Made by a program: the position numbers and the translations under genes
The notes under the pieces: model-generated
Told to the model about the DNA's origin: nothing
Seen by the model: the letters and a program-made list of their open reading frames with translations, nothing else
The model's database searches: none
Shown: piece by piece, positions 1-64,000 of the stretch
How positions within the stretch are numbered: the stretch's first letter is position 1
Layout of the letters: the number at the start of each line of letters is the position of its first letter
Assembly (NCBI RefSeq): GCF_000711985.1
Contig: NZ_JONU01000008.1
Coordinates: 248,001-312,000 of the forward strand
DNA: 64,000 nucleotides
Origin: Rheinheimera texasensis DSM 17496
Lineage (GTDB): Bacteria; Pseudomonadota; Gammaproteobacteria; Enterobacterales; Alteromonadaceae
Reading direction: 5' to 3'

Positions 1-1
1 C

Positions 2-916
2 ACTATCGGCGTAGCGCAATTTCCGGATCATGCGGCCAGTGCTGAATCCTTATTGCAAAAAGCCAACATTGCCTTTCACCAGGCCAAGCGACAGCAACAA
101 CGCTGGATCCAATATAGTCAGGGAATGGAAGAAGAGACCGCCCGCTTATTGTTGCTGGAGAAAGAGCTGCTACTGGCGTTAGAACAAAAGCAATTTGTGC
201 TGTATTACCAGCCGCAGTGGAATATCCGCGAGCAACGGATTGACGGTTTTGAGGCTTTAGTGCGGTGGCATCATCCGGAGCGTGGCATCGTGATGCCGGG
301 CCAGTTTTTGCCGCAAATGGAGCAGATAGGCCTGATGCGCGAGCTGGATATGCAACTGCTGGAACAAGCAGTGGAAACGCTGGGACGCTGGCGTAAACAG
401 CAGGTGTTGTTGTCGGTCGCCGTGAATATGTCGCCCATCCACTTTGAGCAGGCTGGCCTGAAACAGCGCATCCAGCAATTGCTGCAACAATATGATGTGC
501 CGCCAACCATGCTGGAACTGGAAATCACCGAAAATACCGCGATGGGGGATATGGAACAAGGCCGTAACTTCGTCACCGAGCTGCAGCAAATGGGCATCCG
601 GGTATCGATCGACGATTTTGGTACCGGCTATTCGTCATTAGGCTATTTACGCCGCATGCCAATCGATAAAATTAAAATCGATCGCAGTTTTATTATCGAT
701 ATGGCGGGCAGCGATTCTGACATGATGATTGTCAAAACCATGATTACGCTGGCGCATGGCCTGGGCAAACGGATCTTGGCCGAGGGTGTGGAAGATGCCA
801 ATCAGCTGTTACTGTTGCGCCACATGGCCTGCGATGCAGCCCAAGGGTATCTGATTGCCAAACCTTTGCCGGAAGCCGACGCGCTGGCCTTGTTGCAGCA
901 GAAATTATCGTTCTGA
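2..916 (+). CDS. GGDEF-EAL protein, c-di-GMP phosphodiesterase (5' truncated by window edge)
   Basis: The reading frame is open from base 2. The first residues (TIGVAQFPDHAASAESLL) are the end of a GGDEF domain; a complete EAL domain follows. The EAL signature is FEALVRW, and the metal/catalytic positions are all visible: VNMSP (Asn), ELEITEN (Glu), DDFGTGYSS (Asp-Asp), DKIKIDRSF (Lys) and AEGVED (Glu). From family knowledge such domains hydrolyse cyclic di-GMP to pGpG, so this one is predicted to be active. Whether the upstream GGDEF part makes c-di-GMP cannot be judged, because the active-site loop is outside the window. An N-terminal sensor module probably lies further upstream. The gene stands apart from the following PAP2 gene by about 70 bases. 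Confidence 0.93.
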   Translation, partial: TIGVAQFPDHAASAESLLQKANIAFHQAKRQQQRWIQYSQGMEEETARLLLLEKELLLALEQKQFVLYYQPQWNIREQRIDGFEALVRWHHPERGIVMPGQFLPQMEQIGLMRELDMQLLEQAVETLGRWRKQQVLLSVAVNMSPIHFEQAGLKQRIQQLLQQYDVPPTMLELEITENTAMGDMEQGRNFVTELQQMGIRVSIDDFGTGYSSLGYLRRMPIDKIKIDRSFIIDMAGSDSDMMIVKTMITLAHGLGKRILAEGVEDANQLLLLRHMACDAAQGYLIAKPLPEADALALLQQKLSF

Positions 917-985
917 TCCTGTCATGTCGCTGTCATCATGGCTGATTAGGCTGGTCATATCAGGCCGATGTGACCGGAGAGCGCC

Positions 986-1510
986 ATGTACCGACAACGC
1001 TGGATTGAACTGGATCAACGCTGTTTTGCCCGGTTATTTTTAGGGTTAGGACAAGGCCGCTTACGCCGCTACAGTTATTGGATATCAAAAACGGCCGATG
1101 GCCCTTTGTATGCTCTATTTGCAGCTGGCCTGTACTGGCGTGGCACGCATGCTGATCTGCAATTTGTCACTTTGCTGGCTTTAGCTTTTGCCATCGAACT
1201 GCCAGCTTATCTGTTGTTGAAAAACCTGTTCCGCCGGCAGCGGCCAGCGGTGGCTATGGCCGGGCAATTTCAGGCGCATATCGAACCTTCTGATCGCTTC
1301 AGTTTACCGTCCGGCCATACCGCCGGTGCTTTTGTGTTGGTGAGTTGCATCGCGGTGCTTGCACCGCTTTGGCTGCCATTAGTCCTGCTGTGGGGCTGTC
1401 TGGTTGGTTTGTCACGTGTGCTGTTGGGGGTGCATTTCCCCGGTGATATTTTGGCCGGTATGTTGCTCGGTAGCTGCAGCGTGGGTCTGGCGCTCCTAAG
1501 TCTCAGTTAA
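986..1510 (+). CDS. PAP2-family membrane phosphatase
   Basis: This 174-residue membrane protein carries all three acid-phosphatase motifs of the PAP2 superfamily: K79-x6-RP (KNLFRRQRP), PSGH at 108-111, and SR-x5-H-x3-D (SRVLLGVHFPGD, 143-154). These form the catalytic site that dephosphorylates lipid phosphates such as undecaprenyl pyrophosphate or phosphatidic acid at the inner membrane; the exact substrate cannot be read from sequence. Hydrophobic stretches around 60-78, 112-130 and 132-142 and the C-terminus fit 4-6 membrane helices. The ATG at 986 has a GGAGA ribosome binding site six bases upstream. It is transcribed with the same orientation as the EAL gene but the gap leaves room for its own promoter. 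Confidence 0.88.
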   Translation: MYRQRWIELDQRCFARLFLGLGQGRLRRYSYWISKTADGPLYALFAAGLYWRGTHADLQFVTLLALAFAIELPAYLLLKNLFRRQRPAVAMAGQFQAHIEPSDRFSLPSGHTAGAFVLVSCIAVLAPLWLPLVLLWGCLVGLSRVLLGVHFPGDILAGMLLGSCSVGLALLSLS

Positions 1511-1595
1511 GCAATAAATTTTATCTATATTTTCCTGCGCTCCAGATTTTCTTACCTATGCTTATGTTGGTCAGCACACCAGCAGGAGGGTGGGA

Positions 1596-3458
1596 ATGTT
1601 ACGTAATTTGTCGATTAAAAACAGGTTAATGGTCAACAGTTTAGTGGTCGGAGCGGCCATGCTGGTGATGTTGTTACTGCTCATTTTCCAAAATATGCAA
1701 TTTACCGCCCTGGCGGCGATTAATGTAGAGATTGCCGCGTTAGAGCGTGATGTGCTGGTGCTGCGCCGGCATGAAAAAGATTTTCTGATGCGTAAAGACA
1801 TCTCCTACCAGGACAAATTCAACAAAACCATGCTGGAATTAAATCAGGGGCTTAACCTGTTGGAGCAGGATTTGGCCGCCCATGACATTGATACCAGTTC
1901 ATTAAAAAATTTCCGCCAGCAGACTGCTTCGTATCAGCAAAAATTCGAGTCATTGGTGAAAACAGCAGAGCAGGTCGGATTAGACCCGCAGTCTGGGCTT
2001 TATGGCGCGCTGCGCGCTGCAGCGCATCAACTTGAAGCCGAATTCAAACAGGTCAACAATGACAGGCTGCTGGTCAGTTTGTTGCAACTTCGCCGCGCTG
2101 AAAAAGATTTTATGCTGCGCGCGGACCTGAAGTACCTCGACAGTTTTAATGCTGAATTCAGCCGCTTTAAATCGTTATTAGACGGGCAGAATGCCAGTCC
2201 CGGATTACACAGCGCGGCGGATAGCTACGCCGAAGCCTACCGCAATCTGGTGACAGGCAGTCAGACCATGGGCCTGAAGCATGACCAGGGCATTATGGGC
2301 GACATGCGTAAAGCGGTGCATGAAACCGAAACCAGTTTGCAGGCGATGACAGAAAAAGCCAACGTGGCACTGGAGAAAGCCTCAACCGCAGCCAAATATC
2401 TCGCCTTTACGTTATTTTTTATCGTGCTGGCGATAGTCATTGTGCTGGTGCTGCTGACCTCCCGCAGTATTTTGCAGCCCATTCAGAATGTCTGCCGCAC
2501 AATCGGTGTGATCCGTAAAGACAATGATTTCCGTCAGCGTGTGGTGGTCGAAGGCCGCGATGAAATGACGCTGCTGGCGCAGGACTTTAATGCGATGCTG
2601 TCTGACTTTCAGGATTTGGTGCGAAACGTCAACCAGGCGCTGGAAATGCTGGATACTGCCACCTCAGAACTGGCGCAGTCGACAGCAGAAACCAGCCGTG
2701 GCATGGCACAGCAACAAATGGAAAGCGACATGGTGGCGACGGCGGTCACTGAAATGGGCGCTACCATTGAAGAAATTGCCGGCAACACCGAAAACACTGC
2801 CAATAAAGCGGACGCGACCAATCAAAATGCTGCAGCAGGCATGAAAGAAGTGGAACAAACAGTCAGCCGTATCCGCGCTTTGTCAGACGAACTACAACAG
2901 GCGGCTAATGTGGTGGCGGAGCTGGAGCAGGACAGCACCACGATTGGCTCGGTGATAGACGTCATTCGCGGTATTGCCGAACAAACCAATTTACTGGCGT
3001 TAAATGCCGCCATTGAAGCCGCACGTGCCGGTGAACAGGGCCGTGGTTTTGCAGTGGTCGCCGATGAAGTGCGCAGCCTCGCCCAGCGCACAGCTGAGTC
3101 GACCCGGCAAATTGAACAAATCATTTCCGGCTTACAGGGCCGCACCCGCGCGATTGTCGGCTCCATGCAACAATGCCGGGAACGCGGCCAAAGTGGTGCC
3201 GAACAGGCCGGCATGGCCAGCCGCCTGCTCAGTGCTATCACTGGCGACGTGACGCACATTATGGAAATGACCACGCAAATTGCGACTGCAGTAGAGGAGC
3301 AAAGTCACGTGGCGGCAGAAGTGAATAAAAACGTCATCCGTATTCGTGATATTTCTGAGCAATCGCTGAAAATCGCCGAACATAACGCACAAATCAGCGA
3401 AGAAGTTGCAGCGCAGGCCGCGCGGTTACATCAGACTGTCGATAAGTTTAAAGCCTGA
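1596..3458 (+). CDS. Methyl-accepting chemotaxis protein with HBM sensor domain
   Basis: A 620-residue transmembrane chemoreceptor. Order: N-terminal membrane helix (about 12-35), a periplasmic helical bimodular (HBM) sensor, a second membrane helix (about 268-290), HAMP, and the cytoplasmic signalling domain with the hairpin tip [20 protein letters not shown]. The HBM assignment rests on two related segments, [19 protein letters not shown] and [19 protein letters not shown], typical of the two helical modules. HBM receptors studied elsewhere bind small organic acids; the ligand here is unknown. The ATG at 1596 is preferred to the in-frame GTG at 1590 because AGGAGGG (1584-1590) sits just upstream of the ATG and overlaps the GTG. 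No chemotaxis kinase genes lie nearby, so it is a stand-alone receptor gene. Confidence 0.93.
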
Positions 3459-3464
3459 AGCCTG

Positions 3465-3499
3465 GTTTTCACAGCGGCGCTAAATGCCGCTGTGAAAAC
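3465..3499. repeat. Perfect 14-bp inverted repeat between convergent genes
   Basis: GTTTTCACAGCGGC (3465-3478) is followed after a 7-base loop by its exact reverse complement (3486-3499). It lies between the stop of the chemoreceptor gene and the convergent DUF971 gene, and the right arm is inside the last codons of DUF971. The base of the stem has U on the 5' side and A on the 3' side, so it is not a classical intrinsic terminator in either direction, but it could define or protect both 3' ends. Confidence 0.6.
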
Positions 3500-3857
3500 G
3501 AATGTCCAGCCTGGCATCCCGCACGGCATTGGCGGCTTTCAGCCGCTGCAGATAGTCCTGCCACAGGGTGTCTTGCTGTTCATGCAGTTGGCGCAGATAA
3601 CTCCAGCTGTACAACCCGGTATTGTGACCGTCATCAAACACCAGTTTCACGGCGTACTGACCGACCGGTAGAATCTGGCTGATCGCCACATCGCGTTTGT
3701 TCGCCACCAGCACAGGCGTGCCATGCCCGCGCACTTCGGCCGATGGCGACATCACGCGTAAAAACTCGGCACTGAACTGTGCCAACACAGCATCAGCAAA
3801 CAGCACATCCAACATTTTTTGCTTGCGGTGATAATGCAGTTTGCTGACCTGATGCAT
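3480..3857 (-). CDS. DUF971 family protein downstream of hslU
   Basis: A 125-residue protein of the DUF971 family (the fold of the N-terminal domain of gamma-butyrobetaine hydroxylase). The recognisable core is the segment with FLRVMSPSAEVRGHG, then VKLVFDDGHNTGLYSWSYLR, whose DDGH-x-TGLYSW motif is the family hallmark. The biochemical role is unknown; homologues are often in iron-sulphur or Mrp-related contexts. It starts 24 bases after hslU on the same strand, so it is probably co-transcribed with hslVU, an arrangement also known in Shewanella and relatives. ATG at 3857 is chosen over an adjacent GTG because of the AAGGA six bases upstream. Confidence 0.85.
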   Translation of the reverse strand: MHQVSKLHYHRKQKMLDVLFADAVLAQFSAEFLRVMSPSAEVRGHGTPVLVANKRDVAISQILPVGQYAVKLVFDDGHNTGLYSWSYLRQLHEQQDTLWQDYLQRLKAANAVRDARLDIRFHSGI

Positions 3858-3881
3858 CACTATTCCTTATCAAGGGCTGAA

Positions 3882-5213
3882 TTACAGAATAAACCGGCTT
3901 AAGTCTTCGTCCTGCACCAGTGCATCGAGATGACTGTCAACGTAAGCTGCGTCTACCACCACTTGCTGGCCCTGATGGTCGGCAGCGTCAAACGACACTT
4001 CTTCCAGCAACCGCTCCATCACCGTATAAAGCCGTCGTGCGCCGATATTTTCGGTGCGTTCGTTCACCTGCCAGGCGGCGTTAGCGATGCGCTTGATGCC
4101 GTCTTCGGTGAATTTCAGCTGCACACCTTCAGTCGCCAGCATCGCCACCGTCTGTTCGGTCAGAGATGCTTTAGGTTCGGTCAGAATACGTTCAAAGTCC
4201 GCCGCAGTCAGCGGTTGCAATTCTACCCGGATCGGCAGCCGGCCTTGTAATTCCGGCACTAAATCTGACGGTTTGGCCAGCTGGAAAGCGCCAGAGGCGA
4301 TAAACAGAATATGGTCGGTTTTGACCATGCCGTGTTTGGTATTGACGCTACAACCTTCAATTAACGGCAACAAATCGCGTTGTACACCTTCGCGCGATAC
4401 ATCCGGGCCGCTGCTTTCGCCACGTTTGCAGATTTTGTCGATTTCGTCGATGAAGACAATACCGTTTTGCTCGACCGCTTCTAAAGCTTTGGCTTTGAGC
4501 TCTTCAGGATTGACCAGTTTGGCGGCTTCTTCATCCACCAGCTGCTTAAACGCATCTTTGATTTTCAGTTTGCGCTTTTTAGTTTTTTCCTGGCCGAGGT
4601 TCTGGAACATCGACTGCAGTTGCTGCGTCATTTCTTCCATGCCTGGTGGCGCCATAATTTCTACGCCAAGCGGGCCAGCCGATAAATCCAGTTCGATTTC
4701 TTTGTCGTCGAGCTGGCCTTCGCGCAGTTTTTTGCGGAAGATCTGCCGGGTATTGGAGTCGTTGTCGCTGTTTTCCACTTCGCCCCAGTTGTTGCGGGCG
4801 CGCGGTAACAGCACATCCAGAATGCGCTCTTCTGCGGCTTCTTCAGCGCGGAAGCGGTTGCGTGCAACTTCCTGCTCGCGGATCATTTTGACGGCGCTGT
4901 CGGTCAGGTCGCGGATGATGCTGTCGACTTCTTTGCCGACATAACCGACTTCGGTGAACTTCGTCGCTTCAACTTTGATAAAAGGCGCATTGGCCAGTTT
5001 GGCCAGCCGGCGGGCAATTTCGGTTTTGCCAACACCGGTCGGGCCAATCATCAGAATGTTCTTCGGAGTTACTTCCTGGCGCAACAACGGGTCGAGTTGC
5101 ATCCGGCGCCAGCGGTTACGCAACGCGATAGCCACAGCGCGTTTGGCACCTTGCTGGCCAATGATATGGCGGTCCAGCTCATGGACAATTTCGCGGGGAG
5201 TCATTTCCGACAT
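3882..5213 (-). CDS. hslU: ATP-dependent protease ATPase subunit HslU
   Basis: A 443-residue AAA+ unfoldase, the normal length for the family. It begins [20 protein letters not shown], with Walker [16 protein letters not shown], Walker [12 protein letters not shown], and the variable I-domain between them (about 110-240). HslU hexamers unfold substrates and feed them into the HslV peptidase; the C-terminal tail (DLSRFIL) inserts into HslV to activate it. It follows hslV with a gap of nine bases and is clearly in the same transcript, under the heat-shock-like promoter found before hslV. Nothing in the sequence suggests loss of function. Confidence 0.98.
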
Positions 5214-5222
5214 AACAGGACC

Positions 5223-5744
5223 TTATTTCAATTCTTCAATCGTGTGGTGATGATTGGTGTAAATGCAGATATCGCCGGCAATAGTCAGAGCTTTTTCCAC
5301 AATAGCGCTGGCGGGTAGTTCGGTGTTATTTAACAGTGCCGTGGCCGCGGCCTGAGCAAAAGGCCCGCCGGAACCGATGGCGATCAGGTCCTGCTCCGGT
5401 TGGATCACGTCGCCGTTACCGGTAATGATCAGGGAGCAGTTGGCGTCGGCAACCGCCAGCAATGCTTCGAGCTTGCGCAGCATGCGGTCGGTGCGCCAGT
5501 CTTTGGCAAGTTCCACCGCAGCGCGCATCAGATGGCCCTGGTGGAGCTCCAGCTTGGCTTCAAAGCGTTCAAATAAAGTAAAAGCGTCGGCAGTACCGCC
5601 GGCAAAACCCGCCAGTACTTTACCGTGATACAGGCGACGCACTTTTTTCGCGTTGCCTTTCATTACGGTATTACCCAGCGTGACCTGGCCGTCACCGCCC
5701 AGTGCCACTTCGCCGTTACGGCGCACAGAAACAATAGTAGTCAT
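5223..5744 (-). CDS. hslV: ATP-dependent protease peptidase subunit HslV
   Basis: A 173-residue proteasome-type peptidase. After removal of Met1 the N-terminal Thr ([11 protein letters not shown]) becomes the catalytic nucleophile. The surrounding blocks [23 protein letters not shown] and [13 protein letters not shown] are strongly family specific (only parts shown). HslV forms a double hexameric ring and with HslU degrades misfolded and regulatory proteins in the cytoplasm. First gene of an hslV-hslU-DUF971 operon; a sigma-32-like promoter lies about 32-59 bases upstream of the start codon. Confidence 0.98.
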
Positions 5745-5775
5745 GAAGCATGTTCTAGTTGGGAAGATAAAGCAG

Positions 5776-5803
5776 ATATGTGGGCACGGCAGCGCATTTC
5801 AAG
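5776..5803 (-). promoter_or_regulatory. Probable sigma-32 heat-shock promoter of hslVU
   Basis: On the minus strand CTTGAAA (5803-5797) is separated by 12 bases from CCCACATAT (5784-5776). This resembles the sigma-32 consensus (CTTGAAA, 13-15 bases, CCCCATnT) with one substitution in the -10 element, and E. coli hslVU is a known heat-shock operon. Transcription would start about 5769, leaving a short leader before the hslV ATG. Confidence 0.7.
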
Positions 5804-5824
5804 CGCGCGGCCGGCACCGAAAAT

Positions 5825-6349
5825 TCATGGGATCCAGCAGTTGGCTATTTTTTGTTGCAGCAGTTTGTTTTTATCGTTTTGCGCCTGACGTTTGCTGACA
5901 TAAGGTCCGGAAACCACGCGGTATTTGCCGGATGATTGTTTGATCTCGGCACTGACACCGGCAAAAGCCATTTTGGCTTTCAGCTGCTGTGCGCCTTCCA
6001 TCGCTTTAAAAGCGCCGCAATACATGTTGGCCGGCGCTTTGGCGGCCAGTTGTTCGGCCTCAACCTGAATTTCTTTGGTCTGCAGCTCTTTGATGTAGGT
6101 GTATGGCTCTTTCGACGGCTTTGGTGGCAGTTCGTCTTTCACCACGGTTTCTGCAACGGCCGCTTTGGCTTCAGCAGCGGCAGCTTCTGCACCGGGCCTG
6201 TGGGAGATATGCCATAAAAAGGCGCCAAAGGCCAGGATCAACAAGCTGACCACACTGATCAGCAGAACTGGCAGAGGCTTCTTTTCATTTGGTTTTTTCT
6301 TTGGACGCGGTGCTGGCCGGGCCGTTTTTACATAATCTTGATGAGGCAT
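5825..6349 (-). CDS. ftsN: SPOR-domain cell division protein FtsN
   Basis: A 174-residue bitopic membrane protein. The short cytoplasmic N-terminus begins MPHQDYVKTARPAP, matching the conserved DYV-x-R segment of FtsN that contacts FtsA, followed by a lysine-rich stretch and a single membrane helix (about 28-47). A charged Ala/Glu-rich linker and a C-terminal SPOR domain (about 105-174) follow; SPOR binds denuded septal glycan. Position between priA and hslV is exactly that of ftsN in E. coli (priA-cytR-ftsN-hslV). It is much shorter than E. coli FtsN (319 residues) because the periplasmic linker is reduced. Some caution is due since SPOR proteins are diverse, but synteny and the N-terminus agree. 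Confidence 0.85.
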   Translation of the reverse strand: MPHQDYVKTARPAPRPKKKPNEKKPLPVLLISVVSLLILAFGAFLWHISHRPGAEAAAAEAKAAVAETVVKDELPPKPSKEPYTYIKELQTKEIQVEAEQLAAKAPANMYCGAFKAMEGAQQLKAKMAFAGVSAEIKQSSGKYRVVSGPYVSKRQAQNDKNKLLQQKIANCWIP

Positions 6350-6450
6350 GCCAAATTCTTACGGCGATAGATGTGCGGTGATTGTACTGGATTTAGCGGC
6401 AAAAAAGTAAGGCTGAATTTTGCCGCTTCGCTGCTCAATTCAGACAAAGC

Positions 6451-8619
6451 TTAATTCAAATCGAGCGCATCCACGTCCAGTTGCCATTTGATTTTACGCG
6501 CCAGCGGCAGATTGCGGCTCTGTTCCAGCGCCAGATCGAGCGCCTGATGCAACAAGCGCCGGTCCTGGCAAAACAGCTGTAACTGCCAGCGGAATTTACC
6601 GGCTTTACGCTCCAGCGGTGGTTTTAATGGCCCGAGGTACTGCACTTTGGGGCAGTGTGTGGCAATCAGTTGCTGGATAATGCTTAAAAAGGCCACGCCG
6701 TCCTGACTATCAAAAGATTCAGTTCTGAACAAAGCCAGATGCTGATACGGCGGCAGCCGGGTTTGCTGACGTTCCAGCAAAGCGCTGCGGGCAAAAGAGC
6801 TGTAGCCATTCTGAATGACATCCTGCAAAAGCGGATGGCCCGGATAATGCGTTTGCAGCAACACTGTACCGGCAATATCACCGCGCCCAGCGCGGCCGGC
6901 GACCTGGGTCAGCAGCTGGGCTAATTGTTCAGAGGCGCGAAAATCGCTGGAATACAAAGCGCTGTCGACATCGACAATCACCACCAGGCTGACATTGGGA
7001 AAATGGTGGCCTTTTGCCAGCATCTGGGTGCCAACAATAATGGCCGGCTCACCACGCTGAATTTCGCTCAGCAGCGTTTCGAGGCTGCCTTTGCGCCGTG
7101 TGCTGTCTCTATCCAGGCGGATCACCGGGAAATCCGGAATAAGCTGCTGCAGCTGTTCTTCCAGTTGCTCAGTACCTTGTCCGACCGGCGCGAGCTGGGT
7201 ACTGCCACAATGACCGCACTGATGCGGTACAGGCCGGCAGGCGCCACAATGATGGCAGACCAGCTGGCGGCTTTGCTTGTGGAAAGTCGTGAAGGCTGCA
7301 CAGCGCTGACACTCGGTCAGCCAGCCGCATTCATGGCAGATCAGCGCCGGGGCAAAACCGCGGCGGTTTAAAAACAACATCACCTGCTCGCCACGTTGCA
7401 GCCGTTGTTTGATTTGCGCCAGCGTGCCATCAGCCAGGCCATGTTTCAGTACCTGCTGTTTTAAATCCAGCAGTTCAATTTTCGGTACCTGCTGACTGGT
7501 AGCGCGCTCCGGTAACGGCAGATGGGCGAATTTCCCTTTTTGTACATTGTACAAAGACTCGAGGCTTGGCGTTGCAGAACCCAATACAATAGGGCACTTT
7601 GCCAGCGCGGCGCGTTTAACTGCTAAGTCGCGCGCATGGTAGCGAAAACCATCCTGCTGTTTTAGCGAGGCATCGTGTTCTTCGTCGATGATGAGCAACC
7701 CCAGCCGGGCAAAAGGCAAAAACAGCGCTGAGCGGGTGCCGATGGTAATGGCGGCATCGCCGCTGGCACTGCGCTGCCAGGCGAGCAAACGTTCCTGATC
7801 GGTCATATTGGAATGCCAGATCTGCAGCGGCACCGCAAATCTTTTGGCAAAGCGCGCCAGCGTTTGCGGTGTCAGGCCAATTTCCGGCACCAGCACCAGC
7901 ACTTGTTCACCACGCTGCAGCACCGGGCTGATTGCCTGCAGATAGACTTCGGTTTTGCCGGAGCCGGTGACGCCTTCGAGCAAAAACCGGCTGAAGCTAC
8001 CGGCCGCCTGATTGATGGCACTGACGGCCAGCGCCTGCGCCGGATTGAGCTGCAACGGCTGTTGACGGTCAGGCTGTGGTACAAAAGCTGTAAAAGGCAC
8101 TGTCTGCCAGCTGACCAGGCCTTTGTCGAGCATCGCTTTGATGGTGGTGCTTTCACCGCTTAAATCATCGTCGCGGATTGCTGATTGTTGCAGGCGTTGC
8201 CACAACGCCAGCTGGCGTGGCGCACGGTTGAGTTCTGATGCTGACAGCGCCCGGCCTTGCTCTGTCAGCTGCAAAACCCGGCCATGACCGGCGAGGACGG
8301 CTTTGCCTTCACGCAGCAGCGCGGGCAGGGCACTGACCAGTACTTCACCCAGTGGATGATGATAATAATCAGCGGCAAAACTGAGCAGCTGGCGAATGGC
8401 TTCGCCAAATAGCGGCTGTTGATCCAGCACGGCCTTGATCGGTTTCAGTTTGTCTGCGAAAGCATCCGGTGGGTTTAATTGCCAGACAATGCCGACCAGT
8501 TCGCGTTTACCAAAAGGCACCAGCACCCGCACACCGACCTGAACCTGCAAACCTTCTGGCAACAGGTAGTCGAAATGTTGATATAAAGGCACAGGTAAGG
8601 CGACGCGGATTTGGCTCAA
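6451..8619 (-). CDS. priA: Primosomal replication protein N' (PriA helicase)
   Basis: A roughly 722-residue 3'-5' superfamily 2 helicase that reloads the replisome at stalled forks. The N-terminal 3'BD begins QIRVALPVPLYQHFDYLLPEG; Walker A is GVTGSGKTEVYLQ, the DEAH box is IIDEEHD, and the helicase core carries the zinc-binding insertion with eight cysteines (CHEC, TECQRC, VCHHC, QCGHC). GTQMLAKGHHFPNVSLV is the PriA-specific motif. The longest open frame starts with GTG at 8679, but its extra 20 residues are unlike the family. TTG at 8619 (MSQIRVALP) has AGGA upstream and matches the E. coli start; the exact initiation codon remains uncertain. First gene of the priA-ftsN-hslVU block, reading away from rpmE. 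Confidence 0.95.
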   Translation of the reverse strand: MSQIRVALPVPLYQHFDYLLPEGLQVQVGVRVLVPFGKRELVGIVWQLNPPDAFADKLKPIKAVLDQQPLFGEAIRQLLSFAADYYHHPLGEVLVSALPALLREGKAVLAGHGRVLQLTEQGRALSASELNRAPRQLALWQRLQQSAIRDDDLSGESTTIKAMLDKGLVSWQTVPFTAFVPQPDRQQPLQLNPAQALAVSAINQAAGSFSRFLLEGVTGSGKTEVYLQAISPVLQRGEQVLVLVPEIGLTPQTLARFAKRFAVPLQIWHSNMTDQERLLAWQRSASGDAAITIGTRSALFLPFARLGLLIIDEEHDASLKQQDGFRYHARDLAVKRAALAKCPIVLGSATPSLESLYNVQKGKFAHLPLPERATSQQVPKIELLDLKQQVLKHGLADGTLAQIKQRLQRGEQVMLFLNRRGFAPALICHECGWLTECQRCAAFTTFHKQSRQLVCHHCGACRPVPHQCGHCGSTQLAPVGQGTEQLEEQLQQLIPDFPVIRLDRDSTRRKGSLETLLSEIQRGEPAIIVGTQMLAKGHHFPNVSLVVIVDVDSALYSSDFRASEQLAQLLTQVAGRAGRGDIAGTVLLQTHYPGHPLLQDVIQNGYSSFARSALLERQQTRLPPYQHLALFRTESFDSQDGVAFLSIIQQLIATHCPKVQYLGPLKPPLERKAGKFRWQLQLFCQDRRLLHQALDLALEQSRNLPLARKIKWQLDVDALDLN

Positions 8620-8750
8620 AAGGCTGATAGTCCTGATGCTGAATGCGGCAAAGTGTAGCCAGACTGACTTTGCCCTCACAATGCTTTTTTTGCTGGTTGC
8701 TGCTGTTGGTACTAAACCGCTGCTTTTTTCTGCGAAATCGGAATAAAAAG

Positions 8751-8779
8751 TTGAACCGGCAAGGCAGATCTATTAAGCT
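8751..8779 (+). promoter_or_regulatory. Possible rpmE promoter
   Basis: TTGAAC (8751-8756), a 17-base spacer and TAAGCT (8774-8779) give a reasonable -35 but a weak -10 element. A start near 8786 would place the paired leader structure described next entirely inside the 5' untranslated region of rpmE. Confidence 0.4.
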
Positions 8780-8803
8780 ACGCGCCCTAATTTAACTGAA
8801 ATG

Positions 8804-8843
8804 CGTATGGTGTCTGACAGTAAGCTGATCAGATAGCGATACG
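8804..8843 (+). promoter_or_regulatory. Structured leader of rpmE (candidate L31 autoregulatory RNA)
   Basis: Two nested pairings are visible: CGTAT (8804-8808) with ATACG (8839-8843), and inside it TCTGA (8813-8817) with TCAGA (8829-8833), separated by an internal loop. The structure ends 18 bases before the rpmE ATG, close to the GAGG ribosome binding site at 8851. E. coli rpmE is known to be autogenously repressed by L31 through its leader; that this structure does the same is inference. Confidence 0.4.
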
Positions 8844-8861
8844 GCCCTAACGAGGTAAGCC

Positions 8862-9074
8862 ATGAAACCAGGTATCCACCCGGAATACAAAGAAATCACT
8901 GCAACCTGTACTTGCGGTAACTCATTCAAAACCCGTTCAGCTCTGTGCAAAGACATCCACTTGGACGTTTGCTCAGCTTGCCACCCGTTCTACACTGGTA
9001 AGCAAAAAGTTCTGGACGTTGGTGGTCGCGTTGACCGCTTCAAAAAACGTTTCGCAGTACTGGGCGCAAAATAA
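8862..9074 (+). CDS. rpmE: 50S ribosomal protein L31 (zinc-binding form)
   Basis: A 70-residue bL31 protein. The cysteines Cys16, Cys18, Cys37 and Cys40 (CTCGN and CSACHPF) are the zinc ligands of the C+ type, so this is the primary zinc-containing paralogue and not the zinc-free YkgM type. L31 forms part of the B1b bridge between the ribosomal subunits. The gene is monocistronic: it has its own leader and is followed within 25 bases by a strong terminator. The start ATG has GAGGTAA just upstream. Confidence 0.97.
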
Positions 9075-9091
9075 TCCCTACTGCGTTGACG

Positions 9092-9119
9092 CAAAAAAGC
9101 ACCTTCGGGTGCTTTTTTT
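9092..9119 (+). terminator. Intrinsic terminator of rpmE
   Basis: GCACC (9099-9103), a TTCG tetraloop, GGTGC (9108-9112) and seven T residues, preceded by an A tract. A classical rho-independent terminator. Confidence 0.9.
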
Positions 9120-9349
9120 GTGCCTGCAGTTTGTCTGGATGCTGTTGCATAAACTGTTTGCTGATTATTTATCCACCCCCGACTTTTTCTTTATTTAATT
9201 CATTTTGAATCAATTGCTTAAGTTCGATATTTGTTGCCGGATTGCATGTAAATTCAGCCGGTCTGCACAACTATCTGCCATTTCATGACAGCTTTTTGCA
9301 TCTTTAAGCAAATCGCGAAAACTGGTCTTACCTCTTGTGATTTTGTCAC

Positions 9350-9378
9350 TTGGCACCTGCGACAAAACTTGTTATAAC
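9350..9378 (+). promoter_or_regulatory. Probable promoter of the malic enzyme gene
   Basis: TTGGCA (9350-9355), a 17-base spacer and TATAAC (9373-9378) match the sigma-70 consensus well. Initiation near 9385 would give a leader of about 218 bases before the ATG at 9603. Confidence 0.6.
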
Positions 9379-9384
9379 AACGCA

Positions 9385-9602
9385 GATGGCCAAAAAGTGC
9401 ACAGACATTTTCCGCCGCTCCTCCACGTAAAAAAGGCAACTATTGGGTTTGGCTGGTGACTCTGGACAGAGGTACAACCAGCACGAAGTCAATAGGCATG
9501 CCGCGTCAGGCTCTTTACAATGGGCCGCCTTTTGCGCTTACCCTCGCAAAAGTATTGGCAAATAACATAAAGCCCACAGGGCTAAGCCTCAGGACTCTTA
9601 CC
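9385..9602 (+). other. Long untranslated leader before maeB
   Basis: About 218 bases between the predicted transcription start and the maeB ATG. It includes small hairpins such as AGCCC-ACA-GGGCT (around 9581-9593) near the AGGA ribosome binding site (9591-9594), which the hairpin arm partly overlaps. The frame upstream of the ATG is open back to a TTG at 9456, but the residues do not resemble malic enzyme. No known riboswitch class was recognised. The stretch 9120-9349 before the promoter shows no gene that I can support. Confidence 0.35.
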
Positions 9603-10847
9603 ATGTCAGACTTCAGGAAAGCAGCGCTCGATTATCATGCCAAACCGACTCCCGGCAAAATCGGCATCGAAATCACCAAACCAGCCGAAACGGTTAAAGA
9701 CTTAGCGCTGGCCTACAGCCCGGGTGTGGCCGAGCCGGTGCGTGAAATCGCCGAAGACATTGATAATGTTTATAAATACACCGGTAAAGGCAATTTAGTA
9801 GCGGTGATCACCAATGGTACGGCCATTCTGGGCCTTGGCAATTTAGGGCCTATGGCCTCCAAGCCGGTGATGGAAGGTAAAGCCTTATTGTTCAAGCGTT
9901 TTGCCAATCTGGATTCAATTGATATCGAAGTGACGCACCGCACTACTGAAGATTTCATCAATACTGTCGCTAATATCGCCGACACTTTTGGCGGTATTAA
10001 CCTCGAAGATATCAAATCGCCGGAATGTTTTGAGATTGAAAAAGAGCTGATTAAACGCTGCAACATTCCGGTATTCCATGACGACCAGCATGGTACTGCC
10101 ATCGTCACTGCGGCGGGCCTGTTGAACGCGCTGGAAATTCAGGGCAAGGACATTCGCAAAGTCACTATCGTTTGTATGGGCGCCGGCGCAGCTGCTATCG
10201 CCTGTATGGAACTGCTGATTAAATGTGGCGCCAAACGCGAATACATCTACATGCTGGACACCAAAGGCGTGATCCATACCCGGCGTGAAGATTTAAACAA
10301 ATACAAAACGCTGTTTGCCAACAACACGGATAAACGCACACTGGAAGATGCGCTGGATGGCGCTGATGTGTTTATCGGCGTGTCTGGCCCCGATGCACTG
10401 CCACCGCAGGCGCTGAAGCTGATGGCAGAGAAGCCGGTGATTTTTGCCTGCTCCAACCCGGATCCGGAAATTAAACCAGAGCTGGCGCATGCGGAGCGTA
10501 ACGACATTATCATGGCGACCGGCCGCTCGGATTATCCGAATCAGGTCAATAACGTCCTGTGTTTCCCGTTTATTTTCCGTGGTGCTTTGGACGTGCGCGC
10601 CAGCGTCATTAACGATGAGATGAAGATTGCAGCTGTGCATGCCATTCGCGCTATCGCCAAAGAGCCGGTACCGGCAGAAGTGTTGCAGGCAGCGCAGGTC
10701 GCGAAGCTGGAGTTTGGCGCTGAATACATTATTCCAAAACCGATGGACCCACGGCTGTTACCACGTGTGGCGAAAGCGGTGGCGGATGCTGCGGTTGCAT
10801 CAGGTGTGGCACGCATTCCGATGCCAAAACACTATATGGAAAGCTGA
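9603..10847 (+). CDS. maeB: Malic enzyme (malate dehydrogenase, oxaloacetate-decarboxylating), short form
   Basis: A 414-residue malic enzyme converting malate to pyruvate and CO2 with reduction of NAD(P). The N-terminal domain includes AYSPGVAEPVREI and NGTAILGLGNLGP, and the C-terminal Rossmann domain has the dinucleotide motif CMGAGAAAIACMELL. FHDDQHGTAIV (active-site region) is intact. Compared with E. coli MaeB (759 residues) the phosphotransacetylase-like C-terminal domain is absent, so this is the short form common in other bacteria. Cofactor preference cannot be decided by eye. The ATG at 9603 is used rather than the upstream TTG because of AGGA at 9591 and because homologues begin near MSDFRKAALDYHAKP. 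Confidence 0.93.
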   Translation: MSDFRKAALDYHAKPTPGKIGIEITKPAETVKDLALAYSPGVAEPVREIAEDIDNVYKYTGKGNLVAVITNGTAILGLGNLGPMASKPVMEGKALLFKRFANLDSIDIEVTHRTTEDFINTVANIADTFGGINLEDIKSPECFEIEKELIKRCNIPVFHDDQHGTAIVTAAGLLNALEIQGKDIRKVTIVCMGAGAAAIACMELLIKCGAKREYIYMLDTKGVIHTRREDLNKYKTLFANNTDKRTLEDALDGADVFIGVSGPDALPPQALKLMAEKPVIFACSNPDPEIKPELAHAERNDIIMATGRSDYPNQVNNVLCFPFIFRGALDVRASVINDEMKIAAVHAIRAIAKEPVPAEVLQAAQVAKLEFGAEYIIPKPMDPRLLPRVAKAVADAAVASGVARIPMPKHYMES

Positions 10848-10865
10848 TTTTCCATTTCAATAAAA

Positions 10866-10899
10866 AGAAAAACCGCGGCTTGCCGCGGTTTTGTTTTTT
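10866..10899 (+). terminator. Intrinsic terminator of maeB
   Basis: AACCGCGG (10871-10878), loop CTTG, CCGCGGTT (10883-10890), followed by a T-rich tail and preceded by an A-rich stretch. It may also serve the convergent metJ gene, 70 bases further on. Confidence 0.85.
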
Positions 10900-10970
10900 G
10901 CCTGTTATTTGAATTTATTGTCGACTCTTGCTGCAACCTGTCGTTGTTTATTTTTCGGTTGCGTCGGTCT

Positions 10971-11306
10971 TTATTCTTCGTCTGATTCTGCTTCCTGAAT
11001 ATCCGGAATGGGTTTGCCCATGCTGGTCAGGATATTACGGACTTCGATCGGGATTTGGTGCGGGTTGTCTTTGCGTAAATCTTCATCGGCTGGCAGTGGC
11101 TGACCAGTGAAAGCATGCAAAAAAGCTTCGCATAATAATTCGCTGTTTGTGGCGTGGCGTAAGTTATTGACCTGGCGGCGGGTACGCTCATCAGTCAAAA
11201 CTTTTAATACATTCAGGGGGATGGAGACGGTGATTTTCTTCACCTGTTCTGATTTCTTGCCGTGTTCTGCATAAGGGTGAACGTATTCACCATTCCACTT
11301 TGCCAT
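10971..11306 (-). CDS. metJ: Met repressor MetJ
   Basis: A 111-residue ribbon-helix-helix repressor, almost identical to E. coli MetJ over its first 75 residues ([39 protein letters not shown]). With S-adenosylmethionine as corepressor, MetJ dimers bind tandem 8-base met boxes (AGACGTCT). The C-terminal 35 residues diverge and end in an acidic tail (EAESDEE). It is transcribed divergently from metB; the shared intergenic region holds met boxes, so autoregulation together with metBL repression is expected. Confidence 0.97.
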
Positions 11307-11360
11307 AGTTGTACCTTGATTTATTTATTTGTTGTGCGTTTTGGCCCGAAATTTTATCTC

Positions 11361-11390
11361 TTTATACGCGTATAAACAAACAGTGCGCAA
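11361..11390 (-). promoter_or_regulatory. Probable metJ promoter overlapping a 16-bp palindrome
   Basis: On the minus strand TTGCGC (11390-11385) is followed after 18 bases by TATAAA (11366-11361). The -10 element is one arm of a perfect 16-base palindrome, TTTATACGCGTATAAA (11361-11376). The palindrome is not a met box and may reflect overlapping promoter elements or a site for another factor. Confidence 0.45.
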
Positions 11391-11404
11391 GAAATAATCA
11401 TGAT

Positions 11405-11466
11405 AGACGTCTAAATGTTTTGACATCCTTTTATGGCGCTGTATACTTTTAGCCGTCTAAACATCT
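11405..11466 (+). promoter_or_regulatory. metB promoter with MetJ operator boxes
   Basis: The -35 TTGACA (11420-11425) and -10 TATACT (11442-11447) are separated by 16 bases. MetJ boxes flank them: AGACGTCT (11405-11412) is a perfect consensus box, with AAATGTTT after it as a weak neighbour, and AGCCGTCT-AAACATCT (11451-11466) is a tandem pair just downstream of the -10. MetJ bound at both places would block RNA polymerase. Confidence 0.8.
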
Positions 11467-11483
11467 AAAAGTATGAGGTTGAT

Positions 11484-12764
11484 ATGTCCACACGTCGCTC
11501 CGCCACAGTTGCAGCCCGCGCCGGTATTGCGCAGGACCCCGCTTACGGTGCGGTGACGCCGCCGATGTATCTGACCTCCACTTACGAATTGCCGGCTTTT
11601 AAACAGCCAGGCAAATATGATTATTCGCGCTCGAACAATCCAACCCGCGACCTGCTCGGCGATGCTTTGTGCCAGCTCGAAGGCGGCGCTAAAGCACTGG
11701 TGACCAACACCGGCATGTCGGCCTGTGTGCTGGCGCTGCAGGTGCTGACGCCGGACGATACCCTGGTTATTCCGCATGATTGTTACGGCGGTAGTTACCG
11801 CTTATTCACCAATCTGGCCAATAAAAAACGCGCTTTTAAACTGGTCATTGTTAATTTTCAGCATGACAACTGGCCGGAGCTGGTCAGTGCAGCTAAACCC
11901 AAGCTGATTTGGTTGGAAACGCCAAGTAACCCGCTGCTGCAAATCACTGATGTGCGTGCTGTGTGTGCGCTGGCGAAAACGCTGCAGGCGCTGGTGCTGG
12001 TCGACAACACTTTTTTATCGCCGGCGCTGCAAAACCCGATCGCGCTGGGTGCAGATTTAGTGCTGCATTCCACTACCAAGTATTTAAACGGCCACAGCGA
12101 CATTGTCGGCGGCGCTTTGATTGTCAAAGATGCAGCTCTCGGTGATGAACTGAAATGGTGGGCGAATTGCCTCGGCGTCACCGCCGGTGCTTTTGATTCG
12201 CATCTGACCTTACGCGGTATCCGAACTTTGTTGCCGCGCATCAAAGCGCATCAGGAAAATGCCGCTTTAGTGGTCGAGTACCTGCAACAGCAACCGCTGG
12301 CCGGCAAGATTTATTATCCGGGTTTAAAAGACCATCCGGGCCATGCTATTGCCAAAGCGCAACAACATGGTTTTGGCGCCATGATCAGCTTTGATCTGGC
12401 AGCCGATGCCAAATACCTTGGCATATTTTTCGACGCGTTAGAGTGCTTTACGCTGGCGCAATCCTTGGGTGGTATTGAGAGCCTGATTTGCCATCCCGGC
12501 ACTATGACGCATGCGTCGATGGACGCGGCGGCGCAAAAAACGGCCGGTATTGGCCCGACTTTAATCCGGTTGTCGGTTGGTATTGAAGATCCGCGTGATT
12601 TACTGGCAGATCTGGAGCAGGCATTTGCTGCTGTTGCAGCAGCGCTTGACGCAGATGGCGGCAATGCGCAAACCAGTAATGAGAAGGCGTCAGTGACCGT
12701 CAAGCCCGAAGCACAAACTGAACAACATTTCCGGCTGAATCCAGCCCTGGCCGCATTTTGGTAA
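11484..12764 (+). CDS. metB: Cystathionine gamma-synthase
   Basis: A 426-residue fold-type I PLP enzyme of the Cys/Met metabolism family; it joins an activated homoserine ester with cysteine to give cystathionine. The PLP lysine lies in HSTTKYLNGHSDIVGG; other family blocks are YDYSRSNNPTRDLL, NTGMSACVLAL and DNTFLSP. Its place directly behind MetJ boxes and ahead of metL identifies it as MetB rather than MetC. It is about 40 residues longer than E. coli MetB (386): a hydrophilic tail, GGNAQTSNEKASVTVKPEAQ, precedes the last residues RLNPALAAFW. The metL ATG begins five bases after the metB stop, so the two genes form an operon. Confidence 0.93.
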   Translation: MSTRRSATVAARAGIAQDPAYGAVTPPMYLTSTYELPAFKQPGKYDYSRSNNPTRDLLGDALCQLEGGAKALVTNTGMSACVLALQVLTPDDTLVIPHDCYGGSYRLFTNLANKKRAFKLVIVNFQHDNWPELVSAAKPKLIWLETPSNPLLQITDVRAVCALAKTLQALVLVDNTFLSPALQNPIALGADLVLHSTTKYLNGHSDIVGGALIVKDAALGDELKWWANCLGVTAGAFDSHLTLRGIRTLLPRIKAHQENAALVVEYLQQQPLAGKIYYPGLKDHPGHAIAKAQQHGFGAMISFDLAADAKYLGIFFDALECFTLAQSLGGIESLICHPGTMTHASMDAAAQKTAGIGPTLIRLSVGIEDPRDLLADLEQAFAAVAAALDADGGNAQTSNEKASVTVKPEAQTEQHFRLNPALAAFW

Positions 12765-12769
12765 AGATC

Positions 12770-15202
12770 ATGGCAGTACAACAACTTTCTTCAGAGGCCC
12801 ACAAGGTCGTCGTGCACAAATTCGGTGGCAGCAGCCTTGCCACCGCCGAACGTTTTCATGCTGTGGCAGATATCCTGCTGCAACAACCGCAACAGAGTGC
12901 CTGGGTGGTGGTCTCAGCGCCGGGCGATACTACCGATCATCTACTCGATTTAATCGCCTCTGCTGCCGACGCCGCAAATTTTGACACGCAACGGCAGCAG
13001 TTGTCGGCGCAGCTGCGCTTGTTGCTCAACCGTACTTTAAGCGCGCAAACCGCACCTCAGGCGCTTAATTCGCTGAATAACTGGCTGGCGCAAATCCCGG
13101 CGCTGGTCCAGGCAGGTCAGCACAACGAAGTGCTGGCCACCGGCGAAAAGCTTTCCGCATTGTTGTTAAGCGCAGTGCTGACCGAGCGCGGCAAAGAGGC
13201 CCAAGCTATTGATGCGCGTGATTTTTTGCGGTTGGAATTACAACCTCTCGGCGATGCGCAGGTGTTGTGGCAACAATCCGCCGATTTACTGGCACCGCTA
13301 AAGCAAGCCGGCTTTAACGTCGTGACCGGCTTTATCGCCCGCGATACAGCACAAAACAGCATCACGCTCGGTCGTAACGGCAGTGATTATTCAGCGACTA
13401 TCGTCGGCGCGTTAATCAAAGCAGATGCCGTGCATATCTGGACTGATGTTGATGCGATTTATAGCGCAGACCCACGTAAAGTCCCGTCAGCGCGCGCTTA
13501 TCGCCAGGTGCCATGGCCTCTGGCGATTCGCCTCGCCGAACTGGGCAATCCGGTGCTGCATGCCAAAACTTTAAATCCGCTGGCGCAGCATCCGGCCGAA
13601 TTGATCGTACGCAGCAGTTATGAGCCGCAGCAACCTGGCTGTCGGGTCAGCCGTCAAAGCGCTATTGAAGTGCAGTTTGTCACCGATCTAGCCGAAGCAG
13701 TGCTGTTGACCTTACCGGCGCATTGCAAAGTCAGCCCGCAACAAGCCGCCGCAGCGCTGCAGTTCCCGGTATTCGCCGCGCCGGCAACGCAGGGCAAACA
13801 ATGGCTGGTGGCGCAGAAGAATCTGGATGCTTTGCTGCAATTTCTCGGGCAACAACAGATTTATCCGCGGGTCAGCTCGGAACAATTTTATGCGGTGGCT
13901 TGGTTAAAACCAGCGGCACGCCAGCAACGTCAACTACCTCTGCAGGCTGCACACTGGCTGGAACGCCAGCAACCGGCACATAGTTTTCAGGACGATGAAC
14001 TGGCGCTGTGGTTATTCAGTCCGGCATTGACGGCCAATGAGCTGACCGAACTACACCAGCTGTTACTGCCAACGACAGTGCGGCTGAATATTGTGGTGGC
14101 GGGGACCGGTAACGTCGGCTCTGAGTTTTTGAGCCTGCTGGCGAAACAGCAACAGACTTATGCCGGTCAGATTGAATTACGGCTGGCGGGTTTGTTCAAC
14201 TCGCGTCAGGCGGTATTCAGCGACCAGATTAATGTCACCGAATGGCAGCAAACTTTAGCCGTTGCCGCGCCTTATCAGAAGCAGGAGCTGCTGGATTACC
14301 TGACCGGTTTACCGGATCCAAAAGTGCTGGTCGATATCACGCCAAGCCGCAGTTTTGCTGAAGACTATGCTGAGATTGTCCGCACTGGCTGCCACCTTAT
14401 CAGTGCCAACAAACAAGGCGTGACTTTGCCACTTGCGCAGTACCAGCAAATTGTTGCCGCAGTGGCCGAGCAGCAGGTCAGCTGGCAGGCCAATACCACC
14501 TGTGGTGCTGGTTTACCGGTGCAGCGGCTGTTACAGGAATTACAGAGCTCTGGTGACCATATCCAGCAAATCAGCGGGATTTTCTCCGGTACTTTGTCCT
14601 GGTTATTGTGTAAATACGACGGTAGTGCACCGTTCTCTGAGTTTGTACTGCAGGCGCAGGCCGAAGGGCTGACCGAGCCGGATCCACGGGATGACTTGTC
14701 TGGTAAAGACGTACAACGCAAGTTGCTGGTGCTGGCGCGGGAACTGGGCTTAAGTCTGGATATCAATGACATCACCCTGACGCCATTGTTGCCGGCTGGT
14801 TTGGATACACTGAGCTGGGATGAGTTTTGGGCACGCCGCCACGAATTGGACCAGGCGTTGGCTGACACTTATGCCAAAGCTCAGGCGGCAGGCAAAGTGC
14901 TACGTTATGTTGCGACCCTTGCAGTGACACCGCAAGGACCAAAAGCACAGGTGGAGTTATTGACGGTTTCGCCTGAACATCCGCTGGCGGCTATTCAGGC
15001 CTGTGACAATGTATTTGTTATCGAAAGTGACTGGTATCAGGCTAATCCGCTGGTGTTAAAAGGGCCGGGTGCAGGGCGTCAGGTCACTGCTGGTGGTATT
15101 CATGCTGATTTAGCTATTCTGGCGCGTCAGCAAATTGCGGTAGCCAAAGCTGCCCGGCATAGCCAGGCGCAAGCAGCAGCCTGGGCGAATCCGCGCGCTT
15201 GA
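12770..15202 (+). CDS. metL: Bifunctional aspartokinase II / homoserine dehydrogenase II
   Basis: An 810-residue fusion, the same length as E. coli MetL. The N-terminal aspartokinase starts with VVVHKFGGSSLA and has GRNGSDYSATIVGALI; the C-terminal homoserine dehydrogenase starts at about residue 445 with NIVVAGTGNVGSEFL, and has SANKQG and the GLTEPDPRDDLSGKDVQRK block. It catalyses the first and third steps from aspartate towards homoserine. MetL enzymes are controlled by expression level (MetJ) rather than by threonine or lysine feedback; assignment as metL rather than thrA rests on its position behind metB. ATG at 12770 is used; a TTG at 12758 overlaps metB. Confidence 0.95.
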   Translation: MAVQQLSSEAHKVVVHKFGGSSLATAERFHAVADILLQQPQQSAWVVVSAPGDTTDHLLDLIASAADAANFDTQRQQLSAQLRLLLNRTLSAQTAPQALNSLNNWLAQIPALVQAGQHNEVLATGEKLSALLLSAVLTERGKEAQAIDARDFLRLELQPLGDAQVLWQQSADLLAPLKQAGFNVVTGFIARDTAQNSITLGRNGSDYSATIVGALIKADAVHIWTDVDAIYSADPRKVPSARAYRQVPWPLAIRLAELGNPVLHAKTLNPLAQHPAELIVRSSYEPQQPGCRVSRQSAIEVQFVTDLAEAVLLTLPAHCKVSPQQAAAALQFPVFAAPATQGKQWLVAQKNLDALLQFLGQQQIYPRVSSEQFYAVAWLKPAARQQRQLPLQAAHWLERQQPAHSFQDDELALWLFSPALTANELTELHQLLLPTTVRLNIVVAGTGNVGSEFLSLLAKQQQTYAGQIELRLAGLFNSRQAVFSDQINVTEWQQTLAVAAPYQKQELLDYLTGLPDPKVLVDITPSRSFAEDYAEIVRTGCHLISANKQGVTLPLAQYQQIVAAVAEQQVSWQANTTCGAGLPVQRLLQELQSSGDHIQQISGIFSGTLSWLLCKYDGSAPFSEFVLQAQAEGLTEPDPRDDLSGKDVQRKLLVLARELGLSLDINDITLTPLLPAGLDTLSWDEFWARRHELDQALADTYAKAQAAGKVLRYVATLAVTPQGPKAQVELLTVSPEHPLAAIQACDNVFVIESDWYQANPLVLKGPGAGRQVTAGGIHADLAILARQQIAVAKAARHSQAQAAAWANPRA

Positions 15203-15220
15203 TGTTGTGTTTAACCAGGT

Positions 15221-15238
15221 CCCGGCGCTTTAGCCGGG
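15221..15238. terminator. GC hairpin between convergent metL and regA
   Basis: CCCGGC (15221-15226), loop GCTTTA, GCCGGG (15233-15238). It lies between the metL stop and the end of the response regulator gene, overlapping its last codons. There is no good T run on either side, so it is at best a weak terminator. Confidence 0.35.
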
Positions 15239-15763
15239 TCTGTGTTTCAGCAACTTGCGCTGCAAGGTGCGCCGGTGCATGCCTAGTAGTCGTGCGGTCT
15301 GACTGATATTGCCATCCTGTTGCGCCAGCACCCGCTGAATATGTTCCCATTCGATTTGATCTGTCGATAACAAAGCTTCGTTGTCGTCGCTGTTATGCTC
15401 AATGACCTGCGGTACAGCTTTATCGCCTTGCAGCGCTTGCAATAACACTGCGAAGTCCACCGGTTTTGTCAGATAATCGTCAGCACCCAGTTTGACCGCC
15501 TGCACCGCAGTGGCAATGCTGGCAAAGCCGGTCAGCACCAGAATACGGCAATCCGGGAAGTATTGACGTAGTGGTGCCACATAGTTCAACCCGGAAACGT
15601 CACCATATCGCAGATCCAGTAGCCAGGCGTCGGCCGGCTCCTCGATAAGCTCTGTCAGTGCTGGCGGAGTGGCAAAGATACGGACCTGATGACCTGCAGC
15701 CGTCAGACGGCGTTGTAAGGTCCGGAGCAATACCTCATCGTCATCTAACACCGTCAGTTTCAT
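15230..15763 (-). CDS. Response regulator, RegA/PrrA/ActR type
   Basis: A 177-residue two-domain response regulator. The receiver domain has the acidic pocket LDDDE (6-10), phospho-acceptor Asp50 (AWLLDLRYG), the Thr/Ser switch and Lys in KLGADDYLTKP. The C-terminal Fis-type helix-turn-helix is EHIQRVLAQQDGNISQTARL with GMHRRTLQRKL, which is highly characteristic of the RegA (PrrA, ActR, RoxR) family of global redox regulators. Its start overlaps the end of the sensor kinase gene by four bases (ATGA), so both are translated as a pair. In other bacteria this family controls respiration, carbon fixation and nitrogen metabolism; the local targets are not known. Confidence 0.92.
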   Translation of the reverse strand: MKLTVLDDDEVLLRTLQRRLTAAGHQVRIFATPPALTELIEEPADAWLLDLRYGDVSGLNYVAPLRQYFPDCRILVLTGFASIATAVQAVKLGADDYLTKPVDFAVLLQALQGDKAVPQVIEHNSDDNEALLSTDQIEWEHIQRVLAQQDGNISQTARLLGMHRRTLQRKLLKHRPG

Positions 15764-17100
15764 GGTCTGACTCCTGCCGGGAAATGGATTTGTGTGATGA
15801 GGCCGCCAGACGGGCCGGGTTTTCTTGTTACCATCCCCCCCAGCCGTTCGATACTGCTATTGGCGAGGAACTGTCCGAGGCCTAAACCATCAGGACTGGG
15901 CTGAGGCCGTTTTCCCAGCTCAACAAGCTGTGCTGCTGGTACACCTGGACCGAAATCCTCAATGTGCAACACAAATCCCTGATGTTGCTGACTGAGTCTG
16001 ACCAGCAGACGCGGCTGTTGTGCGGCCAGGCCGGCATCAGCGGCGTTATCAAGAATATTAAACAAAGCGGCGGACCAGGCCAGCGTGTCAGCAACCAGGC
16101 ATTGGCTGCCATCCAGCTGTTCGTCCAGGCTGAGACTAATTTCCGGTCGGCTGACTAACCAGAGTTGCAGCGCCTGTTGGGCCACCTGATGCAGCGGTGC
16201 CTGCTGCTGTGGCTGGCGTAATTGCTGCGCACTATGCCGTAGCTGTTGCACTATTTGCTGACAGCGCCGTACTTCTTGCTGCAGGTCTTGCAACAGTGCC
16301 GGGTCTGGCGGACCATCATTGAGCTCATCGGTTAACAACGTCAGATTTTGCAGCGGCGTGGCCAGTTCATGGGCGGCGTTGGCCGCATAAGTGGCGACTG
16401 TCAGCATCTGTTCCTGCTGTGACTGTTGTTGCTGCAATTGCATCAGTTCACGGGATTTCTGCCGAACTAACTGTGCTTGGGCGCTGACAAAAGCCGCGAT
16501 GAAAAACGCCGACAGTGTGAAGGCCCAGGCCATCTGCCACAGATGTGAACTGAAATGCGCCGGTAGCAGCTGATCCGGTGTGGCACCGTCAATAAAAACC
16601 TGATGACTGCGATGTGCCGCGTGCGGGTCAAAAATTAACTGCCCGGTTTGCGGGTCAACCGGATTGAGCGGTAACAACAGGGCCAGCAGCAGATAGCAAC
16701 TGACCGCCAGTGCGGCGGTCAGCAGGGCGATACGGCCTGGCAGCAACACTGCGCTGACAGCGACAGGCAATAAAAGCAGCGCGATCAAACCATTCCCAGC
16801 GCCACCTGCCAGCGCCAGCATTAAGGTTAGCAGGGTCAGGTCGTACAAAATGGCCAGCGCAAAGACGCGCTGTGGTTTCAGCGGGGCGCCTGGCAACCAG
16901 GGCAGCGACAAGTTGGTGCAGCCATATAAAGCCAACAACAACAGCATTAGCGGCCAGCTGCTGACCGGATATTGCAACCACCAGGCAGCCAAAGCCGCCA
17001 GATAGCTCGTCCCGACTAAGCCCCAGCGAAATTGCTGTAATTGTTTGATTTGTTGGCGTGGATCTGAGTCGGTGCTGAAAGCGGATCTGTTCGGCAGCAT
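15760..17100 (-). CDS. RegB/PrrB-type redox sensor histidine kinase
   Basis: A 446-residue membrane kinase (ATG at 17100; a TTG at 17112 lies inside a terminator T tract and is unlikely). Six hydrophobic helices cover about 25-210, followed by a Gln-rich coiled coil and the H-box AANAAHELATPLQ with His244, then a HATPase domain (NILDNAADAG, DFGPGVP, GLGLGQFL). Two features match RegB: Cys280 in RRCQQIV, the position of the redox-active cysteine after the H-box, and a GGAGNGL segment where RegB has the quinone-sensing GG-x-x-NPF heptad. Here the Pro-Phe of that heptad is replaced. It is translationally coupled to the response regulator. Confidence 0.88.
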   Translation of the reverse strand: MLPNRSAFSTDSDPRQQIKQLQQFRWGLVGTSYLAALAAWWLQYPVSSWPLMLLLLALYGCTNLSLPWLPGAPLKPQRVFALAILYDLTLLTLMLALAGGAGNGLIALLLLPVAVSAVLLPGRIALLTAALAVSCYLLLALLLPLNPVDPQTGQLIFDPHAAHRSHQVFIDGATPDQLLPAHFSSHLWQMAWAFTLSAFFIAAFVSAQAQLVRQKSRELMQLQQQQSQQEQMLTVATYAANAAHELATPLQNLTLLTDELNDGPPDPALLQDLQQEVRRCQQIVQQLRHSAQQLRQPQQQAPLHQVAQQALQLWLVSRPEISLSLDEQLDGSQCLVADTLAWSAALFNILDNAADAGLAAQQPRLLVRLSQQHQGFVLHIEDFGPGVPAAQLVELGKRPQPSPDGLGLGQFLANSSIERLGGMVTRKPGPSGGLITQIHFPAGVRP

Positions 17101-17110
17101 AGCGGATCTC

Positions 17111-17135
17111 AAAAAAAGCGGGCGCAGAGCGCCCG
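17111..17135 (-). terminator. Strong intrinsic terminator immediately upstream of the regB-like gene
   Basis: Read on the minus strand: CGGGCGC (17135-17129), loop TCT, GCGCCCG (17125-17119), C, then seven T residues (17117-17111). It is a perfect 7-bp GC stem with a T tract and ends only 10 bases before the kinase ATG at 17100. It can only act on minus-strand transcripts coming from 17136 upward, that is, on the kinase's own leader or on a small RNA. No established gene precedes it. Confidence 0.75.
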
Positions 17136-17159
17136 TTGCAAAAAACTGACAAGAGCAGA

Positions 17160-17246
17160 CTACGCATTCACCAGGAAAAAGTCACGGCCGGCGCGTATCA
17201 GGCTAAGTCGTGACTGACTATAGCGGTATTCGGCACTTTGCGGCAT
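17160..17246 (-). other. Possible 28-codon leader ORF before the terminator
   Basis: ATG at 17246, ending RLSLIRAGRDFFLVNA at TAG 17160, about 25 bases before the terminator hairpin. There is no clear ribosome binding site, and the longer open frame (to 17540) looks non-coding upstream of this ATG. It is listed only because its position would suit a leader peptide. The rest of 17247-17572 holds no gene that I can support; it must carry the promoter of the downstream GG-leader peptide gene, and TTGGCA (17462-17467) with TACATG (17484-17489) is a weak candidate. Confidence 0.2.
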
Positions 17247-17572
17247 GTGGCATTTTGCCGCAGGGGCTGGTGTGACAAAATCTTGACGCTTAGATGGCGG
17301 CAAGCTGTGGCAAACCCGGCTATCTTCGGCGGAAATTTCTCGCCGCATCAGGTCGGATCTGCAGTGTAGGATCTGATTTATCATCTCGTTATTTGTAGGT
17401 TTGCTTGTATAAGTTGTTGTATTTAAACGATATTTATTAATATTTTGCAGCTGCTCGGCATTTGGCATTGCGTTTGCAATCTCTACATGCTCCCGCCGGA
17501 TCTGCATGATCGGGGTCGGGGAAATTAAAATCCAAAACAAAATAATCTTTACAATTAAGGGATTTACTCATT

Positions 17573-17779
17573 ATGAAATTCAATGCAAAATCGAAACTGT
17601 TCGCAGCACTGTTTCCAGTATCTAAACAAGAACAAACCGCAGAGCTGGTTGAGCTGAACACAGCTGAGCTGACTCAAGTCAGCGGCGGTATTTCACTGAG
17701 CATGGATGATGTGGCAGTTGGCACTTTTTCTGTTCACGATAATGGTGAGCCAGCGAAAGATTGGTGGGTTAAAAAATAA
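17573..17779 (+). CDS. Double-glycine leader peptide, bacteriocin/RiPP-like precursor
   Basis: A 68-residue peptide, not matched to any family I know by its core. The first 39 residues form a leader ending in LNTAELTQVSGG (28-39). That fits the double-glycine consensus at every key place: Leu -12, Glu -8, Leu -7, Val -4, Gly -2, Gly -1. Such leaders are cut by C39 peptidase domains of ABC exporters. The predicted core (40-68) has 29 residues, begins ISLSMDDVAVG and ends AKDWWVKK; it has no cysteine, is not strongly hydrophobic and carries two adjacent Trp. The basic start MKFNAKSKLFAALF is an extra amphipathic stretch. AAGGGA lies ten bases before the ATG. No peptidase/exporter or modification enzyme is in the window. 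Bacteriocin, signalling peptide or modified peptide are all possible. Confidence 0.75.
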   Translation: MKFNAKSKLFAALFPVSKQEQTAELVELNTAELTQVSGGISLSMDDVAVGTFSVHDNGEPAKDWWVKK

Positions 17780-17808
17780 CCAGATCTAGAGGGAGAATAA
17801 TAAACACA

Positions 17809-18417
17809 TTGAAGCCCTCGAATTATCTTAAAGACTGCACCGCTGGCGTATTGTGTTTTGGTACGCTAGCGGCAAGTACCTATTTTAGATCTGACGCAAC
17901 AGTTGTTGTTGCACTGTCATTTCTTTTGGTTTTTTTCGTTGCAATTTTTTCGTTACCAAAGCGACAAATTCTACCAATATTATTTTTAGTATTTTTAATA
18001 AAACTTCTAGCTCTGCCAATTGCTTACATACTGGGTGATTTAGACCCTTTTACGTATTACTTAGCATCTGCATTTGTTGATCTTCTAATGGCATTTTGCA
18101 TTGTGTTCTACCACAACGACCCTAAGTTACTTAGTTTATTCAAAGCCGATGGAAGTAGATTTGTCCCTCAGGTTTATTTGATGGCCCTAGTGCTTGCTAT
18201 TTCTTCCACAATATCATGCGTTCAATCAATAGAAGCTTTAATGTTCGTGATGGATGACACTTTCTACGACGACGGCCCTCCATTAGTATCAAGTCACCAA
18301 GCGGTCATTAAGCAGATAATTAAAATCCTTTTTGATCTTTCGGTTTGCTCTCTCCTCCTCGATCCCAACCGCTGGAAAATCTTGCAAAAAATCCAAAACA
18401 AATTTCTGGCGCCCTGA
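17809..18417 (+). CDS. Polytopic membrane protein of unknown function (possible immunity protein)
   Basis: A 202-residue protein that I do not recognise. Hydrophobic segments at about 10-28, 30-48, 54-76, 80-101, 118-142 and 167-184 suggest five or six membrane helices. The loop VMDDTFYDDGPPLVSSHQ (about 146-163) is acidic, and the C-terminus is basic (NRWKILQKIQNKF). Start is TTG at 17809 with GAGGGAGA at 17789-17796; no ATG is available near the N-terminus. It begins 29 bases after the GG-leader peptide stop in the same orientation, so co-transcription is likely. Its codons are visibly more AT-rich than those of the flanking genes, which suggests recent acquisition. A small multi-spanning protein next to a GG peptide suggests immunity or transport; this is inference from position only. 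Confidence 0.6.
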   Translation: MKPSNYLKDCTAGVLCFGTLAASTYFRSDATVVVALSFLLVFFVAIFSLPKRQILPILFLVFLIKLLALPIAYILGDLDPFTYYLASAFVDLLMAFCIVFYHNDPKLLSLFKADGSRFVPQVYLMALVLAISSTISCVQSIEALMFVMDDTFYDDGPPLVSSHQAVIKQIIKILFDLSVCSLLLDPNRWKILQKIQNKFLAP

Positions 18418-18459
18418 TTTTATCCCTACAATAGAGTTTTAAGGTTGTGAGGTTGCCTG

Positions 18460-20229
18460 ATGTCACACCGTGCTCATTTATTCTCGTTACGGATTTTTCA
18501 TGCGCTGCGGGAGGCCGCCGCTGAAGGTTATGGTTTTCCGGCGCTCAGCAAAGACGTACTGGCCGGTATCAGCGTTGGCATTATTGCCATCCCGCTGGCG
18601 ATGGCGCTGGCCATTGCTTCAGGTGTACCGCCGCAATACGGTTTGTATACCGCCATTATCGCCGGCTTTTTGATTCCACTTTGCGGCGGCTCCCGCTACA
18701 GTGTGTCAGGCCCCACGGCCGCTTTTATCGTTATTTTATATCCGGTCGTGCAGAAATATGGTTTAAGTGGTTTGTTGCTGGCGACAGTGCTGTCCGGTGC
18801 CATTTTGGTCGCAATGGCGATGTTACGGCTGGGGCGTTTTATTCAATATATCCCCGAAGCCGTCACCCTGGGCTTTACTGCCGGTATTGCCGTAGTGATT
18901 GCCACATTACAGCTACGCGATTTATTTGGCCTCAGTGTTGCCAGCATGCCCGAACATTATCTGGAAAAGCTGCAGGTGCTGTTACAAGCGGCGGACACAG
19001 CACATTGGCCGGCGATGGTCGTAGCCGGCGTGACTCTGTGGCTGATGCTGGCCTGGCCTAAACTGGGTAGCCGTATCCCACCGCATTTACCGGCAGTGAT
19101 TGCGGCCACTTTGCTGGCCCTGGCACTGAATCATTTTGGTTATCCGGTGGAAACGATCGGCAGCCGTTTTCAGTACACAGCGGCTGATGGCAGTGTTGCC
19201 GCCGGTATTCCGGATATGCTACCCAGCCTGCAGTGGCCCTGGGATTTACCAGGCGCCGACGGCCAACCGCTGCAGTGGAGCTCTGAGCTGGTCAAAGATT
19301 TACTGACCGCCGCTTTTGCCATGGCGATGCTCGGCGCCATTGAATCGCTACTTTGCGCCATGGTGCTCGATGGCATGACAGGCCGGCGTCACAGTGCCAA
19401 CAGTGAATTGCTGGGGCAGGGCATCGGCAACATAGTGGCGCCGTTTTTTGGTGGCATTACCGCGACTGCTGCACTGGCCCGTTCTGCAGCGAACGTGCGG
19501 GCTGGCGCTGTGTCGCCCGTTGCTGCCATGGTGCATGCTGGCGTGGTGTTGCTGGCGCTTTTTGCCTTAGCGCCGGTGCTGAGTTACCTGCCGTTAGCCG
19601 GTATGGCGGCCTTATTGCTGGTAGTTGCCTGGAATATGAGTGAAGCGCCCAAAGCACTGCATCTGATCAATACCGCACCGCGCAGCGACGTGCTGGTGTT
19701 CGCGGTGTGTTTCTCTTTTACCGTGTTGTTTGACATGGTGATTGCCATCAGCTGCGGCATCATTATCGCGGCGCTGCTGTTTGTGCGCGAAGTGGCCGAG
19801 ATGACCAAAGTCGCCGATGTCACCGAAAACCCGAAGCTGGTTAACGAAAAACTGGCGCCCGGCAACAAGGTATTTCGCATCAGCGGGCCATTGTTTTTTG
19901 CTGCGGCGGACAGAGTATTTGCCGAGCTGGCGCTGTTATGTAAAGAGCAGCAACAAGTGGTGATCCTGATGGACGGCGTCACCTTACTGGATGCAGGCGG
20001 GCTTGCCGCTTTTGATAAATTCCTCACTGCGACCGCCAAAACTGAATGTCATGTGATGTTGGTTGACCTGCAATTTCAGGTGCTGAAAACCCTGGCGAAA
20101 GCCAAAGTGCGGCCTATTGACGGTTTATTGTCGTTTTATCCGACGCTGTCAGATGCGCTGAAGTTATTGCCCAAACGTCAGCCGGATGAGTTTGCCGGGT
20201 TGACGGCTTTGGATAATCCGGGTTTATAG
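18460..20229 (+). CDS. dauA: SulP-family anion transporter with STAS domain, DauA-like
   Basis: A 589-residue transporter closely resembling E. coli DauA (YchM), a C4-dicarboxylate (succinate, fumarate, aspartate) transporter of the SLC26/SulP family. The membrane domain starts at about residue 25 with KDVLAGISVGIIAIPLAMAL, and has GGSRYSVSGPTAAFIVILYP and GNIVAPFFGGITATAALARS. The C-terminal STAS domain (about 460-565) includes ISGPLFFAAADRVF and ILMDGVTLLDAGGLAAFDKF. Substrate is inferred from the DauA resemblance; sulphate or bicarbonate cannot be excluded. GAGG precedes the ATG. It follows the unknown membrane protein by about 40 bases but has normal composition, so the association may be accidental. 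Confidence 0.88.
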   Translation: MSHRAHLFSLRIFHALREAAAEGYGFPALSKDVLAGISVGIIAIPLAMALAIASGVPPQYGLYTAIIAGFLIPLCGGSRYSVSGPTAAFIVILYPVVQKYGLSGLLLATVLSGAILVAMAMLRLGRFIQYIPEAVTLGFTAGIAVVIATLQLRDLFGLSVASMPEHYLEKLQVLLQAADTAHWPAMVVAGVTLWLMLAWPKLGSRIPPHLPAVIAATLLALALNHFGYPVETIGSRFQYTAADGSVAAGIPDMLPSLQWPWDLPGADGQPLQWSSELVKDLLTAAFAMAMLGAIESLLCAMVLDGMTGRRHSANSELLGQGIGNIVAPFFGGITATAALARSAANVRAGAVSPVAAMVHAGVVLLALFALAPVLSYLPLAGMAALLLVVAWNMSEAPKALHLINTAPRSDVLVFAVCFSFTVLFDMVIAISCGIIIAALLFVREVAEMTKVADVTENPKLVNEKLAPGNKVFRISGPLFFAAADRVFAELALLCKEQQQVVILMDGVTLLDAGGLAAFDKFLTATAKTECHVMLVDLQFQVLKTLAKAKVRPIDGLLSFYPTLSDALKLLPKRQPDEFAGLTALDNPGL

Positions 20230-20250
20230 CGCGGCATCGGAGCACATCTC

Positions 20251-20282
20251 GTCGCGGGCGCGCTGGCGCTTCGCGCTGCGAC
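20251..20282 (+). terminator. GC-rich hairpin after dauA
   Basis: GTCGC (20251-20255) pairs with GCGAC (20278-20282), with further GCGC pairing inside. The following bases contain only AAATTTT some ten bases on, so it is a weak or factor-assisted terminator at best. Confidence 0.35.
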
Positions 20283-20371
20283 TGCTAAATTTTCATATTC
20301 ATGCACAACACAGTCTGCGACAATAGTAGCCACATCGCGCCAGGCCTTGCCGCGCGTAGGTTGGCACGCTA

Positions 20372-20468
20372 TGCATTTTTATGCAGCAGGATAAAGTGAA
20401 TTTGAATAATATAAAAATTCATAAAAACAGCATAATAATTCTTGAAAGTGCATGAAAGCCTCTATACA
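20372..20468 (+). promoter_or_regulatory. Probable ArgR operator region and promoter of argCBFGH
   Basis: An AT-rich island with several sequences shaped like ARG boxes (5-4-5 half sites). TGCAT-TTTT-ATGCA (20372-20385) is a perfect 14-base palindrome of that geometry; TGAAT-TTGA-ATAAT (20397-20410) and AGCAT-AATA-ATTCT (20429-20442) are partial matches, and ATTCA occurs at 20417-20421. TTGAAA (20442-20447) with TATACA (20463-20468) is a possible promoter with a short 15-base spacer. ArgR repression of argC operons by arginine is general in gammaproteobacteria. Confidence 0.55.
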
Positions 20469-20526
20469 CTGGCCGCAGTTTTTGGTGTGGCCATTTTTTA
20501 TTTAGCATTTGGAGACTGACCACAAG

Positions 20527-21570
20527 ATGTCATCACAATCTGCCACCAGTTCAGTGATTCGCAGCGCAGTGTTAGGGGCCGCCGGTTATAGCGGCGCCGA
20601 ACTTTGCGTGTTATTGGCGCGTAACCCTCACTTTGCACTCTGCCATGCCTATGCCTCTGCCGGGCGGCAGGCAGAGTCTTTTTCTTCCTTGTATCCGCGG
20701 CACAAAGGCCAGATTGACCTGCTGGTTGAACCCTGGACCGATGCCGAGATCGAGAATATCTGCGGCAATGTCGATGTCGCCTTTTTGGCGCTGCCGCACG
20801 AAGCTAGTGAAGAAGTTGCGCCAAAACTGATGGCTGCCGGCATTATCGTGGTGGATTTGTCCGGCGCGTTCCGGCTGAAAGACCCTGATTTATATCCGAA
20901 ATATTATGGCTATGCCCATCAGCATCCTGAACTGATTCATGAAGCGGTGTATTCGCTGATGGAATGGCTGGACCAGCCGTTACCGCAATTGATTTCAGTG
21001 CCGGGCTGTTATGCCACTGCAGCGTCGTTAGCGCTGTTACCTTTAGTCAAAGCCGGCTTGCTGGCCGACGACAATATCCCGGTGATCAGCGCCACCAGCG
21101 GTGTGTCAGGTGCTGGCCGCAAAGCTGCGTTAAGCACTTCATTCTGTGAAGTTGGCCTCAACGCTTACGGCTTTTTTAAACACAGACACAGACCGGAAAT
21201 TGAACAGAATCTGGGCCGCAAAGTAGTGTTCACGCCGCATCTTGGCAATTTTAAACGCGGTATTCTGGCCACCAGCGTTGTGACGTTAAAAGCAGGCGTC
21301 AGCGCAGAGCAGGTGAAAGCCGCTTTTGAGCAGGCCTACACCGGCAAACCGCTGGTACGGTTATTAAGCACGTCGCCGAATGTTGCGGATGTCGCCGGTA
21401 CACCTTACTGCGATATTTTCTGGCAAATCGACGGTGAGCAGGTTGTCGTGGTGTCTGCGCTGGATAACTTACTCAAAGGCGCTGCTGCACAGGCGATGCA
21501 GGCCGCCAACGTCAAATTCGGCAAGCCGGAAACAGCCGGTTTACTCGGTGGTGGTGTTTGTCATGAATAA
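20527..21570 (+). CDS. argC: N-acetyl-gamma-glutamyl-phosphate reductase
   Basis: A 347-residue NADPH-dependent reductase, third step of arginine biosynthesis. AVLGAAGYSGAELC is the nucleotide-binding loop, VPGCYATAA contains the catalytic cysteine, and ATSGVSGAGRKA and HRHRPEIEQ complete the active site. ATG at 20527 follows GGAG at 20511 (12 bases), and the in-frame TTG at 20509 precedes that site and is rejected. A GTG closer to the conserved domain (VIRSAVLGAAG) is another possibility. First gene of argCBFGH; its 3' end overlaps argB by eight bases. Confidence 0.96.
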   Translation: MSSQSATSSVIRSAVLGAAGYSGAELCVLLARNPHFALCHAYASAGRQAESFSSLYPRHKGQIDLLVEPWTDAEIENICGNVDVAFLALPHEASEEVAPKLMAAGIIVVDLSGAFRLKDPDLYPKYYGYAHQHPELIHEAVYSLMEWLDQPLPQLISVPGCYATAASLALLPLVKAGLLADDNIPVISATSGVSGAGRKAALSTSFCEVGLNAYGFFKHRHRPEIEQNLGRKVVFTPHLGNFKRGILATSVVTLKAGVSAEQVKAAFEQAYTGKPLVRLLSTSPNVADVAGTPYCDIFWQIDGEQVVVVSALDNLLKGAAAQAMQAANVKFGKPETAGLLGGGVCHE

Positions 21571-22333
21571 GTCACCATTAGTACTGAAGATGGGCGGTCG
21601 GCTGCTGGAAGATATGCAGGCGCTGGACAATTTACTGACCGTGATCAAAGGCCTGGCGGCTGAATATCCGCTGGTGCTGGTGCACGGCGGTGGCGCTCAG
21701 GTCGACAGCTGGCTGGCCACTTTTGGCTTTGAAACGCAAAAAATTGACGGCCAGCGTGTATCACCGCCTGAGCAAATGCCGGTGATCACCGGCGCTTTGG
21801 CCGGTGCGGTTAACGGCCTGATGGTGGCGCGGGCACAGCTTGCGGGCTTAAACGCCGTCGGTCTGACGCTGGCAGCAGGTCAAAGTCTGAAATTTGACGT
21901 CAACACCAAACTCGGTGCTGTCGGTATCGCCAAAGCTAACGATGGCACTTTGGTGAATACGTTGGTGCAAAACGGTTTTGTGCCGGTATTCAGTTCTATC
22001 GGTTTAAGTGACGACGGTCAGTTACTGAATGTGAACGCCGATATCGCTGCGGCTGCTATCTGTCAGCTGGTACAGGGTACTTTGGTATTGCTGACTGATG
22101 TGCCGGGCATTCTGGATGGCAATGGTCAGCTGATTAAGTCGCTGAACAGCTCACAGGCACAGGCACTGGTGGACTCTGGCGTTATTAAAGGCGGCATGAA
22201 AGTCAAACTCGACGCAGCGCTGGAAACGGCCGCAGCGCTGCGACGACCAATCATCGTTGCAGGCTGGCAACAGCCGGAAGATTTATTAAAGCTGATGCAA
22301 CAGCAGGAAGTTGGCACTTGTATCAGTTGGTAA
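21563..22333 (+). CDS. argB: Acetylglutamate kinase
   Basis: A 256-residue amino-acid kinase that phosphorylates N-acetylglutamate. LVLKMGGRLLED at the N-terminus and LVLVHGGGAQVDSWL form the nucleotide and substrate sites; LLTDVPGILDGNG and GVIKGGMKVKLDAALE are typical of the C-terminal lobe. The ATG at 21563 lies inside the end of argC, an overlap that implies translational coupling; a longer open frame upstream is only the shadow of argC. The short length and lack of an N-terminal helix resemble the E. coli arginine-insensitive type, so control would be at the ArgR level. Confidence 0.96.
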   Translation: MNKSPLVLKMGGRLLEDMQALDNLLTVIKGLAAEYPLVLVHGGGAQVDSWLATFGFETQKIDGQRVSPPEQMPVITGALAGAVNGLMVARAQLAGLNAVGLTLAAGQSLKFDVNTKLGAVGIAKANDGTLVNTLVQNGFVPVFSSIGLSDDGQLLNVNADIAAAAICQLVQGTLVLLTDVPGILDGNGQLIKSLNSSQAQALVDSGVIKGGMKVKLDAALETAAALRRPIIVAGWQQPEDLLKLMQQQEVGTCISW

Positions 22334-22444
22334 CCCCACTGAGATCTGTTCACTAAAGCGCGGGCCCCTTTGATGGAACAAGGCCCGTTTGCCGGGCAGA
22401 TTTCCTCAAAAAAGGTGGCCCTTAGCGGCCTTGTAGTGTGAAAC

Positions 22445-23359
22445 ATGAGTCAATTATCGCAGTTACTGTGTTTAGCGGATTTAAGTAAAAGCCAGTTGTC
22501 GGAGTTACTGACGCTGGCAGGACAGATTAAACAAAACCCAGACGACTATAGTCAGGCGTTAAAAGGCAAAAGCATTGCCTTGTTATTTGAAAAACCTTCG
22601 CTGCGTACCCGCGTCAGCTTTGATGTCGGTATTTACAAACTCGGTGGTCACAGCGTGTATCTGGACCAACAGAATGGCGCCTTAGGTGTACGCGAATCGG
22701 TGGAAGATTTCGGCTCTAACCTGGCGTGTTGGTGTGATGCGATTGTCGCGCGGGTTTATTCGCAGCAGACGCTGTTAAAACTGGCGTCCAGCAGCAAAAA
22801 ACCGGTAATTAATGCGCTCAGTGACCTGTACCATCCATGTCAGGCCTTAGCTGATCTATTGTCCTTACAGGAAGTGCTTGGTGATTTGTCACAAGTGCAT
22901 CTGGCTTTTGTCGGTGATGGTAACAACGTTTGCCATTCACTGATGTTAGGCGCAGCTATTCTTGGCATGAGCTTAACTGTGGTGACGCCACCGGGCTTTG
23001 GTCCGGATGCGCATGTGTTGTTGCGGGCACAGGCCCTGGCAGCACAAAGCGGCGCCAAATTGACACTGAGTCAGCATGTGTCTGCAGCCGCCGGCGCCGA
23101 TGCAATTTATACCGACACCTGGTTGTCGATGGGCAACAAAGCCGATCCGGCGCAGATTGAAAAGGCTTTTGCGCCTTATCAAATCAATACCGCCGTGATG
23201 CAGCGCCTTGGCGCTAAACATTTTATGCATTGCTTGCCAGCGCATCGCGGGCAGGAAGTGACCAGCGAAGTGCTGGACAGCGATTACTCTTTGGTATTGC
23301 GGCAGGCGGAAAACCGGATGCATGCGCAAAATGCCGTTTTAGTCAGTTTATTCAGTTGA
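22445..23359 (+). CDS. argF: Ornithine carbamoyltransferase
   Basis: A 304-residue transcarbamylase making citrulline from ornithine and carbamoyl phosphate. The carbamoyl phosphate loop is [10 protein letters not shown] (Ser-Leu variant of STRTR), with [10 protein letters not shown] and MHCLPAHRG. The DTWLSMG motif contacts ornithine. Acetylornithine carbamoyltransferase (the Xanthomonas type) is unlikely given the ornithine-type DTWLSMG and HCLPA motifs. A gap of 111 bases after argB contains an imperfect GC hairpin (about 22361-22389) that could attenuate read-through. argG begins ten bases after the argF stop. Confidence 0.95.
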
Positions 23360-23369
23360 GGTTTGCGTG

Positions 23370-24590
23370 ATGAGCGAATTAAAAAAAGGTGTGAAAAAAG
23401 TCGTTTTAGCTTATTCCGGTGGTCTGGACACCTCGGCCATCGTGCCTTGGCTGAAAGACAATTATGACTGCGAAGTCATCGCCTTTGTCGCCGACGTCGG
23501 TCAGGGGGCGGAAGACTTAGAAGGTGTGGAGCAAAAAGCGCTGAATTCCGGTGCCAGCAGCTGTTATGTCGTCGATTTAAAAGAGCAGTTTGTTAAAGAA
23601 GTAATTTACCCGACCATCAAAGCCGGTGCTGTGTATGAAGGCCAGTATCTGCTCGGGACTTCAATGGCGCGGCCAATTATCGCCCGCGCTCAGGTTGAGC
23701 TGGCGCTGAAACTGGGTGCAGACGCGCTTTGTCACGGTTGTACCGGTAAAGGTAATGACCAGGTGCGGTTTGAAGGCGCTTTTGCCGCCTTAGCCCCACA
23801 GTTAAAAGTGATTGCACCATGGCGGGAGTGGGAATTTAATTCCCGTCAGTCACTGCTGAATTATCTGGCCGAGAAAAAAGTGCCTACTACTGCTACTGCC
23901 ACCAAAATTTATAGCCGCGACGCTAACTTATTCCACATTTCCCACGAAGGTGGCGAGCTGGAAAATCCATGGAACGAGCCGTCTGAACAAGTCTGGATGT
24001 GGACCAACTCTCCGGAACAAGCGCCGGATAAAGCCGAATATATTCAGCTCAGCTTTGAAAAAGGTGAACTGTCAGCGATTGACGGCAAAGCCGTGTCAGG
24101 CGTTGAAGCCATTGAACAGCTGAACAAAGCCGGTTCAATCCATGGTGTCGGCCGGATTGATATCGTCGAAAACCGTTTAGTTGGCATGAAATCACGTGGC
24201 TGCTATGAAACTCCTGGTGGCACTATTATCGTGGCCGCGCTGCGGGCACTGGAATCGCTGGTCTATGACCGCACCTCACTGAAATACCGCGAAGAAGTAG
24301 GCCTGGAAGTGGCGCAACTGGTGTATGACGGTCGTTGGTTCACGCCATTAAAAGATGCGCTGTTTGCCGCGTCGAACTCACTGGCAGAGCAACTGACCGG
24401 CGACATCGTAGTGAAACTGTATAAAGGTCAGGTCACTGTGGCGAAACGCCGTTCACCGAACAGTCTGTATTCTGAAGCTTTCGCCACTTTTGACGGTGAT
24501 GAAGTGTACAACCAGAAAGATGCCGCCGGTTTTATCCGTCTGTACAGTCTGGCAAGCCGCATCCGTGCGCTGCACAGCGTGAAAGAATAA
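23370..24590 (+). CDS. argG: Argininosuccinate synthase
   Basis: A 406-residue ATP-dependent ligase joining citrulline and aspartate. [15 protein letters not shown] is the PP-loop, with [14 protein letters not shown] and [11 protein letters not shown]-type block (here [14 protein letters not shown]). [14 protein letters not shown] near residue 270 is also conserved. Length and sequence are those of the standard bacterial type 1 enzyme. ATG at 23370 is preferred to the adjacent GTG at 23367; GAGG lies at 23358-23361. A terminator-like hairpin follows, separating it from argH. Confidence 0.97.
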
Positions 24591-24612
24591 CGCCGGAAAA
24601 AGTTTAAAAAAC

Positions 24613-24632
24613 GCCGGGCTTGCCCGGCTTTT
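24613..24632 (+). terminator. Terminator-like hairpin between argG and argH
   Basis: GCCGGGC (24613-24619), loop TT (effectively four bases with an opened closing pair), GCCCGGC (24622-24628), TTTTG. The T run is short, so partial read-through into argH, 26 bases on, is probable. Confidence 0.6.
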
Positions 24633-24658
24633 GTTCATCAGAATTGTTGAGGTTGGTT

Positions 24659-26044
24659 ATGGCGATGTGGGGCGGCCGCTTTCAGGAAGCGAGTCTGGAA
24701 GAATTCCGGGCATTTAATGATTCATTGAGTTTTGATTATCTGCTGGCGCAGCAGGATATCGCCTGTTCGCGCGCCTGGGCCGGTGGTCTGCTGGAAGGCG
24801 GCATCATCACCGCCGACGAAGCCAAGGCGCTTGACCTCGCGCTGTCAGAGCTGGCTGATGAAGTCAGTGCTAATCCACAGCTGCCGCTACAGACCTCTGA
24901 AGAAGATATTCACAGCTGGGTCGAGCTAAAACTCGGTGAAAAAATCGGTGTCATTGCGAAAAAACTGCATACTGGCCGGTCGCGCAACGATTTGGTCGCG
25001 ACCGATTTACGCTTGTGGAGCCGGTTAAATGCACAGCTGGTGCAGCAGGCACTGACCGGCGCTATTGGTGCTTTACTCAATTTTGCCCGCCTGCATCACG
25101 GCGCTGTGATGCCGGGTTTTACCCATTTACAACGCGCGCAGCCAGTGCTGGTCAGTCATTGGGCACTGGCGTACGTTGAAATGTTCCGCCGCGATTTAAG
25201 CCGGATTGAGGATGCACTGAAGCGCCTCGACAGCTGCCCGCTCGGTTCAGGCGCTTTGGCCGGCACCGGCGTGGCGATGGATCGGCAGGCGTTGGCACAG
25301 CGTTTAGGCTTTAGCCAAGCAGCGCGGAATAGTCTCGATGCGGTATCAGATCGCGATTATGTTGTTGAATTATCTGCCTGTGCCAGTATCTGTCTGACGC
25401 ATTTATCGCGTTTATCCGAAGATGTGATTTTCTTCTGCTCCGGCGAAGCGGGTTTCTTTAAACTCGGTGATGCCATTTCCAGTGGCTCATCGCTGATGCC
25501 ACAAAAGAAAAACCCGGACGTGTTTGAATTATTACGCGGCAAAACCGGCCGGGTTTTGGGCCATCTGGTAGCCATTCTGCATATTCTCAAAGGCCTGCCT
25601 TTGGCCTACAACAAAGATATGCAGGAAGACAAACAGGGCTTTTTTGATTTAATGAACACCTGGCAGCAATGTTTGCTGGTGCTGGCGACTTGTCTGCCGC
25701 ATTTGTCAGTCAACGTCGAACGTTGCCGTAAAGCCGCAGAACTTGGTTATAGCAATGCTACGGACCTGGCCGATTATCTGGTCAGTAAAGGCATCGCCTT
25801 TCGCGATGCGCACGAATTGTCCGGTGAGCTGGTGCTAAAAGCGGCCGCCAAACAAGTGGCGCTGGAACAGCTGAGCCTGGCGGAACTACAGGAAGTCAGC
25901 GCACTCATCAGCGAAGATGTGTATCCGGCATTAACTATCGAAGCCGGTATGGCGAAACGCTCGGCACTGGGTGGTACTTGTCCGGTGCAGGTGGGGCAGG
26001 CCCTTAGTGCTGCCGAAGTCTGGTTTGAGGCGTTGGCCAAATAA
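24659..26044 (+). CDS. argH: Argininosuccinate lyase
   Basis: A 461-residue member of the fumarase/aspartase superfamily that splits argininosuccinate into arginine and fumarate. It begins MAMWGGRFQEASLEEFRAFN; the signature loop GSSLMPQKKNPDVFELLRG carries the catalytic serine. Length is that of a plain ArgH: the ArgA acetyltransferase domain fused to ArgH in Vibrio, Alteromonas and some relatives is absent, so argA must lie elsewhere. GAGG lies six bases before the ATG at 24659; the longer open frame upstream would run through the terminator hairpin. Confidence 0.96.
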   Translation: MAMWGGRFQEASLEEFRAFNDSLSFDYLLAQQDIACSRAWAGGLLEGGIITADEAKALDLALSELADEVSANPQLPLQTSEEDIHSWVELKLGEKIGVIAKKLHTGRSRNDLVATDLRLWSRLNAQLVQQALTGAIGALLNFARLHHGAVMPGFTHLQRAQPVLVSHWALAYVEMFRRDLSRIEDALKRLDSCPLGSGALAGTGVAMDRQALAQRLGFSQAARNSLDAVSDRDYVVELSACASICLTHLSRLSEDVIFFCSGEAGFFKLGDAISSGSSLMPQKKNPDVFELLRGKTGRVLGHLVAILHILKGLPLAYNKDMQEDKQGFFDLMNTWQQCLLVLATCLPHLSVNVERCRKAAELGYSNATDLADYLVSKGIAFRDAHELSGELVLKAAAKQVALEQLSLAELQEVSALISEDVYPALTIEAGMAKRSALGGTCPVQVGQALSAAEVWFEALAK

Positions 26045-26056
26045 TCAATGCGCCAT

Positions 26057-26102
26057 CTCTGAAATAACAAAGCCGCATTGCTGCGGCTTTGTTATTTCAG
26101 AG
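26057..26102. terminator. Bidirectional terminator between argH and mrcA
   Basis: A perfect 21-bp stem with a 4-base loop (TTGC, 26078-26081). The core AAAGCCGCA / TGCGGCTTT is flanked by AT-rich extensions that give a T run on either strand. It ends both converging genes. Confidence 0.9.
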
Positions 26103-26114
26103 CAAAGCTACGCT

Positions 26115-28658
26115 TTAACGAAAAATATCAATCTCTGCCGGTTTTTGCTGGTCGGGTTGCAGCGGATTCACCGGATCGGCAAACTGCGTCGGTTCTGTGC
26201 CCTGCATGAAGTATTCAAATTCGCTGCTGTCGTCGCTGGCCTGGGTCAGCAAACCGGTTTTGCGGTCGATGCGCACTGAAACTATTCCAGTTGGGGTTGG
26301 CGGGAATTGTTCCGGTACATTTTCCAGCGCCAGTTCGGCAAAGTTCTGCCAGCTTGGCAGTGCCGTGGTGGCGCCGGATTCACCGCCTAAGGTGACAGAA
26401 CGGCCCAACACACTTTCGGAATCATCAAAACCAACCCAGCTGGTGATGACTAAATCCGGCGTAAAACCGCTGAACCAGGCGTCTTTGACATCGTTAGTGG
26501 TACCGGTTTTCCCGGAAATATCACGGCGTTTTAACGCTTTTAGTTTATGTGCAGTACCGTTCCAGCCCGGGCCGCCCCAAATGGCACTTTTCATCGCTTC
26601 AGAGATCAAAAAGGCATTTTGCGCTGAGATCACCCGGGGCGCATATTGTTCGGTCGGTTTAACCGGATCTGTCACTGCTGAATCTGTTGCTGACGCGTTA
26701 TCTGTTGCAGCGCTATCCTCTCCCTCCGGCGATGCTGCTTCAGACTGTGCCGTCTGAGCCGCAAGCTGTTCACACTGATCACAAACGCTGACGGCCTGGT
26801 GCTCGTAAATCAGGTTATTCTGGTCATCCAGAATTTTGGTGATGACATAAGGCTTCACCAGATAGCCGCCGTTGGCAAATACCGCGTAGCCCGTGACCAG
26901 TTCGAGCGGCGTTAGTGAGGCTGAGCCCAGCGCCAGAGTTTGGTTGCGCGGTAAATCTTTGGCGTGGAAGCCAAATTTGGCCAGATGATTAATGGTCGGT
27001 TCGATACCCACACCACCAATCAAACGGACCGACACCACGTTTTTCGATTTCGCTAAGGCTTCGCGTAAACGGATTGGGCCATCATATTCTTCCGGCGAGT
27101 TTTTTGGCCGCCAGGCCTGGCCTGAACCTTCGTCCCATTCATGAATGGGCGCGTCGTTAATCACTGATGCCAGGGTGTAGCCTTTTTCTAAGGCCGCTGA
27201 ATAGATAAAAGGTTTGATATTAGAACCAACCTGACGGTTGGCCTGGGTCACCCGGTTAAATTGAGTCTGGCTAAAGCTGTAACCACCGACCAGTGCGCGA
27301 ATGGCACCATCTTTGGGGTTCATTGCCACCAGAGCGCTGCTGGCTTGCGGCAGTTGGCTTAAGCGCCACTGGCCTTCCTGCTCCCGCACATAAATCAGCA
27401 TGCCCGGAGCCAGAATCTGACCGGCTGCACTTGGGGCATTACCCTGACGTTCGTTGCTGATATAAGCGCGGGCCCATTTTAATCCATCCCACGGTAATTC
27501 AATTTTACGACCGCCTGAAATCATCACTTCGGCGCTTTGCGCCATGACCTGCGTAACAACTGCCGGCTGCAGTTTCTCAATACCGTCCTGCTCATCCAGA
27601 TAAGCGAGGATAGCTTCATCCGACAAGCGTTTGTCTTCTTTAAAGCTGATAGTGCCGTCGGTATTGGTCACTTTCTCGGCCGGCCAAACGACTTTGACCG
27701 GGCCGCGGAAACCATGCCGCTCATCATAAGCGTGCAGATTGGCTTGCAGCGCATTGACGGCGCGGGTCTGCTGACGGGCGTCGACAGTGGTGAATACCTG
27801 AAAACCTTTCGAATAAGCTTCTTCTTCGCCGTAGCGGGCGACCACTTCCTGCCGTACCATTTCGGCCAGATATGGGGCTGAGGCAGTAACCTGTGCACCG
27901 TGTAATTTCGACACGATAGGAGCCTGAATGGCGTCGTCATATTCCTGCTGTGTGATGTACTTCTCTGCCAGCATACGGCCTAATACGATATTACGGCGGG
28001 CGCGGGCGCGACTCGGTGAACGCACCGGGTTCAACACAGAAGGTGCTTGTGGTAAACCGGCGATGATGGCGATTTCAGAAAGCGTCAGGTCCTGAATGTT
28101 TTTACCGAAATAGACTTGCGCCGCAGCGCCGACGCCAAAGGCGCGCTGACCGAGCTCAATCCGGTTTAAGTACAGCTCAAGGATTTCATCTTTAGTGAGC
28201 AGCTCTTCGATGTGGATGGCTAAAAAAGCTTCTTTAATTTTGCGGATAATTTTCTTTTCGCGGCTCAGAAAGAACAAACGGGCCAATTGTTGCGTGATAG
28301 TGGATGCACCCTGGCTATAGTCGCCAGTGGTGGCGACCACAGAAGCGGCCCGCATCACACCAATCAGGTCAATGCCCGGATGTTCATAAAAACGCGAATC
28401 TTCGGTGGCCAGCACCGCTTTGATCAGCATCGGTGGCATTTCGTTGAGTTTCAGCGGAATGCGGCGTTTCTCACCAAATTGGGAGATCAGTTCACCGTCC
28501 TGACTGAATACACGCATCGGCGTTTGCAGCCGGACGTCCTTCAGAGTTTCCACGCTCGGCAGGTCATTTTTCAGATATAGATAAGTGATGCCAACACTCA
28601 GAACAGCTAAGGTCAGACACGACAACAGGATAATGACAAGTTTTTTAAGCCAAGACAC
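26115..28658 (-). CDS. mrcA: Penicillin-binding protein 1A
   Basis: A bifunctional peptidoglycan glycosyltransferase/DD-transpeptidase of about 847 residues. One N-terminal membrane helix, then the glycosyltransferase domain (ATEDSRFYEHPGID, GASTITQQLAR, KIKEAFLAIHIE), an OB-fold insert typical of PBP1A, and the transpeptidase with SxxK (SNIKPF), SKN (KSKNVVSV) and KTGT (SGKTGTTND). The longest frame starts with TTG at 28691; GTG at 28658 (MSWLKKLVII) with GGGG seven bases upstream fits the E. coli N-terminus better. A TATACT -10 element on the minus strand (28708-28703) is consistent with it. Divergent from pilM, as mrcA is from hofM in E. coli. It has an acidic Ala/Ser/Asp-rich insert (SEAASPEGEDSAATDNASAT) before the last third. 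Confidence 0.96.
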   Translation of the reverse strand: MSWLKKLVIILLSCLTLAVLSVGITYLYLKNDLPSVETLKDVRLQTPMRVFSQDGELISQFGEKRRIPLKLNEMPPMLIKAVLATEDSRFYEHPGIDLIGVMRAASVVATTGDYSQGASTITQQLARLFFLSREKKIIRKIKEAFLAIHIEELLTKDEILELYLNRIELGQRAFGVGAAAQVYFGKNIQDLTLSEIAIIAGLPQAPSVLNPVRSPSRARARRNIVLGRMLAEKYITQQEYDDAIQAPIVSKLHGAQVTASAPYLAEMVRQEVVARYGEEEAYSKGFQVFTTVDARQQTRAVNALQANLHAYDERHGFRGPVKVVWPAEKVTNTDGTISFKEDKRLSDEAILAYLDEQDGIEKLQPAVVTQVMAQSAEVMISGGRKIELPWDGLKWARAYISNERQGNAPSAAGQILAPGMLIYVREQEGQWRLSQLPQASSALVAMNPKDGAIRALVGGYSFSQTQFNRVTQANRQVGSNIKPFIYSAALEKGYTLASVINDAPIHEWDEGSGQAWRPKNSPEEYDGPIRLREALAKSKNVVSVRLIGGVGIEPTINHLAKFGFHAKDLPRNQTLALGSASLTPLELVTGYAVFANGGYLVKPYVITKILDDQNNLIYEHQAVSVCDQCEQLAAQTAQSEAASPEGEDSAATDNASATDSAVTDPVKPTEQYAPRVISAQNAFLISEAMKSAIWGGPGWNGTAHKLKALKRRDISGKTGTTNDVKDAWFSGFTPDLVITSWVGFDDSESVLGRSVTLGGESGATTALPSWQNFAELALENVPEQFPPTPTGIVSVRIDRKTGLLTQASDDSSEFEYFMQGTEPTQFADPVNPLQPDQQKPAEIDIFR

Positions 28659-28810
28659 TGAATAGCCCCAATTTTTGCTGCCCTTTACCAAAATAGGCTG
28701 CTAGTATAAATTCATTAGTAGTTGTTGAAGCACATTGTTTCTGGTGCAAAAACAACGCACGCCACGGCGAAAACATAATAATCATAAGTTTGAGACGGCT
28801 GCAGGACGCT

Positions 28811-29890
28811 ATGATAAACCGGTTGTTTCGTACGAAAAATCAATTAATCCTGGGCGTCGACATTGGCGCTCATACCGTTAAGGCTATTTTGCTGAGCCAA
28901 CATGGCGAGCATTATAAAGTAGAAGCCTTGGCAATAGAACCTATGATTAAAGGTTCGATGACGGACCGCGAGATCCAGGATATCGAAGCCGTCGGCACTG
29001 TTATCGCCAAAATCCGCAAAAAAATTCCGAAAAATATCAAGTTTGCCGCCACTGCCGTCTCTGGTTCTACCGTCATCACTAAAGTGATTTTTATGGACGC
29101 CAGTCTGTCGGATGACGAGTTAGCCAGTCAGATTGAAGTAGAAGCAGACAGCCTGATCCCTTACCCACTCAGCGAAGTCAGCATGGACTTTGAGAAACTG
29201 GATCTAAACGTCAACGATCCTTCCAAAGTGAATGTGTTACTGAGTGCTGCCCGGACCGAAAGTGTGCAAAGCCGGGTGTCAGCGCTGGATGCCGGCAACT
29301 TCGCGACTAAAGTGGTGGACGTAGAATCTTATTGCCTCAGCCGCGCTGCTGAATTGTGTTTTCAGCAGTTACCACCCGATGCGCATGAAAAGCTGATTGC
29401 TGTCGTCGACATCGGCGCCACTATGACACTGATGAGTATTCTGGAAGGCGGCAAAACTCATTATACCCGTGACCAGATGTTTGGCGGGGAGCAATATACC
29501 CGCAGCATTATTTCCTATTACGGTAAAACTTACGAAGAAGCTGAGCAGGCTAAAGTCACGAACGACTTACCGCCGACTTACACTTTTGAAGTGCTGGCGC
29601 CCTTCCAGACTATGATTTTGCAGCAGGTACGCCGTGGCATTCAGATGTATCTGACTACTTCGGGTCGGGAGAGCATTGATTATCTGATTGTTTCCGGCGG
29701 TACAGCCTTGATTGAAGGTATCGACAAACTGTTGACCGAAGAATTGGGCATTCACACTGTTGTGGCGAATCCGTTCCAGCACATGGAAGTTGGGTCTGCG
29801 GTGGACCGGCAACAACTGATGCAACTGGCACCGCAATTAATGGTGGCTTGTGGCCTGGCGATGCGGAGTTTCTCATCATGGCATATCTGA
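28811..29890 (+). CDS. pilM: Type IV pilus inner membrane platform protein PilM
   Basis: A 359-residue actin/FtsA-like cytoplasmic protein of the type IV pilus alignment complex. LILGVDIGAHTVKAILLSQ is the phosphate-1 loop, AVVDIGATMTLMSI the phosphate-2 loop (here starting with IAVVDIGAT), and LIVSGGTALIEGIDKLL the adenosine motif. PilM binds the cytoplasmic N-terminus of PilN. ATG at 28811 is preferred over an upstream start because AGGA lies at 28803. First gene of pilMNOPQ; its end overlaps pilN by 13 bases. Confidence 0.96.
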   Translation: MINRLFRTKNQLILGVDIGAHTVKAILLSQHGEHYKVEALAIEPMIKGSMTDREIQDIEAVGTVIAKIRKKIPKNIKFAATAVSGSTVITKVIFMDASLSDDELASQIEVEADSLIPYPLSEVSMDFEKLDLNVNDPSKVNVLLSAARTESVQSRVSALDAGNFATKVVDVESYCLSRAAELCFQQLPPDAHEKLIAVVDIGATMTLMSILEGGKTHYTRDQMFGGEQYTRSIISYYGKTYEEAEQAKVTNDLPPTYTFEVLAPFQTMILQQVRRGIQMYLTTSGRESIDYLIVSGGTALIEGIDKLLTEELGIHTVVANPFQHMEVGSAVDRQQLMQLAPQLMVACGLAMRSFSSWHI

Positions 29891-30474
29891 ACCTGCTGCC
29901 CTGGCGCGAAGCCCAGAAAAAACAACAACAAGCTCGTTTTATGACCACAATGACTGCCGCCTGTGTCGGTAGTTTTTTGTTGGTTTTTACTATCAGTGCA
30001 GTCTATAGCTCGATGATTGAAGGTCAGGATGGTCGCAATAACTACCTGCAGGGTGAAATTGCCATACTTGACCAACGTATTGCCGAAATTAAACAACTGG
30101 ACGAAAAGAAAAAGAATCTGCAAAAGCGGATTGAACTGATTGCCCAATTACAAAGCAGCCGGAATCTTGGCACACAAATTATGGATGAAATCGCCAAAGT
30201 CACTCCGGCCGGCGTTTATCTGACTAATCTGGAAAAAAAAGGCCCATCTTTATTACTGGTGGGTAAAAGTGAATCCAACAACCGGTTATCCAACATGATC
30301 AGGTCCGTTGAGGCGTCAGAGTTACTGACGTCGCCACTGCTGGAATTTATTGAAGCTGGCAAAGATGATACCCAGCTGCTCAGTGATTTTAAAATGCACT
30401 TGATGGTAAAAGGTTTTGAAGCAGTTCAAGGCGCATCTAATCAGCCGAAACCAGCAGCGGGAGGCACAAAATGA
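29878..30474 (+). CDS. pilN: Type IV pilus assembly protein PilN
   Basis: A 198-residue bitopic inner membrane protein. The cytoplasmic N-terminus MAYLNLLPWREAQKKQQQ includes the invariant INLLPWR-type motif that docks into PilM. A single membrane helix (about 24-44) is followed by a coiled coil (GEIAILDQRIAEIKQLDEKK) and a ferredoxin-like periplasmic domain. It pairs with PilO. Start is within the pilM 3' end, and pilO overlaps its stop by four bases. Confidence 0.95.
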   Translation: MAYLNLLPWREAQKKQQQARFMTTMTAACVGSFLLVFTISAVYSSMIEGQDGRNNYLQGEIAILDQRIAEIKQLDEKKKNLQKRIELIAQLQSSRNLGTQIMDEIAKVTPAGVYLTNLEKKGPSLLLVGKSESNNRLSNMIRSVEASELLTSPLLEFIEAGKDDTQLLSDFKMHLMVKGFEAVQGASNQPKPAAGGTK

Positions 30475-31061
30475 GCCTGAATATTAATCTGGAAGAGCTG
30501 AATAATCTGGATTTAGCCAACATAGGTTCCTGGCCGCCGTTTGCCAAAACCATGATGATTGTGGTGTTCAGTATTTTGGTCGCCGTGCTCAGTTATTTTC
30601 TGTTAGTCGATGAAAAAATTACCTCACTGGAAGCCGCGGAGGCGCGGGAACAGGAGCTGCGCCAGACCTATCGCGCCAAATACGCAGCCGCGGTAAACCT
30701 GGAATTATATAAACAGCAGATGGTTGAGATGGAAGAAACTTTCTCCTACCTGTTAAAGCAGTTACCGGCTACCCATGAAACCCCTGGTTTGTTGGACGAC
30801 ATTACCTACGCCGGTACTTCAACCGGCCTGACTTTTGTCCGCATCAACTGGATGCCGGAAATCGAAAAAGATTTTTACACTGAACTGCCGATTCAGATTG
30901 ATGTGGTCGGCGATTACCATCAGTTTGGTAACTTCGTCAGTGAAGTGGCCAAATTGCCACGTATTGTGTCGCTCCATGACTTTTCAGTGACCACCGATAA
31001 AGACGATCGGCTGGTTTTTAACGTTGTTGCCAAAACATACCGGTATAAGGAGGCGCCATGA
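30471..31061 (+). CDS. pilO: Type IV pilus assembly protein PilO
   Basis: A 196-residue bitopic inner membrane protein: short cytoplasmic part with NNLDLANIGSWPPFAKTMM, membrane helix (about 26-46), coiled coil, and a periplasmic domain (FYTELPIQIDVVGDYHQFGN is the typical strand pair). PilO heterodimerises with PilN and links the inner membrane platform to PilP and the PilQ secretin. ATGA overlaps with both the preceding and following genes show tight translational coupling. Confidence 0.95.
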   Translation: MSLNINLEELNNLDLANIGSWPPFAKTMMIVVFSILVAVLSYFLLVDEKITSLEAAEAREQELRQTYRAKYAAAVNLELYKQQMVEMEETFSYLLKQLPATHETPGLLDDITYAGTSTGLTFVRINWMPEIEKDFYTELPIQIDVVGDYHQFGNFVSEVAKLPRIVSLHDFSVTTDKDDRLVFNVVAKTYRYKEAP

Positions 31062-31606
31062 GTCGTCAAACCGGCCGGGTTCTGGCACTGACTGCCGCAT
31101 TGACCCTGTTGCAGGGTTGTAATGACTCGCTCACTGACATTCAACAGTTTATGGAATCGGTGAAGGCCAATACACCGGCGGGTATTCCACCGTTGCCAAA
31201 GGCCAAACCTTTTGTACATATCAGCTATCAGTCGGCGAATGCACGCAGCCCGTTCAGTGCTCCGCGTCCAGAGGCGGTGCAGGAACAATTCTCACAGTCG
31301 CAGGGCTGTCTGAGTCCGGATCCGGCGCGTCGAAAAGAGCCACTGGAAAAATTTGCTTTGGATAATCTGGCGATGCGCGGCACTCTGGGTGACGGCCAGG
31401 ATGTCTGGGCGCTGATCGAAGCAGCTGATAAAACCTTGCACAGAGTCAGCAAAAATAACTACATTGGTTTATTTCACGGACGGATCATTCAGGTCGATCC
31501 TAACCAGATTGAATTAATTGAATTAATCCCGGACGGCGCCGGCTGCTGGAAAGAGCGGACGACGACCATGCAAATGGCCGACCCCAATGCCGCAGCGCGC
31601 AAATAA
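31058..31606 (+). CDS. pilP: Type IV pilus lipoprotein PilP
   Basis: A 182-residue lipoprotein. The signal peptide ends in the lipobox LLQG-Cys21 (VLALTAALTLLQGCNDS), so the mature protein is lipid-anchored. The periplasmic beta domain (PARRKEPLEKFALDNLAMRG, then YIGLFHGRIIQVDPNQIELI) is typical: LENFALDSLRMVG-like and GKI..I....I.L.E blocks. PilP bridges PilNO and the N0 domain of PilQ. It starts four bases before the pilO stop. Confidence 0.95.
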   Translation: MSRQTGRVLALTAALTLLQGCNDSLTDIQQFMESVKANTPAGIPPLPKAKPFVHISYQSANARSPFSAPRPEAVQEQFSQSQGCLSPDPARRKEPLEKFALDNLAMRGTLGDGQDVWALIEAADKTLHRVSKNNYIGLFHGRIIQVDPNQIELIELIPDGAGCWKERTTTMQMADPNAAARK

Positions 31607-31620
31607 GGTGTGAGCATCAT

Positions 31621-33666
31621 ATGGATCAACTAACAAATATGAAAAAACAACGATCAGCCTGGTGCCGGATAGCGCTTGGATGCGCTTTGCTGAGTCTTGG
31701 CTCCGCAACGGCAGCTCCACTTCTGTATGACGTCAGGTATTCACCACTTAGCACCGGCGAAACGGAAATTGAATTTGTGTTTGACGAAGCGCTGGGCAGC
31801 GCGCCGGAAGTACAGATTTACAATGAACCGTCTCGAATTGAACTAACCTTTCCGGAAGCTGAGTTCGAAGAAAAATTGACCGACGTCACCATCGACAAAG
31901 CCGGCGTGAAAAACGCCCGCACTGAGTTTTGGCAAAAAGGCATCAAAACCTCGGTGTTCCTGGAACATCTGAAGTTGTATAAAACCCGGATGGAAGGCAA
32001 TACTTTTTATTTGCAGGTCAGTGACAGCTCAGTCAGCAAAGCCAAACCGGATGCAAACGCTTATATCAATAAAGTGCAGGCCATCGATTTTCGCCGTGGT
32101 GAAAAAGGTGAAGGCAAAGTATTGGTGTTCCTGAAAGACAGCTCGGCAGCCGTGGATGTCCGCGAAAACCTCGGCAAAATTGTTGTTGAGTTTCACAACA
32201 CCGACATCGGCGATGACTTGCTTTATCAGCTGGACGTGCTGGATTTCGGCACTGTAGTCAAAGGTATTGAAACCTTTAAGGACGGCGTGATCACCCGGTT
32301 GGTGATTGAACCTACCGCTGCTTTTACTTTTGCTTATCAGCAGGTTGATAACATCTTTAGTTTGAGCGTGGAAAAAGACGCCAGCGCCGGCAGCTTTATG
32401 CAGGGCGGCAAAGATTACAAAGGCAAAGCCATTTCACTGAACTTCCAGGACATTCCGGTCCGGACCGTGCTGCAAATCATCGCTGACTATAACGGCTTTA
32501 ACCTGGTCACCAGCGATTCAGTCAGTGGCAATGTCACTTTGCGGCTCGACGGTACGCCGTGGGATCAGGCACTGGACATAGTCTTAAAAGTGCGTGGTTT
32601 GGATAAACGCATGGACGGCAACATTCTGATGGTTGCGCCTACTGACGAACTGGCGGAGCGCGAAGCCAAAGAGCTGCAGGCGCGGCAAAAAGTCGAAGAG
32701 TTAGAAGCGTTGTATTCTGAATTTATTTCTGTGAATTATGCCAAAGCGGCGGATTTGGCCAAGCTGCTGGACGGCAAAGATACATCGCTGTTATCTCCAC
32801 GCGGGAATGTATCGGTGGATGAACGCACCAATACAATCCTGTTAAAAGACACTGCCAAAGCCATTGAAAACGTACGCCGGTTGGTTGAACGGCTGGACGT
32901 GCCGGTGAAACAGGTGCTGATTGAATCCCGCATGGTCACGGTTAAAGACAGCGTGGCGGAAGAATTGGGGATTCGCTGGGGCTTCAGTGACCAGCAGTTG
33001 ACCAAAGCGGTATCAGGTACTGCAGCCGCAGCAGAATCTTTGGCTAATGGTAATATCCCTGCGCTGGACAGCCGTTATAACGTTAATCTGCCGGTCAGTA
33101 CTGATGGTGCCGGCAAAATTGGCTTCCATATTTCCAAGCTTGGCGATGGCACCTTGATTGACCTCGAACTGTCGGCGCTGGAAGTGGAGAACAAAGCAGA
33201 AATCGTGGCATCACCACGTATTTCAACCGCCAATCAGAAAAAAGCCCGTATTGAACAGGGTGTAGAAATTCCTTACGTGCAGGCAGCTTCCAGCGGTGCC
33301 ACCACTGTTGAATTTAAAAAGGCAGTGTTAAGTCTTGAAGTGACGCCGCAGGTCACGCCGGACAATAAAATAATCCTCGACCTGACCGTCACGCAGGATA
33401 CTGAAGGCAAAGTGGTGCAAACGCCAACCGGTAATGCGGTAGCTATTGATACCCAGCGTATCACCACACAAGTGCTGGTGGACAATGGCGAAACCATTGT
33501 GCTGGGCGGTATTTATCAGCAGCAAACCATCAATACCGTATCGAAAATTCCGGTACTTGGCGATATTCCGTACGCTGGTGTGTTGTTCCGCCGTTCGCTA
33601 GATAAAACTGAGAAAAAAGAACTGCTGATTTTCGTCACGCCAAAAATCATTAACGAAAACCGTTAA
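31621..33666 (+). CDS. pilQ: Type IV pilus secretin PilQ
   Basis: A 681-residue outer membrane secretin through which the pilus is extruded. A signal peptide with a basic start (KKQRSAWCRIALGCALLSLG) is followed by two AMIN domains (about 35-250) that bind peptidoglycan, an STN/N0 domain (about 265-345, NFQDIPVRTVLQIIADY), an N1/NolW domain and the secretin barrel (about 430-680, with VASPRISTANQKKARIEQG, VPVLGDIP-like KIPVLGDIPYAGVLFR at the end). ATG at 31621 is taken; ATG at 31639 is possible. A terminator follows, closing the pilMNOPQ operon. Confidence 0.96.
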   Translation: MDQLTNMKKQRSAWCRIALGCALLSLGSATAAPLLYDVRYSPLSTGETEIEFVFDEALGSAPEVQIYNEPSRIELTFPEAEFEEKLTDVTIDKAGVKNARTEFWQKGIKTSVFLEHLKLYKTRMEGNTFYLQVSDSSVSKAKPDANAYINKVQAIDFRRGEKGEGKVLVFLKDSSAAVDVRENLGKIVVEFHNTDIGDDLLYQLDVLDFGTVVKGIETFKDGVITRLVIEPTAAFTFAYQQVDNIFSLSVEKDASAGSFMQGGKDYKGKAISLNFQDIPVRTVLQIIADYNGFNLVTSDSVSGNVTLRLDGTPWDQALDIVLKVRGLDKRMDGNILMVAPTDELAEREAKELQARQKVEELEALYSEFISVNYAKAADLAKLLDGKDTSLLSPRGNVSVDERTNTILLKDTAKAIENVRRLVERLDVPVKQVLIESRMVTVKDSVAEELGIRWGFSDQQLTKAVSGTAAAAESLANGNIPALDSRYNVNLPVSTDGAGKIGFHISKLGDGTLIDLELSALEVENKAEIVASPRISTANQKKARIEQGVEIPYVQAASSGATTVEFKKAVLSLEVTPQVTPDNKIILDLTVTQDTEGKVVQTPTGNAVAIDTQRITTQVLVDNGETIVLGGIYQQQTINTVSKIPVLGDIPYAGVLFRRSLDKTEKKELLIFVTPKIINENR

Positions 33667-33693
33667 TAGCCCAAAGGGCCGGCAAGACAGCAC

Positions 33694-33724
33694 AAGGGAC
33701 AGGCAAAAGCCTGTCCCTTTTGAA
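33694..33724 (+). terminator. Intrinsic terminator of pilMNOPQ
   Basis: AAGGGACAGGC (33694-33704), loop AAAA, GCCTGTCCCTT (33709-33719), then TTG and further T residues. A perfect 11-bp stem. aroK therefore needs its own promoter in the remaining 115 bases. Confidence 0.9.
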
Positions 33725-33840
33725 TTTTAGCTTGCGAAGGGCGCGCCAATACTGCCATAATTCAGCGCTTAAAATTTTCACGGGAGCTTTTTGGTCCTGA
33801 CATCAACCCTCTTGAGTTAGCTGAATTAGCATTACGACAT

Positions 33841-34359
33841 ATGGCAGAGAAACGCAATATCTTCCTCGTTGGCCCAATGGGCGCAGGAAAAAGTACCATT
33901 GGCCGTCACTTAGCAGAAATGCTGCACCTTGAATTCTATGATTCGGATCAGGAAATCGAACGTCGCACCGGCGCAGATATAGCCTGGGTTTTTGATCTCG
34001 AAGGTGAGGCTGGCTTCCGGGTGCGTGAAGAAAACGTCATTGAAGACTTAACAGGCATGCAGGGCATTGTGCTGGCAACCGGTGGGGGCTCTGTACTGAG
34101 CCGTGAAACCCGTAATCGTCTGTCCGCCCGCGGTATCGTGGTGTATCTGGAAACTCCTATCGAGAAACAGGTAGCACGCACGCAGCGTGATAAACGCCGC
34201 CCGTTACTACAAACCGAAGAAGCACCAAAACATGTACTGGAGCGTCTGGCAGCAGAACGTAATCCACTGTACGAAGAAATCGCTGATTTCACTATCCGCA
34301 CTGACGAGCAAAGCGCCCGCGCTGTCGCAAACCAAATCGTCGAACAACTGGGTTTTTAA
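33841..34359 (+). CDS. aroK: Shikimate kinase I
   Basis: A 172-residue P-loop kinase that phosphorylates shikimate at O3. Walker A is [12 protein letters not shown], the shikimate site includes [11 protein letters not shown] (DxD) and ATGGGSVL, and the lid has RDKRRPLL. Very like E. coli AroK (173 residues). Position pilQ-aroK-aroB-damX is the conserved gammaproteobacterial order. aroB follows after 20 bases with GAAAGGGAG upstream of its ATG. Confidence 0.97.
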
Positions 34360-34379
34360 TTACAGAAAGGGAGCTGGCG

Positions 34380-35468
34380 ATGGAAAAAGTTGCGGTTCAA
34401 CTTGGTCTGCGCAGTTATCCCATCCTGATTGCTCCGGCGCTGTGTCAAAGCGCCGCTGAGCAGCCCGAATTCTCCACATTGTGGCAATACAAAAAAGTAG
34501 CAGTGATTTCTAATCCGCTGGTCGCTGGTTTGTATCTGGACAAAGTCCGCGCTTTGTTTGCTCATGCTGAAGTCAGCGAATTACTGCTACCCGATGGCGA
34601 AGCGTATAAAACGCTGGCATCTTTTGAACAGGTCTGTTCATTTTTACTGCAACAAAAATTCCCTCGCGATGGTTTGCTGGTTGCCTTAGGCGGCGGCGTG
34701 ATTGGTGACCTGACCGGCTTTGTTGCCGCCTGTTATCAGCGGGGTACTGCATTTTTGCAAATTCCGACCACTTTATTATCCCAGGTGGACTCCTCAGTCG
34801 GAGGTAAAACCGCCGTCAATCATCCTCTCGGCAAAAACATGATTGGTGCTTTTAATCAGCCGCAAGCCGTGCTGATTGATACTGACATGCTGCAGACTTT
34901 GCCGGCGCGTGAATTCGCTGCCGGCATGGCTGAGGTCATTAAATACGGTTTGCTTGGGGATGCTGACTTTCTGCAATGGCTGAGCCAGCATCAGGGGGAA
35001 ATTCAGGCGAAGCAGGAACCGGCGCTCAGTCAGATGATCCGCCATTGCTGTCAGATGAAAGCGGATATTGTCAGCCGGGATGAAACTGAACAAGGCGAGC
35101 GTGCGTTACTGAATCTGGGCCACACTTTTGGCCATGCCATTGAAGCCTGGCTGGGTTACGGTAACTGGTTGCATGGCGAGGCTGTTGCGGTTGGAATGTT
35201 GATGGCGGCAAAACTGTCGGCGGCACGGGGCTGGATCTCAGCAGAAGATGTAACCCGTATCCACGATTTATTAGTAGCAGCTCAGTTACCGGTCAGTCCG
35301 CCAGTGGGCATGACAATTGCTGATTTCCTGCCTTATATGAAAACCGATAAAAAAGTCAAAGCCGGCCAAATGCGCTTTATCTTGTTGCAGCAACCCGGAC
35401 GTGCCATCATCGTCGATGACGTGACAGAACAAGAATTAATTCAGGTATTTGGCACCTTACATGGCTGA
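34380..35468 (+). CDS. aroB: 3-dehydroquinate synthase
   Basis: A 362-residue NAD- and zinc-dependent enzyme that cyclises DAHP to 3-dehydroquinate. LVALGGGVIGDLTGFVAACY (glycine-rich NAD loop), TLLSQVDSSVGGKTAVNHP and LNLGHTFGHAIE (metal ligands His) are all intact. Cytoplasmic, second step of the shikimate pathway, next to aroK. The damX start codon overlaps the last eight bases of the gene. Confidence 0.97.
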   Translation: MEKVAVQLGLRSYPILIAPALCQSAAEQPEFSTLWQYKKVAVISNPLVAGLYLDKVRALFAHAEVSELLLPDGEAYKTLASFEQVCSFLLQQKFPRDGLLVALGGGVIGDLTGFVAACYQRGTAFLQIPTTLLSQVDSSVGGKTAVNHPLGKNMIGAFNQPQAVLIDTDMLQTLPAREFAAGMAEVIKYGLLGDADFLQWLSQHQGEIQAKQEPALSQMIRHCCQMKADIVSRDETEQGERALLNLGHTFGHAIEAWLGYGNWLHGEAVAVGMLMAAKLSAARGWISAEDVTRIHDLLVAAQLPVSPPVGMTIADFLPYMKTDKKVKAGQMRFILLQQPGRAIIVDDVTEQELIQVFGTLHG

Positions 35469-37071
35469 TTTACATCAAAAACTGGCGACGTTGCAGGGCT
35501 TATTACCTTCGCAGCGTCAATGGCTGGAGCGGCTGGTATTCCAGCTTGAATTTAATCCTTACCAGTTAATTTATCTGGTTGGCGGACCGGGTTCAGGTAA
35601 ATCGACCCTGACGCTGGCGATCGCTGATTTATTGTCCGATGAATTTAATCTGGCGTTGTTAAAGGTTGAACCTGAGCTTAGCGCCGGTAAAATCCGTCAA
35701 CATTTGCTGGAACAATGGTTTGGCCATGGCATCGTCACAGATAAGCCCTTACTGAGTCTGATTGGTGATCGCGAAAGCCGGCAGCCGCTGGCTTTAATTC
35801 TTGATCAGGCCGATGATTTACCGCCGGAATTATGGGCGGAACTCGCCGATGTGCCATGCCTGGTGATTGCAGCTGCGGAACAGGCTGACGCTCATGCTGA
35901 ACTGAATCTGCCACTGGCACCTGTGACGATGGAAGATGCCGAGATTCTGCTGGCCGATACTGCCTTCAGTACCCTGACTATTGCCGAACGGTTGGCACAG
36001 GCGCAAGGCAATTTGCATGTGCTGCTCAATCCACAACTGACAGCAAAGGCCGCCCGGCCAACCCATACCACAGTGCAAACTGCTTCAATCGCCGGCCCTT
36101 TGTGGGTGTTTACCGTCGGGATGGCGATTATCGTTGGTGTTGTGGTGTTTTGGTTCTGGACTGAACGCCAGCTGCAGCAAGGGCCTGCCATTGGCACGCT
36201 CACTTATCTGCCCGAAGAGCAGGAAGTTGCCACTGTGGTCGCTAACGTGAAAGAGGCTCCGCCGCCGCCGCCGGCCGAAAAAGCCGTCGTTGAGCAGTTA
36301 GTCAATCAATTGGAAAAGGCTGAGCGCGGGACTGCTGAAGTGAAAGGGTTGGAAAAGCCTGTTGATTTCACTGAACAGAATGTCAGCTCCATGCCAGTGA
36401 CTGAGACGGAAAATCCGTCGGTAAGCCCTGTGGCTGAACCGACAGTACGGGCCGAAAATTCTCCTGAGCCTTTGGCAGAACCCCTGCAGCAGGCATCATC
36501 TTCGAACAGCGAGCAGCAAACGGAAGCTGTGGTCCCTGCATCGGTCGAAAAACCTGCGACAGCTGAAGCTGAATCGGACGACTTAGCTGCCGAAATCAGT
36601 GCCGACAGCTCCACTCCAGTCACAACATTGCCAGCAGAAGCGACAGTTGAAGCGGAAATGGCGGCAGAAACTCAAGCCCCGGCCAAAGCTGTGGTCAGCG
36701 AGCCGGTGGAGGATTTAGCCGCTGAAGCCTCACAAGAATTGCAAAGTGTCACCACTACGACCAGCAAACCAAGTGGTGGTTATCGTTATACTGAGTCTGA
36801 GTTACTATCGTTGTCAGGTGCGCAGTTTGCGCTGCAGCTGGTGGTGTTTTCTAATGATTCTGCGTTACAGAGTTTCCGCCAGACGTACGCCAATCTGCAA
36901 ACTTATACGTATGAACGCACCAAAGATGGCAAACGCCAGTTAGTGGTGGTGATGGCGCCATTTGCAGACGCCGCAGCCGCCAGGAAGCAGGCGGCGCAGC
37001 TGCCGGCTCCGTTGCAGCAAGGCTTCGCCAAGCCGCTCAGCGATATCCATAGTGAAATCAGTACTAACTAG
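35461..37071 (+). CDS. damX: SPOR-domain division protein DamX
   Basis: A 536-residue protein with an unusual design conserved in DamX: an N-terminal ATPase-like domain with Walker A GGPGSGKST (41-49), a membrane helix (about 213-233, WVFTVGMAIIVGVVVFWFW), a long acidic Ala/Glu/Thr-rich periplasmic linker (about 240-440), and a C-terminal SPOR domain (about 450-530) that targets septal peptidoglycan. Role in cell division is known from E. coli. The start ATG (35461) lies inside aroB; a further upstream start at 35449 lacks support. dam begins 12 bases after the stop. Confidence 0.9.
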   Translation: MADLHQKLATLQGLLPSQRQWLERLVFQLEFNPYQLIYLVGGPGSGKSTLTLAIADLLSDEFNLALLKVEPELSAGKIRQHLLEQWFGHGIVTDKPLLSLIGDRESRQPLALILDQADDLPPELWAELADVPCLVIAAAEQADAHAELNLPLAPVTMEDAEILLADTAFSTLTIAERLAQAQGNLHVLLNPQLTAKAARPTHTTVQTASIAGPLWVFTVGMAIIVGVVVFWFWTERQLQQGPAIGTLTYLPEEQEVATVVANVKEAPPPPPAEKAVVEQLVNQLEKAERGTAEVKGLEKPVDFTEQNVSSMPVTETENPSVSPVAEPTVRAENSPEPLAEPLQQASSSNSEQQTEAVVPASVEKPATAEAESDDLAAEISADSSTPVTTLPAEATVEAEMAAETQAPAKAVVSEPVEDLAAEASQELQSVTTTTSKPSGGYRYTESELLSLSGAQFALQLVVFSNDSALQSFRQTYANLQTYTYERTKDGKRQLVVVMAPFADAAAARKQAAQLPAPLQQGFAKPLSDIHSEISTN

Positions 37072-37083
37072 TGGGTAGCTGCG

Positions 37084-37920
37084 TTGACTAAAGCCGTAAA
37101 AGTTGTCAAACAACGCGCTTTCCTGAAATGGGCAGGCGGTAAATACAATCTGGCGGAGGCTATTCGCCAGCATTTGCCGGAAGGCGACTTGCTGGTGGAG
37201 CCCTTTGTTGGCGCAGGCTCCGTATTCCTCAATACTGACTATCCGGCTTATTTACTCAATGATATCAACGCTGATCTGATTGGTTTGTATCGTTTATTGC
37301 AAACGAAGCCGGATATGCTGATCCGCGCAGCCCAGCAGTTTTTCAGCGCGCAAAATAATGATAAAGAACGTTATCTGCAATTACGTCAGCAGTTTAATCA
37401 AAGTGCAGATCCGCTGGAGCGTTCACTGCTGTTTTTGTATCTGAACCGGCATTGTTTTAATGGCCTTTGCCGCTATAACCAGTCCGGATTGTTTAACGTG
37501 CCTTTTGGTAAATACAAAAAGCCTTATTTCCCGGAAGCGGAATTATGGCGATTTGCCGAAAAAGCGCAAAAAGCTGAATTTACCTGCCTGAGTTATCCGG
37601 AACTCTTTGCGCGCCTGCCCAAGCCGCCGACGGTGATTTATTGCGATCCGCCTTATGTGCCGTTATCGAAAACGGCCAGTTTTACTTCGTATGCCAAAAA
37701 CAGTTTCACCTTTGATGATCAGGCTGAGCTGGCGAATCTGGCCGAAGCAGCACAGGCTGCTGGTCATACGGTGGTGATTAGTAATCATGACACGCCGCTG
37801 ACCCGAAAAATCTATGCCGGCGCTGAGCTTGATTCAATACAGGTGGGTCGTTCAATCAGCCAGAAGGGCAGTAGTCGCGGCAAAGTGGCCGAATTATTTG
37901 CCATCTACCGGCAGAAATGA
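37084..37920 (+). CDS. dam: DNA adenine methylase
   Basis: A 278-residue N6-adenine methyltransferase for GATC sites. FLKWAGGKYNLAEAI is motif X, VEPFVGAGSVFLNTD motif I (SAM binding), and YCDPPYVPLS motif IV (catalytic DPPY). Near-complete agreement with E. coli Dam, including RSISQKGSSRGKVAELFAIY at the C-terminus. The start is a TTG at 37084 with GGGTAG upstream; no ATG exists before the conserved domain. Dam methylation serves mismatch repair and replication control. It ends the aroK-aroB-damX-dam group; the next genes are on the other strand. Confidence 0.96.
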   Translation: MTKAVKVVKQRAFLKWAGGKYNLAEAIRQHLPEGDLLVEPFVGAGSVFLNTDYPAYLLNDINADLIGLYRLLQTKPDMLIRAAQQFFSAQNNDKERYLQLRQQFNQSADPLERSLLFLYLNRHCFNGLCRYNQSGLFNVPFGKYKKPYFPEAELWRFAEKAQKAEFTCLSYPELFARLPKPPTVIYCDPPYVPLSKTASFTSYAKNSFTFDDQAELANLAEAAQAAGHTVVISNHDTPLTRKIYAGAELDSIQVGRSISQKGSSRGKVAELFAIYRQK

Positions 37921-37924
37921 CAGC

Positions 37925-38119
37925 TCATGCCAACACAACCCGCACAATAAGTATCAGAGCCAGTACGAAGACAAATGTTACCGCCACACCGGCGATAATG
38001 TAGGGTAGTGGGCTTTGAGTCTGGAAGTCTTGCTGACGTTGTTGTTCGGATTGCACGCCAACAAAGGCGCCGAATACCGCTTTGAGGATTTGTCTGAGTC
38101 CGGGCTTCTGGCCTGTCAT
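37925..38119 (-). CDS. DUF2970 small membrane protein
   Basis: A 64-residue protein. The first part, GLRQILKAVFGAFVGVQSEQ, is the DUF2970 motif (a short amphipathic region with a conserved Ala-Phe-Phe/Gly-Val-Gln pattern), followed by QDF and one membrane helix (about 40-62). Function unknown; common in proteobacteria. The gene converges on dam with only four bases between the stops, and lies 15 bases after the next small gene on the same strand. Confidence 0.8.
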   Translation of the reverse strand: MTGQKPGLRQILKAVFGAFVGVQSEQQRQQDFQTQSPLPYIIAGVAVTFVFVLALILIVRVVLA

Positions 38120-38134
38120 CAGTTTGCTGCCCGG

Positions 38135-38416
38135 TTATTTATTTTCTTGCTGGCTATGCAGCCTGTTTAGTAATTCTAGTAAATCAATAAAATGGAATTG
38201 TGTGGAGCGGCTTTGGCCTTGGGCCCAGCCTAACCAGCTTTGTTGCGCAGTATGAGAACATTTCAGTTGCAAACTTTCGATGCCTGAATCAGTCACGATG
38301 CGCTGCTGCTGACAGCTCGCAATCACAGTTTCAGTTCCTGTCCACTGCGAAGCAGCAAAAGCAATCACCAGCGGCAACAGCAATAATGCGGATTTCACGA
38401 GCGTTTTTTGTTTCAT
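38135..38416 (-). CDS. Small exported or membrane-anchored protein of unknown function
   Basis: A 93-residue protein that I do not recognise. The N-terminus MKQKTLVKSALLLLPLVIAFAAS looks like a signal peptide or anchor. The remainder has two cysteines (ASCQQQ and LKCSH), which could form a disulphide, and no known motif. An alternative ATG four codons upstream (38428) is possible. It is probably co-transcribed with the DUF2970 gene. The upstream terminator of the porin gene (38476-38506) separates it from that gene, so a promoter should lie in 38417-38475. Confidence 0.55.
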   Translation of the reverse strand: MKQKTLVKSALLLLPLVIAFAASQWTGTETVIASCQQQRIVTDSGIESLQLKCSHTAQQSWLGWAQGQSRSTQFHFIDLLELLNRLHSQQENK

Positions 38417-38475
38417 TACTTCATCCATGCCAAGTTAGCTGGTCGATTTTACGTCAGTGTAGAATTTGCCGCAAC

Positions 38476-38506
38476 AAAAAAACCGGCGGCCAAAAGGCTG
38501 CCGGTT
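38476..38506 (-). terminator. Intrinsic terminator of the TorF-like porin gene
   Basis: On the minus strand AACCGGCAGCC (38506-38496), loop TTTT, GGCCGCCGGTT (38491-38481) with one G-U pair, then a T run (complement of the A tract 38476-38482). It ends transcription coming from the porin gene. Confidence 0.8.
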
Positions 38507-38555
38507 TGGGTGTGGACAAAGGCTGTTTTTATTATGATGTTTTATCTTTCTGTTT

Positions 38556-39311
38556 TCAGAAAGTCTTGCTCAAACTCAGCACTAAGCGGCCATCACACAG
38601 ATTGCAGCCCGCACTGCCTTCGATATTGGTTGAAGCAAACTTCAGCTGAAGCGCTGAACCTAAAACGGTAGTACCCAGACCGACACTCCAGTCGAGATAT
38701 GCATCACCCCGTAACGGGCCGGCAGCGACAAAAGTATTGTACTGTGCATTATCTTCAAATTGGTTCTGACCCAAGTGTAATAACAGGCTCAGGCTGTCGT
38801 GCAGTACATAAGTGTAATCGGCGGATAAGTAATAATATTCGTTTACACCAGTACCAAAATAGTCGTCAGAATAAGCAAAGCCGAGGACTAAGTCTTTATA
38901 AATCAGCTTTGTGTAGAATTCATTGAAGTTAAATTGGTCAGTTTCGTTATCGCCGTTTGGATAGCGGTACTGCATGGCGCCGACATCAATAGTCCAGTCA
39001 TCATTCAGCTTACCGGTCCAGCCAGCCAGAATGTCCAGCTCCATTGAACCGTTACCAAATTTGATATTGGAACCCCAGGTCGACAGATAAAAACCTGAGT
39101 CAGCTGTCAGCGTCATACCGCCCTGTAACGCCATCCCTTCATTGGTTTGAGAGATACCGCGGAATAAATAATCGGATACGTAACCGACGTTACCGGTCAG
39201 TGCGACCGCTTGTGCCGAACCTGCAAAACAGCTGGCGACTAATACTGCGATAGCGCCCAGTTTTTTTCCCTGCTTCAACGAACTTGTTGTTTTAGTTGCC
39301 ATTGTTTTCAT
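38556..39311 (-). CDS. TorF-family putative outer membrane porin
   Basis: A 251-residue beta-barrel protein. Signal peptide with GAIAVLVASCFAGSAQA, then VALTGNVGYVSDYLFRGISQT, which is the hallmark start of the TorF/Gcw_chp family (YVSDY-x-FRG), repeated aromatic strands, and a C-terminal Phe (LSLSKTF) as expected for BAM substrates. No transport substrate is established. ATG at 39311 is chosen because AGGG lies 8 bases upstream; a longer frame to 39365 and a second ATG at 39302 are alternatives. A TATAAT sequence on the minus strand at 39382-39377 may be its -10 element. Confidence 0.85.
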   Translation of the reverse strand: MKTMATKTTSSLKQGKKLGAIAVLVASCFAGSAQAVALTGNVGYVSDYLFRGISQTNEGMALQGGMTLTADSGFYLSTWGSNIKFGNGSMELDILAGWTGKLNDDWTIDVGAMQYRYPNGDNETDQFNFNEFYTKLIYKDLVLGFAYSDDYFGTGVNEYYYLSADYTYVLHDSLSLLLHLGQNQFEDNAQYNTFVAAGPLRGDAYLDWSVGLGTTVLGSALQLKFASTNIEGSAGCNLCDGRLVLSLSKTF

Positions 39312-39580
39312 TTGCTTTGCCCTTATCTGTAATGGTCGAAGAAGGTAATTCCATTTCTGTGCCATCAGTGAAAGTTATTATATTTCAACAAGATAGACTT
39401 TATTGTTTTATTCTGCCAGCCGTGGATGAGCAATAATGGTGCAGCCTTGCCTGTTTTTTGGGCGCTTTGCCGGCTGTCTTTGCAGTAAAGCGGCTGCGCT
39501 GTAAAGCGAAATCGGCTACAGTGACGGCTTTGTGGCAAGCGTTGTGACATTGCGCGGACTTTATGGGAAAGGAGAGACGA

Positions 39581-40258
39581 ATGTTACCATTTTGGATTGC
39601 ACCATCAATTTTATCGGCAGATTTAGCCCGCCTTGGCGATGACGTGGCCCGTGTGCTGGCGGCTGGTGCCGATGTGGTGCACTTTGATGTGATGGATAAC
39701 CATTATGTGCCTAATCTGACCTTTGGCCCGATGTTATGCCAAGCGCTGCGTAACTACGGCATTACCGCACCGATTGATGTGCATCTGATGGTGGAGCCCG
39801 TCGACAGTCTGGTGCCACAATTTGCCAAAGCCGGTGCATCCATCATCACCTTTCACCCTGAAGCCTCGCGCCATGTTGACCGTACTTTGCAGCTGATTAA
39901 AGACGAAGGCTGCCAGGCCGGTTTAGTGTTTAATCCGGCAACGCCTTTGAGTTATCTCGATTATGTACTGGATAAAGTCGATGTGGTGCTGCTGATGTCC
40001 GTTAACCCTGGCTTTGGCGGTCAGAGTTTTATTCCGGCCACTTTAGACAAACTGCGCCAGGCCCGGCAGCTCATCGACCAAAGTGGCCGTCAAATCCGGC
40101 TGGAAGTGGACGGCGGCGTTAAAACCGACAATATCGCCGCCATTGCGGCAGCTGGTGCTGACATGTTTGTTGCCGGCTCGGCTATTTTCAGTCAGCCTGA
40201 CTATCAGCAAGTGATTGCTGCGATGCGTGCTGAACTGGCTACAGTACGGCCGCTGTGA
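39581..40258 (+). CDS. rpe: Ribulose-phosphate 3-epimerase
   Basis: A 225-residue TIM-barrel enzyme interconverting ribulose 5-phosphate and xylulose 5-phosphate (pentose phosphate pathway). [54 protein letters not shown] and [10 protein letters not shown] hold the metal ligands and catalytic acids. ATG at 39581 follows GGAGA; the start at 39563 would run through that site. In E. coli gph lies between rpe and trpS; here trpS follows directly after 104 bases. Confidence 0.97.
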
Positions 40259-40362
40259 CGAGTCCGCGTGCAAGGCGTGGCAAAGCCGCATGAAGCGGTT
40301 ATAATCGGCGCAATTTTTTTGTTCGGACTGCAGGGCAGTTCACATTCAGGATCTCAGATTTC

Positions 40363-41376
40363 ATGCAGAAGACTTCGGCCAAACCTATCGTATTATCCGG
40401 CGCCCAGCCGTCCGGTCAGCTGACTATCGGTAATTATCTTGGTGCGCTGCGCCAGTGGGACCGGATGCAAGACGACTATGATTGTCTGTATTGCATTGTG
40501 GATTTACATGCGATCACGGTGCGGCAGGAACCGGCCGCCCTGCGCAGTGCATCACTGGATTCATTAGCTTTATATCTGGCCTGTGGCATTGACCCAAAAC
40601 GTTCCGCCGTATTTATGCAATCGCATGTGCCGGAACACAGCCAGCTGGCCTGGGTACTGAACTGCTATACCCAGTTTGGTGAACTGAGCCGGATGACGCA
40701 ATTTAAAGACAAATCTGAGCGTCACAATAACAACGTCAATGCCGGTCTTTTTACCTATCCGGTACTAATGGCTGCCGACATTCTGCTATATCAGGCCAAT
40801 CAGGTGCCGGTCGGCCATGACCAGAAACAACATCTGGAACTGGCGCGAGACGTGGCGATGCGCTTTAACGCTCTGCATGGCGACATTTTTACTGTACCAG
40901 AACCATATATACCGCCAGTTGCGGCCCGCGTGATGAGCCTGCAGGAGCCGACCAAGAAGATGTCAAAATCGGATGAAAATCCGTGGAACTTCGTCGGTTT
41001 GCTGGAAGATCCAAAGATGATCAGCAAAAAGTTCAAGAAGGCCATGACCGATTCGGAAGATCCGCCACGGGTGTATTTTGATATCGACAACAAACCAGGC
41101 GTGGCTAACCTGCTGAGCATCTTATCCGGCGTTACTAATAAATCTGTTGAAACGCTGGTCAACGAATACGAAGGTAAGATGTATGGCCACCTCAAAGGTG
41201 ATGTGGCGGATGCGGTGATTGCATTGCTGGAACCGGTTCAGCAGCGTTTCCATGAACTGCGCAACGACCAGGCCACTTTAACGCAAGTGATGCAGGCCGG
41301 TGCTGCTGAAGCGCGCCGTCGTGCTGCTGCGACGTTGTCGAAGGTCAATGAAGCCGTAGGTTTTGTGCTGCCTTAA
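40363..41376 (+). CDS. trpS: Tryptophanyl-tRNA synthetase
   Basis: A 337-residue class I aminoacyl-tRNA synthetase. [20 protein letters not shown] carries the HIGH-equivalent TIGN, and [11 protein letters not shown] the KMSKS loop. [22 protein letters not shown] is the tryptophan site region. Length and motifs are those of the single-copy bacterial enzyme. It is followed 20 bases on by a terminator shared with the converging unknown gene. Confidence 0.97.
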
Positions 41377-41395
41377 TCGATAAGATGAAAAACGC

Positions 41396-41418
41396 AAAAG
41401 CCCCCTCGCGGGGCTTTT
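41396..41418. terminator. Bidirectional terminator between trpS and the converging gene
   Basis: AAAAGCCCC (41396-41404), loop CTCGC, GGGGCTTTT (41410-41418). The A and T flanks give a T tail on both strands. Confidence 0.85.
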
Positions 41419-41443
41419 GTATTTCTGTACTAAGCCAGTTTGT

Positions 41444-42928
41444 TTACAAATAGGCTTTGCTAAAAGCTTCTTTCGATTCTTTGATATAAGACCGGGCTTT
41501 CTTCGCGTGATTCTCCCAGGCGGCTTTGTCGGCGGCGTCGCTGAACGGGTTTTGTTCCGGTGCAATAGAGCGCTCAAAGCGGTCGTAAAAGGTCAGGGCT
41601 GCTGCCGTGACCTGATTAAAACGCTCCTTATATTCCTGCACGCTTTCGAGCTGTTCCGAGGTTTTTAGCAGATACTGCACCAGTTCGGTATTTTGCTCGC
41701 GGTCGTGCAGTTGCTGCGCATGATTGGCAACATTTGCTGCAATTTCGCTGCTGATGGCGGCGCGTATGCCGTCTTCTTTACTCATCACCCGGCCAAAGTT
41801 TTCCTGAGTACGGGCCAGGCCTGCATGCTGAATATATCCACGCAGCTGTTTGTCCAAATCCTTGCGGTAGCTTTCTACCAGCTTTTGCATAGCGCCAAGC
41901 TCATTGTCCAGCGCATTGACCTGCTGAAGTTCTTTTTCCAGCTCGTTGAGGAAACGCTCGGCGTTTTCATAAATCTTCAGGCCGTTTTGTTCAGCGAATT
42001 TGCGGTCTTTGCGGCTTAAATCCGCGTTTTCATAGTTGGACTTATCAAAAGCCGCCGCCAGAAAAGATTTAAAGGGTTCGGCAAATGCGGCATAAGCACC
42101 ACCGGTCACCACACTCAGAGTTGCAGTTGCCAGATCGCCAAAGGGTTTCACCATCGAAGTCAGCCGTGCCTGCTGCAACGGTGAAGACACGCGTTTGGTG
42201 TCACTGATAATGTTGCGAAACGAGGCATACGCCATTGGATTTGACATCTTGTTGCGTTCTGAGCTGGCCAGCACCAGCGTAATGCTGGCATAAATCGCAT
42301 TCGCGTATTCCAGATACTGGCGCTGAGTCTCGAGCTGCGCGGCGTAATTCTGCCCTAAGCTTTTAAACTGTTCCGCCTGCAGCTCCGGGTTTTTGTTTTG
42401 CTTCAGCCGGTCCAGAATACCGCTGACGATGCGTTGCTCGTTTTTCTGCAACGCTACATCGAGCCCAATCCGTTCGATGCTGACATCATCGAGTGCAATA
42501 CCGCCATTGCTGCTTTCAATGTCTAAGCGGATAAATTTGCGGCCAGGGTCATCAATGGAGATGCGGTGCGCCAGATAATCGGCACTACTGGCCGACATTT
42601 CAATCAGGCCAATCTGTTGCCAGGGGGCATCGGCTTTTAACGAGGCGGAACTTAAGATATTGATGCGATAACTGGTATAGGCGTTTTCCGGTTTGACCCA
42701 AAACTCCAGCATGCCAGGTTCTGTGATCAGGGAGGGTGTCACCAGACTGGCGCTTCCCCGGCTGCAAAACAGCGCCTGTTGCCCGCTACGGGCCAGTTCA
42801 TGCTGCAACTGACAGCCATTTAAGATGTTCCAACTGCTGTTACCTTCAAAATCAGCTTTAAACACCGGTTGTGCCAGTACACTACCGGCGAATGCCACAG
42901 AACTCAGGAACAGGGGGAGTACACGCAT
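41444..42928 (-). CDS. Exported two-domain protein of unknown function
   Basis: A 494-residue protein that I do not recognise. The start ATG at 42928 has GAGGATAAT just upstream and gives a clear signal peptide (MRVLPLFLSSVAFAGSVLAQ); a longer frame to 43132 lacks these. After the signal there is a beta-rich domain (about 22-160) with FKADFEGNSSWNILNG, FWVKPEN and FIRLDIESSNGGIALDDVSI, the pattern of a jelly-roll carbohydrate-binding or MAM/lamin-G-like fold ending in a DDVSI strand. The rest (about 165-494) is predicted almost wholly helical and charged, with coiled-coil-like stretches (EKELQQVNALDNELGAMQKL). A short non-polar stretch occurs at about 265-290. Periplasmic or surface location is likely; the role is unknown. 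It has no operon partner. Confidence 0.75.
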   Translation of the reverse strand: MRVLPLFLSSVAFAGSVLAQPVFKADFEGNSSWNILNGCQLQHELARSGQQALFCSRGSASLVTPSLITEPGMLEFWVKPENAYTSYRINILSSASLKADAPWQQIGLIEMSASSADYLAHRISIDDPGRKFIRLDIESSNGGIALDDVSIERIGLDVALQKNEQRIVSGILDRLKQNKNPELQAEQFKSLGQNYAAQLETQRQYLEYANAIYASITLVLASSERNKMSNPMAYASFRNIISDTKRVSSPLQQARLTSMVKPFGDLATATLSVVTGGAYAAFAEPFKSFLAAAFDKSNYENADLSRKDRKFAEQNGLKIYENAERFLNELEKELQQVNALDNELGAMQKLVESYRKDLDKQLRGYIQHAGLARTQENFGRVMSKEDGIRAAISSEIAANVANHAQQLHDREQNTELVQYLLKTSEQLESVQEYKERFNQVTAAALTFYDRFERSIAPEQNPFSDAADKAAWENHAKKARSYIKESKEAFSKAYL

Positions 42929-43076
42929 ATTATCCTCAATCAGGCCAAAGGGTGGCGCCAAGCTGCAGGCTGCCAGCTGCAGACTGTACCAAAGCTGAAT
43001 CAAAGCAGCCAGAAGCGCTTGTAGCGCATTGGCTTCTAATAGGGAAAAGAGGCTGCGCCGACCTCTGGCGGCTGCG

Positions 43077-43105
43077 TTGACATAATCCGGCGAACCCGAT
43101 AGAAC
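43077..43105 (+). promoter_or_regulatory. Probable cstA promoter
   Basis: TTGACA (43077-43082), 17-base spacer, TAGAAC (43100-43105). A start near 43112 gives a leader of about 43 bases before the cstA ATG. No clear CRP site was seen upstream. Confidence 0.5.
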
Positions 43106-43154
43106 AGAAGGATAAAAATCAAACAAAAACAAAAACTTTCAGACGGGGACAATA

Positions 43155-45245
43155 ATGACAACACCTATTACTCCACAAGGCTGGCCACAGCGTCTGCTCT
43201 GGCTCGGCATTGCCATCACCGGGGCTTCCGCTGCCGGTGGTATTGCGCTGAACCGGGGCGAATCTATCAATGCGATTTGGTTTATTGTTGCCGCTATTTG
43301 TACTTATTTGATTGGTTACCGCTTTTACAGTGCCTGGGTAGGTGCCCGGGTGCTGATGTTAGATGAAACCCGCGCCACGCCAGCCGAGCGCCTCGCCGAT
43401 GGCCGCGATTATGTGCCGACCAACCGCTGGGTTGTGTTTGGTCACCATTTTGCGGCTATAGCCGGCCCAGGCCCGTTGATTGGCCCGACATTGGCGGCGC
43501 AGTTTGGTTATCTGCCAGGCACGCTGTGGATTCTGGTCGGCAGTGTGCTGGCCGGTTGTGTGCAGGATATGGTGATCCTGTTTTGTTCGATGCGCCGCGA
43601 TGGCAGGAGTCTCGGCCAGATGGCGCGGGACGAACTTGGCCCAATTGGCGGTTTCGCCGCTTTGCTGGCGACTTTCCTGATTATGATCATTCTGATTGCG
43701 GTGCTGGGTCTGGTTGTCGTGAATGCGATGAAGCATTCGCCCTGGGCAACTTCCACTGTAGCGGCCACTATTCCGATCGCAGTGTTTATCGGCCTTTATA
43801 TGCGCTATTTACGGCCGGGGCGGGTGCTGGAAGGCTCGTTATTGGGTGTGATTTTGTTACTGTTGTCGGTCGGTGCCGGTGGTTGGGTCGATCAACAAGC
43901 TGGCATACGGGAGTGGTTTAACCATCCAGGATTGCCACTGGCCTTTGCCGTGATTGGTTATGGCCTGCTTGCTGCGATTTTGCCGGTGTGGCTGCTGTTG
44001 GCACCACGCGATTATCTGTCGACCTTTATGAAGCTTGGCACAGTGATTTTGTTAGCGGTGGCGATTGTCATTCTGCAACCGGAAATTAAGATGCCGGCGC
44101 TGACCCAGTTTATTGATGGCACTGGCCCTATCTTTGCCGGTAGCCTGTTTCCTTTTGTTTTTATCACCATCGCCTGCGGCGCTATTTCTGGCTTTCATTC
44201 GTTGATCTCCAGCGGCACCACGCCCAAGCTGCTGGAAAATGAACGCGACATCCGCATGGTGGGTTACGGCGGTATGGCGCTGGAATCCTTTGTCGCCATC
44301 ATGGCGTTGATTGCGGCTTGTGTATTAGAACCCGGCGTTTATTTTGCGATCAACAGCCCGGCCGGTATTGTAGGTGCGACGCCGGAAGTGGCTGTTGCGA
44401 CCATCAGTAGCTGGGGTTTCCCGGTGACTGTGGAGCAAATGAATCAGCTGGCGGCGACGATGGGCGAAGCCACCTTATTTGCCCGGACCGGTGGCGCGCC
44501 ATCGTTGGCTGTAGGGATGGCCAGTATTTTCGCTTCGGCTTTTGGTGAGCATCTGCTCGCCATGTGGTATCACTTCGCCATTATGTTTGAAGCAGTTTTT
44601 ATCCTGACGACGCTGGACGCAGGCACCCGCGTTGGCCGTTTTATGCTGCAGGATATGCTGGGGAATTTCTCGCCGCGTCTTGGGCAAACCAGCTGGTATC
44701 CGTCTGTCGTGCTGACATCGTCGCTGGTCGTGGCCGGCTGGGGGTATTTCCTCTATATCGGCGTGATAGACCCCAATGGTGGCGTGAATATTCTCTGGCC
44801 TTTATTTGGTATTTCCAATCAGCTGCTGGCTGCGATTGCACTGACCGTTGCCACATCTATCCTGATTAAAACTGGTCGCATCAAATACTTGTGGGTTACT
44901 GCGTTGCCGCTGTGTTGGTTGCTGATTCTGACGACCACAGCAGTGTATGAGAAAATCAGTAGTGCTGACCCACGTATCGGCTTTTTTGCTGCCGCCAATG
45001 ACTTGCAACACAAGCTCGACGCCGGGTTGTTAGCGCCAGAAAAAGCTGCAGTGGCACCCCAGCTGATTTTTAATCAGCAGCTGGATGCCTGGCTCGCGAT
45101 GTTGTTTGTCGTGCTGTTGTATCTGGTGGTGGGCGATATGCTCAGAATGACCTGGCGGCGTCAGCGTGGGCTCAGTATTCTGCCGTCATCTGAAACACCA
45201 TACATTTCCAATAAACCTCTCCCGGTGAATGGAGTAAGCCAGTGA
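43155..45245 (+). CDS. cstA: CstA-family pyruvate/peptide transporter
   Basis: A 696-residue inner membrane transporter with many helices. The N-terminal half contains the CstA signature ([20 protein letters not shown] followed by [20 protein letters not shown]) and the C-terminal domain has [21 protein letters not shown]. coli CstA and its paralogue BtsT take up pyruvate, and CstA is induced on carbon starvation; substrate here is inferred from family. ATG at 43155 follows GGGGAC. The last base pairs overlap the start of a ybdD gene (GTGA), the same pairing as in E. coli cstA-ybdD and btsT-yjiX. Confidence 0.93.
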
Positions 45246-45421
45246 AACATTTCATAAAAACATGCTGGGCACTGCTGCGGCAGTTGTCCGGTGACGATGC
45301 CTACGAGCGTTATTTACGGCATCAGGCGCTGGAACATCCGGGCGAGGAGCCGCTGGATCGCAAAAGTTTTTTCCAGCGCGAACAAGAGCGGAAATGGAAT
45401 GGCGTAAAACGTTGTTGCTGA
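45242..45421 (+). CDS. ybdD: YbdD/YjiX family small protein (DUF466)
   Basis: A 59-residue protein translated from a GTG at 45242 that overlaps the cstA stop; GGAG lies seven bases upstream. It reads [20 protein letters not shown] and then [20 protein letters not shown], and ends GVKRCC. The core Y-x3-Y/L-x-H-x5-HP-x5-(F)-x3-RE plus a C-terminal Cys-Cys is the DUF466 pattern of YbdD and YjiX. These small proteins accompany CstA/BtsT transporters and are thought to assist pyruvate uptake. The gene is easily missed because of its length and GTG start. Confidence 0.9.
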
Positions 45422-45453
45422 GGTTAAACAGAAAAAAGCGAAGCTTGAAGAAG

Positions 45454-45530
45454 TGGTGGCCCCAGCTGGACTTGAACCAGCGACCAATCGATTATGAGTC
45501 GAGTGCTCTAACCAACTGAGCTATGGGGCC
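45454..45530 (-). tRNA. ileX: tRNA-Ile2 with CAU anticodon (lysidine-modified)
   Basis: Minus-strand, 77 bases including an encoded CCA. Acceptor GGCCCCA pairs with TGGGGCC, D arm GCTC...GAGC, anticodon loop CTCATAA, T arm GCTGG TTCAAGT CCAGC. The anticodon CAU could mean Met, but the acceptor stem, variable region and T arm agree with E. coli tRNA-Ile2 (ileX), not with elongator or initiator tRNA-Met. TilS would convert C34 to lysidine so that it reads AUA. The anticodon stem has one mismatch at its outer pair. Confidence 0.85.
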
Positions 45531-45640
45531 AGCGTGCAGACAGGCGTCTGGTTGGTGAAGCGATGGCAGTATATGGATTTTTTGTTGCCTTGTCACCGCA
45601 CAATCGTCAGTTGAAACAGTTGATTGCTTAAATTTCCGGC

Positions 45641-45671
45641 AAAAAAACAGGCACCCTCGGGTGCCTGTTTT
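45641..45671 (-). terminator. Intrinsic terminator of the rpsU-yqeY-dnaG-rpoD operon
   Basis: CAGGCACC (45648-45655), loop CTCG, GGTGCCTG (45660-45667), with seven A residues before it that become the T tail on the minus strand. It lies 25 bases after the rpoD stop. Confidence 0.9.
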
Positions 45672-45695
45672 ACGACAACTGCGGTTAGACGATTA

Positions 45696-47549
45696 CTATT
45701 CGTCCAGGAAGCTCTTCAGCACTTCTGAGCGGGAAGGGTGGCGCAGCTTACGCAGCGCTTTGGCTTCAATCTGCCGGATCCGCTCACGCGTCACGTCAAA
45801 TTGTTTACCTACTTCTTCCAGCGTATGGTCGGTATTCATATCGATACCAAACCGCATGCGCAGGACCTTGGCTTCACGCGCTGTCAGGCCAGCCAGAACT
45901 TCATTGGTGGCGGCTTTCAGGCTTTCCATTGTGGCTGAATCCAGTGGTGATTCTGAAGAGTTATCTTCAATAAAATCACCCAGATGCGAATCTTCGTCGT
46001 CACCAATCGGTGTTTCCATCGAAATAGGTTCTTTGGCGATTTTCAGCACTTTGCGGATCTTGTCTTCCGGCATGCCCATACGCTCAGACAGTTCTTCCGG
46101 CGATGGCTCACGACCCATTTCCTGCAGCATCTGCCGTGAAATACGGTTCAGCTTGTTGATGGTTTCAATCATGTGTACCGGGATCCGGATAGTCCGGGCC
46201 TGGTCGGCGATAGAGCGGGTAATGGCCTGACGGATCCACCAGGTGGCGTAAGTCGAGAACTTATAGCCACGGCGATATTCGAACTTATCAACTGCTTTCA
46301 TCAAACCGATGTTGCCTTCCTGAATCAAATCAAGGAATTGCAAACCACGGTTGGTGTACTTTTTCGCAATCGAGATCACCAGACGTAAGTTGGCTTCAAC
46401 CATCTCTTTTTTCGCACGGCGCGCTTTGGCTTCACCAATCGACATCCGGCGGTTGATGTCTTTGATTTTGAAAATCGACAGACCGGTTTCTTCTTCAATC
46501 TTGCGCAGCTTGTCGGTTGAACGCACCAGCTCTTCACGCATATCAGCCAGTTTGGCTGAATATGGTTTATTCGCCGCGATTTCAGCGTCAATCCAGGCAC
46601 TGTTATTTTCATTGCCGGTAAAAGATTTCAGGAAGTTCTTCTTCGGCATTTTGGCGTATTCAACGCAATGCTTCATGACGATACGTTCCTGCACACGTAC
46701 GCGGTCCATCATCTCGCGCATGTTTTTGACCAGACGGTCAAATTGTTTTGGTACTAAACGGAAGCAACGGAATACTTCAGACAGTTTGTCGATTTCGATT
46801 TTGGTCTGCGCGTGTTCACGGCCGTTCTCGATGATCGATTTACGGGTGATGTCATATTGTACTCGGAGCTCGCCAAATTTCTCCCGCGCCAGTTCCGGAT
46901 CCGGACCTGTATCGGCTTCGTCAGAGTCACCGTCTTCGCTTTCTTCGTCGTCACCGGAAATATCGGCGTCTTCGTCAGCCAGTTCTTCTTCCGGTACATC
47001 AGAGCCGATGTGAGTAGCTGTTGGCGGCAGATCATCGACTTCATTGGGATCAACAAATGCAGTGACGATGTCGCTTAAACGGATTTCTTCGGCTTCAAAT
47101 TTGTCCCACTGTTCCAGCAGGTAAGTGATGGCTTCCGGGTATTCTGCGACCGACGTTTGCACCTGGTTGATGCCGTCTTCGATGCGTTTAGCGATGTCAA
47201 TTTCGCCTTCGCGGGTCAACAGTTCTACAGTACCCATTTCGCGCATGTACATCCGGACCGGGTCCGTAGTACGACCGAGCTCTTTGTCCACGCTGACCAG
47301 CGCTTGCGCGGCTTCTTCCGCGGCGTCTTCGTCAGGGGTTGCGTCCGACATAATTAAGTCATCTGCATCAGGTGCGGTTTCGCAAACCTGGATGCCCATG
47401 TCGTTAATCATGCGAATAATATCTTCGATCTGGTCAGAGTCGATGATATCTTGTGGAAGGTGATCGTTTACTTCAGCAAAAGTTAAATAACCTTGTTCCT
47501 TACCTTTTAAGATAAGAAGCTTTAATTGCGACTGAGGATTTTGCTCCAT
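45696..47549 (-). CDS. rpoD: RNA polymerase sigma-70 factor RpoD
   Basis: A 617-residue primary sigma factor. Region 1.1 (about 1-80, starting [20 protein letters not shown]), region 1.2 ([20 protein letters not shown]), the acidic non-conserved region (about 165-205, Glu/Asp-rich), region 2 ([20 protein letters not shown], then [17 protein letters not shown]), region 3, and region 4 ([20 protein letters not shown]) are all present. Ends [11 protein letters not shown]. Last gene of the macromolecular synthesis operon; it also has its own extended -10 promoter just upstream. Confidence 0.98.
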
Positions 47550-47601
47550 AGAGGCTGCTCTTCCACCCGATATAGTTAGTTTTCAAAAATGCGAATGCGG
47601 G

Positions 47602-47610
47602 ATTATAACA
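47602..47610 (-). promoter_or_regulatory. Probable rpoD promoter with extended -10 element
   Basis: On the minus strand TGTTATAAT (47610-47602) is a perfect extended -10 (TGnTATAAT). No good -35 element is seen, as expected for this class. Transcription would begin about 45 bases before the rpoD start codon, between dnaG and rpoD. Confidence 0.6.
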
Positions 47611-47653
47611 AAGCGCGGCTTTTCTAGCCAGCAAAGGCCCCACTGCTTCACGG

Positions 47654-49372
47654 TTATTTCGTCTTAAATGCCTTTAGCAACATGGCATATTCCTGACGTT
47701 CGGCCAGACTGAGTTTGCTCAGCTGGTCTTTGCGTTGTAAGGCTTCCAGCCGTTGCTGCAGATACTGGTCTTCAATAGCTCTGAAGGTATCCAGAAAATC
47801 CGCAGTTAATTGTTCATCCGCTACCTGATGTTCCCATAACGCCAGTTTGCTCAGAATGTTGTACTCGACGGCGCCGCGCCAGTGTTCCAGCAACTGTGCT
47901 GTAGTCAAGTCTGGCTGTTCCAGTAACTTGTGCTGCAGCGCCAGCAAAATTTCAATGCCCGGCAAATTGGCCTGCGCCAACTCCGGCGCTTGCGGCATCA
48001 CGGCAGCCAAAGCCGGATGCTGCAGCAGCAAAGCGATAGCCCTGCGCATTGGTGTGATTTTAGTCGCCGTCGTCACCGCCGGATTGGTTTTTGCTGTTTT
48101 TACTTGTGTCGGCGAGCTGCGTGGTCTGCCAACTAAATTTGCCAGGCGCTCCTGCAAGGTATCGCGATAAAACTCGCTGGGCACCTGCTGTATGAGTTCG
48201 TTAGCCCTGTTCCACAAGGCGGATTTGCCGGCATCGCTGTTGACGTCCATTTCGGCTAACAAGTGTTCAAACAGATAATTACTCAATGATTGTGCTTGCT
48301 GCAGGCGACTGACAAAGGCGTCTTTGCCTTCTTTACGTACCAGCGTATCCGGGTCTTCGCCATCCGGTAAAAACACAAATTTCAGTTCAACACCATCTTT
48401 CAGATGAGGTAACGCGCTTTGCAGTGCACGCCAAGCGGCGTCACGACCGGCACGGTCTCCGTCATAACAGCACACTACAGTCGGCGTATAGCGAAACATC
48501 GTTTGCATATGATCGCCGGTCGTGGCTGTGCCGAGGCAGGCGACCGCAAACTCGATGCCGAACTGCGATAATGCAACTACATCCATATAGCCTTCTACGA
48601 CCAGCAACATCGATAAACGTTCCTGCTGCTGGCGTGCTTCATAAAGACCATACAGTTCGCGGCCTTTGTGGAATAGGCGGGTTTCCGGTGAATTCAAATA
48701 CTTAGGCGTGCCGTCGCCCAAGACCCTGCCACCAAAACCGATAACCCGGCCACGTTTATCGCGGATAGGAAACATCAGGCGGTCGCGGAAAAAGTCGTAT
48801 TCCCGGCCGTTATCATTACGGTTGGTCAGTTTCAGCTCAAACAGCTGATCACGACCAGCGCGCGTCGTAGCCAGTTGTTTGAGCAGTAAATCCCAGCTAT
48901 CCGGGGCATAACCGATGCCGTATTTCTGAATGGTGTCGGCCGATAATCCGCGTTTGGCAACGTAGGCGAGGGCACTTTCACTATTTTGCAGTTGCGCCTG
49001 ATAAATTTTTGCCGCTTTTTCCATCTGGCTGTAATCATCAGCACTGCCTTGCTGGTAGGCTTTTTGACCACCCTCACGCGGTACTTCCAGATGATGCATT
49101 TTGGCCAGTTCTTCAATAGCCTCGACAAATTCAAGTTGTTCAAACGCCATCATAAAACTGATGGCATTGCCGTGCGCGCCGCAGCCGAAACAATGATAAA
49201 ACTGTTTGTCAGCGCTGACGGTAAAAGAAGGGGATTTTTCGCTGTGGAATGGGCAGCAGGCCGCGTAGTTTTTACCGGCTTTTTTCAGCGGAACGCGCTG
49301 ATCAATCAGCTCGACGATGTCGGTACGGGCCAACAGGTCGTCAATAAAGGGTCTTGGGATTTGTCCTGCCAC
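47654..49372 (-). CDS. dnaG: DNA primase DnaG
   Basis: A 572-residue primase. Zinc-binding domain with CPFH, CFGCGAHG (CHC2 type) at about 40-64; RNA polymerase core with Toprim motifs (VVEGYMDVVALSQFG, CYDGDRAGRDAAW and DGEDPDTLVRKEG); C-terminal helicase-binding domain (about 430-572) that contacts DnaB. It makes RNA primers for replication. Position between yqeY and rpoD is the classical arrangement. The 110 bases upstream hold no feature I can name. Confidence 0.98.
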   Translation of the reverse strand: MAGQIPRPFIDDLLARTDIVELIDQRVPLKKAGKNYAACCPFHSEKSPSFTVSADKQFYHCFGCGAHGNAISFMMAFEQLEFVEAIEELAKMHHLEVPREGGQKAYQQGSADDYSQMEKAAKIYQAQLQNSESALAYVAKRGLSADTIQKYGIGYAPDSWDLLLKQLATTRAGRDQLFELKLTNRNDNGREYDFFRDRLMFPIRDKRGRVIGFGGRVLGDGTPKYLNSPETRLFHKGRELYGLYEARQQQERLSMLLVVEGYMDVVALSQFGIEFAVACLGTATTGDHMQTMFRYTPTVVCCYDGDRAGRDAAWRALQSALPHLKDGVELKFVFLPDGEDPDTLVRKEGKDAFVSRLQQAQSLSNYLFEHLLAEMDVNSDAGKSALWNRANELIQQVPSEFYRDTLQERLANLVGRPRSSPTQVKTAKTNPAVTTATKITPMRRAIALLLQHPALAAVMPQAPELAQANLPGIEILLALQHKLLEQPDLTTAQLLEHWRGAVEYNILSKLALWEHQVADEQLTADFLDTFRAIEDQYLQQRLEALQRKDQLSKLSLAERQEYAMLLKAFKTK

Positions 49373-49482
49373 CTTTTTCCTTCCTGCTCAAGTGCTTATG
49401 CCAGAAAAAGACAAACCGTGCGCGAGGGCACGGTGTTGCAGTTTGCAGCTGAATATGGTGACAGACCTGGTTGTTTCGCGAT

Positions 49483-49926
49483 TTAGCTTAATCGGGATTT
49501 GACTAAGCCGCTCAGCGCACCCATGTCGGTACGGCCTTGCGCTTGTGGTTTCAACCACGCCATCACTTTTGCCATGTCCTGCATGCCAGCTGCGCCTGTT
49601 GCATTGATGGCCTGCGTTAACAGGTCATCCAGCTCGGCAGCTGTCAGGGCTTGTGGCAGAAACTGCTCGATCACGGCGATTTCAGCCAACTCAGTGTCGG
49701 CTAAATCTTGTCTGCCGGCAGCGAGATATTGCGACGTCGATTCTTTACGCTGCTTGACCATCTTGGTTAATACAGCCAGAACGTTCGGATCGTCGGGTTG
49801 GATTTGCGCGTCAATCTGGCGTTGTTTGATCTCAGCCAGTGCCATGCGGATAGTGCCAAGACGTACTTTGTCTTTGGCCCGCATGGCGTCTTTCTGCGCT
49901 TCCTGAAGTTGCTCGAGCAGAGCCAT
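49483..49926 (-). CDS. yqeY: GatB/YqeY domain protein
   Basis: A 147-residue protein of the GatB/YqeY family, resembling the tail domain of the amidotransferase GatB. Typical blocks are MRAKDKVRLGTIRMALAEIK, EIAVIEQFLPQALT and DMAKVMAWLKPQAQGRTDMG. The function of stand-alone YqeY is unsettled; a tRNA-related role is inferred from the GatB tail. It lies 18 bases after rpsU and before dnaG, as in Vibrio and Shewanella. Confidence 0.92.
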   Translation of the reverse strand: MALLEQLQEAQKDAMRAKDKVRLGTIRMALAEIKQRQIDAQIQPDDPNVLAVLTKMVKQRKESTSQYLAAGRQDLADTELAEIAVIEQFLPQALTAAELDDLLTQAINATGAAGMQDMAKVMAWLKPQAQGRTDMGALSGLVKSRLS

Positions 49927-49944
49927 AGTCAGCGGTAACAGGTC

Positions 49945-50160
49945 TTAGTAAAGCTTGATGCGACGAGCGTTTTCGCGTGACAGCTTCTTCATGTGACGTT
50001 TCACAGCAGCAGCTTTTTTACGCTTACGAACCCAAGTTGGCTTCTCAAAGAACTCTTTAGCGCGAACGTCAGCCAGAACACCGGCTTTTTCGCAAGAGCG
50101 TTTGAAACGACGTAATGCTACGTCAAACGGTTCGTTCTCTTTCACTTTCACTACAGGCAT
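49945..50160 (-). CDS. rpsU: 30S ribosomal protein S21
   Basis: A 71-residue bS21 protein, nearly the same as the E. coli protein: [20 protein letters not shown], then [19 protein letters not shown] and ending ARRIKLY. S21 is needed for initiation on natural mRNAs. First gene of rpsU-yqeY-dnaG-rpoD; a good sigma-70 promoter is seen 75-104 bases upstream. tsaD runs in the opposite direction, as in E. coli. Confidence 0.98.
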
Positions 50161-50234
50161 TAAAATCTCACCTCGGTTGATAGGACACCGCGACCCGGTC
50201 AGCGGCTAACCAATACGTTTAAAAATGGTGCGGC

Positions 50235-50264
50235 ATTTTACTCAAAGAGCGACGATAAAGTAAA
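50235..50264 (-). promoter_or_regulatory. Probable rpsU operon promoter
   Basis: Minus strand TTTACT (50264-50259), 18-base spacer, TAAAAT (50240-50235). Starts near 50228, giving a leader of about 68 bases. Confidence 0.5.
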
Positions 50265-50343
50265 GCGATTTGGTGGGTGACTGGTGCTGAATGGCTAAAA
50301 CCGTTACAATCCGCGGCTTTGGGCCTGTTGCCAGAGGATATTC

Positions 50344-51357
50344 ATGCGGGTTTTAGGTATCGAAACATCCTGTGATGAGACCGGAATTGCGATCTTTGAT
50401 ACGGAAAAAGGCCTGATGAGCCACATTGTTTACAGCCAGATCCCAATACACGCGGACTACGGCGGTGTAGTCCCTGAACTGGCGAGCCGCGATCATATCA
50501 GAAAAACCCTGCCGTTAGTCAAACAAGCTTTGGCTGAGGCTGGTTGTGGCGCCAGCTCTATCGATGGCGTCGCATATACTGCGGGCCCTGGTCTCGCCGG
50601 TGCATTGCTCGTCGGTGCTGCGATTGGCCGTAGTCTGGCCTTTGCCTGGGGTAAGCCGGCTTTGGCTGTGCATCACATGGAAGGCCATTTGCTGGCACCG
50701 ATGCTGGAAGCCAATGCACCACAGTTTCCGTTTCTGGCCTTATTGGTTTCAGGGGGGCACACACAGCTGGTGCGGGTCGATGGGATTGGCCGATATCAGT
50801 TACTCGGTGAGTCTATTGATGATGCGGCCGGTGAAGCCTTTGATAAAACCGCCAAACTGATGGGGCTGGATTATCCCGGCGGGCCATTGCTTGCCAAACT
50901 GGCAACTTTGGGCGATGCCAAAAAATATCCGTTTCCACGGCCAATGACTGACAGGCCCGGCCTTGATTTCAGCTTTAGCGGGTTAAAAACTGCAGCAGCC
51001 AATGTCATTGCTGCTGAGGGAAAAACGCCGCAGGTACAGGCCGATATCGCTGCATCATTTCAGCAGGCCGTAGTCGATACGCTGGTGTTAAAATGTCGCC
51101 GTGCATTAAAAGAAACTGGCCTGAAACGGTTAGTTGTGGCCGGTGGCGTCAGTGCGAATCAGTCGCTACGGCTGCAACTGGCGGACCTGATGCAATCGAT
51201 GAAAGGTGAAGTGTTTTATCCGGGCAAAGAATTCTGCACCGATAATGGTGCCATGATTGCTTATGCCGGCTGGCAGCGACTAAGAGCAGGCCAAGCGCAG
51301 GATCTGTCGATTGGCGTGACACCACGCTGGCCGATGCAACAGCTGCCGCCGGTCTGA
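50344..51357 (+). CDS. tsaD: tRNA N6-threonylcarbamoyladenosine synthase subunit TsaD
   Basis: A 337-residue ASKHA-fold protein that transfers the threonylcarbamoyl group to A37 of ANN-decoding tRNAs, together with TsaB and TsaE. It starts [19 protein letters not shown]; the metal ligands lie in [10 protein letters not shown], and further blocks are [24 protein letters not shown] and [12 protein letters not shown]. Essential and single copy. Note that one substrate class includes tRNA-Ile, and a tRNA-Ile2 gene is in this window, though the linkage is probably accidental. Confidence 0.98.
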
Positions 51358-51367
51358 CAAATTCACC

Positions 51368-51397
51368 AAAAAAACGCCTGAAAATTCAGGCGTTTTT
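51368..51397. terminator. Bidirectional terminator between tsaD and plsY
   Basis: ACGCCTGA (51374-51381), loop AAAT, TCAGGCGT (51386-51393) with A tract before and T tract after. Serves both converging genes. Confidence 0.9.
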
Positions 51398-52003
51398 CTA
51401 TTCTTTTGGCCGCTTGGTTTTGTCCCAGACCTTGGATTCAGTGCCGTGCCACAACCGCAATAAGTTTTGCCGGTGGCGGAACACAATCAGAATACTGAGC
51501 ATTAATACTGGGATAGTATACAAAGGCTTGATAAACCAGGTGAAAATAGGCGCCAGGCTCACGGTGACAATGGCGGCAAACGAAGAGTACCCAGTTGCCC
51601 CAATCAAAATGATCCAGGTGGCGATCAATAAACCCGCTAAATCGAGTCCAATCGGCATCATAGTGCCAAAAGCTGTTGCAACGGCTTTACCGCCTTTAAA
51701 ACCAAAAAACAACGGATAGATGTGACCGAGACAAGCACAAATCGCAATCATGCCCAGATAAAAAGCTTCTATTTTCAGGAAATAAGAACCCCAGACCGGG
51801 ATAGTGCCTTTTAGCACGTCGAACAGCAGCACCAGCACAGCGGGCAGGGTGCCGCCAAGGCGCAGGACGTTGGTTGCTCCGGGATTGCCAGAACCGTGCA
51901 GGCGCGGATCGGGCAGGCGAAATAATTTGCTAACAATCACCGCAGATGACACTGAGCCACAGAGATAGGCTAACAGCATCATCCCGCCAATCAGCGGGGT
52001 CAT
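51398..52003 (-). CDS. plsY: Acyl-phosphate:glycerol-3-phosphate acyltransferase PlsY
   Basis: A 201-residue integral membrane enzyme making lysophosphatidic acid from acyl-phosphate. The three conserved loops are visible: [20 protein letters not shown] with [30 protein letters not shown] (glycine-rich acyl-phosphate loop), and the C-terminal [13 protein letters not shown] (E. coli-type). Five membrane helices. It sits divergently from folB, next to tsaD, the usual gammaproteobacterial arrangement. Confidence 0.96.
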
Positions 52004-52154
52004 TAATGAAGTTCCTCAGTTATTGATTTTGCGTTAAAATCCGCCTTTACCGGCGGGGCCGGAGGCGAGGCGCTCAGATTATAGACTTTTCATATCTTTG
52101 CCTATCCGACCAGCCCATGAATCTCCAGTTTCTTTATAACAGCGGAATAATCTG

Positions 52155-52508
52155 ATGGATATCGTTTTTGTCAAACAACTGGCGATTGATGCTGTGATCG
52201 GCGTTTACGAATGGGAAAAAACGATTCAACAGCGGCTGTTTTTCGATTTGGAACTGACCACAGACATTCGTGCCGCGGCCAGCGACGACGATTTACGTCT
52301 GACGCTGGATTATGCAGTGGTTTGTCAACGCGTTACAGCTCTGGTACAGGCTGAACCGGTCGAGTTGATTGAAACATTGGCTGAACGGATCGCCGCAATG
52401 TTGTTGCAGGAATTTGCCACCAGTCGGGTGCAGGTTCAGGTAGACAAACCCGGCGCAGTGCCTGCGGCCCAGACTGTTGGTGTCCGCATTACCCGGAGCC
52501 GTCAGTGA
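52155..52508 (+). CDS. folB: Dihydroneopterin aldolase
   Basis: A 117-residue aldolase/epimerase of folate biosynthesis; begins MDIVFVKQLAIDAVIGVYEW-type with the conserved GVYEWE, LDYAVVCQRV and ELIETLAERIA. The lysine in VQVDKPGAV near the C-terminus is the catalytic one. Products feed folK, which overlaps by one base (TGATG). The 150 bases upstream contain the divergent promoters for plsY and folB, with no element I can assign precisely. Confidence 0.95.
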   Translation: MDIVFVKQLAIDAVIGVYEWEKTIQQRLFFDLELTTDIRAAASDDDLRLTLDYAVVCQRVTALVQAEPVELIETLAERIAAMLLQEFATSRVQVQVDKPGAVPAAQTVGVRITRSRQ

Positions 52509-52990
52509 TGGCCAGAATTTACATCAGTGTTGGCAGTAACATCCAGCGCGAAACTAATATTCGCGGTGCAGTCGCTGAGTTAGCGCAAGCTTTTGGGCCT
52601 CTGTTATTGTCCTCTGTCTATGAAAGCGAAGCCGTCGGTTTTGTCGGAGACGCTTTTTACAACCTGGTCGTTGGTGCAGACACCTGCCTGGATGTCGCCG
52701 CAGTTGTCAGTGTGTGTAAGCAAATTGAGGACAATTATGGCCGGGTGCGTGATGGAGTGAAGTATTGTGGCCGCAGTCTGGATCTGGATCTGTTGACTTA
52801 TGACCAGTTGATAAGTACTGAACCTGTTGAATTACCGCGCGCTGAGATCCTGCAAAACGCTTTTGTGCTGCAACCGCTGGCTGAATTAGCGCCTGACACG
52901 TTACATCCGCTCACACAACAGTCTTATGCTGCCTTATGGCAAGCCTACCGGGTGCCGCAAAAACTGTGGATTGTGCCTTTCGAGTTTTAA
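52508..52990 (+). CDS. folK: 2-amino-4-hydroxy-6-hydroxymethyldihydropteridine pyrophosphokinase
   Basis: A 160-residue kinase transferring pyrophosphate from ATP to the pterin. IYISVGSNIQRETNIRGAV is the N-terminal loop and GRSLDLDLLTYD the ATP/magnesium motif (normally RTLDLDLLLY). The sequence is the short form related to Shewanella/Vibrio second folK copies (the tyr/His positions of the canonical PRTLDLDIL are CGRSLDLDL here), so a paralogue elsewhere is possible. Start ATG 52508 overlaps the folB stop. Confidence 0.9.
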   Translation: MARIYISVGSNIQRETNIRGAVAELAQAFGPLLLSSVYESEAVGFVGDAFYNLVVGADTCLDVAAVVSVCKQIEDNYGRVRDGVKYCGRSLDLDLLTYDQLISTEPVELPRAEILQNAFVLQPLAELAPDTLHPLTQQSYAALWQAYRVPQKLWIVPFEF

Positions 52991-53197
52991 TGCGGGCTAA
53001 AGCCCGGCACGTTTCCTGTTGCTGAATTTGAGACGCCATTAACAGCTATTTACATTTATGTGGCGGCTTTTTGTGCGTTTCTCTGTCGTGGACTGCGATA
53101 AACCGTGTTATTTTATACAGGTGTTTTTCGGTGGTTTCCCAATGAGTCCTGAAATCACCTGACACACCCCCCTTATAACGCAACCTTGGCTCTTAAT

Positions 53198-54313
53198 ATG
53201 AAAATCCTGAAACCTGTGTTGATGTCTCTTGTGATCACCGCTGTGCTGGTCGGTACCGTCGTTGCCGTCAAAATGGACCAGTTTAGTGTGATGGCCGAAG
53301 GTGGTGGCCAGATACAACCACCGGAAACAGTCTCTGTCTTTGTTGCTGCTGAGCAACAATGGCCCAATACCTATACAGCTATCGGTACTGTCGAAGCAGA
53401 TGAAGGCATCATGATTTCTGCACAAGTGCCTGGCAAAGTGAAAAGAATTACCTTTCAGTCCGGTGCTGAAGTCAAAGCCGGCGATGTGCTGATTGAGCAG
53501 GAATCGATTAATGAAGCGGCGCAGTTAAATGCGGCGCAAGCCCGCTTAAAACTGGCCAAAACCAGCTATCAGCGCATCAAAGAGCTGAAAACCAACAAAC
53601 TCGCCAGTCAGAGTGAACTGGATACCGCCCTGCAACAAGTCGAATCGGCACAGGGTGATGTCGATGATTTAAACGCCACCTTACAGAAAAAACTGATCCG
53701 AGCTCCATTTGATGGCCGCGTGGGTATCCGTCAGGTCGACCTGGGCACAGATTTGCAGGTCGGCACTGCCATTGTATCGCTGCAGGCAACCAACCGAGTG
53801 CGGGTGAATTTCCCGGTTCCGCAGGACTGGCTGAGTCAGATGAACACCGGGCTGCCGGTCGAAGTCGCCACCGGCGGCCGCACTAATCAAGTTGTGACAG
53901 GGGTTGTGACGGCGATCGGTACTGAAATTCATCCGGAAACCCGCAACGTCACAGTGCAGTCGTCGCTGGACAATGCCAGCAAATCGCTGGTGCCAGGCAT
54001 GGCGGTAACCACCACAGTGACCCTTAGTGACCCGCACACAGTGTTAGCAGTCCCAGCCGCATCCATCATTTATGCGCCTTACGGTGATACGCTGTTTGTC
54101 GTCGATGAAAAAGACGGAAAGTTAGTTGCCCGTCAGCAATTTATCCAGACCGGCAAGGCGCTCGGTGACTTTATTGAAGTGGCCAAAGGCTTAAAGGCCG
54201 GTGAAAAAGTTGTCAGTGCTGGCGCTTTTAAATTGTTTAACAACCAGGCTGTGGTGATTGGCACTAAACCAACACCGGAATTCAAAGCTAATCCAACGCC
54301 AACTGACAGTTAA
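53198..54313 (+). CDS. RND efflux periplasmic adaptor (membrane fusion) protein
   Basis: A 371-residue adaptor. N-terminal membrane anchor or signal (ILKPVLMSLVITAVLVGTVV), a biotinyl-lipoyl half (ISAQVPGKVKRITFQSGAEV and the later LIRAPFDGRVGIRQVDLGTD), a helical hairpin between them (about 105-160), and a beta-barrel plus membrane-proximal domain. It bridges the RND pump encoded next and an outer membrane channel, which is not encoded here. ATG at 53198 has a poor ribosome binding site; the TTG at 53186 is an alternative. The pump gene starts 20 bases after the stop. Confidence 0.92.
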   Translation: MKILKPVLMSLVITAVLVGTVVAVKMDQFSVMAEGGGQIQPPETVSVFVAAEQQWPNTYTAIGTVEADEGIMISAQVPGKVKRITFQSGAEVKAGDVLIEQESINEAAQLNAAQARLKLAKTSYQRIKELKTNKLASQSELDTALQQVESAQGDVDDLNATLQKKLIRAPFDGRVGIRQVDLGTDLQVGTAIVSLQATNRVRVNFPVPQDWLSQMNTGLPVEVATGGRTNQVVTGVVTAIGTEIHPETRNVTVQSSLDNASKSLVPGMAVTTTVTLSDPHTVLAVPAASIIYAPYGDTLFVVDEKDGKLVARQQFIQTGKALGDFIEVAKGLKAGEKVVSAGAFKLFNNQAVVIGTKPTPEFKANPTPTDS

Positions 54314-54333
54314 GGCGCCACAGGCAGGTTTGT

Positions 54334-57300
54334 ATGAAATATACCGATATTTTTATTAAGAAACCGGTACTGGCAATAGTTGTCAGTCTGCTGATCCTGT
54401 TGGCTGGTATCCAGTCGCTCAGCAGCCTATCTGTGCGGCAGTACCCACGCAGCGATATTGCGGTGATCAAAATCACCACAGTGTATATCGGTGCAAATTC
54501 TGATGTGATCCGCGGTTTTATCACTTCGCCGATTGAGCGTGCTATCGCGTCAGCTGGCGGCATTGATTACATCGAATCACAAAGCAGCATGGGCGTTTCG
54601 ACTATAACGGCGCACCTGTTGCTGAACTATGACCCGTTAAAGGCAATGACAGAAATCAGTGCCAAAGTGAATCAGGTGCGCGGTGAATTGCCACCGGAAG
54701 CGGAAGTGCCTTCGTTGGCGATTGAAGCTGCCGACAGCCAGTTCGCTCAGGCGTACTTAAGCTTCAGCTCTGACATCCTGGAACAGAACCAAATCACCGA
54801 GTTTTTGACCCGTTCAGTACAACCGCGTCTAATCGCTATCAACGGTGTGCAAAAAGCAGAAATTCTCGGTGGCCGCACTTTCGCAATGCGGATTTGGCTG
54901 AAGACCGAAAAAATGGCTGCGGTCGGCGTAACGCCGGCTGAAATCCGCGCGGCGCTGCAAGCGCAAAACGTGCAGGCGGCTATCGGTCAGACCAAAGGCA
55001 GTTATACCCAGGTCAATTTGAATGCGAACGCTGGCCTGACAAACGTTGAGGATTTCCGTCGTATTGTGGTGCGACAAAATGCCGACGGCGTGATCCGCCT
55101 GGCTGATGTCGCTGACATCGTGCTTGGGGCTGATGATTACAGTGTCGAAGTGAATTACTCCGGTCAGACTGCAGTATTTATGGGCGTGTTTGTCGCGCCG
55201 AATGCCAACAGCCTGGAAGTTATTCGCAATGTCACGGCTGAGATGGAGAAAATCAAAGCGGATTTACCGGCAGGTTTATCAGGTGAAGTCTCTTACGATG
55301 CCACCAAATATATCGATGCCGCCATTCAGGATGTGATTAAAACCCTGGCTGAAACGCTGATTATCATCATTATTGTAATTTTCCTGTTCCTCGGTTTCAG
55401 CCGTTCCGTGCTGATCCCGCTGGTTGCGATCCCGTTATCGTTAATCGGTGCCGTGTTTATCATGCAGCTTTGCGGTTTCTCACTGAACCTGCTGACCTTG
55501 TTGTCGATTGTATTGTCGGTCGGTCTGGTCGTTGATGACGCGATTGTCATGGTTGAAAACATCGAGCGGCATATTCAGGAAGGTTTAAAACCGTTTCATG
55601 CATCGCTGGTGGCAGCACGTGAACTCGCAGGTCCCATCCTGGCGATGACGGTCACGCTGATGTCGGTGTATATCCCCATCGGTCTGCAGGGGGGGTTAAC
55701 CGGGACTTTATTCCGCGAGTTTGCCATTACGCTGGCTGGCGCTGTGACTATCTCGGCTATCGTCGCTGTGACTTTATCACCGATGATGGCATCGCGGATG
55801 TTGTCGCCACACCGCGAAATTAAAGCGCCATTATCGAAGATTTTTGACCGCTTTTCGGCGTTTTACAGCCGTAAGCTCAATGCTACTTTGGAAAACCGCA
55901 TCGGCGTTTACCTGTTCTGGATTTTTATCTCGCTTAGTGTGGTGCCGCTGTACATCATGTCGAGCAAAGAGCTGGCGCCTACAGAAGATCAGGGCGTTAT
56001 CTTTGGTATTGTCGACACACCGGCGAACTCGACTATTGATCAGGCATCCTTTTACGGCAAGCAGGTCAATGAAGTTTTTATGAGCGTGCCTGAAACTGAC
56101 TTTACCTTCCAGATCACCTTCCCGACCGGTGGCTTCAGTGGCATGGTGACCAAACCATGGTCTGAACGTGAGCGCACCACGACAGAAATTCTGCCGGATG
56201 TGCAGCAGAAACTTGGCGAAATTGCCGGGGTCCGGATCCTGCCGATCACACCGCCTTCATTACCCGGCGGTGGACAGTTCCCGATTGAGTTTGTGATTGC
56301 GTCTACTGCCGACAGTCAGGAAATTTATGACTACGCCTTAAAATTGCAGCAGACGTTTACGGCGAGCGGTAAGTTCTTCTTCCCGCCGATGCTGGATATG
56401 AAAATTGATCAGCCAGAATATCAGCTCAATATCGACCGCGAAAAGGTTGCCGATTTGGGGCTGGATATGCGCACTGTGACGCAGGATTTAGGCATTCTGC
56501 TGGGCGGTGGCTGGGTCAACCGCTTTAACAAAGATGGCCTGAGCTACAAAGTGATCCCACAAGTGAAGCGGATTGAACGGTTAACGCCGGACGATCTGAC
56601 CAAGCTGTATATCACGGGGCCGGACAACAGCATGATCCGGCTCGACCAGATAGCCACACTGACGCATTCCACAGTGCCGCGCTCGATTAACCGGATGCAG
56701 CAGTTGAACGCAGTGAAAATCTCCGGTGTCGGCGCGGGCTCGCTGGACGAAATGCTGAAGTATATGGAAACCGAAGCGCGTAAGATTTTACCAGCAACTT
56801 ATACCATCGATTACACCGGCGAATCGCGGCAGCTGAAGCGTGAAGGCAATACGTTCCTGCCGGCATTCCTGACGGCACTGACGATGATTTTCCTGGTGCT
56901 GGCAGCGCAGTACAACAGCTTCCGCGACCCTATAGTGATTTTGGCGGGCTCTGTGCCGCTGGCGATGTTTGGTGCGTTGATTTTCACCTTCTGGAAAATG
57001 TATGCCCCTATTCCACATTGGACAGACGCGATTAGCAGTACGCTGAATATCTATTCGCAGGTGGGTTTGGTGACGTTAGTAGGCCTGATCGCCCGTAACG
57101 GTATTCTGGTGGTGGAATTTGCCAATAAACTGCAGGAAGAGGGCCGCGCCAAAATCGATGCTATTCGCGAAGCCTCTGTACTGCGCTTACGTCCGGTATT
57201 GATGACCAGTATCGCCACTATTGCCGGCCATACGCCGCTGATTTTCGCGGAAGGTGCAGGTGCCGAAGCGCGCAATTCGATTGGTATCGTTCTGGTGTTT

Positions 57301-57414
57301 GGTATGACGATCGGCACTATCTTTACCTTGTTTGTACTGCCGTCGATTTATGTATTGCTGGCGAAAGACCACCAGAAAGACCTGATCCGGCAGGCGGAAC
57401 TCGAAGCAGTTTAA
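54334..57414 (+). CDS. RND-family multidrug efflux pump, inner membrane transporter
   Basis: A 1026-residue HAE1-type RND transporter with twelve membrane helices in two repeats. Proton-relay aspartates are in TM4 (SVGLVVDDAIVMVENIERH), and the typical porter-domain and second-repeat motifs (LVLAAQYNSFRDPIVI, GLIARNGILVVEF) are present. It would expel drugs, dyes or organic compounds using the proton gradient; substrate is not predictable. It lacks a neighbouring TolC gene or local regulator, and is distantly related to MexK/VexH-type pumps rather than AcrB. A terminator follows. Confidence 0.93.
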   Translation: MKYTDIFIKKPVLAIVVSLLILLAGIQSLSSLSVRQYPRSDIAVIKITTVYIGANSDVIRGFITSPIERAIASAGGIDYIESQSSMGVSTITAHLLLNYDPLKAMTEISAKVNQVRGELPPEAEVPSLAIEAADSQFAQAYLSFSSDILEQNQITEFLTRSVQPRLIAINGVQKAEILGGRTFAMRIWLKTEKMAAVGVTPAEIRAALQAQNVQAAIGQTKGSYTQVNLNANAGLTNVEDFRRIVVRQNADGVIRLADVADIVLGADDYSVEVNYSGQTAVFMGVFVAPNANSLEVIRNVTAEMEKIKADLPAGLSGEVSYDATKYIDAAIQDVIKTLAETLIIIIIVIFLFLGFSRSVLIPLVAIPLSLIGAVFIMQLCGFSLNLLTLLSIVLSVGLVVDDAIVMVENIERHIQEGLKPFHASLVAARELAGPILAMTVTLMSVYIPIGLQGGLTGTLFREFAITLAGAVTISAIVAVTLSPMMASRMLSPHREIKAPLSKIFDRFSAFYSRKLNATLENRIGVYLFWIFISLSVVPLYIMSSKELAPTEDQGVIFGIVDTPANSTIDQASFYGKQVNEVFMSVPETDFTFQITFPTGGFSGMVTKPWSERERTTTEILPDVQQKLGEIAGVRILPITPPSLPGGGQFPIEFVIASTADSQEIYDYALKLQQTFTASGKFFFPPMLDMKIDQPEYQLNIDREKVADLGLDMRTVTQDLGILLGGGWVNRFNKDGLSYKVIPQVKRIERLTPDDLTKLYITGPDNSMIRLDQIATLTHSTVPRSINRMQQLNAVKISGVGAGSLDEMLKYMETEARKILPATYTIDYTGESRQLKREGNTFLPAFLTALTMIFLVLAAQYNSFRDPIVILAGSVPLAMFGALIFTFWKMYAPIPHWTDAISSTLNIYSQVGLVTLVGLIARNGILVVEFANKLQEEGRAKIDAIREASVLRLRPVLMTSIATIAGHTPLIFAEGAGAEARNSIGIVLVFGMTIGTIFTLFVLPSIYVLLAKDHQKDLIRQAELEAV

Positions 57415-57428
57415 TCTGTGTAATGAAG

Positions 57429-57461
57429 CAAAAAGGGCAGCGATGGCTGCCCTTTGTTTTT
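57429..57461 (+). terminator. Intrinsic terminator of the RND operon
   Basis: AAAGGGCAGC (57432-57441), loop GATG, GCTGCCCTTT (57446-57455), G, then five T residues. Confidence 0.9.
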
Positions 57462-57521
57462 CCGGTGTAGCCCTCCACAATCTCTGTGAGTAATCCCGGT
57501 ATTTCTGCTATTGGAGCAGGC

Positions 57522-58037
57522 TTAAACCACTGAGATTTGTGTCAGATGCTGACGGATATGCAGCTGATGCGCCGCCTGAAAATCAGCATGACTCAGCGTG
57601 CCATAAGCAAAATGCGGCGCTAAGGTTGTTGCCGCAGCAAATTCATCCAATGCCTGTAATAAGCCTGCGAGCGCAACTTGTGGATCTAAACCGGCATCCA
57701 GTTCGGCCATACCTGGGATCGCTTCATCGAGCGGATGACGCATGGCACCGGCGGCTTTAAAGCCTTGCAGCGCTAAAGGCCCGATGCTGTGCACAAACCA
57801 CCAGCTGCGCTGTTGCGGATAGCCTTGATAAGAACCGCGTACACTCTGCGCCAGATGCTGAAAAATCTGACTGACATTCCAGCTGCCGCTGCTGTGCAGG
57901 GGCTTACCGGACATTTGCTTCAGTTCATTTTGTAGTGCCGTTAAATCCGCCACAAAGCGGCTGCCGGCCAGATAAAGTCCGGCCACACTGGCAGCGGTCA
58001 CTGCTGTACCTGCCAGCAAAAATTTACGCCTGTTCAT
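57522..58037 (-). CDS. DUF1569 (DinB-like) protein with twin-arginine-like signal
   Basis: A 171-residue protein. The N-terminus [21 protein letters not shown] resembles a twin-arginine signal or anchor (RRKFLLAG), after which a four-helix DinB-like domain follows: [20 protein letters not shown] is the first conserved block and [20 protein letters not shown] holds the C-terminal histidines. DUF1569 proteins have unknown function; related DinB proteins are metal-dependent thiol or nucleophile transferases. It overlaps the end of cca by 14 bases and is probably co-translated. Confidence 0.8.
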
Positions 58038-59274
58038 TGGTTATTTTCCTGAAAGAAGAAATTTGTTGTTGTACAGCATCCAGCCGCGCTGCCGCGACAG
58101 CCTGTTTCATTGCTTCGCCTTTGTGGCCGGCAGCGACCAGCGCTTTAATATCGACAGCCCGCGCAGCTGTGGCTAGGCTGCGCAAATATTCTGCCTGCGG
58201 ATACTCCGCCTGCTCAAAACCGGTACGGCCGCGTAAATCAGCGATACAGCAAGTCAGCAGCAATTCCAGCCGTTCTGGTTTGCGCCACAGATCGATGCCA
58301 TCAAACAGTTTCAGTACAGTGACAGCCCGCAGTTCCAGTGCTTTGTGTATCAGCTGATGATATTCACAGGCAAGCAAAGCCAAATCACGGCAATCGTTTG
58401 GAATACGCAAACGCTGACACATGGCTTCGATGAGCGGCAATCCGCTGTGTTCGTGGCCATGATGCGAAGGCCAAAGTTCCGGCGCAGTCAGGCCTTTGCC
58501 AACATCGTGACACAACGCGGCGAAGCGCACGTCCAGGCGTTGCGATAGCAAAGCGGCTTGCTGTAGCACCAGCATGCAATGCACGCCGGTATCAATTTCC
58601 GGATGCCATCGTGGCGGATTCGGTACGCCCCATAATACCGACAACTCCGGCATCAGCACTTCAAGTGCGCCAACTTGTTGTAATAATTCAAAATAAGCCG
58701 CAGGTGTAGTTTCCAGCAAAGCGCGGGCGGTTTCCTGCCAGACACGCTCTGCGGTCAGGTGCTGTAATTCGCCGCTGCGACTGAGCTGCTGCATCAAGGC
58801 TAAGGTCTCTGCGGCGACAGTAAAACCGCGGTCGGCAAACCGTGCATAAAACCGTGCCACCCTTAATACCCGCAACGGGTCTTCAACAAAAGCAGCAGAC
58901 ACATGGCGCAGCTTTTTATCTGCCAAATCCTGCTGGCCACCATAAGGGTCGGTGATGACACCTGTTTGCGGGTCCTGCGCCATGGCATTGATAGTCAGGT
59001 CACGGCGTAACAGGTCCTCTTCTAAGGACACGTCCGGCGCGTAATAACAGGCAAAGCCGTTATAACCCTGGCCTTGTTTGCGTTCGGTACGCGCCAGGGC
59101 ATATTCCTGTTTGGTTTTGGGGTGGATAAATACCGGGAAATCTTTGCCGACCGCCTGATAACCTTCGGCCAGCATTTGCTCCGGTGTGGTGCCGACCACC
59201 ATAAAATCCTGGTCCTGGCATGGCAGTCCCAACAAAGCATCACGCACGGCGCCGCCGACAAGATAAATCTTCAC
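58024..59274 (-). CDS. cca: CCA-adding tRNA nucleotidyltransferase
   Basis: A 416-residue class II nucleotidyltransferase that builds or repairs the 3' CCA of tRNAs. Motif A is [13 protein letters not shown] with [20 protein letters not shown] is motif B/C, and an HD domain ([27 protein letters not shown]) fits the E. coli type with phosphatase activity. Start is the GTG at 59274 (VKIYLVGG) with AGGA upstream; longer frames are unlike the family. Divergent from the exeA-like gene. Confidence 0.95.
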
Positions 59275-59350
59275 ACGCTTTCCTGACAGGTGATTTTTTG
59301 CCATTATAACGCTCCAGCAACAATTGCGCTCCAGGTCTGAGCAGGAAGCC

Positions 59351-60271
59351 ATGTACACCGCATTTTTTGGCCTGAACAGCCAGCCGTTTTCCATCGCGCC
59401 CAACCCTGAATTTATGTATCTGGGCAATCGCCACACTGAGGCGCTGGCGCATTTACGTTATGGGCTGGGCGATGCAGGGGGCTTTGTATTGCTGACCGGT
59501 GAAGTGGGGACCGGTAAAACCACGGTATCGCGGTGTTTGCTGGCCGAGTTACCGGCCAATACGCAAGTGGCTTTTATCCTCAATCCGACATTATCTGAAC
59601 TGGAACTGCTGGCGGCGATTTGTGATGAGCTGAAAATCCGCTACAAAAAAACCGATGCCAGCCTGAAACTGCTGACCGATAAAATCACCGGCAAACTGCA
59701 AAAAAACCATCAGGCCGGCATCAATACCATTCTGATCATCGACGAAGCGCAGCATCTGCAGCCGGCAGTGCTGGAGCAGTTGCGGTTGCTGACCAACCTG
59801 GAGACCAATACCAAGAAATTGCTGCAGGTGATTTTAATTGGTCAGCCGGAGCTGCAGCAGTTATTGCAACGGCAGGATTTACGTCAGTTAGCCCAGCGGA
59901 TCACGGCGCGGTATCACTTAATGCCGCTGACCTTGCCTGAAGTGAAGTATTATGTCGAACACCGGCTGCAGGTGGCCGGTTGCAGCAGACCGGTATTTAC
60001 CGAAGCGGCGCTGAAAAAATTATTTGAATTTTCCGGTGGTATTCCACGTCTGTTAAATTTGCTGTGCGACCGCGCTTTGTTAGGCGGCTACAGCCAGCAA
60101 AAAGCCCAGGTCGATGGCCGGTTAATTGAACTGGCAGCGGCGGAAATTCTGGCGATTAAGCCGGCTGCCGCCAAAGCGACGTTGCCGGTCTGGCTTTGGC
60201 CATTGTTGTTTGTGTTGTGTCTGGCGCTTGGCGTCAGTCTGTCCTTGTTATGGTTACAAACCTCAGTTTAA
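59351..60271 (+). CDS. ExeA/GspA-like AAA ATPase
   Basis: A 306-residue membrane-anchored AAA ATPase. [20 protein letters not shown] is the family start, Walker A is [12 protein letters not shown], Walker [13 protein letters not shown], and the sensor region [22 protein letters not shown]-terminal membrane helix lies at about 280-302. The Aeromonas ExeA works with ExeB to assemble the type II secretin through peptidoglycan; MshM of the MSHA pilus is a close relative. The next gene is ExeB/GspB-like, favouring ExeA. No peptidoglycan-binding domain is present at the C-terminus, unlike Aeromonas ExeA. Confidence 0.85.
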
Positions 60272-60289
60272 CCGGAGTCCGGGTTTTTT

Positions 60290-61108
60290 ATGTCGTTATT
60301 AATGGATGCACTAAAACAGCAGAATCAGACTGCCGCTGACACCGCCGCACCGCAAGCAATGCCGGGGCGCGGCTGGCAGTATCTGGCTATCGTTTTGTTG
60401 GTGCTGTGTGGTCTGGGACTGGGCTTTGCGCTGGCGTTTTGGCTGACGCAGCAACCTGCTGTTGAACCCGCGCCTGCTGTGGCGCCTGCGCCCATCGCAG
60501 TGGTCAGTGCACCGGCTTTACCGCCGGCAAACCCTGGCCTCATCCTCAGTGATTTAACCGCAGTGCCAACTGCAGAAGAGCAGGAGGAACAGCTGGTGAT
60601 TTCCGCCGAGCGCGGAGAATCCCAGGGGCAGAGCCTGGACGAGCAAGTCGCAGTGCTGGAACAGTTTGATGAAGCCACGCCGATGCAGGAAGCAGACCCG
60701 GACGCGCCGGTAGCAGATCTACCGGCACAACAAGCTGAACTCAGTGCAGATGAGGTTCCTCAGGAATTAAAAGACAAATTCCAATATGCGCTGGAGGCCG
60801 CCAAAGGTACGACCCGCCCAGCCAAAGTGACAGAACATGCCGCGCCGGCCCGCGATATCCGCACACTGGATGACACATTGCAACGTCAGATAGCGCCGCT
60901 ACGGTTTGAAGCGCATGTGTATGCAACTGAACCCAAGCAGCGCTGGGTGAAAGTCAATGGTAAAGATTTACAGGAAGGCCAGTGGATCACGGCGGATATT
61001 CAATTAAAAGAAATCACGCCGAACTATGTATTGATGCAAACCGGCCGGCAGATGTTCAGTATGGAAGCCTTGTCTGAATGGTCGTACCGGCTGAAAACAC
61101 AGCCTTGA
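60290..61108 (+). CDS. GspB/ExeB-like general secretion protein
   Basis: A 272-residue bitopic protein: MSLLMDALKQQNQ start (as in GspB), membrane helix (about 30-52), a Pro/Ala-rich and acidic periplasmic linker (about 55-195), and the GspB C-terminal domain (about 205-268) with LRFEAHVYATEPKQRWVKVN and GQWITADIQLKEITPNYVLM. Partner of the ATPase gene 18 bases upstream; together they would help place the type II secretin GspD, which is not in the window. A PulB/MshN-like role cannot be excluded. Confidence 0.82.
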   Translation: MSLLMDALKQQNQTAADTAAPQAMPGRGWQYLAIVLLVLCGLGLGFALAFWLTQQPAVEPAPAVAPAPIAVVSAPALPPANPGLILSDLTAVPTAEEQEEQLVISAERGESQGQSLDEQVAVLEQFDEATPMQEADPDAPVADLPAQQAELSADEVPQELKDKFQYALEAAKGTTRPAKVTEHAAPARDIRTLDDTLQRQIAPLRFEAHVYATEPKQRWVKVNGKDLQEGQWITADIQLKEITPNYVLMQTGRQMFSMEALSEWSYRLKTQP

Positions 61109-61114
61109 ATATCA

Positions 61115-62221
61115 TTAAAAATACTGTCGCAGGTCGAGGGCAAATTCGCTCAGATCTGCGGCGCCGACAATTTGCTCCTCCGGTAGTTTGGCCAAATCTA
61201 ATACCTTTGCCGGCAGATGATGCCGGTGCACACTGTGATAAAACAATTTCACTTTGGGTTTGTCGGCATACTTCGGATGATTTTCCAGTACCAGCGCCAG
61301 CTTGCCGGATCTCAGCCGCACGGCAGAACCTGGTGGATACAAACCAATCCCCAATAAAAACTGCTGAGTAAGCTTCGCATCTAAGCTTTGTCCGGCTGAT
61401 TTCAGCAGCTGAGCGCTGAGTTGCTGGCCACTGAGTTTATTTTGTTCCACCAGCTCTTGTAAGTTGGCGTACCGATTGACGATGGCCAGCAGCTGCGCAC
61501 CGGCAGATTGCTCAGCCAAAGGCGCCAGATGGCCTGCTACCGTATCCAGCACTTCCGCTGAGCAGGCAGACTGTTCCAGCAGCGCCAGACTATAAGGCAG
61601 AGCGGCCAGATCTGTGGTCTGCTCCTGTGGAAATAGCTGCTTCAGCTGCGCTTTGCCGGCGTCATGCAGTAACGCCGCCAGCGTGTATTGCTGCGCTGTG
61701 GTTTCCGGCAGTTGTAAGGTCTGGCAGAACGCCGCCATCAGACAAGCACAACGTATTGCATGGCGCAGCAGCGCATCGTCTTCTTGCAGCACCTGTTGCA
61801 GATAGAGCAAAGCTTGCGGATTGCGGCTGCTGCTTTCCAGCAGTTTGTCGCAATTTTGGCTGGGTTGGGTCAGGTCGACACTATCGGCGTGAGCCATTTT
61901 CTCAAAAGTGACAGCGGTTTGCTGACGGGTACTTTGCAAAGCCAGTTCAGTGCGGGCACATTCCTGCATGAAGTCGGTTCTGGGCTTTACAACCGGTGTG
62001 GCGCTCTCCGCTGGCGCGGCCGGCAGTTCTTTTGGTGGCGGCAGTTGCTGCTCCGGGTCGATAAATACCGCCGAAACACCTTTTTGTTTTAACGTTTCTA
62101 TTAACAGTTCGCTACGAACCCAGCCGGCATGTTTGATCACGACATCGCCGGTTTGACTGGCAACGCCTGTGACATAGCTGCCCAGTTGCAGATCATCTAT
62201 TGGTACCAGCTGTTTTGCCAT
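61115..62221 (-). CDS. DUF3391 plus degenerate HD-GYP domain protein
   Basis: A 368-residue cytoplasmic protein. The N-terminus (about 1-60, DDLQLGSYVTGVASQTGDVV, IKQKGVSAVFIDPE-like) is the DUF3391 domain that accompanies HD-GYP domains. The HD part keeps His154, HD at 186-187 and Lys190 (LLHDAGKA). The region where active enzymes have HHE and DG-x-GYP reads AGHLAPLAEQSAGAQLLAIVNRY: His is present once, but the GYP motif is gone. Hydrolysis of cyclic di-GMP is thus doubtful; the protein may bind it or act as a scaffold. Its stop is six bases from the convergent GspB-like stop. Confidence 0.8.
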   Translation of the reverse strand: MAKQLVPIDDLQLGSYVTGVASQTGDVVIKHAGWVRSELLIETLKQKGVSAVFIDPEQQLPPPKELPAAPAESATPVVKPRTDFMQECARTELALQSTRQQTAVTFEKMAHADSVDLTQPSQNCDKLLESSSRNPQALLYLQQVLQEDDALLRHAIRCACLMAAFCQTLQLPETTAQQYTLAALLHDAGKAQLKQLFPQEQTTDLAALPYSLALLEQSACSAEVLDTVAGHLAPLAEQSAGAQLLAIVNRYANLQELVEQNKLSGQQLSAQLLKSAGQSLDAKLTQQFLLGIGLYPPGSAVRLRSGKLALVLENHPKYADKPKVKLFYHSVHRHHLPAKVLDLAKLPEEQIVGAADLSEFALDLRQYF

Positions 62222-62329
62222 TTGAGTTATCCGCGAAGCATGTCACTGCACATTAAGCAAAACTGTACCAAATTGCAAAGTCCGGTAGTTGGGCGTTGTA
62301 CCTTGATGCTTCCCATCAGTGATACAAAT

Positions 62330-62359
62330 AAAAAAAGGCCCGCACAGCTGGCGGGCCTT
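62330..62359 (-). terminator. Intrinsic terminator of putA
   Basis: Minus strand GGCCCGC (62357-62351), loop of seven bases, GCGGGCC (62343-62337), then seven T residues. Confidence 0.9.
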
Positions 62360-62377
62360 GATGGACGTGGACTGAGA

Positions 62378-64000
62378 TTAAACCGCGTTGTCGCTCATCG
62401 TCATCAGCGAAGCGTTGCCGCCGGCTGCTGTGGTGTTGATAGTCACAGTTTTTTCCGTGACCAGACGGTGTAACAGGCGCTCATCCGCAGGTGTAGTCAC
62501 CAGTGGTGAAATCGCGCCATCGCGGGCGGCAATCAGTTCGCCGGTCAGCGCTTTGACCGCACTGCCGGCTTCAATCACTGCGGCCGCGATCAGCGGGTTA
62601 CTGATCAGGGCTTTCAGTTGCGTCAGCTTCGCCACAACAAACAGCGCTGGCTGCAGATTGGCGTTCAGCAGCACTTTGCGCACAGCTTCCGCTTCGGCAA
62701 AGTCTTTGTCTTCCACTACCGCAACCACAGCGTTACCCGCTGCCAGAGCGGTCAGAACCGACAAGATCCAGTATTTAAAGCAGGCCGATTCGTCGCGAAT
62801 ACAGGCCACGACACCACGGGCTTCCAGGTGCAGTTGATTCGATTCACCGGTAGGTCCTGGCAGCTGAATAGGGGCCGCCAGTTCTTTTTCGATATGGCCA
62901 ATCAGGCCACGCGCACTGGCCAGCACTTGCGCCAGATCGCCTTCCTGTTTCACCACCACGGCATTAGATGCCAGCTGGGCGAGGAACTGACGCATCACAG
63001 AGCTGCGCGCCGTGATGTCTTTTTTCTGCCAGTCGACCTGCGCTTTGGCTGCCAGCTGCAGGCTTTGCTGCAATGCATTGTCATGGCCAGATGCGGCGAG
63101 CAGGCTGGCTTTTTTGTCTTCAGACAATGGTGCTTCAGTGACCTGCAGATTGTCTTTGATCAGACGTGTTAAGTAGAACGGACCACCGGCTTTTGGACCT
63201 GTACCGGACAAACCACGGCCACCGAATGGTTGCACGCCAACGACAGCACCAATCATATTGCGGTTGACGTAGATGTTACCGGCTTTGACTTCGCGCGCCA
63301 CCTGCGCCGTCACTTCGGCGATACGGCTATGCACGCCCATGGTCAGGCCGTAGCCTGTTGCGTTGATCTGTGCAATCACATCGTTCAGCTGCTCTGCTTT
63401 AAAGCGGATGATATGCACAACAGGACCAAAAACTTCGCGTTGCAACACCGCCAGATTAGCGATTTCATACAGTCGCGGTGCGAAGAAGAAATGACCTTCG
63501 CCAGCCGGAATTGGGCACTCGTAATGCAGTTTGGCTTTGCCTTCCAGATACTTCACGTGCGCGGTGAGGCCCGTCAGTGCTTTCTGGTCAATCACCGGGC
63601 CGACATCAGTGGATAACAATGACGGGTCGCCGACGTGTAATTCTTTCATTGCGCCTTTGATCATGTGAATGATCTTGTCGGCCACATCTTCCTGCAGGAA
63701 CAGCACACGCAGCGCGGAACAGCGCTGACCGGCGCTCTGGAAGCCGGAAGAGACCACATCATCGACCACTTGTTCTGGCAGCGCGGTGGAGTCGACGATC
63801 ATACAGTTCTGGCCACCGGTTTCGGCGATTAACGGCACCGGCTCGCCGCCCCGTTCGGCCAGTTTACGCGCGATCCAGCTGCCGGTTTCCGTTGAACCGG
63901 TGAACATCACCGCCTGAATGCGTAAGTCTGGTACCACATGCTCACCAATAATACGGCCCGGTGCGATGGTAAGTTCCACTACGCCAGCCGGCAGGCCGGC
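62378..64000 (-). CDS. putA: Bifunctional PutA, C-terminal part (5' end beyond window)
   Basis: The frame is open to the window edge (the first complete codon begins at base 64000). The visible 540 residues belong to the delta-1-pyrroline-5-carboxylate dehydrogenase half and the C-terminal domain of PutA: FTGSTETGSWIARKLAERGG, IAETGGQNCMIVDSTALPEQ, the catalytic cysteine loop SAGQRCSALRVLFLQ, EVFGPVVHIIRF and NRNMIGAVVGVQPFGGRGLS. The remaining 250 residues form the degenerate second ALDH-like domain found in long PutA proteins. It oxidises glutamate semialdehyde to glutamate; the N-terminal proline dehydrogenase and possible DNA-binding domain lie outside. A plain P5C dehydrogenase is excluded by the C-terminal extension. 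Confidence 0.93.
   Translation of the reverse strand, partial: AGLPAGVVELTIAPGRIIGEHVVPDLRIQAVMFTGSTETGSWIARKLAERGGEPVPLIAETGGQNCMIVDSTALPEQVVDDVVSSGFQSAGQRCSALRVLFLQEDVADKIIHMIKGAMKELHVGDPSLLSTDVGPVIDQKALTGLTAHVKYLEGKAKLHYECPIPAGEGHFFFAPRLYEIANLAVLQREVFGPVVHIIRFKAEQLNDVIAQINATGYGLTMGVHSRIAEVTAQVAREVKAGNIYVNRNMIGAVVGVQPFGGRGLSGTGPKAGGPFYLTRLIKDNLQVTEAPLSEDKKASLLAASGHDNALQQSLQLAAKAQVDWQKKDITARSSVMRQFLAQLASNAVVVKQEGDLAQVLASARGLIGHIEKELAAPIQLPGPTGESNQLHLEARGVVACIRDESACFKYWILSVLTALAAGNAVVAVVEDKDFAEAEAVRKVLLNANLQPALFVVAKLTQLKALISNPLIAAAVIEAGSAVKALTGELIAARDGAISPLVTTPADERLLHRLVTEKTVTINTTAAGGNASLMTMSDNAV

Follow-up and report, generated by a model that had tools for sequence, protein, structure and literature searches.

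Does a short open reading frame (ORF) of Rheinheimera texasensis DSM 17496 encode a secreted peptide and, if so, what might export and accompany it? The window, i.e. the whole stretch of 64,000 nucleotides that was analysed (G000:C6:248001-312000), belongs to a genome of 4.59 Mb. A first-pass annotation of this window had read the ORF as an orphan double-glycine (GG) leader peptide. The observation itself, a 68-residue peptide with a leader fitting the double-glycine motif, is confirmed, and the earlier interpretation as a whole is partly supported.

The peptide gene and its leader

The ORF (17573-17779, forward strand) starts with ATG and is translated into the leader MKFNAKSKLFAALFPVSKQEQTAELVELNTAELTQVSGG and the predicted core ISLSMDDVAVGTFSVHDNGEPAKDWWVKK (Table 1). 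Its leader has the hydrophobic residues at -4, -7 and -12 and the GG pair that define such leaders (GG, GA or GS before the cut), and AAGGGA precedes the ATG; thus both the leader match and the ribosome site were as claimed. The ORF translation likewise bore out the 29-residue core without Cys and with the C-terminus DWWVKK. This core has a predicted unmodified monoisotopic mass of 3230.57, is small, and is neither hydrophobic nor glycine-rich.

Table 1. Coordinates in the window of the pair, its upstream block and the flanking genes
Feature	Position	Strand	Description
Conserved block with likely Shine-Dalgarno site	17541..17572	+	TAAGGGATTTACTC at 17556-17569; alignment of 10 loci
Peptide leader	17573..17689	+	39 residues, C-terminal end LNTAELTQVSGG; aligned at L-15, L-12, E-8, L-7, V-4, G-2, G-1
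Predicted core and stop codon	17690..17779	+	29 residues, ISLSMDDVAVGTFSVHDNGEPAKDWWVKK
Partner gene	17809..18417	+	Membrane protein of ~202 aa; putative TTG start; six predicted long helices
SulP-type sulfate permease	18460..20229	+	Flanking, outside the system; Pfam PF00916 and STAS
Sensor histidine kinase	15760..17112	-	Flanking, outside the system; Pfam HisKA/HATPase/PilS-like

A strict scan for GG-leader ORFs with a start codon and a Shine-Dalgarno-like site gave this ORF as the sole match in the 64-kb window, and under the same scan 40 dinucleotide shuffles yielded three such ORFs, each in a different shuffle (mean 0.075). With TIGR01847, the NCBI bacteriocin leader model, the peptide was the sole match in its own genome at E<=10. 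Because its score of 13.9 bits (E 0.94) falls under the cut-off of 15.7 bits, the leader match by itself is weak. Another ELxxVSGG pattern match in the genome (C8) was a 39-codon frame without Met and was dropped. The peptide had been said to fit no known family and none was found here, since every model remained below its cut-off: DUF6160 (PF19657; 16.8 versus a gathering cut-off of 27 bits), TIGR03949, and the TIGR04497 model of ATP-grasp target peptides, which matched the leader at E 0.016 (15.2 versus 32 bits). No match of the peptide was obtained in plasmids or phages. We regard the product as a GG-leader peptide that is plausibly secreted and belongs to no family found here.

A membrane protein accompanies the peptide

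The peptide gene is not the lone gene that it had been taken for. A gene for a membrane protein begins 29 nt downstream of the ORF on the same strand, and such a partner follows in all ten loci found. The label "orphan" is therefore half right: the C39 exporter does lie outside the window, but the membrane-protein gene is adjacent. The two genes are best explained as a two-gene unit, which we read as an operon.

By AlphaFold2 (built from 3 sequences), the partner was modelled with six long helices plus a short helix at the C-terminus, with a mean pLDDT of 71.6 and a pTM of 0.66. It has no Pfam, NCBIfam, PHROG or PADLOC family and no PDB sequence match, and a Foldseek comparison of the model with the PDB gave no fold match at E<=0.001; hence it belongs to no family found here. 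Pfam recognised neither a family nor a signalling domain in the four of the ten membrane proteins examined, and no plasmid match of the protein was obtained. Asp91, Asp104, Pro120-Gln121 and Glu142 are invariant in all ten proteins, whose start codons were assigned by inference. The membrane protein is encoded a second time, in diverged form (E 1e-13), beside insertion-sequence-like ORFs at the end of contig G004:C20 (L028), where the contig end cuts off any peptide gene upstream.

When 395 genomes of the family were searched with the membrane-protein profile, 14 matches passed E<=0.01. Ten of the 22 genomes of the genus matched at E<=5e-19, and four weak matches outside the ten (E 0.001-0.005) were dropped as chance. 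The peptide search detected 3 of the 22, as seven of the ten upstream peptides are too diverged for it; three other genera gave weak peptide matches (E 0.03) that lie within frames of 536-712 aa and were also dismissed as chance. Directly upstream of the membrane gene, each of the ten loci has a short ORF with an unbroken frame. A sample of 394 genomes of the order gave two matches, both within the genus, and the pair was found outside the genus in neither the family (395) nor the order (394) sample. Among the genomes sampled, the pair is confined to one branch of Rheinheimera-like bacteria.

Its chromosomal site is also constant. The sulfate permease gene lies directly downstream of the pair in 9/10 loci, and the tenth contig (G013) ends before it; the other 12 genomes of the genus have before the permease a different ORF of ~190 aa, presumably 2'-5' RNA ligase-like. 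In a permease tree of 20 genomes (G013 and G017 absent), the eight pair-bearing genomes form one clade. The histidine kinase gene is present in the fetched stretch of six of the ten pair-bearing loci, the window included.

Selection and possible exchange of matched alleles

Purifying selection acts on the peptide among close species, and the dN/dS values mark it as a translated protein. The peptides of the window and G010 (L008) are 91% identical with dN 0.039 and dS 0.95 over 68 codons (dN/dS about 0.04), and their cores have dN 0.060 and dS 2.3. This low dN relative to dS, together with the unbroken frame in ten loci, indicates that the ORF is more than chance. Under the same rule about 1 in 13 shuffled windows yields a GG-leader ORF, but with this conservation and the fixed neighbours the probability of a chance ORF is practically nil, and we consider it refuted.

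Divergence is unevenly distributed over the locus. Compared with G017, the leader shows dN 0.034 and dS 0.485 and the core dN 0.559 and dS 1.43, the conserved-to-variable boundary falling at the GG. Between distant species the middle of the leader, the core and the membrane protein are strongly diverged, so that the peptide, well preserved in close species, can no longer be aligned across remote ones. Absent conservation or a broken frame in relatives had been named as evidence that would speak against the peptide; the frame is intact in relatives, but the core is conserved only among close ones. Three comparisons show a higher rate of change in the membrane gene than in its neighbours: between the window and G010 the membrane protein is 62% identical with saturated dS, the permease 98% (dS 0.29) and the histidine kinase 88%; between G008 and G016 the peptide is 100% identical (dS 0.22), the membrane protein 87% and the permease 99%; and between G004 and G007 the values are 45%, 49% and 96%, respectively.

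Along the DNA, the identity of the window to G010 is 0.45-0.72 across 17800-18339 and returns to at least 0.87 from 18340. The membrane-gene DNA is thus far more diverged than both flanks and its last ~20 codons recover, a pattern like that of allelic replacement.

A species tree was built from five genes for eight of the ten pair-bearing genomes (purL absent for G004 and G010, OmpW absent for G004). In this tree G004 and G007 join G008, G016 and G019, with G011 outside; in the membrane-protein tree it is G011 that joins G008, G016 and G019. By the AU test, the membrane protein rejects the species tree (p = 0.003) and the species genes reject the membrane-protein tree (p = 0.00015), a conflict that covers 8 of 10 genomes and calls for caution because of the long G011 branch (1.39). 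The grouping of the peptides follows that of the membrane proteins: G011, G008, G016 and G019 have in common VTLSAxxLALASG and a WPxWP. Peptide and membrane types thus appear to travel together against the species tree, and exchange of matched pairs would give such a pattern.

The same pattern would be expected of a signal and its receptor, the peptide being a pheromone or self-recognition factor that is sensed, in allele-matched pairs, by the membrane protein, alone or within a larger sensor. Core and membrane protein are both hypervariable, matched alleles are found in other hypervariable peptide/receptor systems, the cores are short (14-29 residues across the ten loci), and the pair is vertically present in one clade. 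On the other hand, the membrane protein lacks a recognised signalling domain, and the neighbouring histidine kinase gene is on the opposite strand and was found in only six of the loci. We consider this reading unlikely on balance.

A C39 exporter beside purL

The exporter had been supposed to be encoded elsewhere, and such a gene was indeed found. The genome has one C39 match (C6:463193), on the same contig but outside the window, ~197 kb from the peptide gene. The protein is a 701-aa ABC exporter encoded after a 425-aa HlyD-type fusion protein, between purL and an OmpW-like gene. Read by eye, its C39 domain has an apparent catalytic Cys in QSEAAECG, with His and Asp in the expected motifs. 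The exporter pair occupies the purL site in 6/10 pair-bearing genomes (G000, G004, G007, G010, G013 and G017); contig ends hide purL in G010 and OmpW in G013, and the G017 site is spread over two contigs. In G008, G011, G016 and G019, purL is directly followed by OmpW.

All six exporter-bearing genomes have peptides with GG and V or L at -4 (V/L-x-GG; G007 is readable as either), while ASGGG or ASGK is found in the four genomes that lack it, i.e. A/S at -4 or GK. The leader spacing (-4, -7, -12 and GG) also fits in six homologs and not in four, by a rule for a "good" leader chosen after the sequences were seen. For the association of exporter and motif, Fisher's test gives p = 0.0048 with relatedness ignored and the rule set after seeing the data; on the species tree it amounts to at least two events, perhaps only two or so, rather than ten.

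C39 proteins are widespread in the genus (19/22 genomes, 7/10 pair-bearing ones), and none was detected in G008, G011 and G016 at an E-value threshold of 0.001. G019 has a C39 exporter of a different group (G019:C56:32932-33309, L094), common to G009 and G018 of the other genus branch. At C39 loci of that branch (L095, L099, L101, L103 and L106; 5 of 21 scanned), short classical GG-leader ORFs of the MKELT..QV..VSGG type with Gly/Ala-rich cores were seen, which are probably ordinary bacteriocin-like peptides.

The purL exporter was not made for the peptide alone, because in G004 it sits in a class I lanthipeptide cluster with the order purL, LanA-like, LanC, LanB, fusion protein, exporter (Pfam PF04738, PF14028, PF05147). 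This cluster (L089:8849-13594 and L140:1349-6094) includes a Cys-rich LanA-like precursor with a leader ending in PQIAGG. No trace of LanA, LanB or LanC was found at the other five exporter loci, the window's own genome included, or at the four empty sites. The lanthipeptide genes were either lost in five genomes or gained in one. If they were lost, the exporter would have been kept for other cargo, for which the peptide is the sole candidate found. It should be pointed out that the GG-ORF scan of the exporter loci missed the LanA-like ORF of G004; because such leaders escape the GG-ORF and TIGR01847 scans, the window's genome may still encode further cargo for the purL exporter.

LanB and LanC beside a homologous exporter in G004, together with the weak leader match to the ATP-grasp model, would favour a triceptide, lanthipeptide or graspetide modified by an enzyme from another part of the genome. 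Yet the 13 neighbouring proteins (6451-28691) include no radical SAM, ATP-grasp or other modification enzyme, and the window's own exporter locus is free of lanthipeptide genes. Lanthionine is excluded since Cys is absent from all ten peptides, and class I lanthipeptide membership was dropped on the same ground and for want of LanB and LanC at that exporter. The suggestion of a triceptide, drawn from the W-x-K of the core, is likewise unsupported, as this motif is common only to the three closest homologs. From the 13 neighbours and the exporter locus, a modified product is rejected as highly improbable.

Proposed trans-export with self-protection

We favour the following reading, to which we give a probability of about 0.4. 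The first gene would encode a GG-leader precursor. In the window's lineage, the C39 ABC exporter and its HlyD-type protein beside purL would cleave it after Gly39 and ship the 29-residue peptide in trans. The product of the second gene would sit in the inner membrane and shield the producer against its own peptide, or tune the response to it, as in a bacteriocin/immunity-like pair. The conserved far N-terminus of the leader could help to direct export, by analogy with the rtg peptides.

Several lines of evidence point in this direction. PCAT peptidases bind the hydrophobic positions of the leader and the GG, according to the available text of PMC7018657, and the leader residues at -15, -12, -7 and -4 with the GG fit these positions. 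The six exporter-bearing genomes are also the six with a good motif. Known microcin immunity proteins, as described in the accessible parts of PMC9746304 and PMC10233263, have 51-216 aa and tend to be adjacently encoded proteins of the inner membrane. Self-protection is favoured because the partner, with 202 aa and adjacent in all ten loci, matches them in size and place, and because peptide and membrane types co-travel against the species tree.

Other observations weaken the trans-export reading in its parts. Matched immunity is doubtful since the membrane proteins of the window and G010 are 62% identical and the peptides 91%. An exclusive link to the exporter is doubtful given the lanthipeptide cluster of G004 and the three genomes that retain the peptide without C39 proteins. 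Bacteriocin loci are less usually fixed at one chromosomal site within a clade than mobile, which counts against this reading as well, as does the unlikeness of the small core to class II microcins. Killing would be only one option, because known GG peptides such as those of the EbfG/PteB system also act in biofilms.

The conserved peptide of G008 and G016, which have no detected C39 protein, implies another way of working there or a newly stranded peptide. It is from this side that a reading without secretion gains weight, in which the peptide serves the membrane protein as a small subunit or regulator, located inside the cell or on the membrane surface, and the GG match is partly fortuitous. 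The leader model score is under its cut-off, the GG is degenerate in 4/10, and the best conserved part across the ten loci is not the GG but the N-terminus M-[KQ]-x-(x)-N-A-[QK]-S with the start-codon DNA. However, the six homologs that fit the leader spacing are exactly those with the exporter, and the boundary between conserved and variable parts in the G017 comparison lies at the GG. Non-secretion therefore appears a rather unlikely alternative.

The membrane protein might also be a processing partner, maturing or translocating the peptide with the GG-like motif as its own recognition site instead of that of C39. AgrB, which processes AgrD, is the model here: AgrD/AgrB combines a short precursor containing a variable part with a multi-helix membrane protein of ~200 aa, the two co-diverging, which resembles the pair. 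Retention of the pair in all ten loci, three of these in genomes without a detected C39 protein, would be accounted for in this way, as would the invariant polar residues of the membrane protein. But no protease family or fold was recognised in it, nor an AgrB-type one (Pfam; PDB fold, model from three sequences). The pair further differs from AgrD/AgrB in its GG-type leader and in the C39 exporter of 6/10 genomes, all with a good motif, and G011 has lost the GG motif and retained the membrane protein. Taken together, a processing role is distinctly improbable.

Finally, and with little confidence, the pair might be a clade-specific hypervariable unit for self-recognition or kin competition, with matched alleles swapped between species at one chromosomal site. 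For transport the peptide would rely on a borrowed exporter, either a remnant of a lanthipeptide cluster or one still serving such a cluster; once that exporter is gone, the leader would decay and the pair survive by another route.

Comparison with known systems

GG peptides with C39 exporters are known; the paired, allele-switching and exporter-unlinked form is new as far as the literature was searched. The open-licence literature, in the parts available, gave no Rheinheimera double-glycine peptide or microcin.

Class II microcins of the microcin V type (precursor, adjacent immunity protein, C39 exporter, fusion protein and TolC) are the nearest likeness. The pair shares the GG leader, C39 and HlyD proteins in the genome and, in place of the small inner-membrane immunity protein, an adjacent 202-aa protein with six predicted helices. 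However, the microcins have leaders of 15-18 aa versus 39 here and cores of ~5-10 kDa versus 3.2 kDa (3.23) here, by the accessible part of PMC10233263. Their exporter genes lie near the precursor, not ~197 kb away, and unlike them the pair is bound to one clade and one site. The core also differs from theirs in being small and neither hydrophobic nor glycine-rich, and a strict class II microcin was rejected on sizes and exporter distance.

In the pneumococcal rtg system, the export signal of the GG peptides handled by RtgAB is described as including a motif upstream of -18, and several peptide genes are followed by immunity-like genes, the peptide function being given as unknown (available text of PMC7018657). 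This resembles the pair by description, not by sequence; the rtg locus is Gram-positive, regulated and holds its own exporter. EbfG1-4 of Synechococcus elongatus are small proteins with a GG motif and without known homologues; the C39 protein PteB exports them, and their role is in biofilms rather than in killing. They differ in being encoded beside the exporter gene and in their larger mature size of 6-7 kDa, and the portion of PMC4997328 at hand describes no paired membrane protein. The G004 lanthipeptide cluster shares with the window's genome the purL site and a homologous exporter pair, but its Cys-rich precursor is, by eye, unrelated to the Cys-free peptides.

If the preferred trans-export reading is true, standard mining has missed a Gram-negative GG-peptide family owing to the distant exporter, the long leader and the short core. 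The ten loci, with and without exporter and with alleles conflicting with the species tree, would then offer a natural experiment in two respects: the choice of unlinked cargo by C39 exporters, and the fate of a peptide once its exporter is lost.

Conserved DNA around the start codon

At 17541-17595, a stretch spanning the start codon, the DNA hardly varies among the ten diverged loci. The 14-nt block over the ribosome site, TWAGGGATTTACNC, occurs once per genome in the 10 pair-bearing genomes and in 0/12 others. A consensus fold of 7 of the 10 sequences gave no conserved RNA structure, and the start region has no Rfam match. AGGGAT over the ribosome site resembles the CsrA binding core, which could mean translational control.
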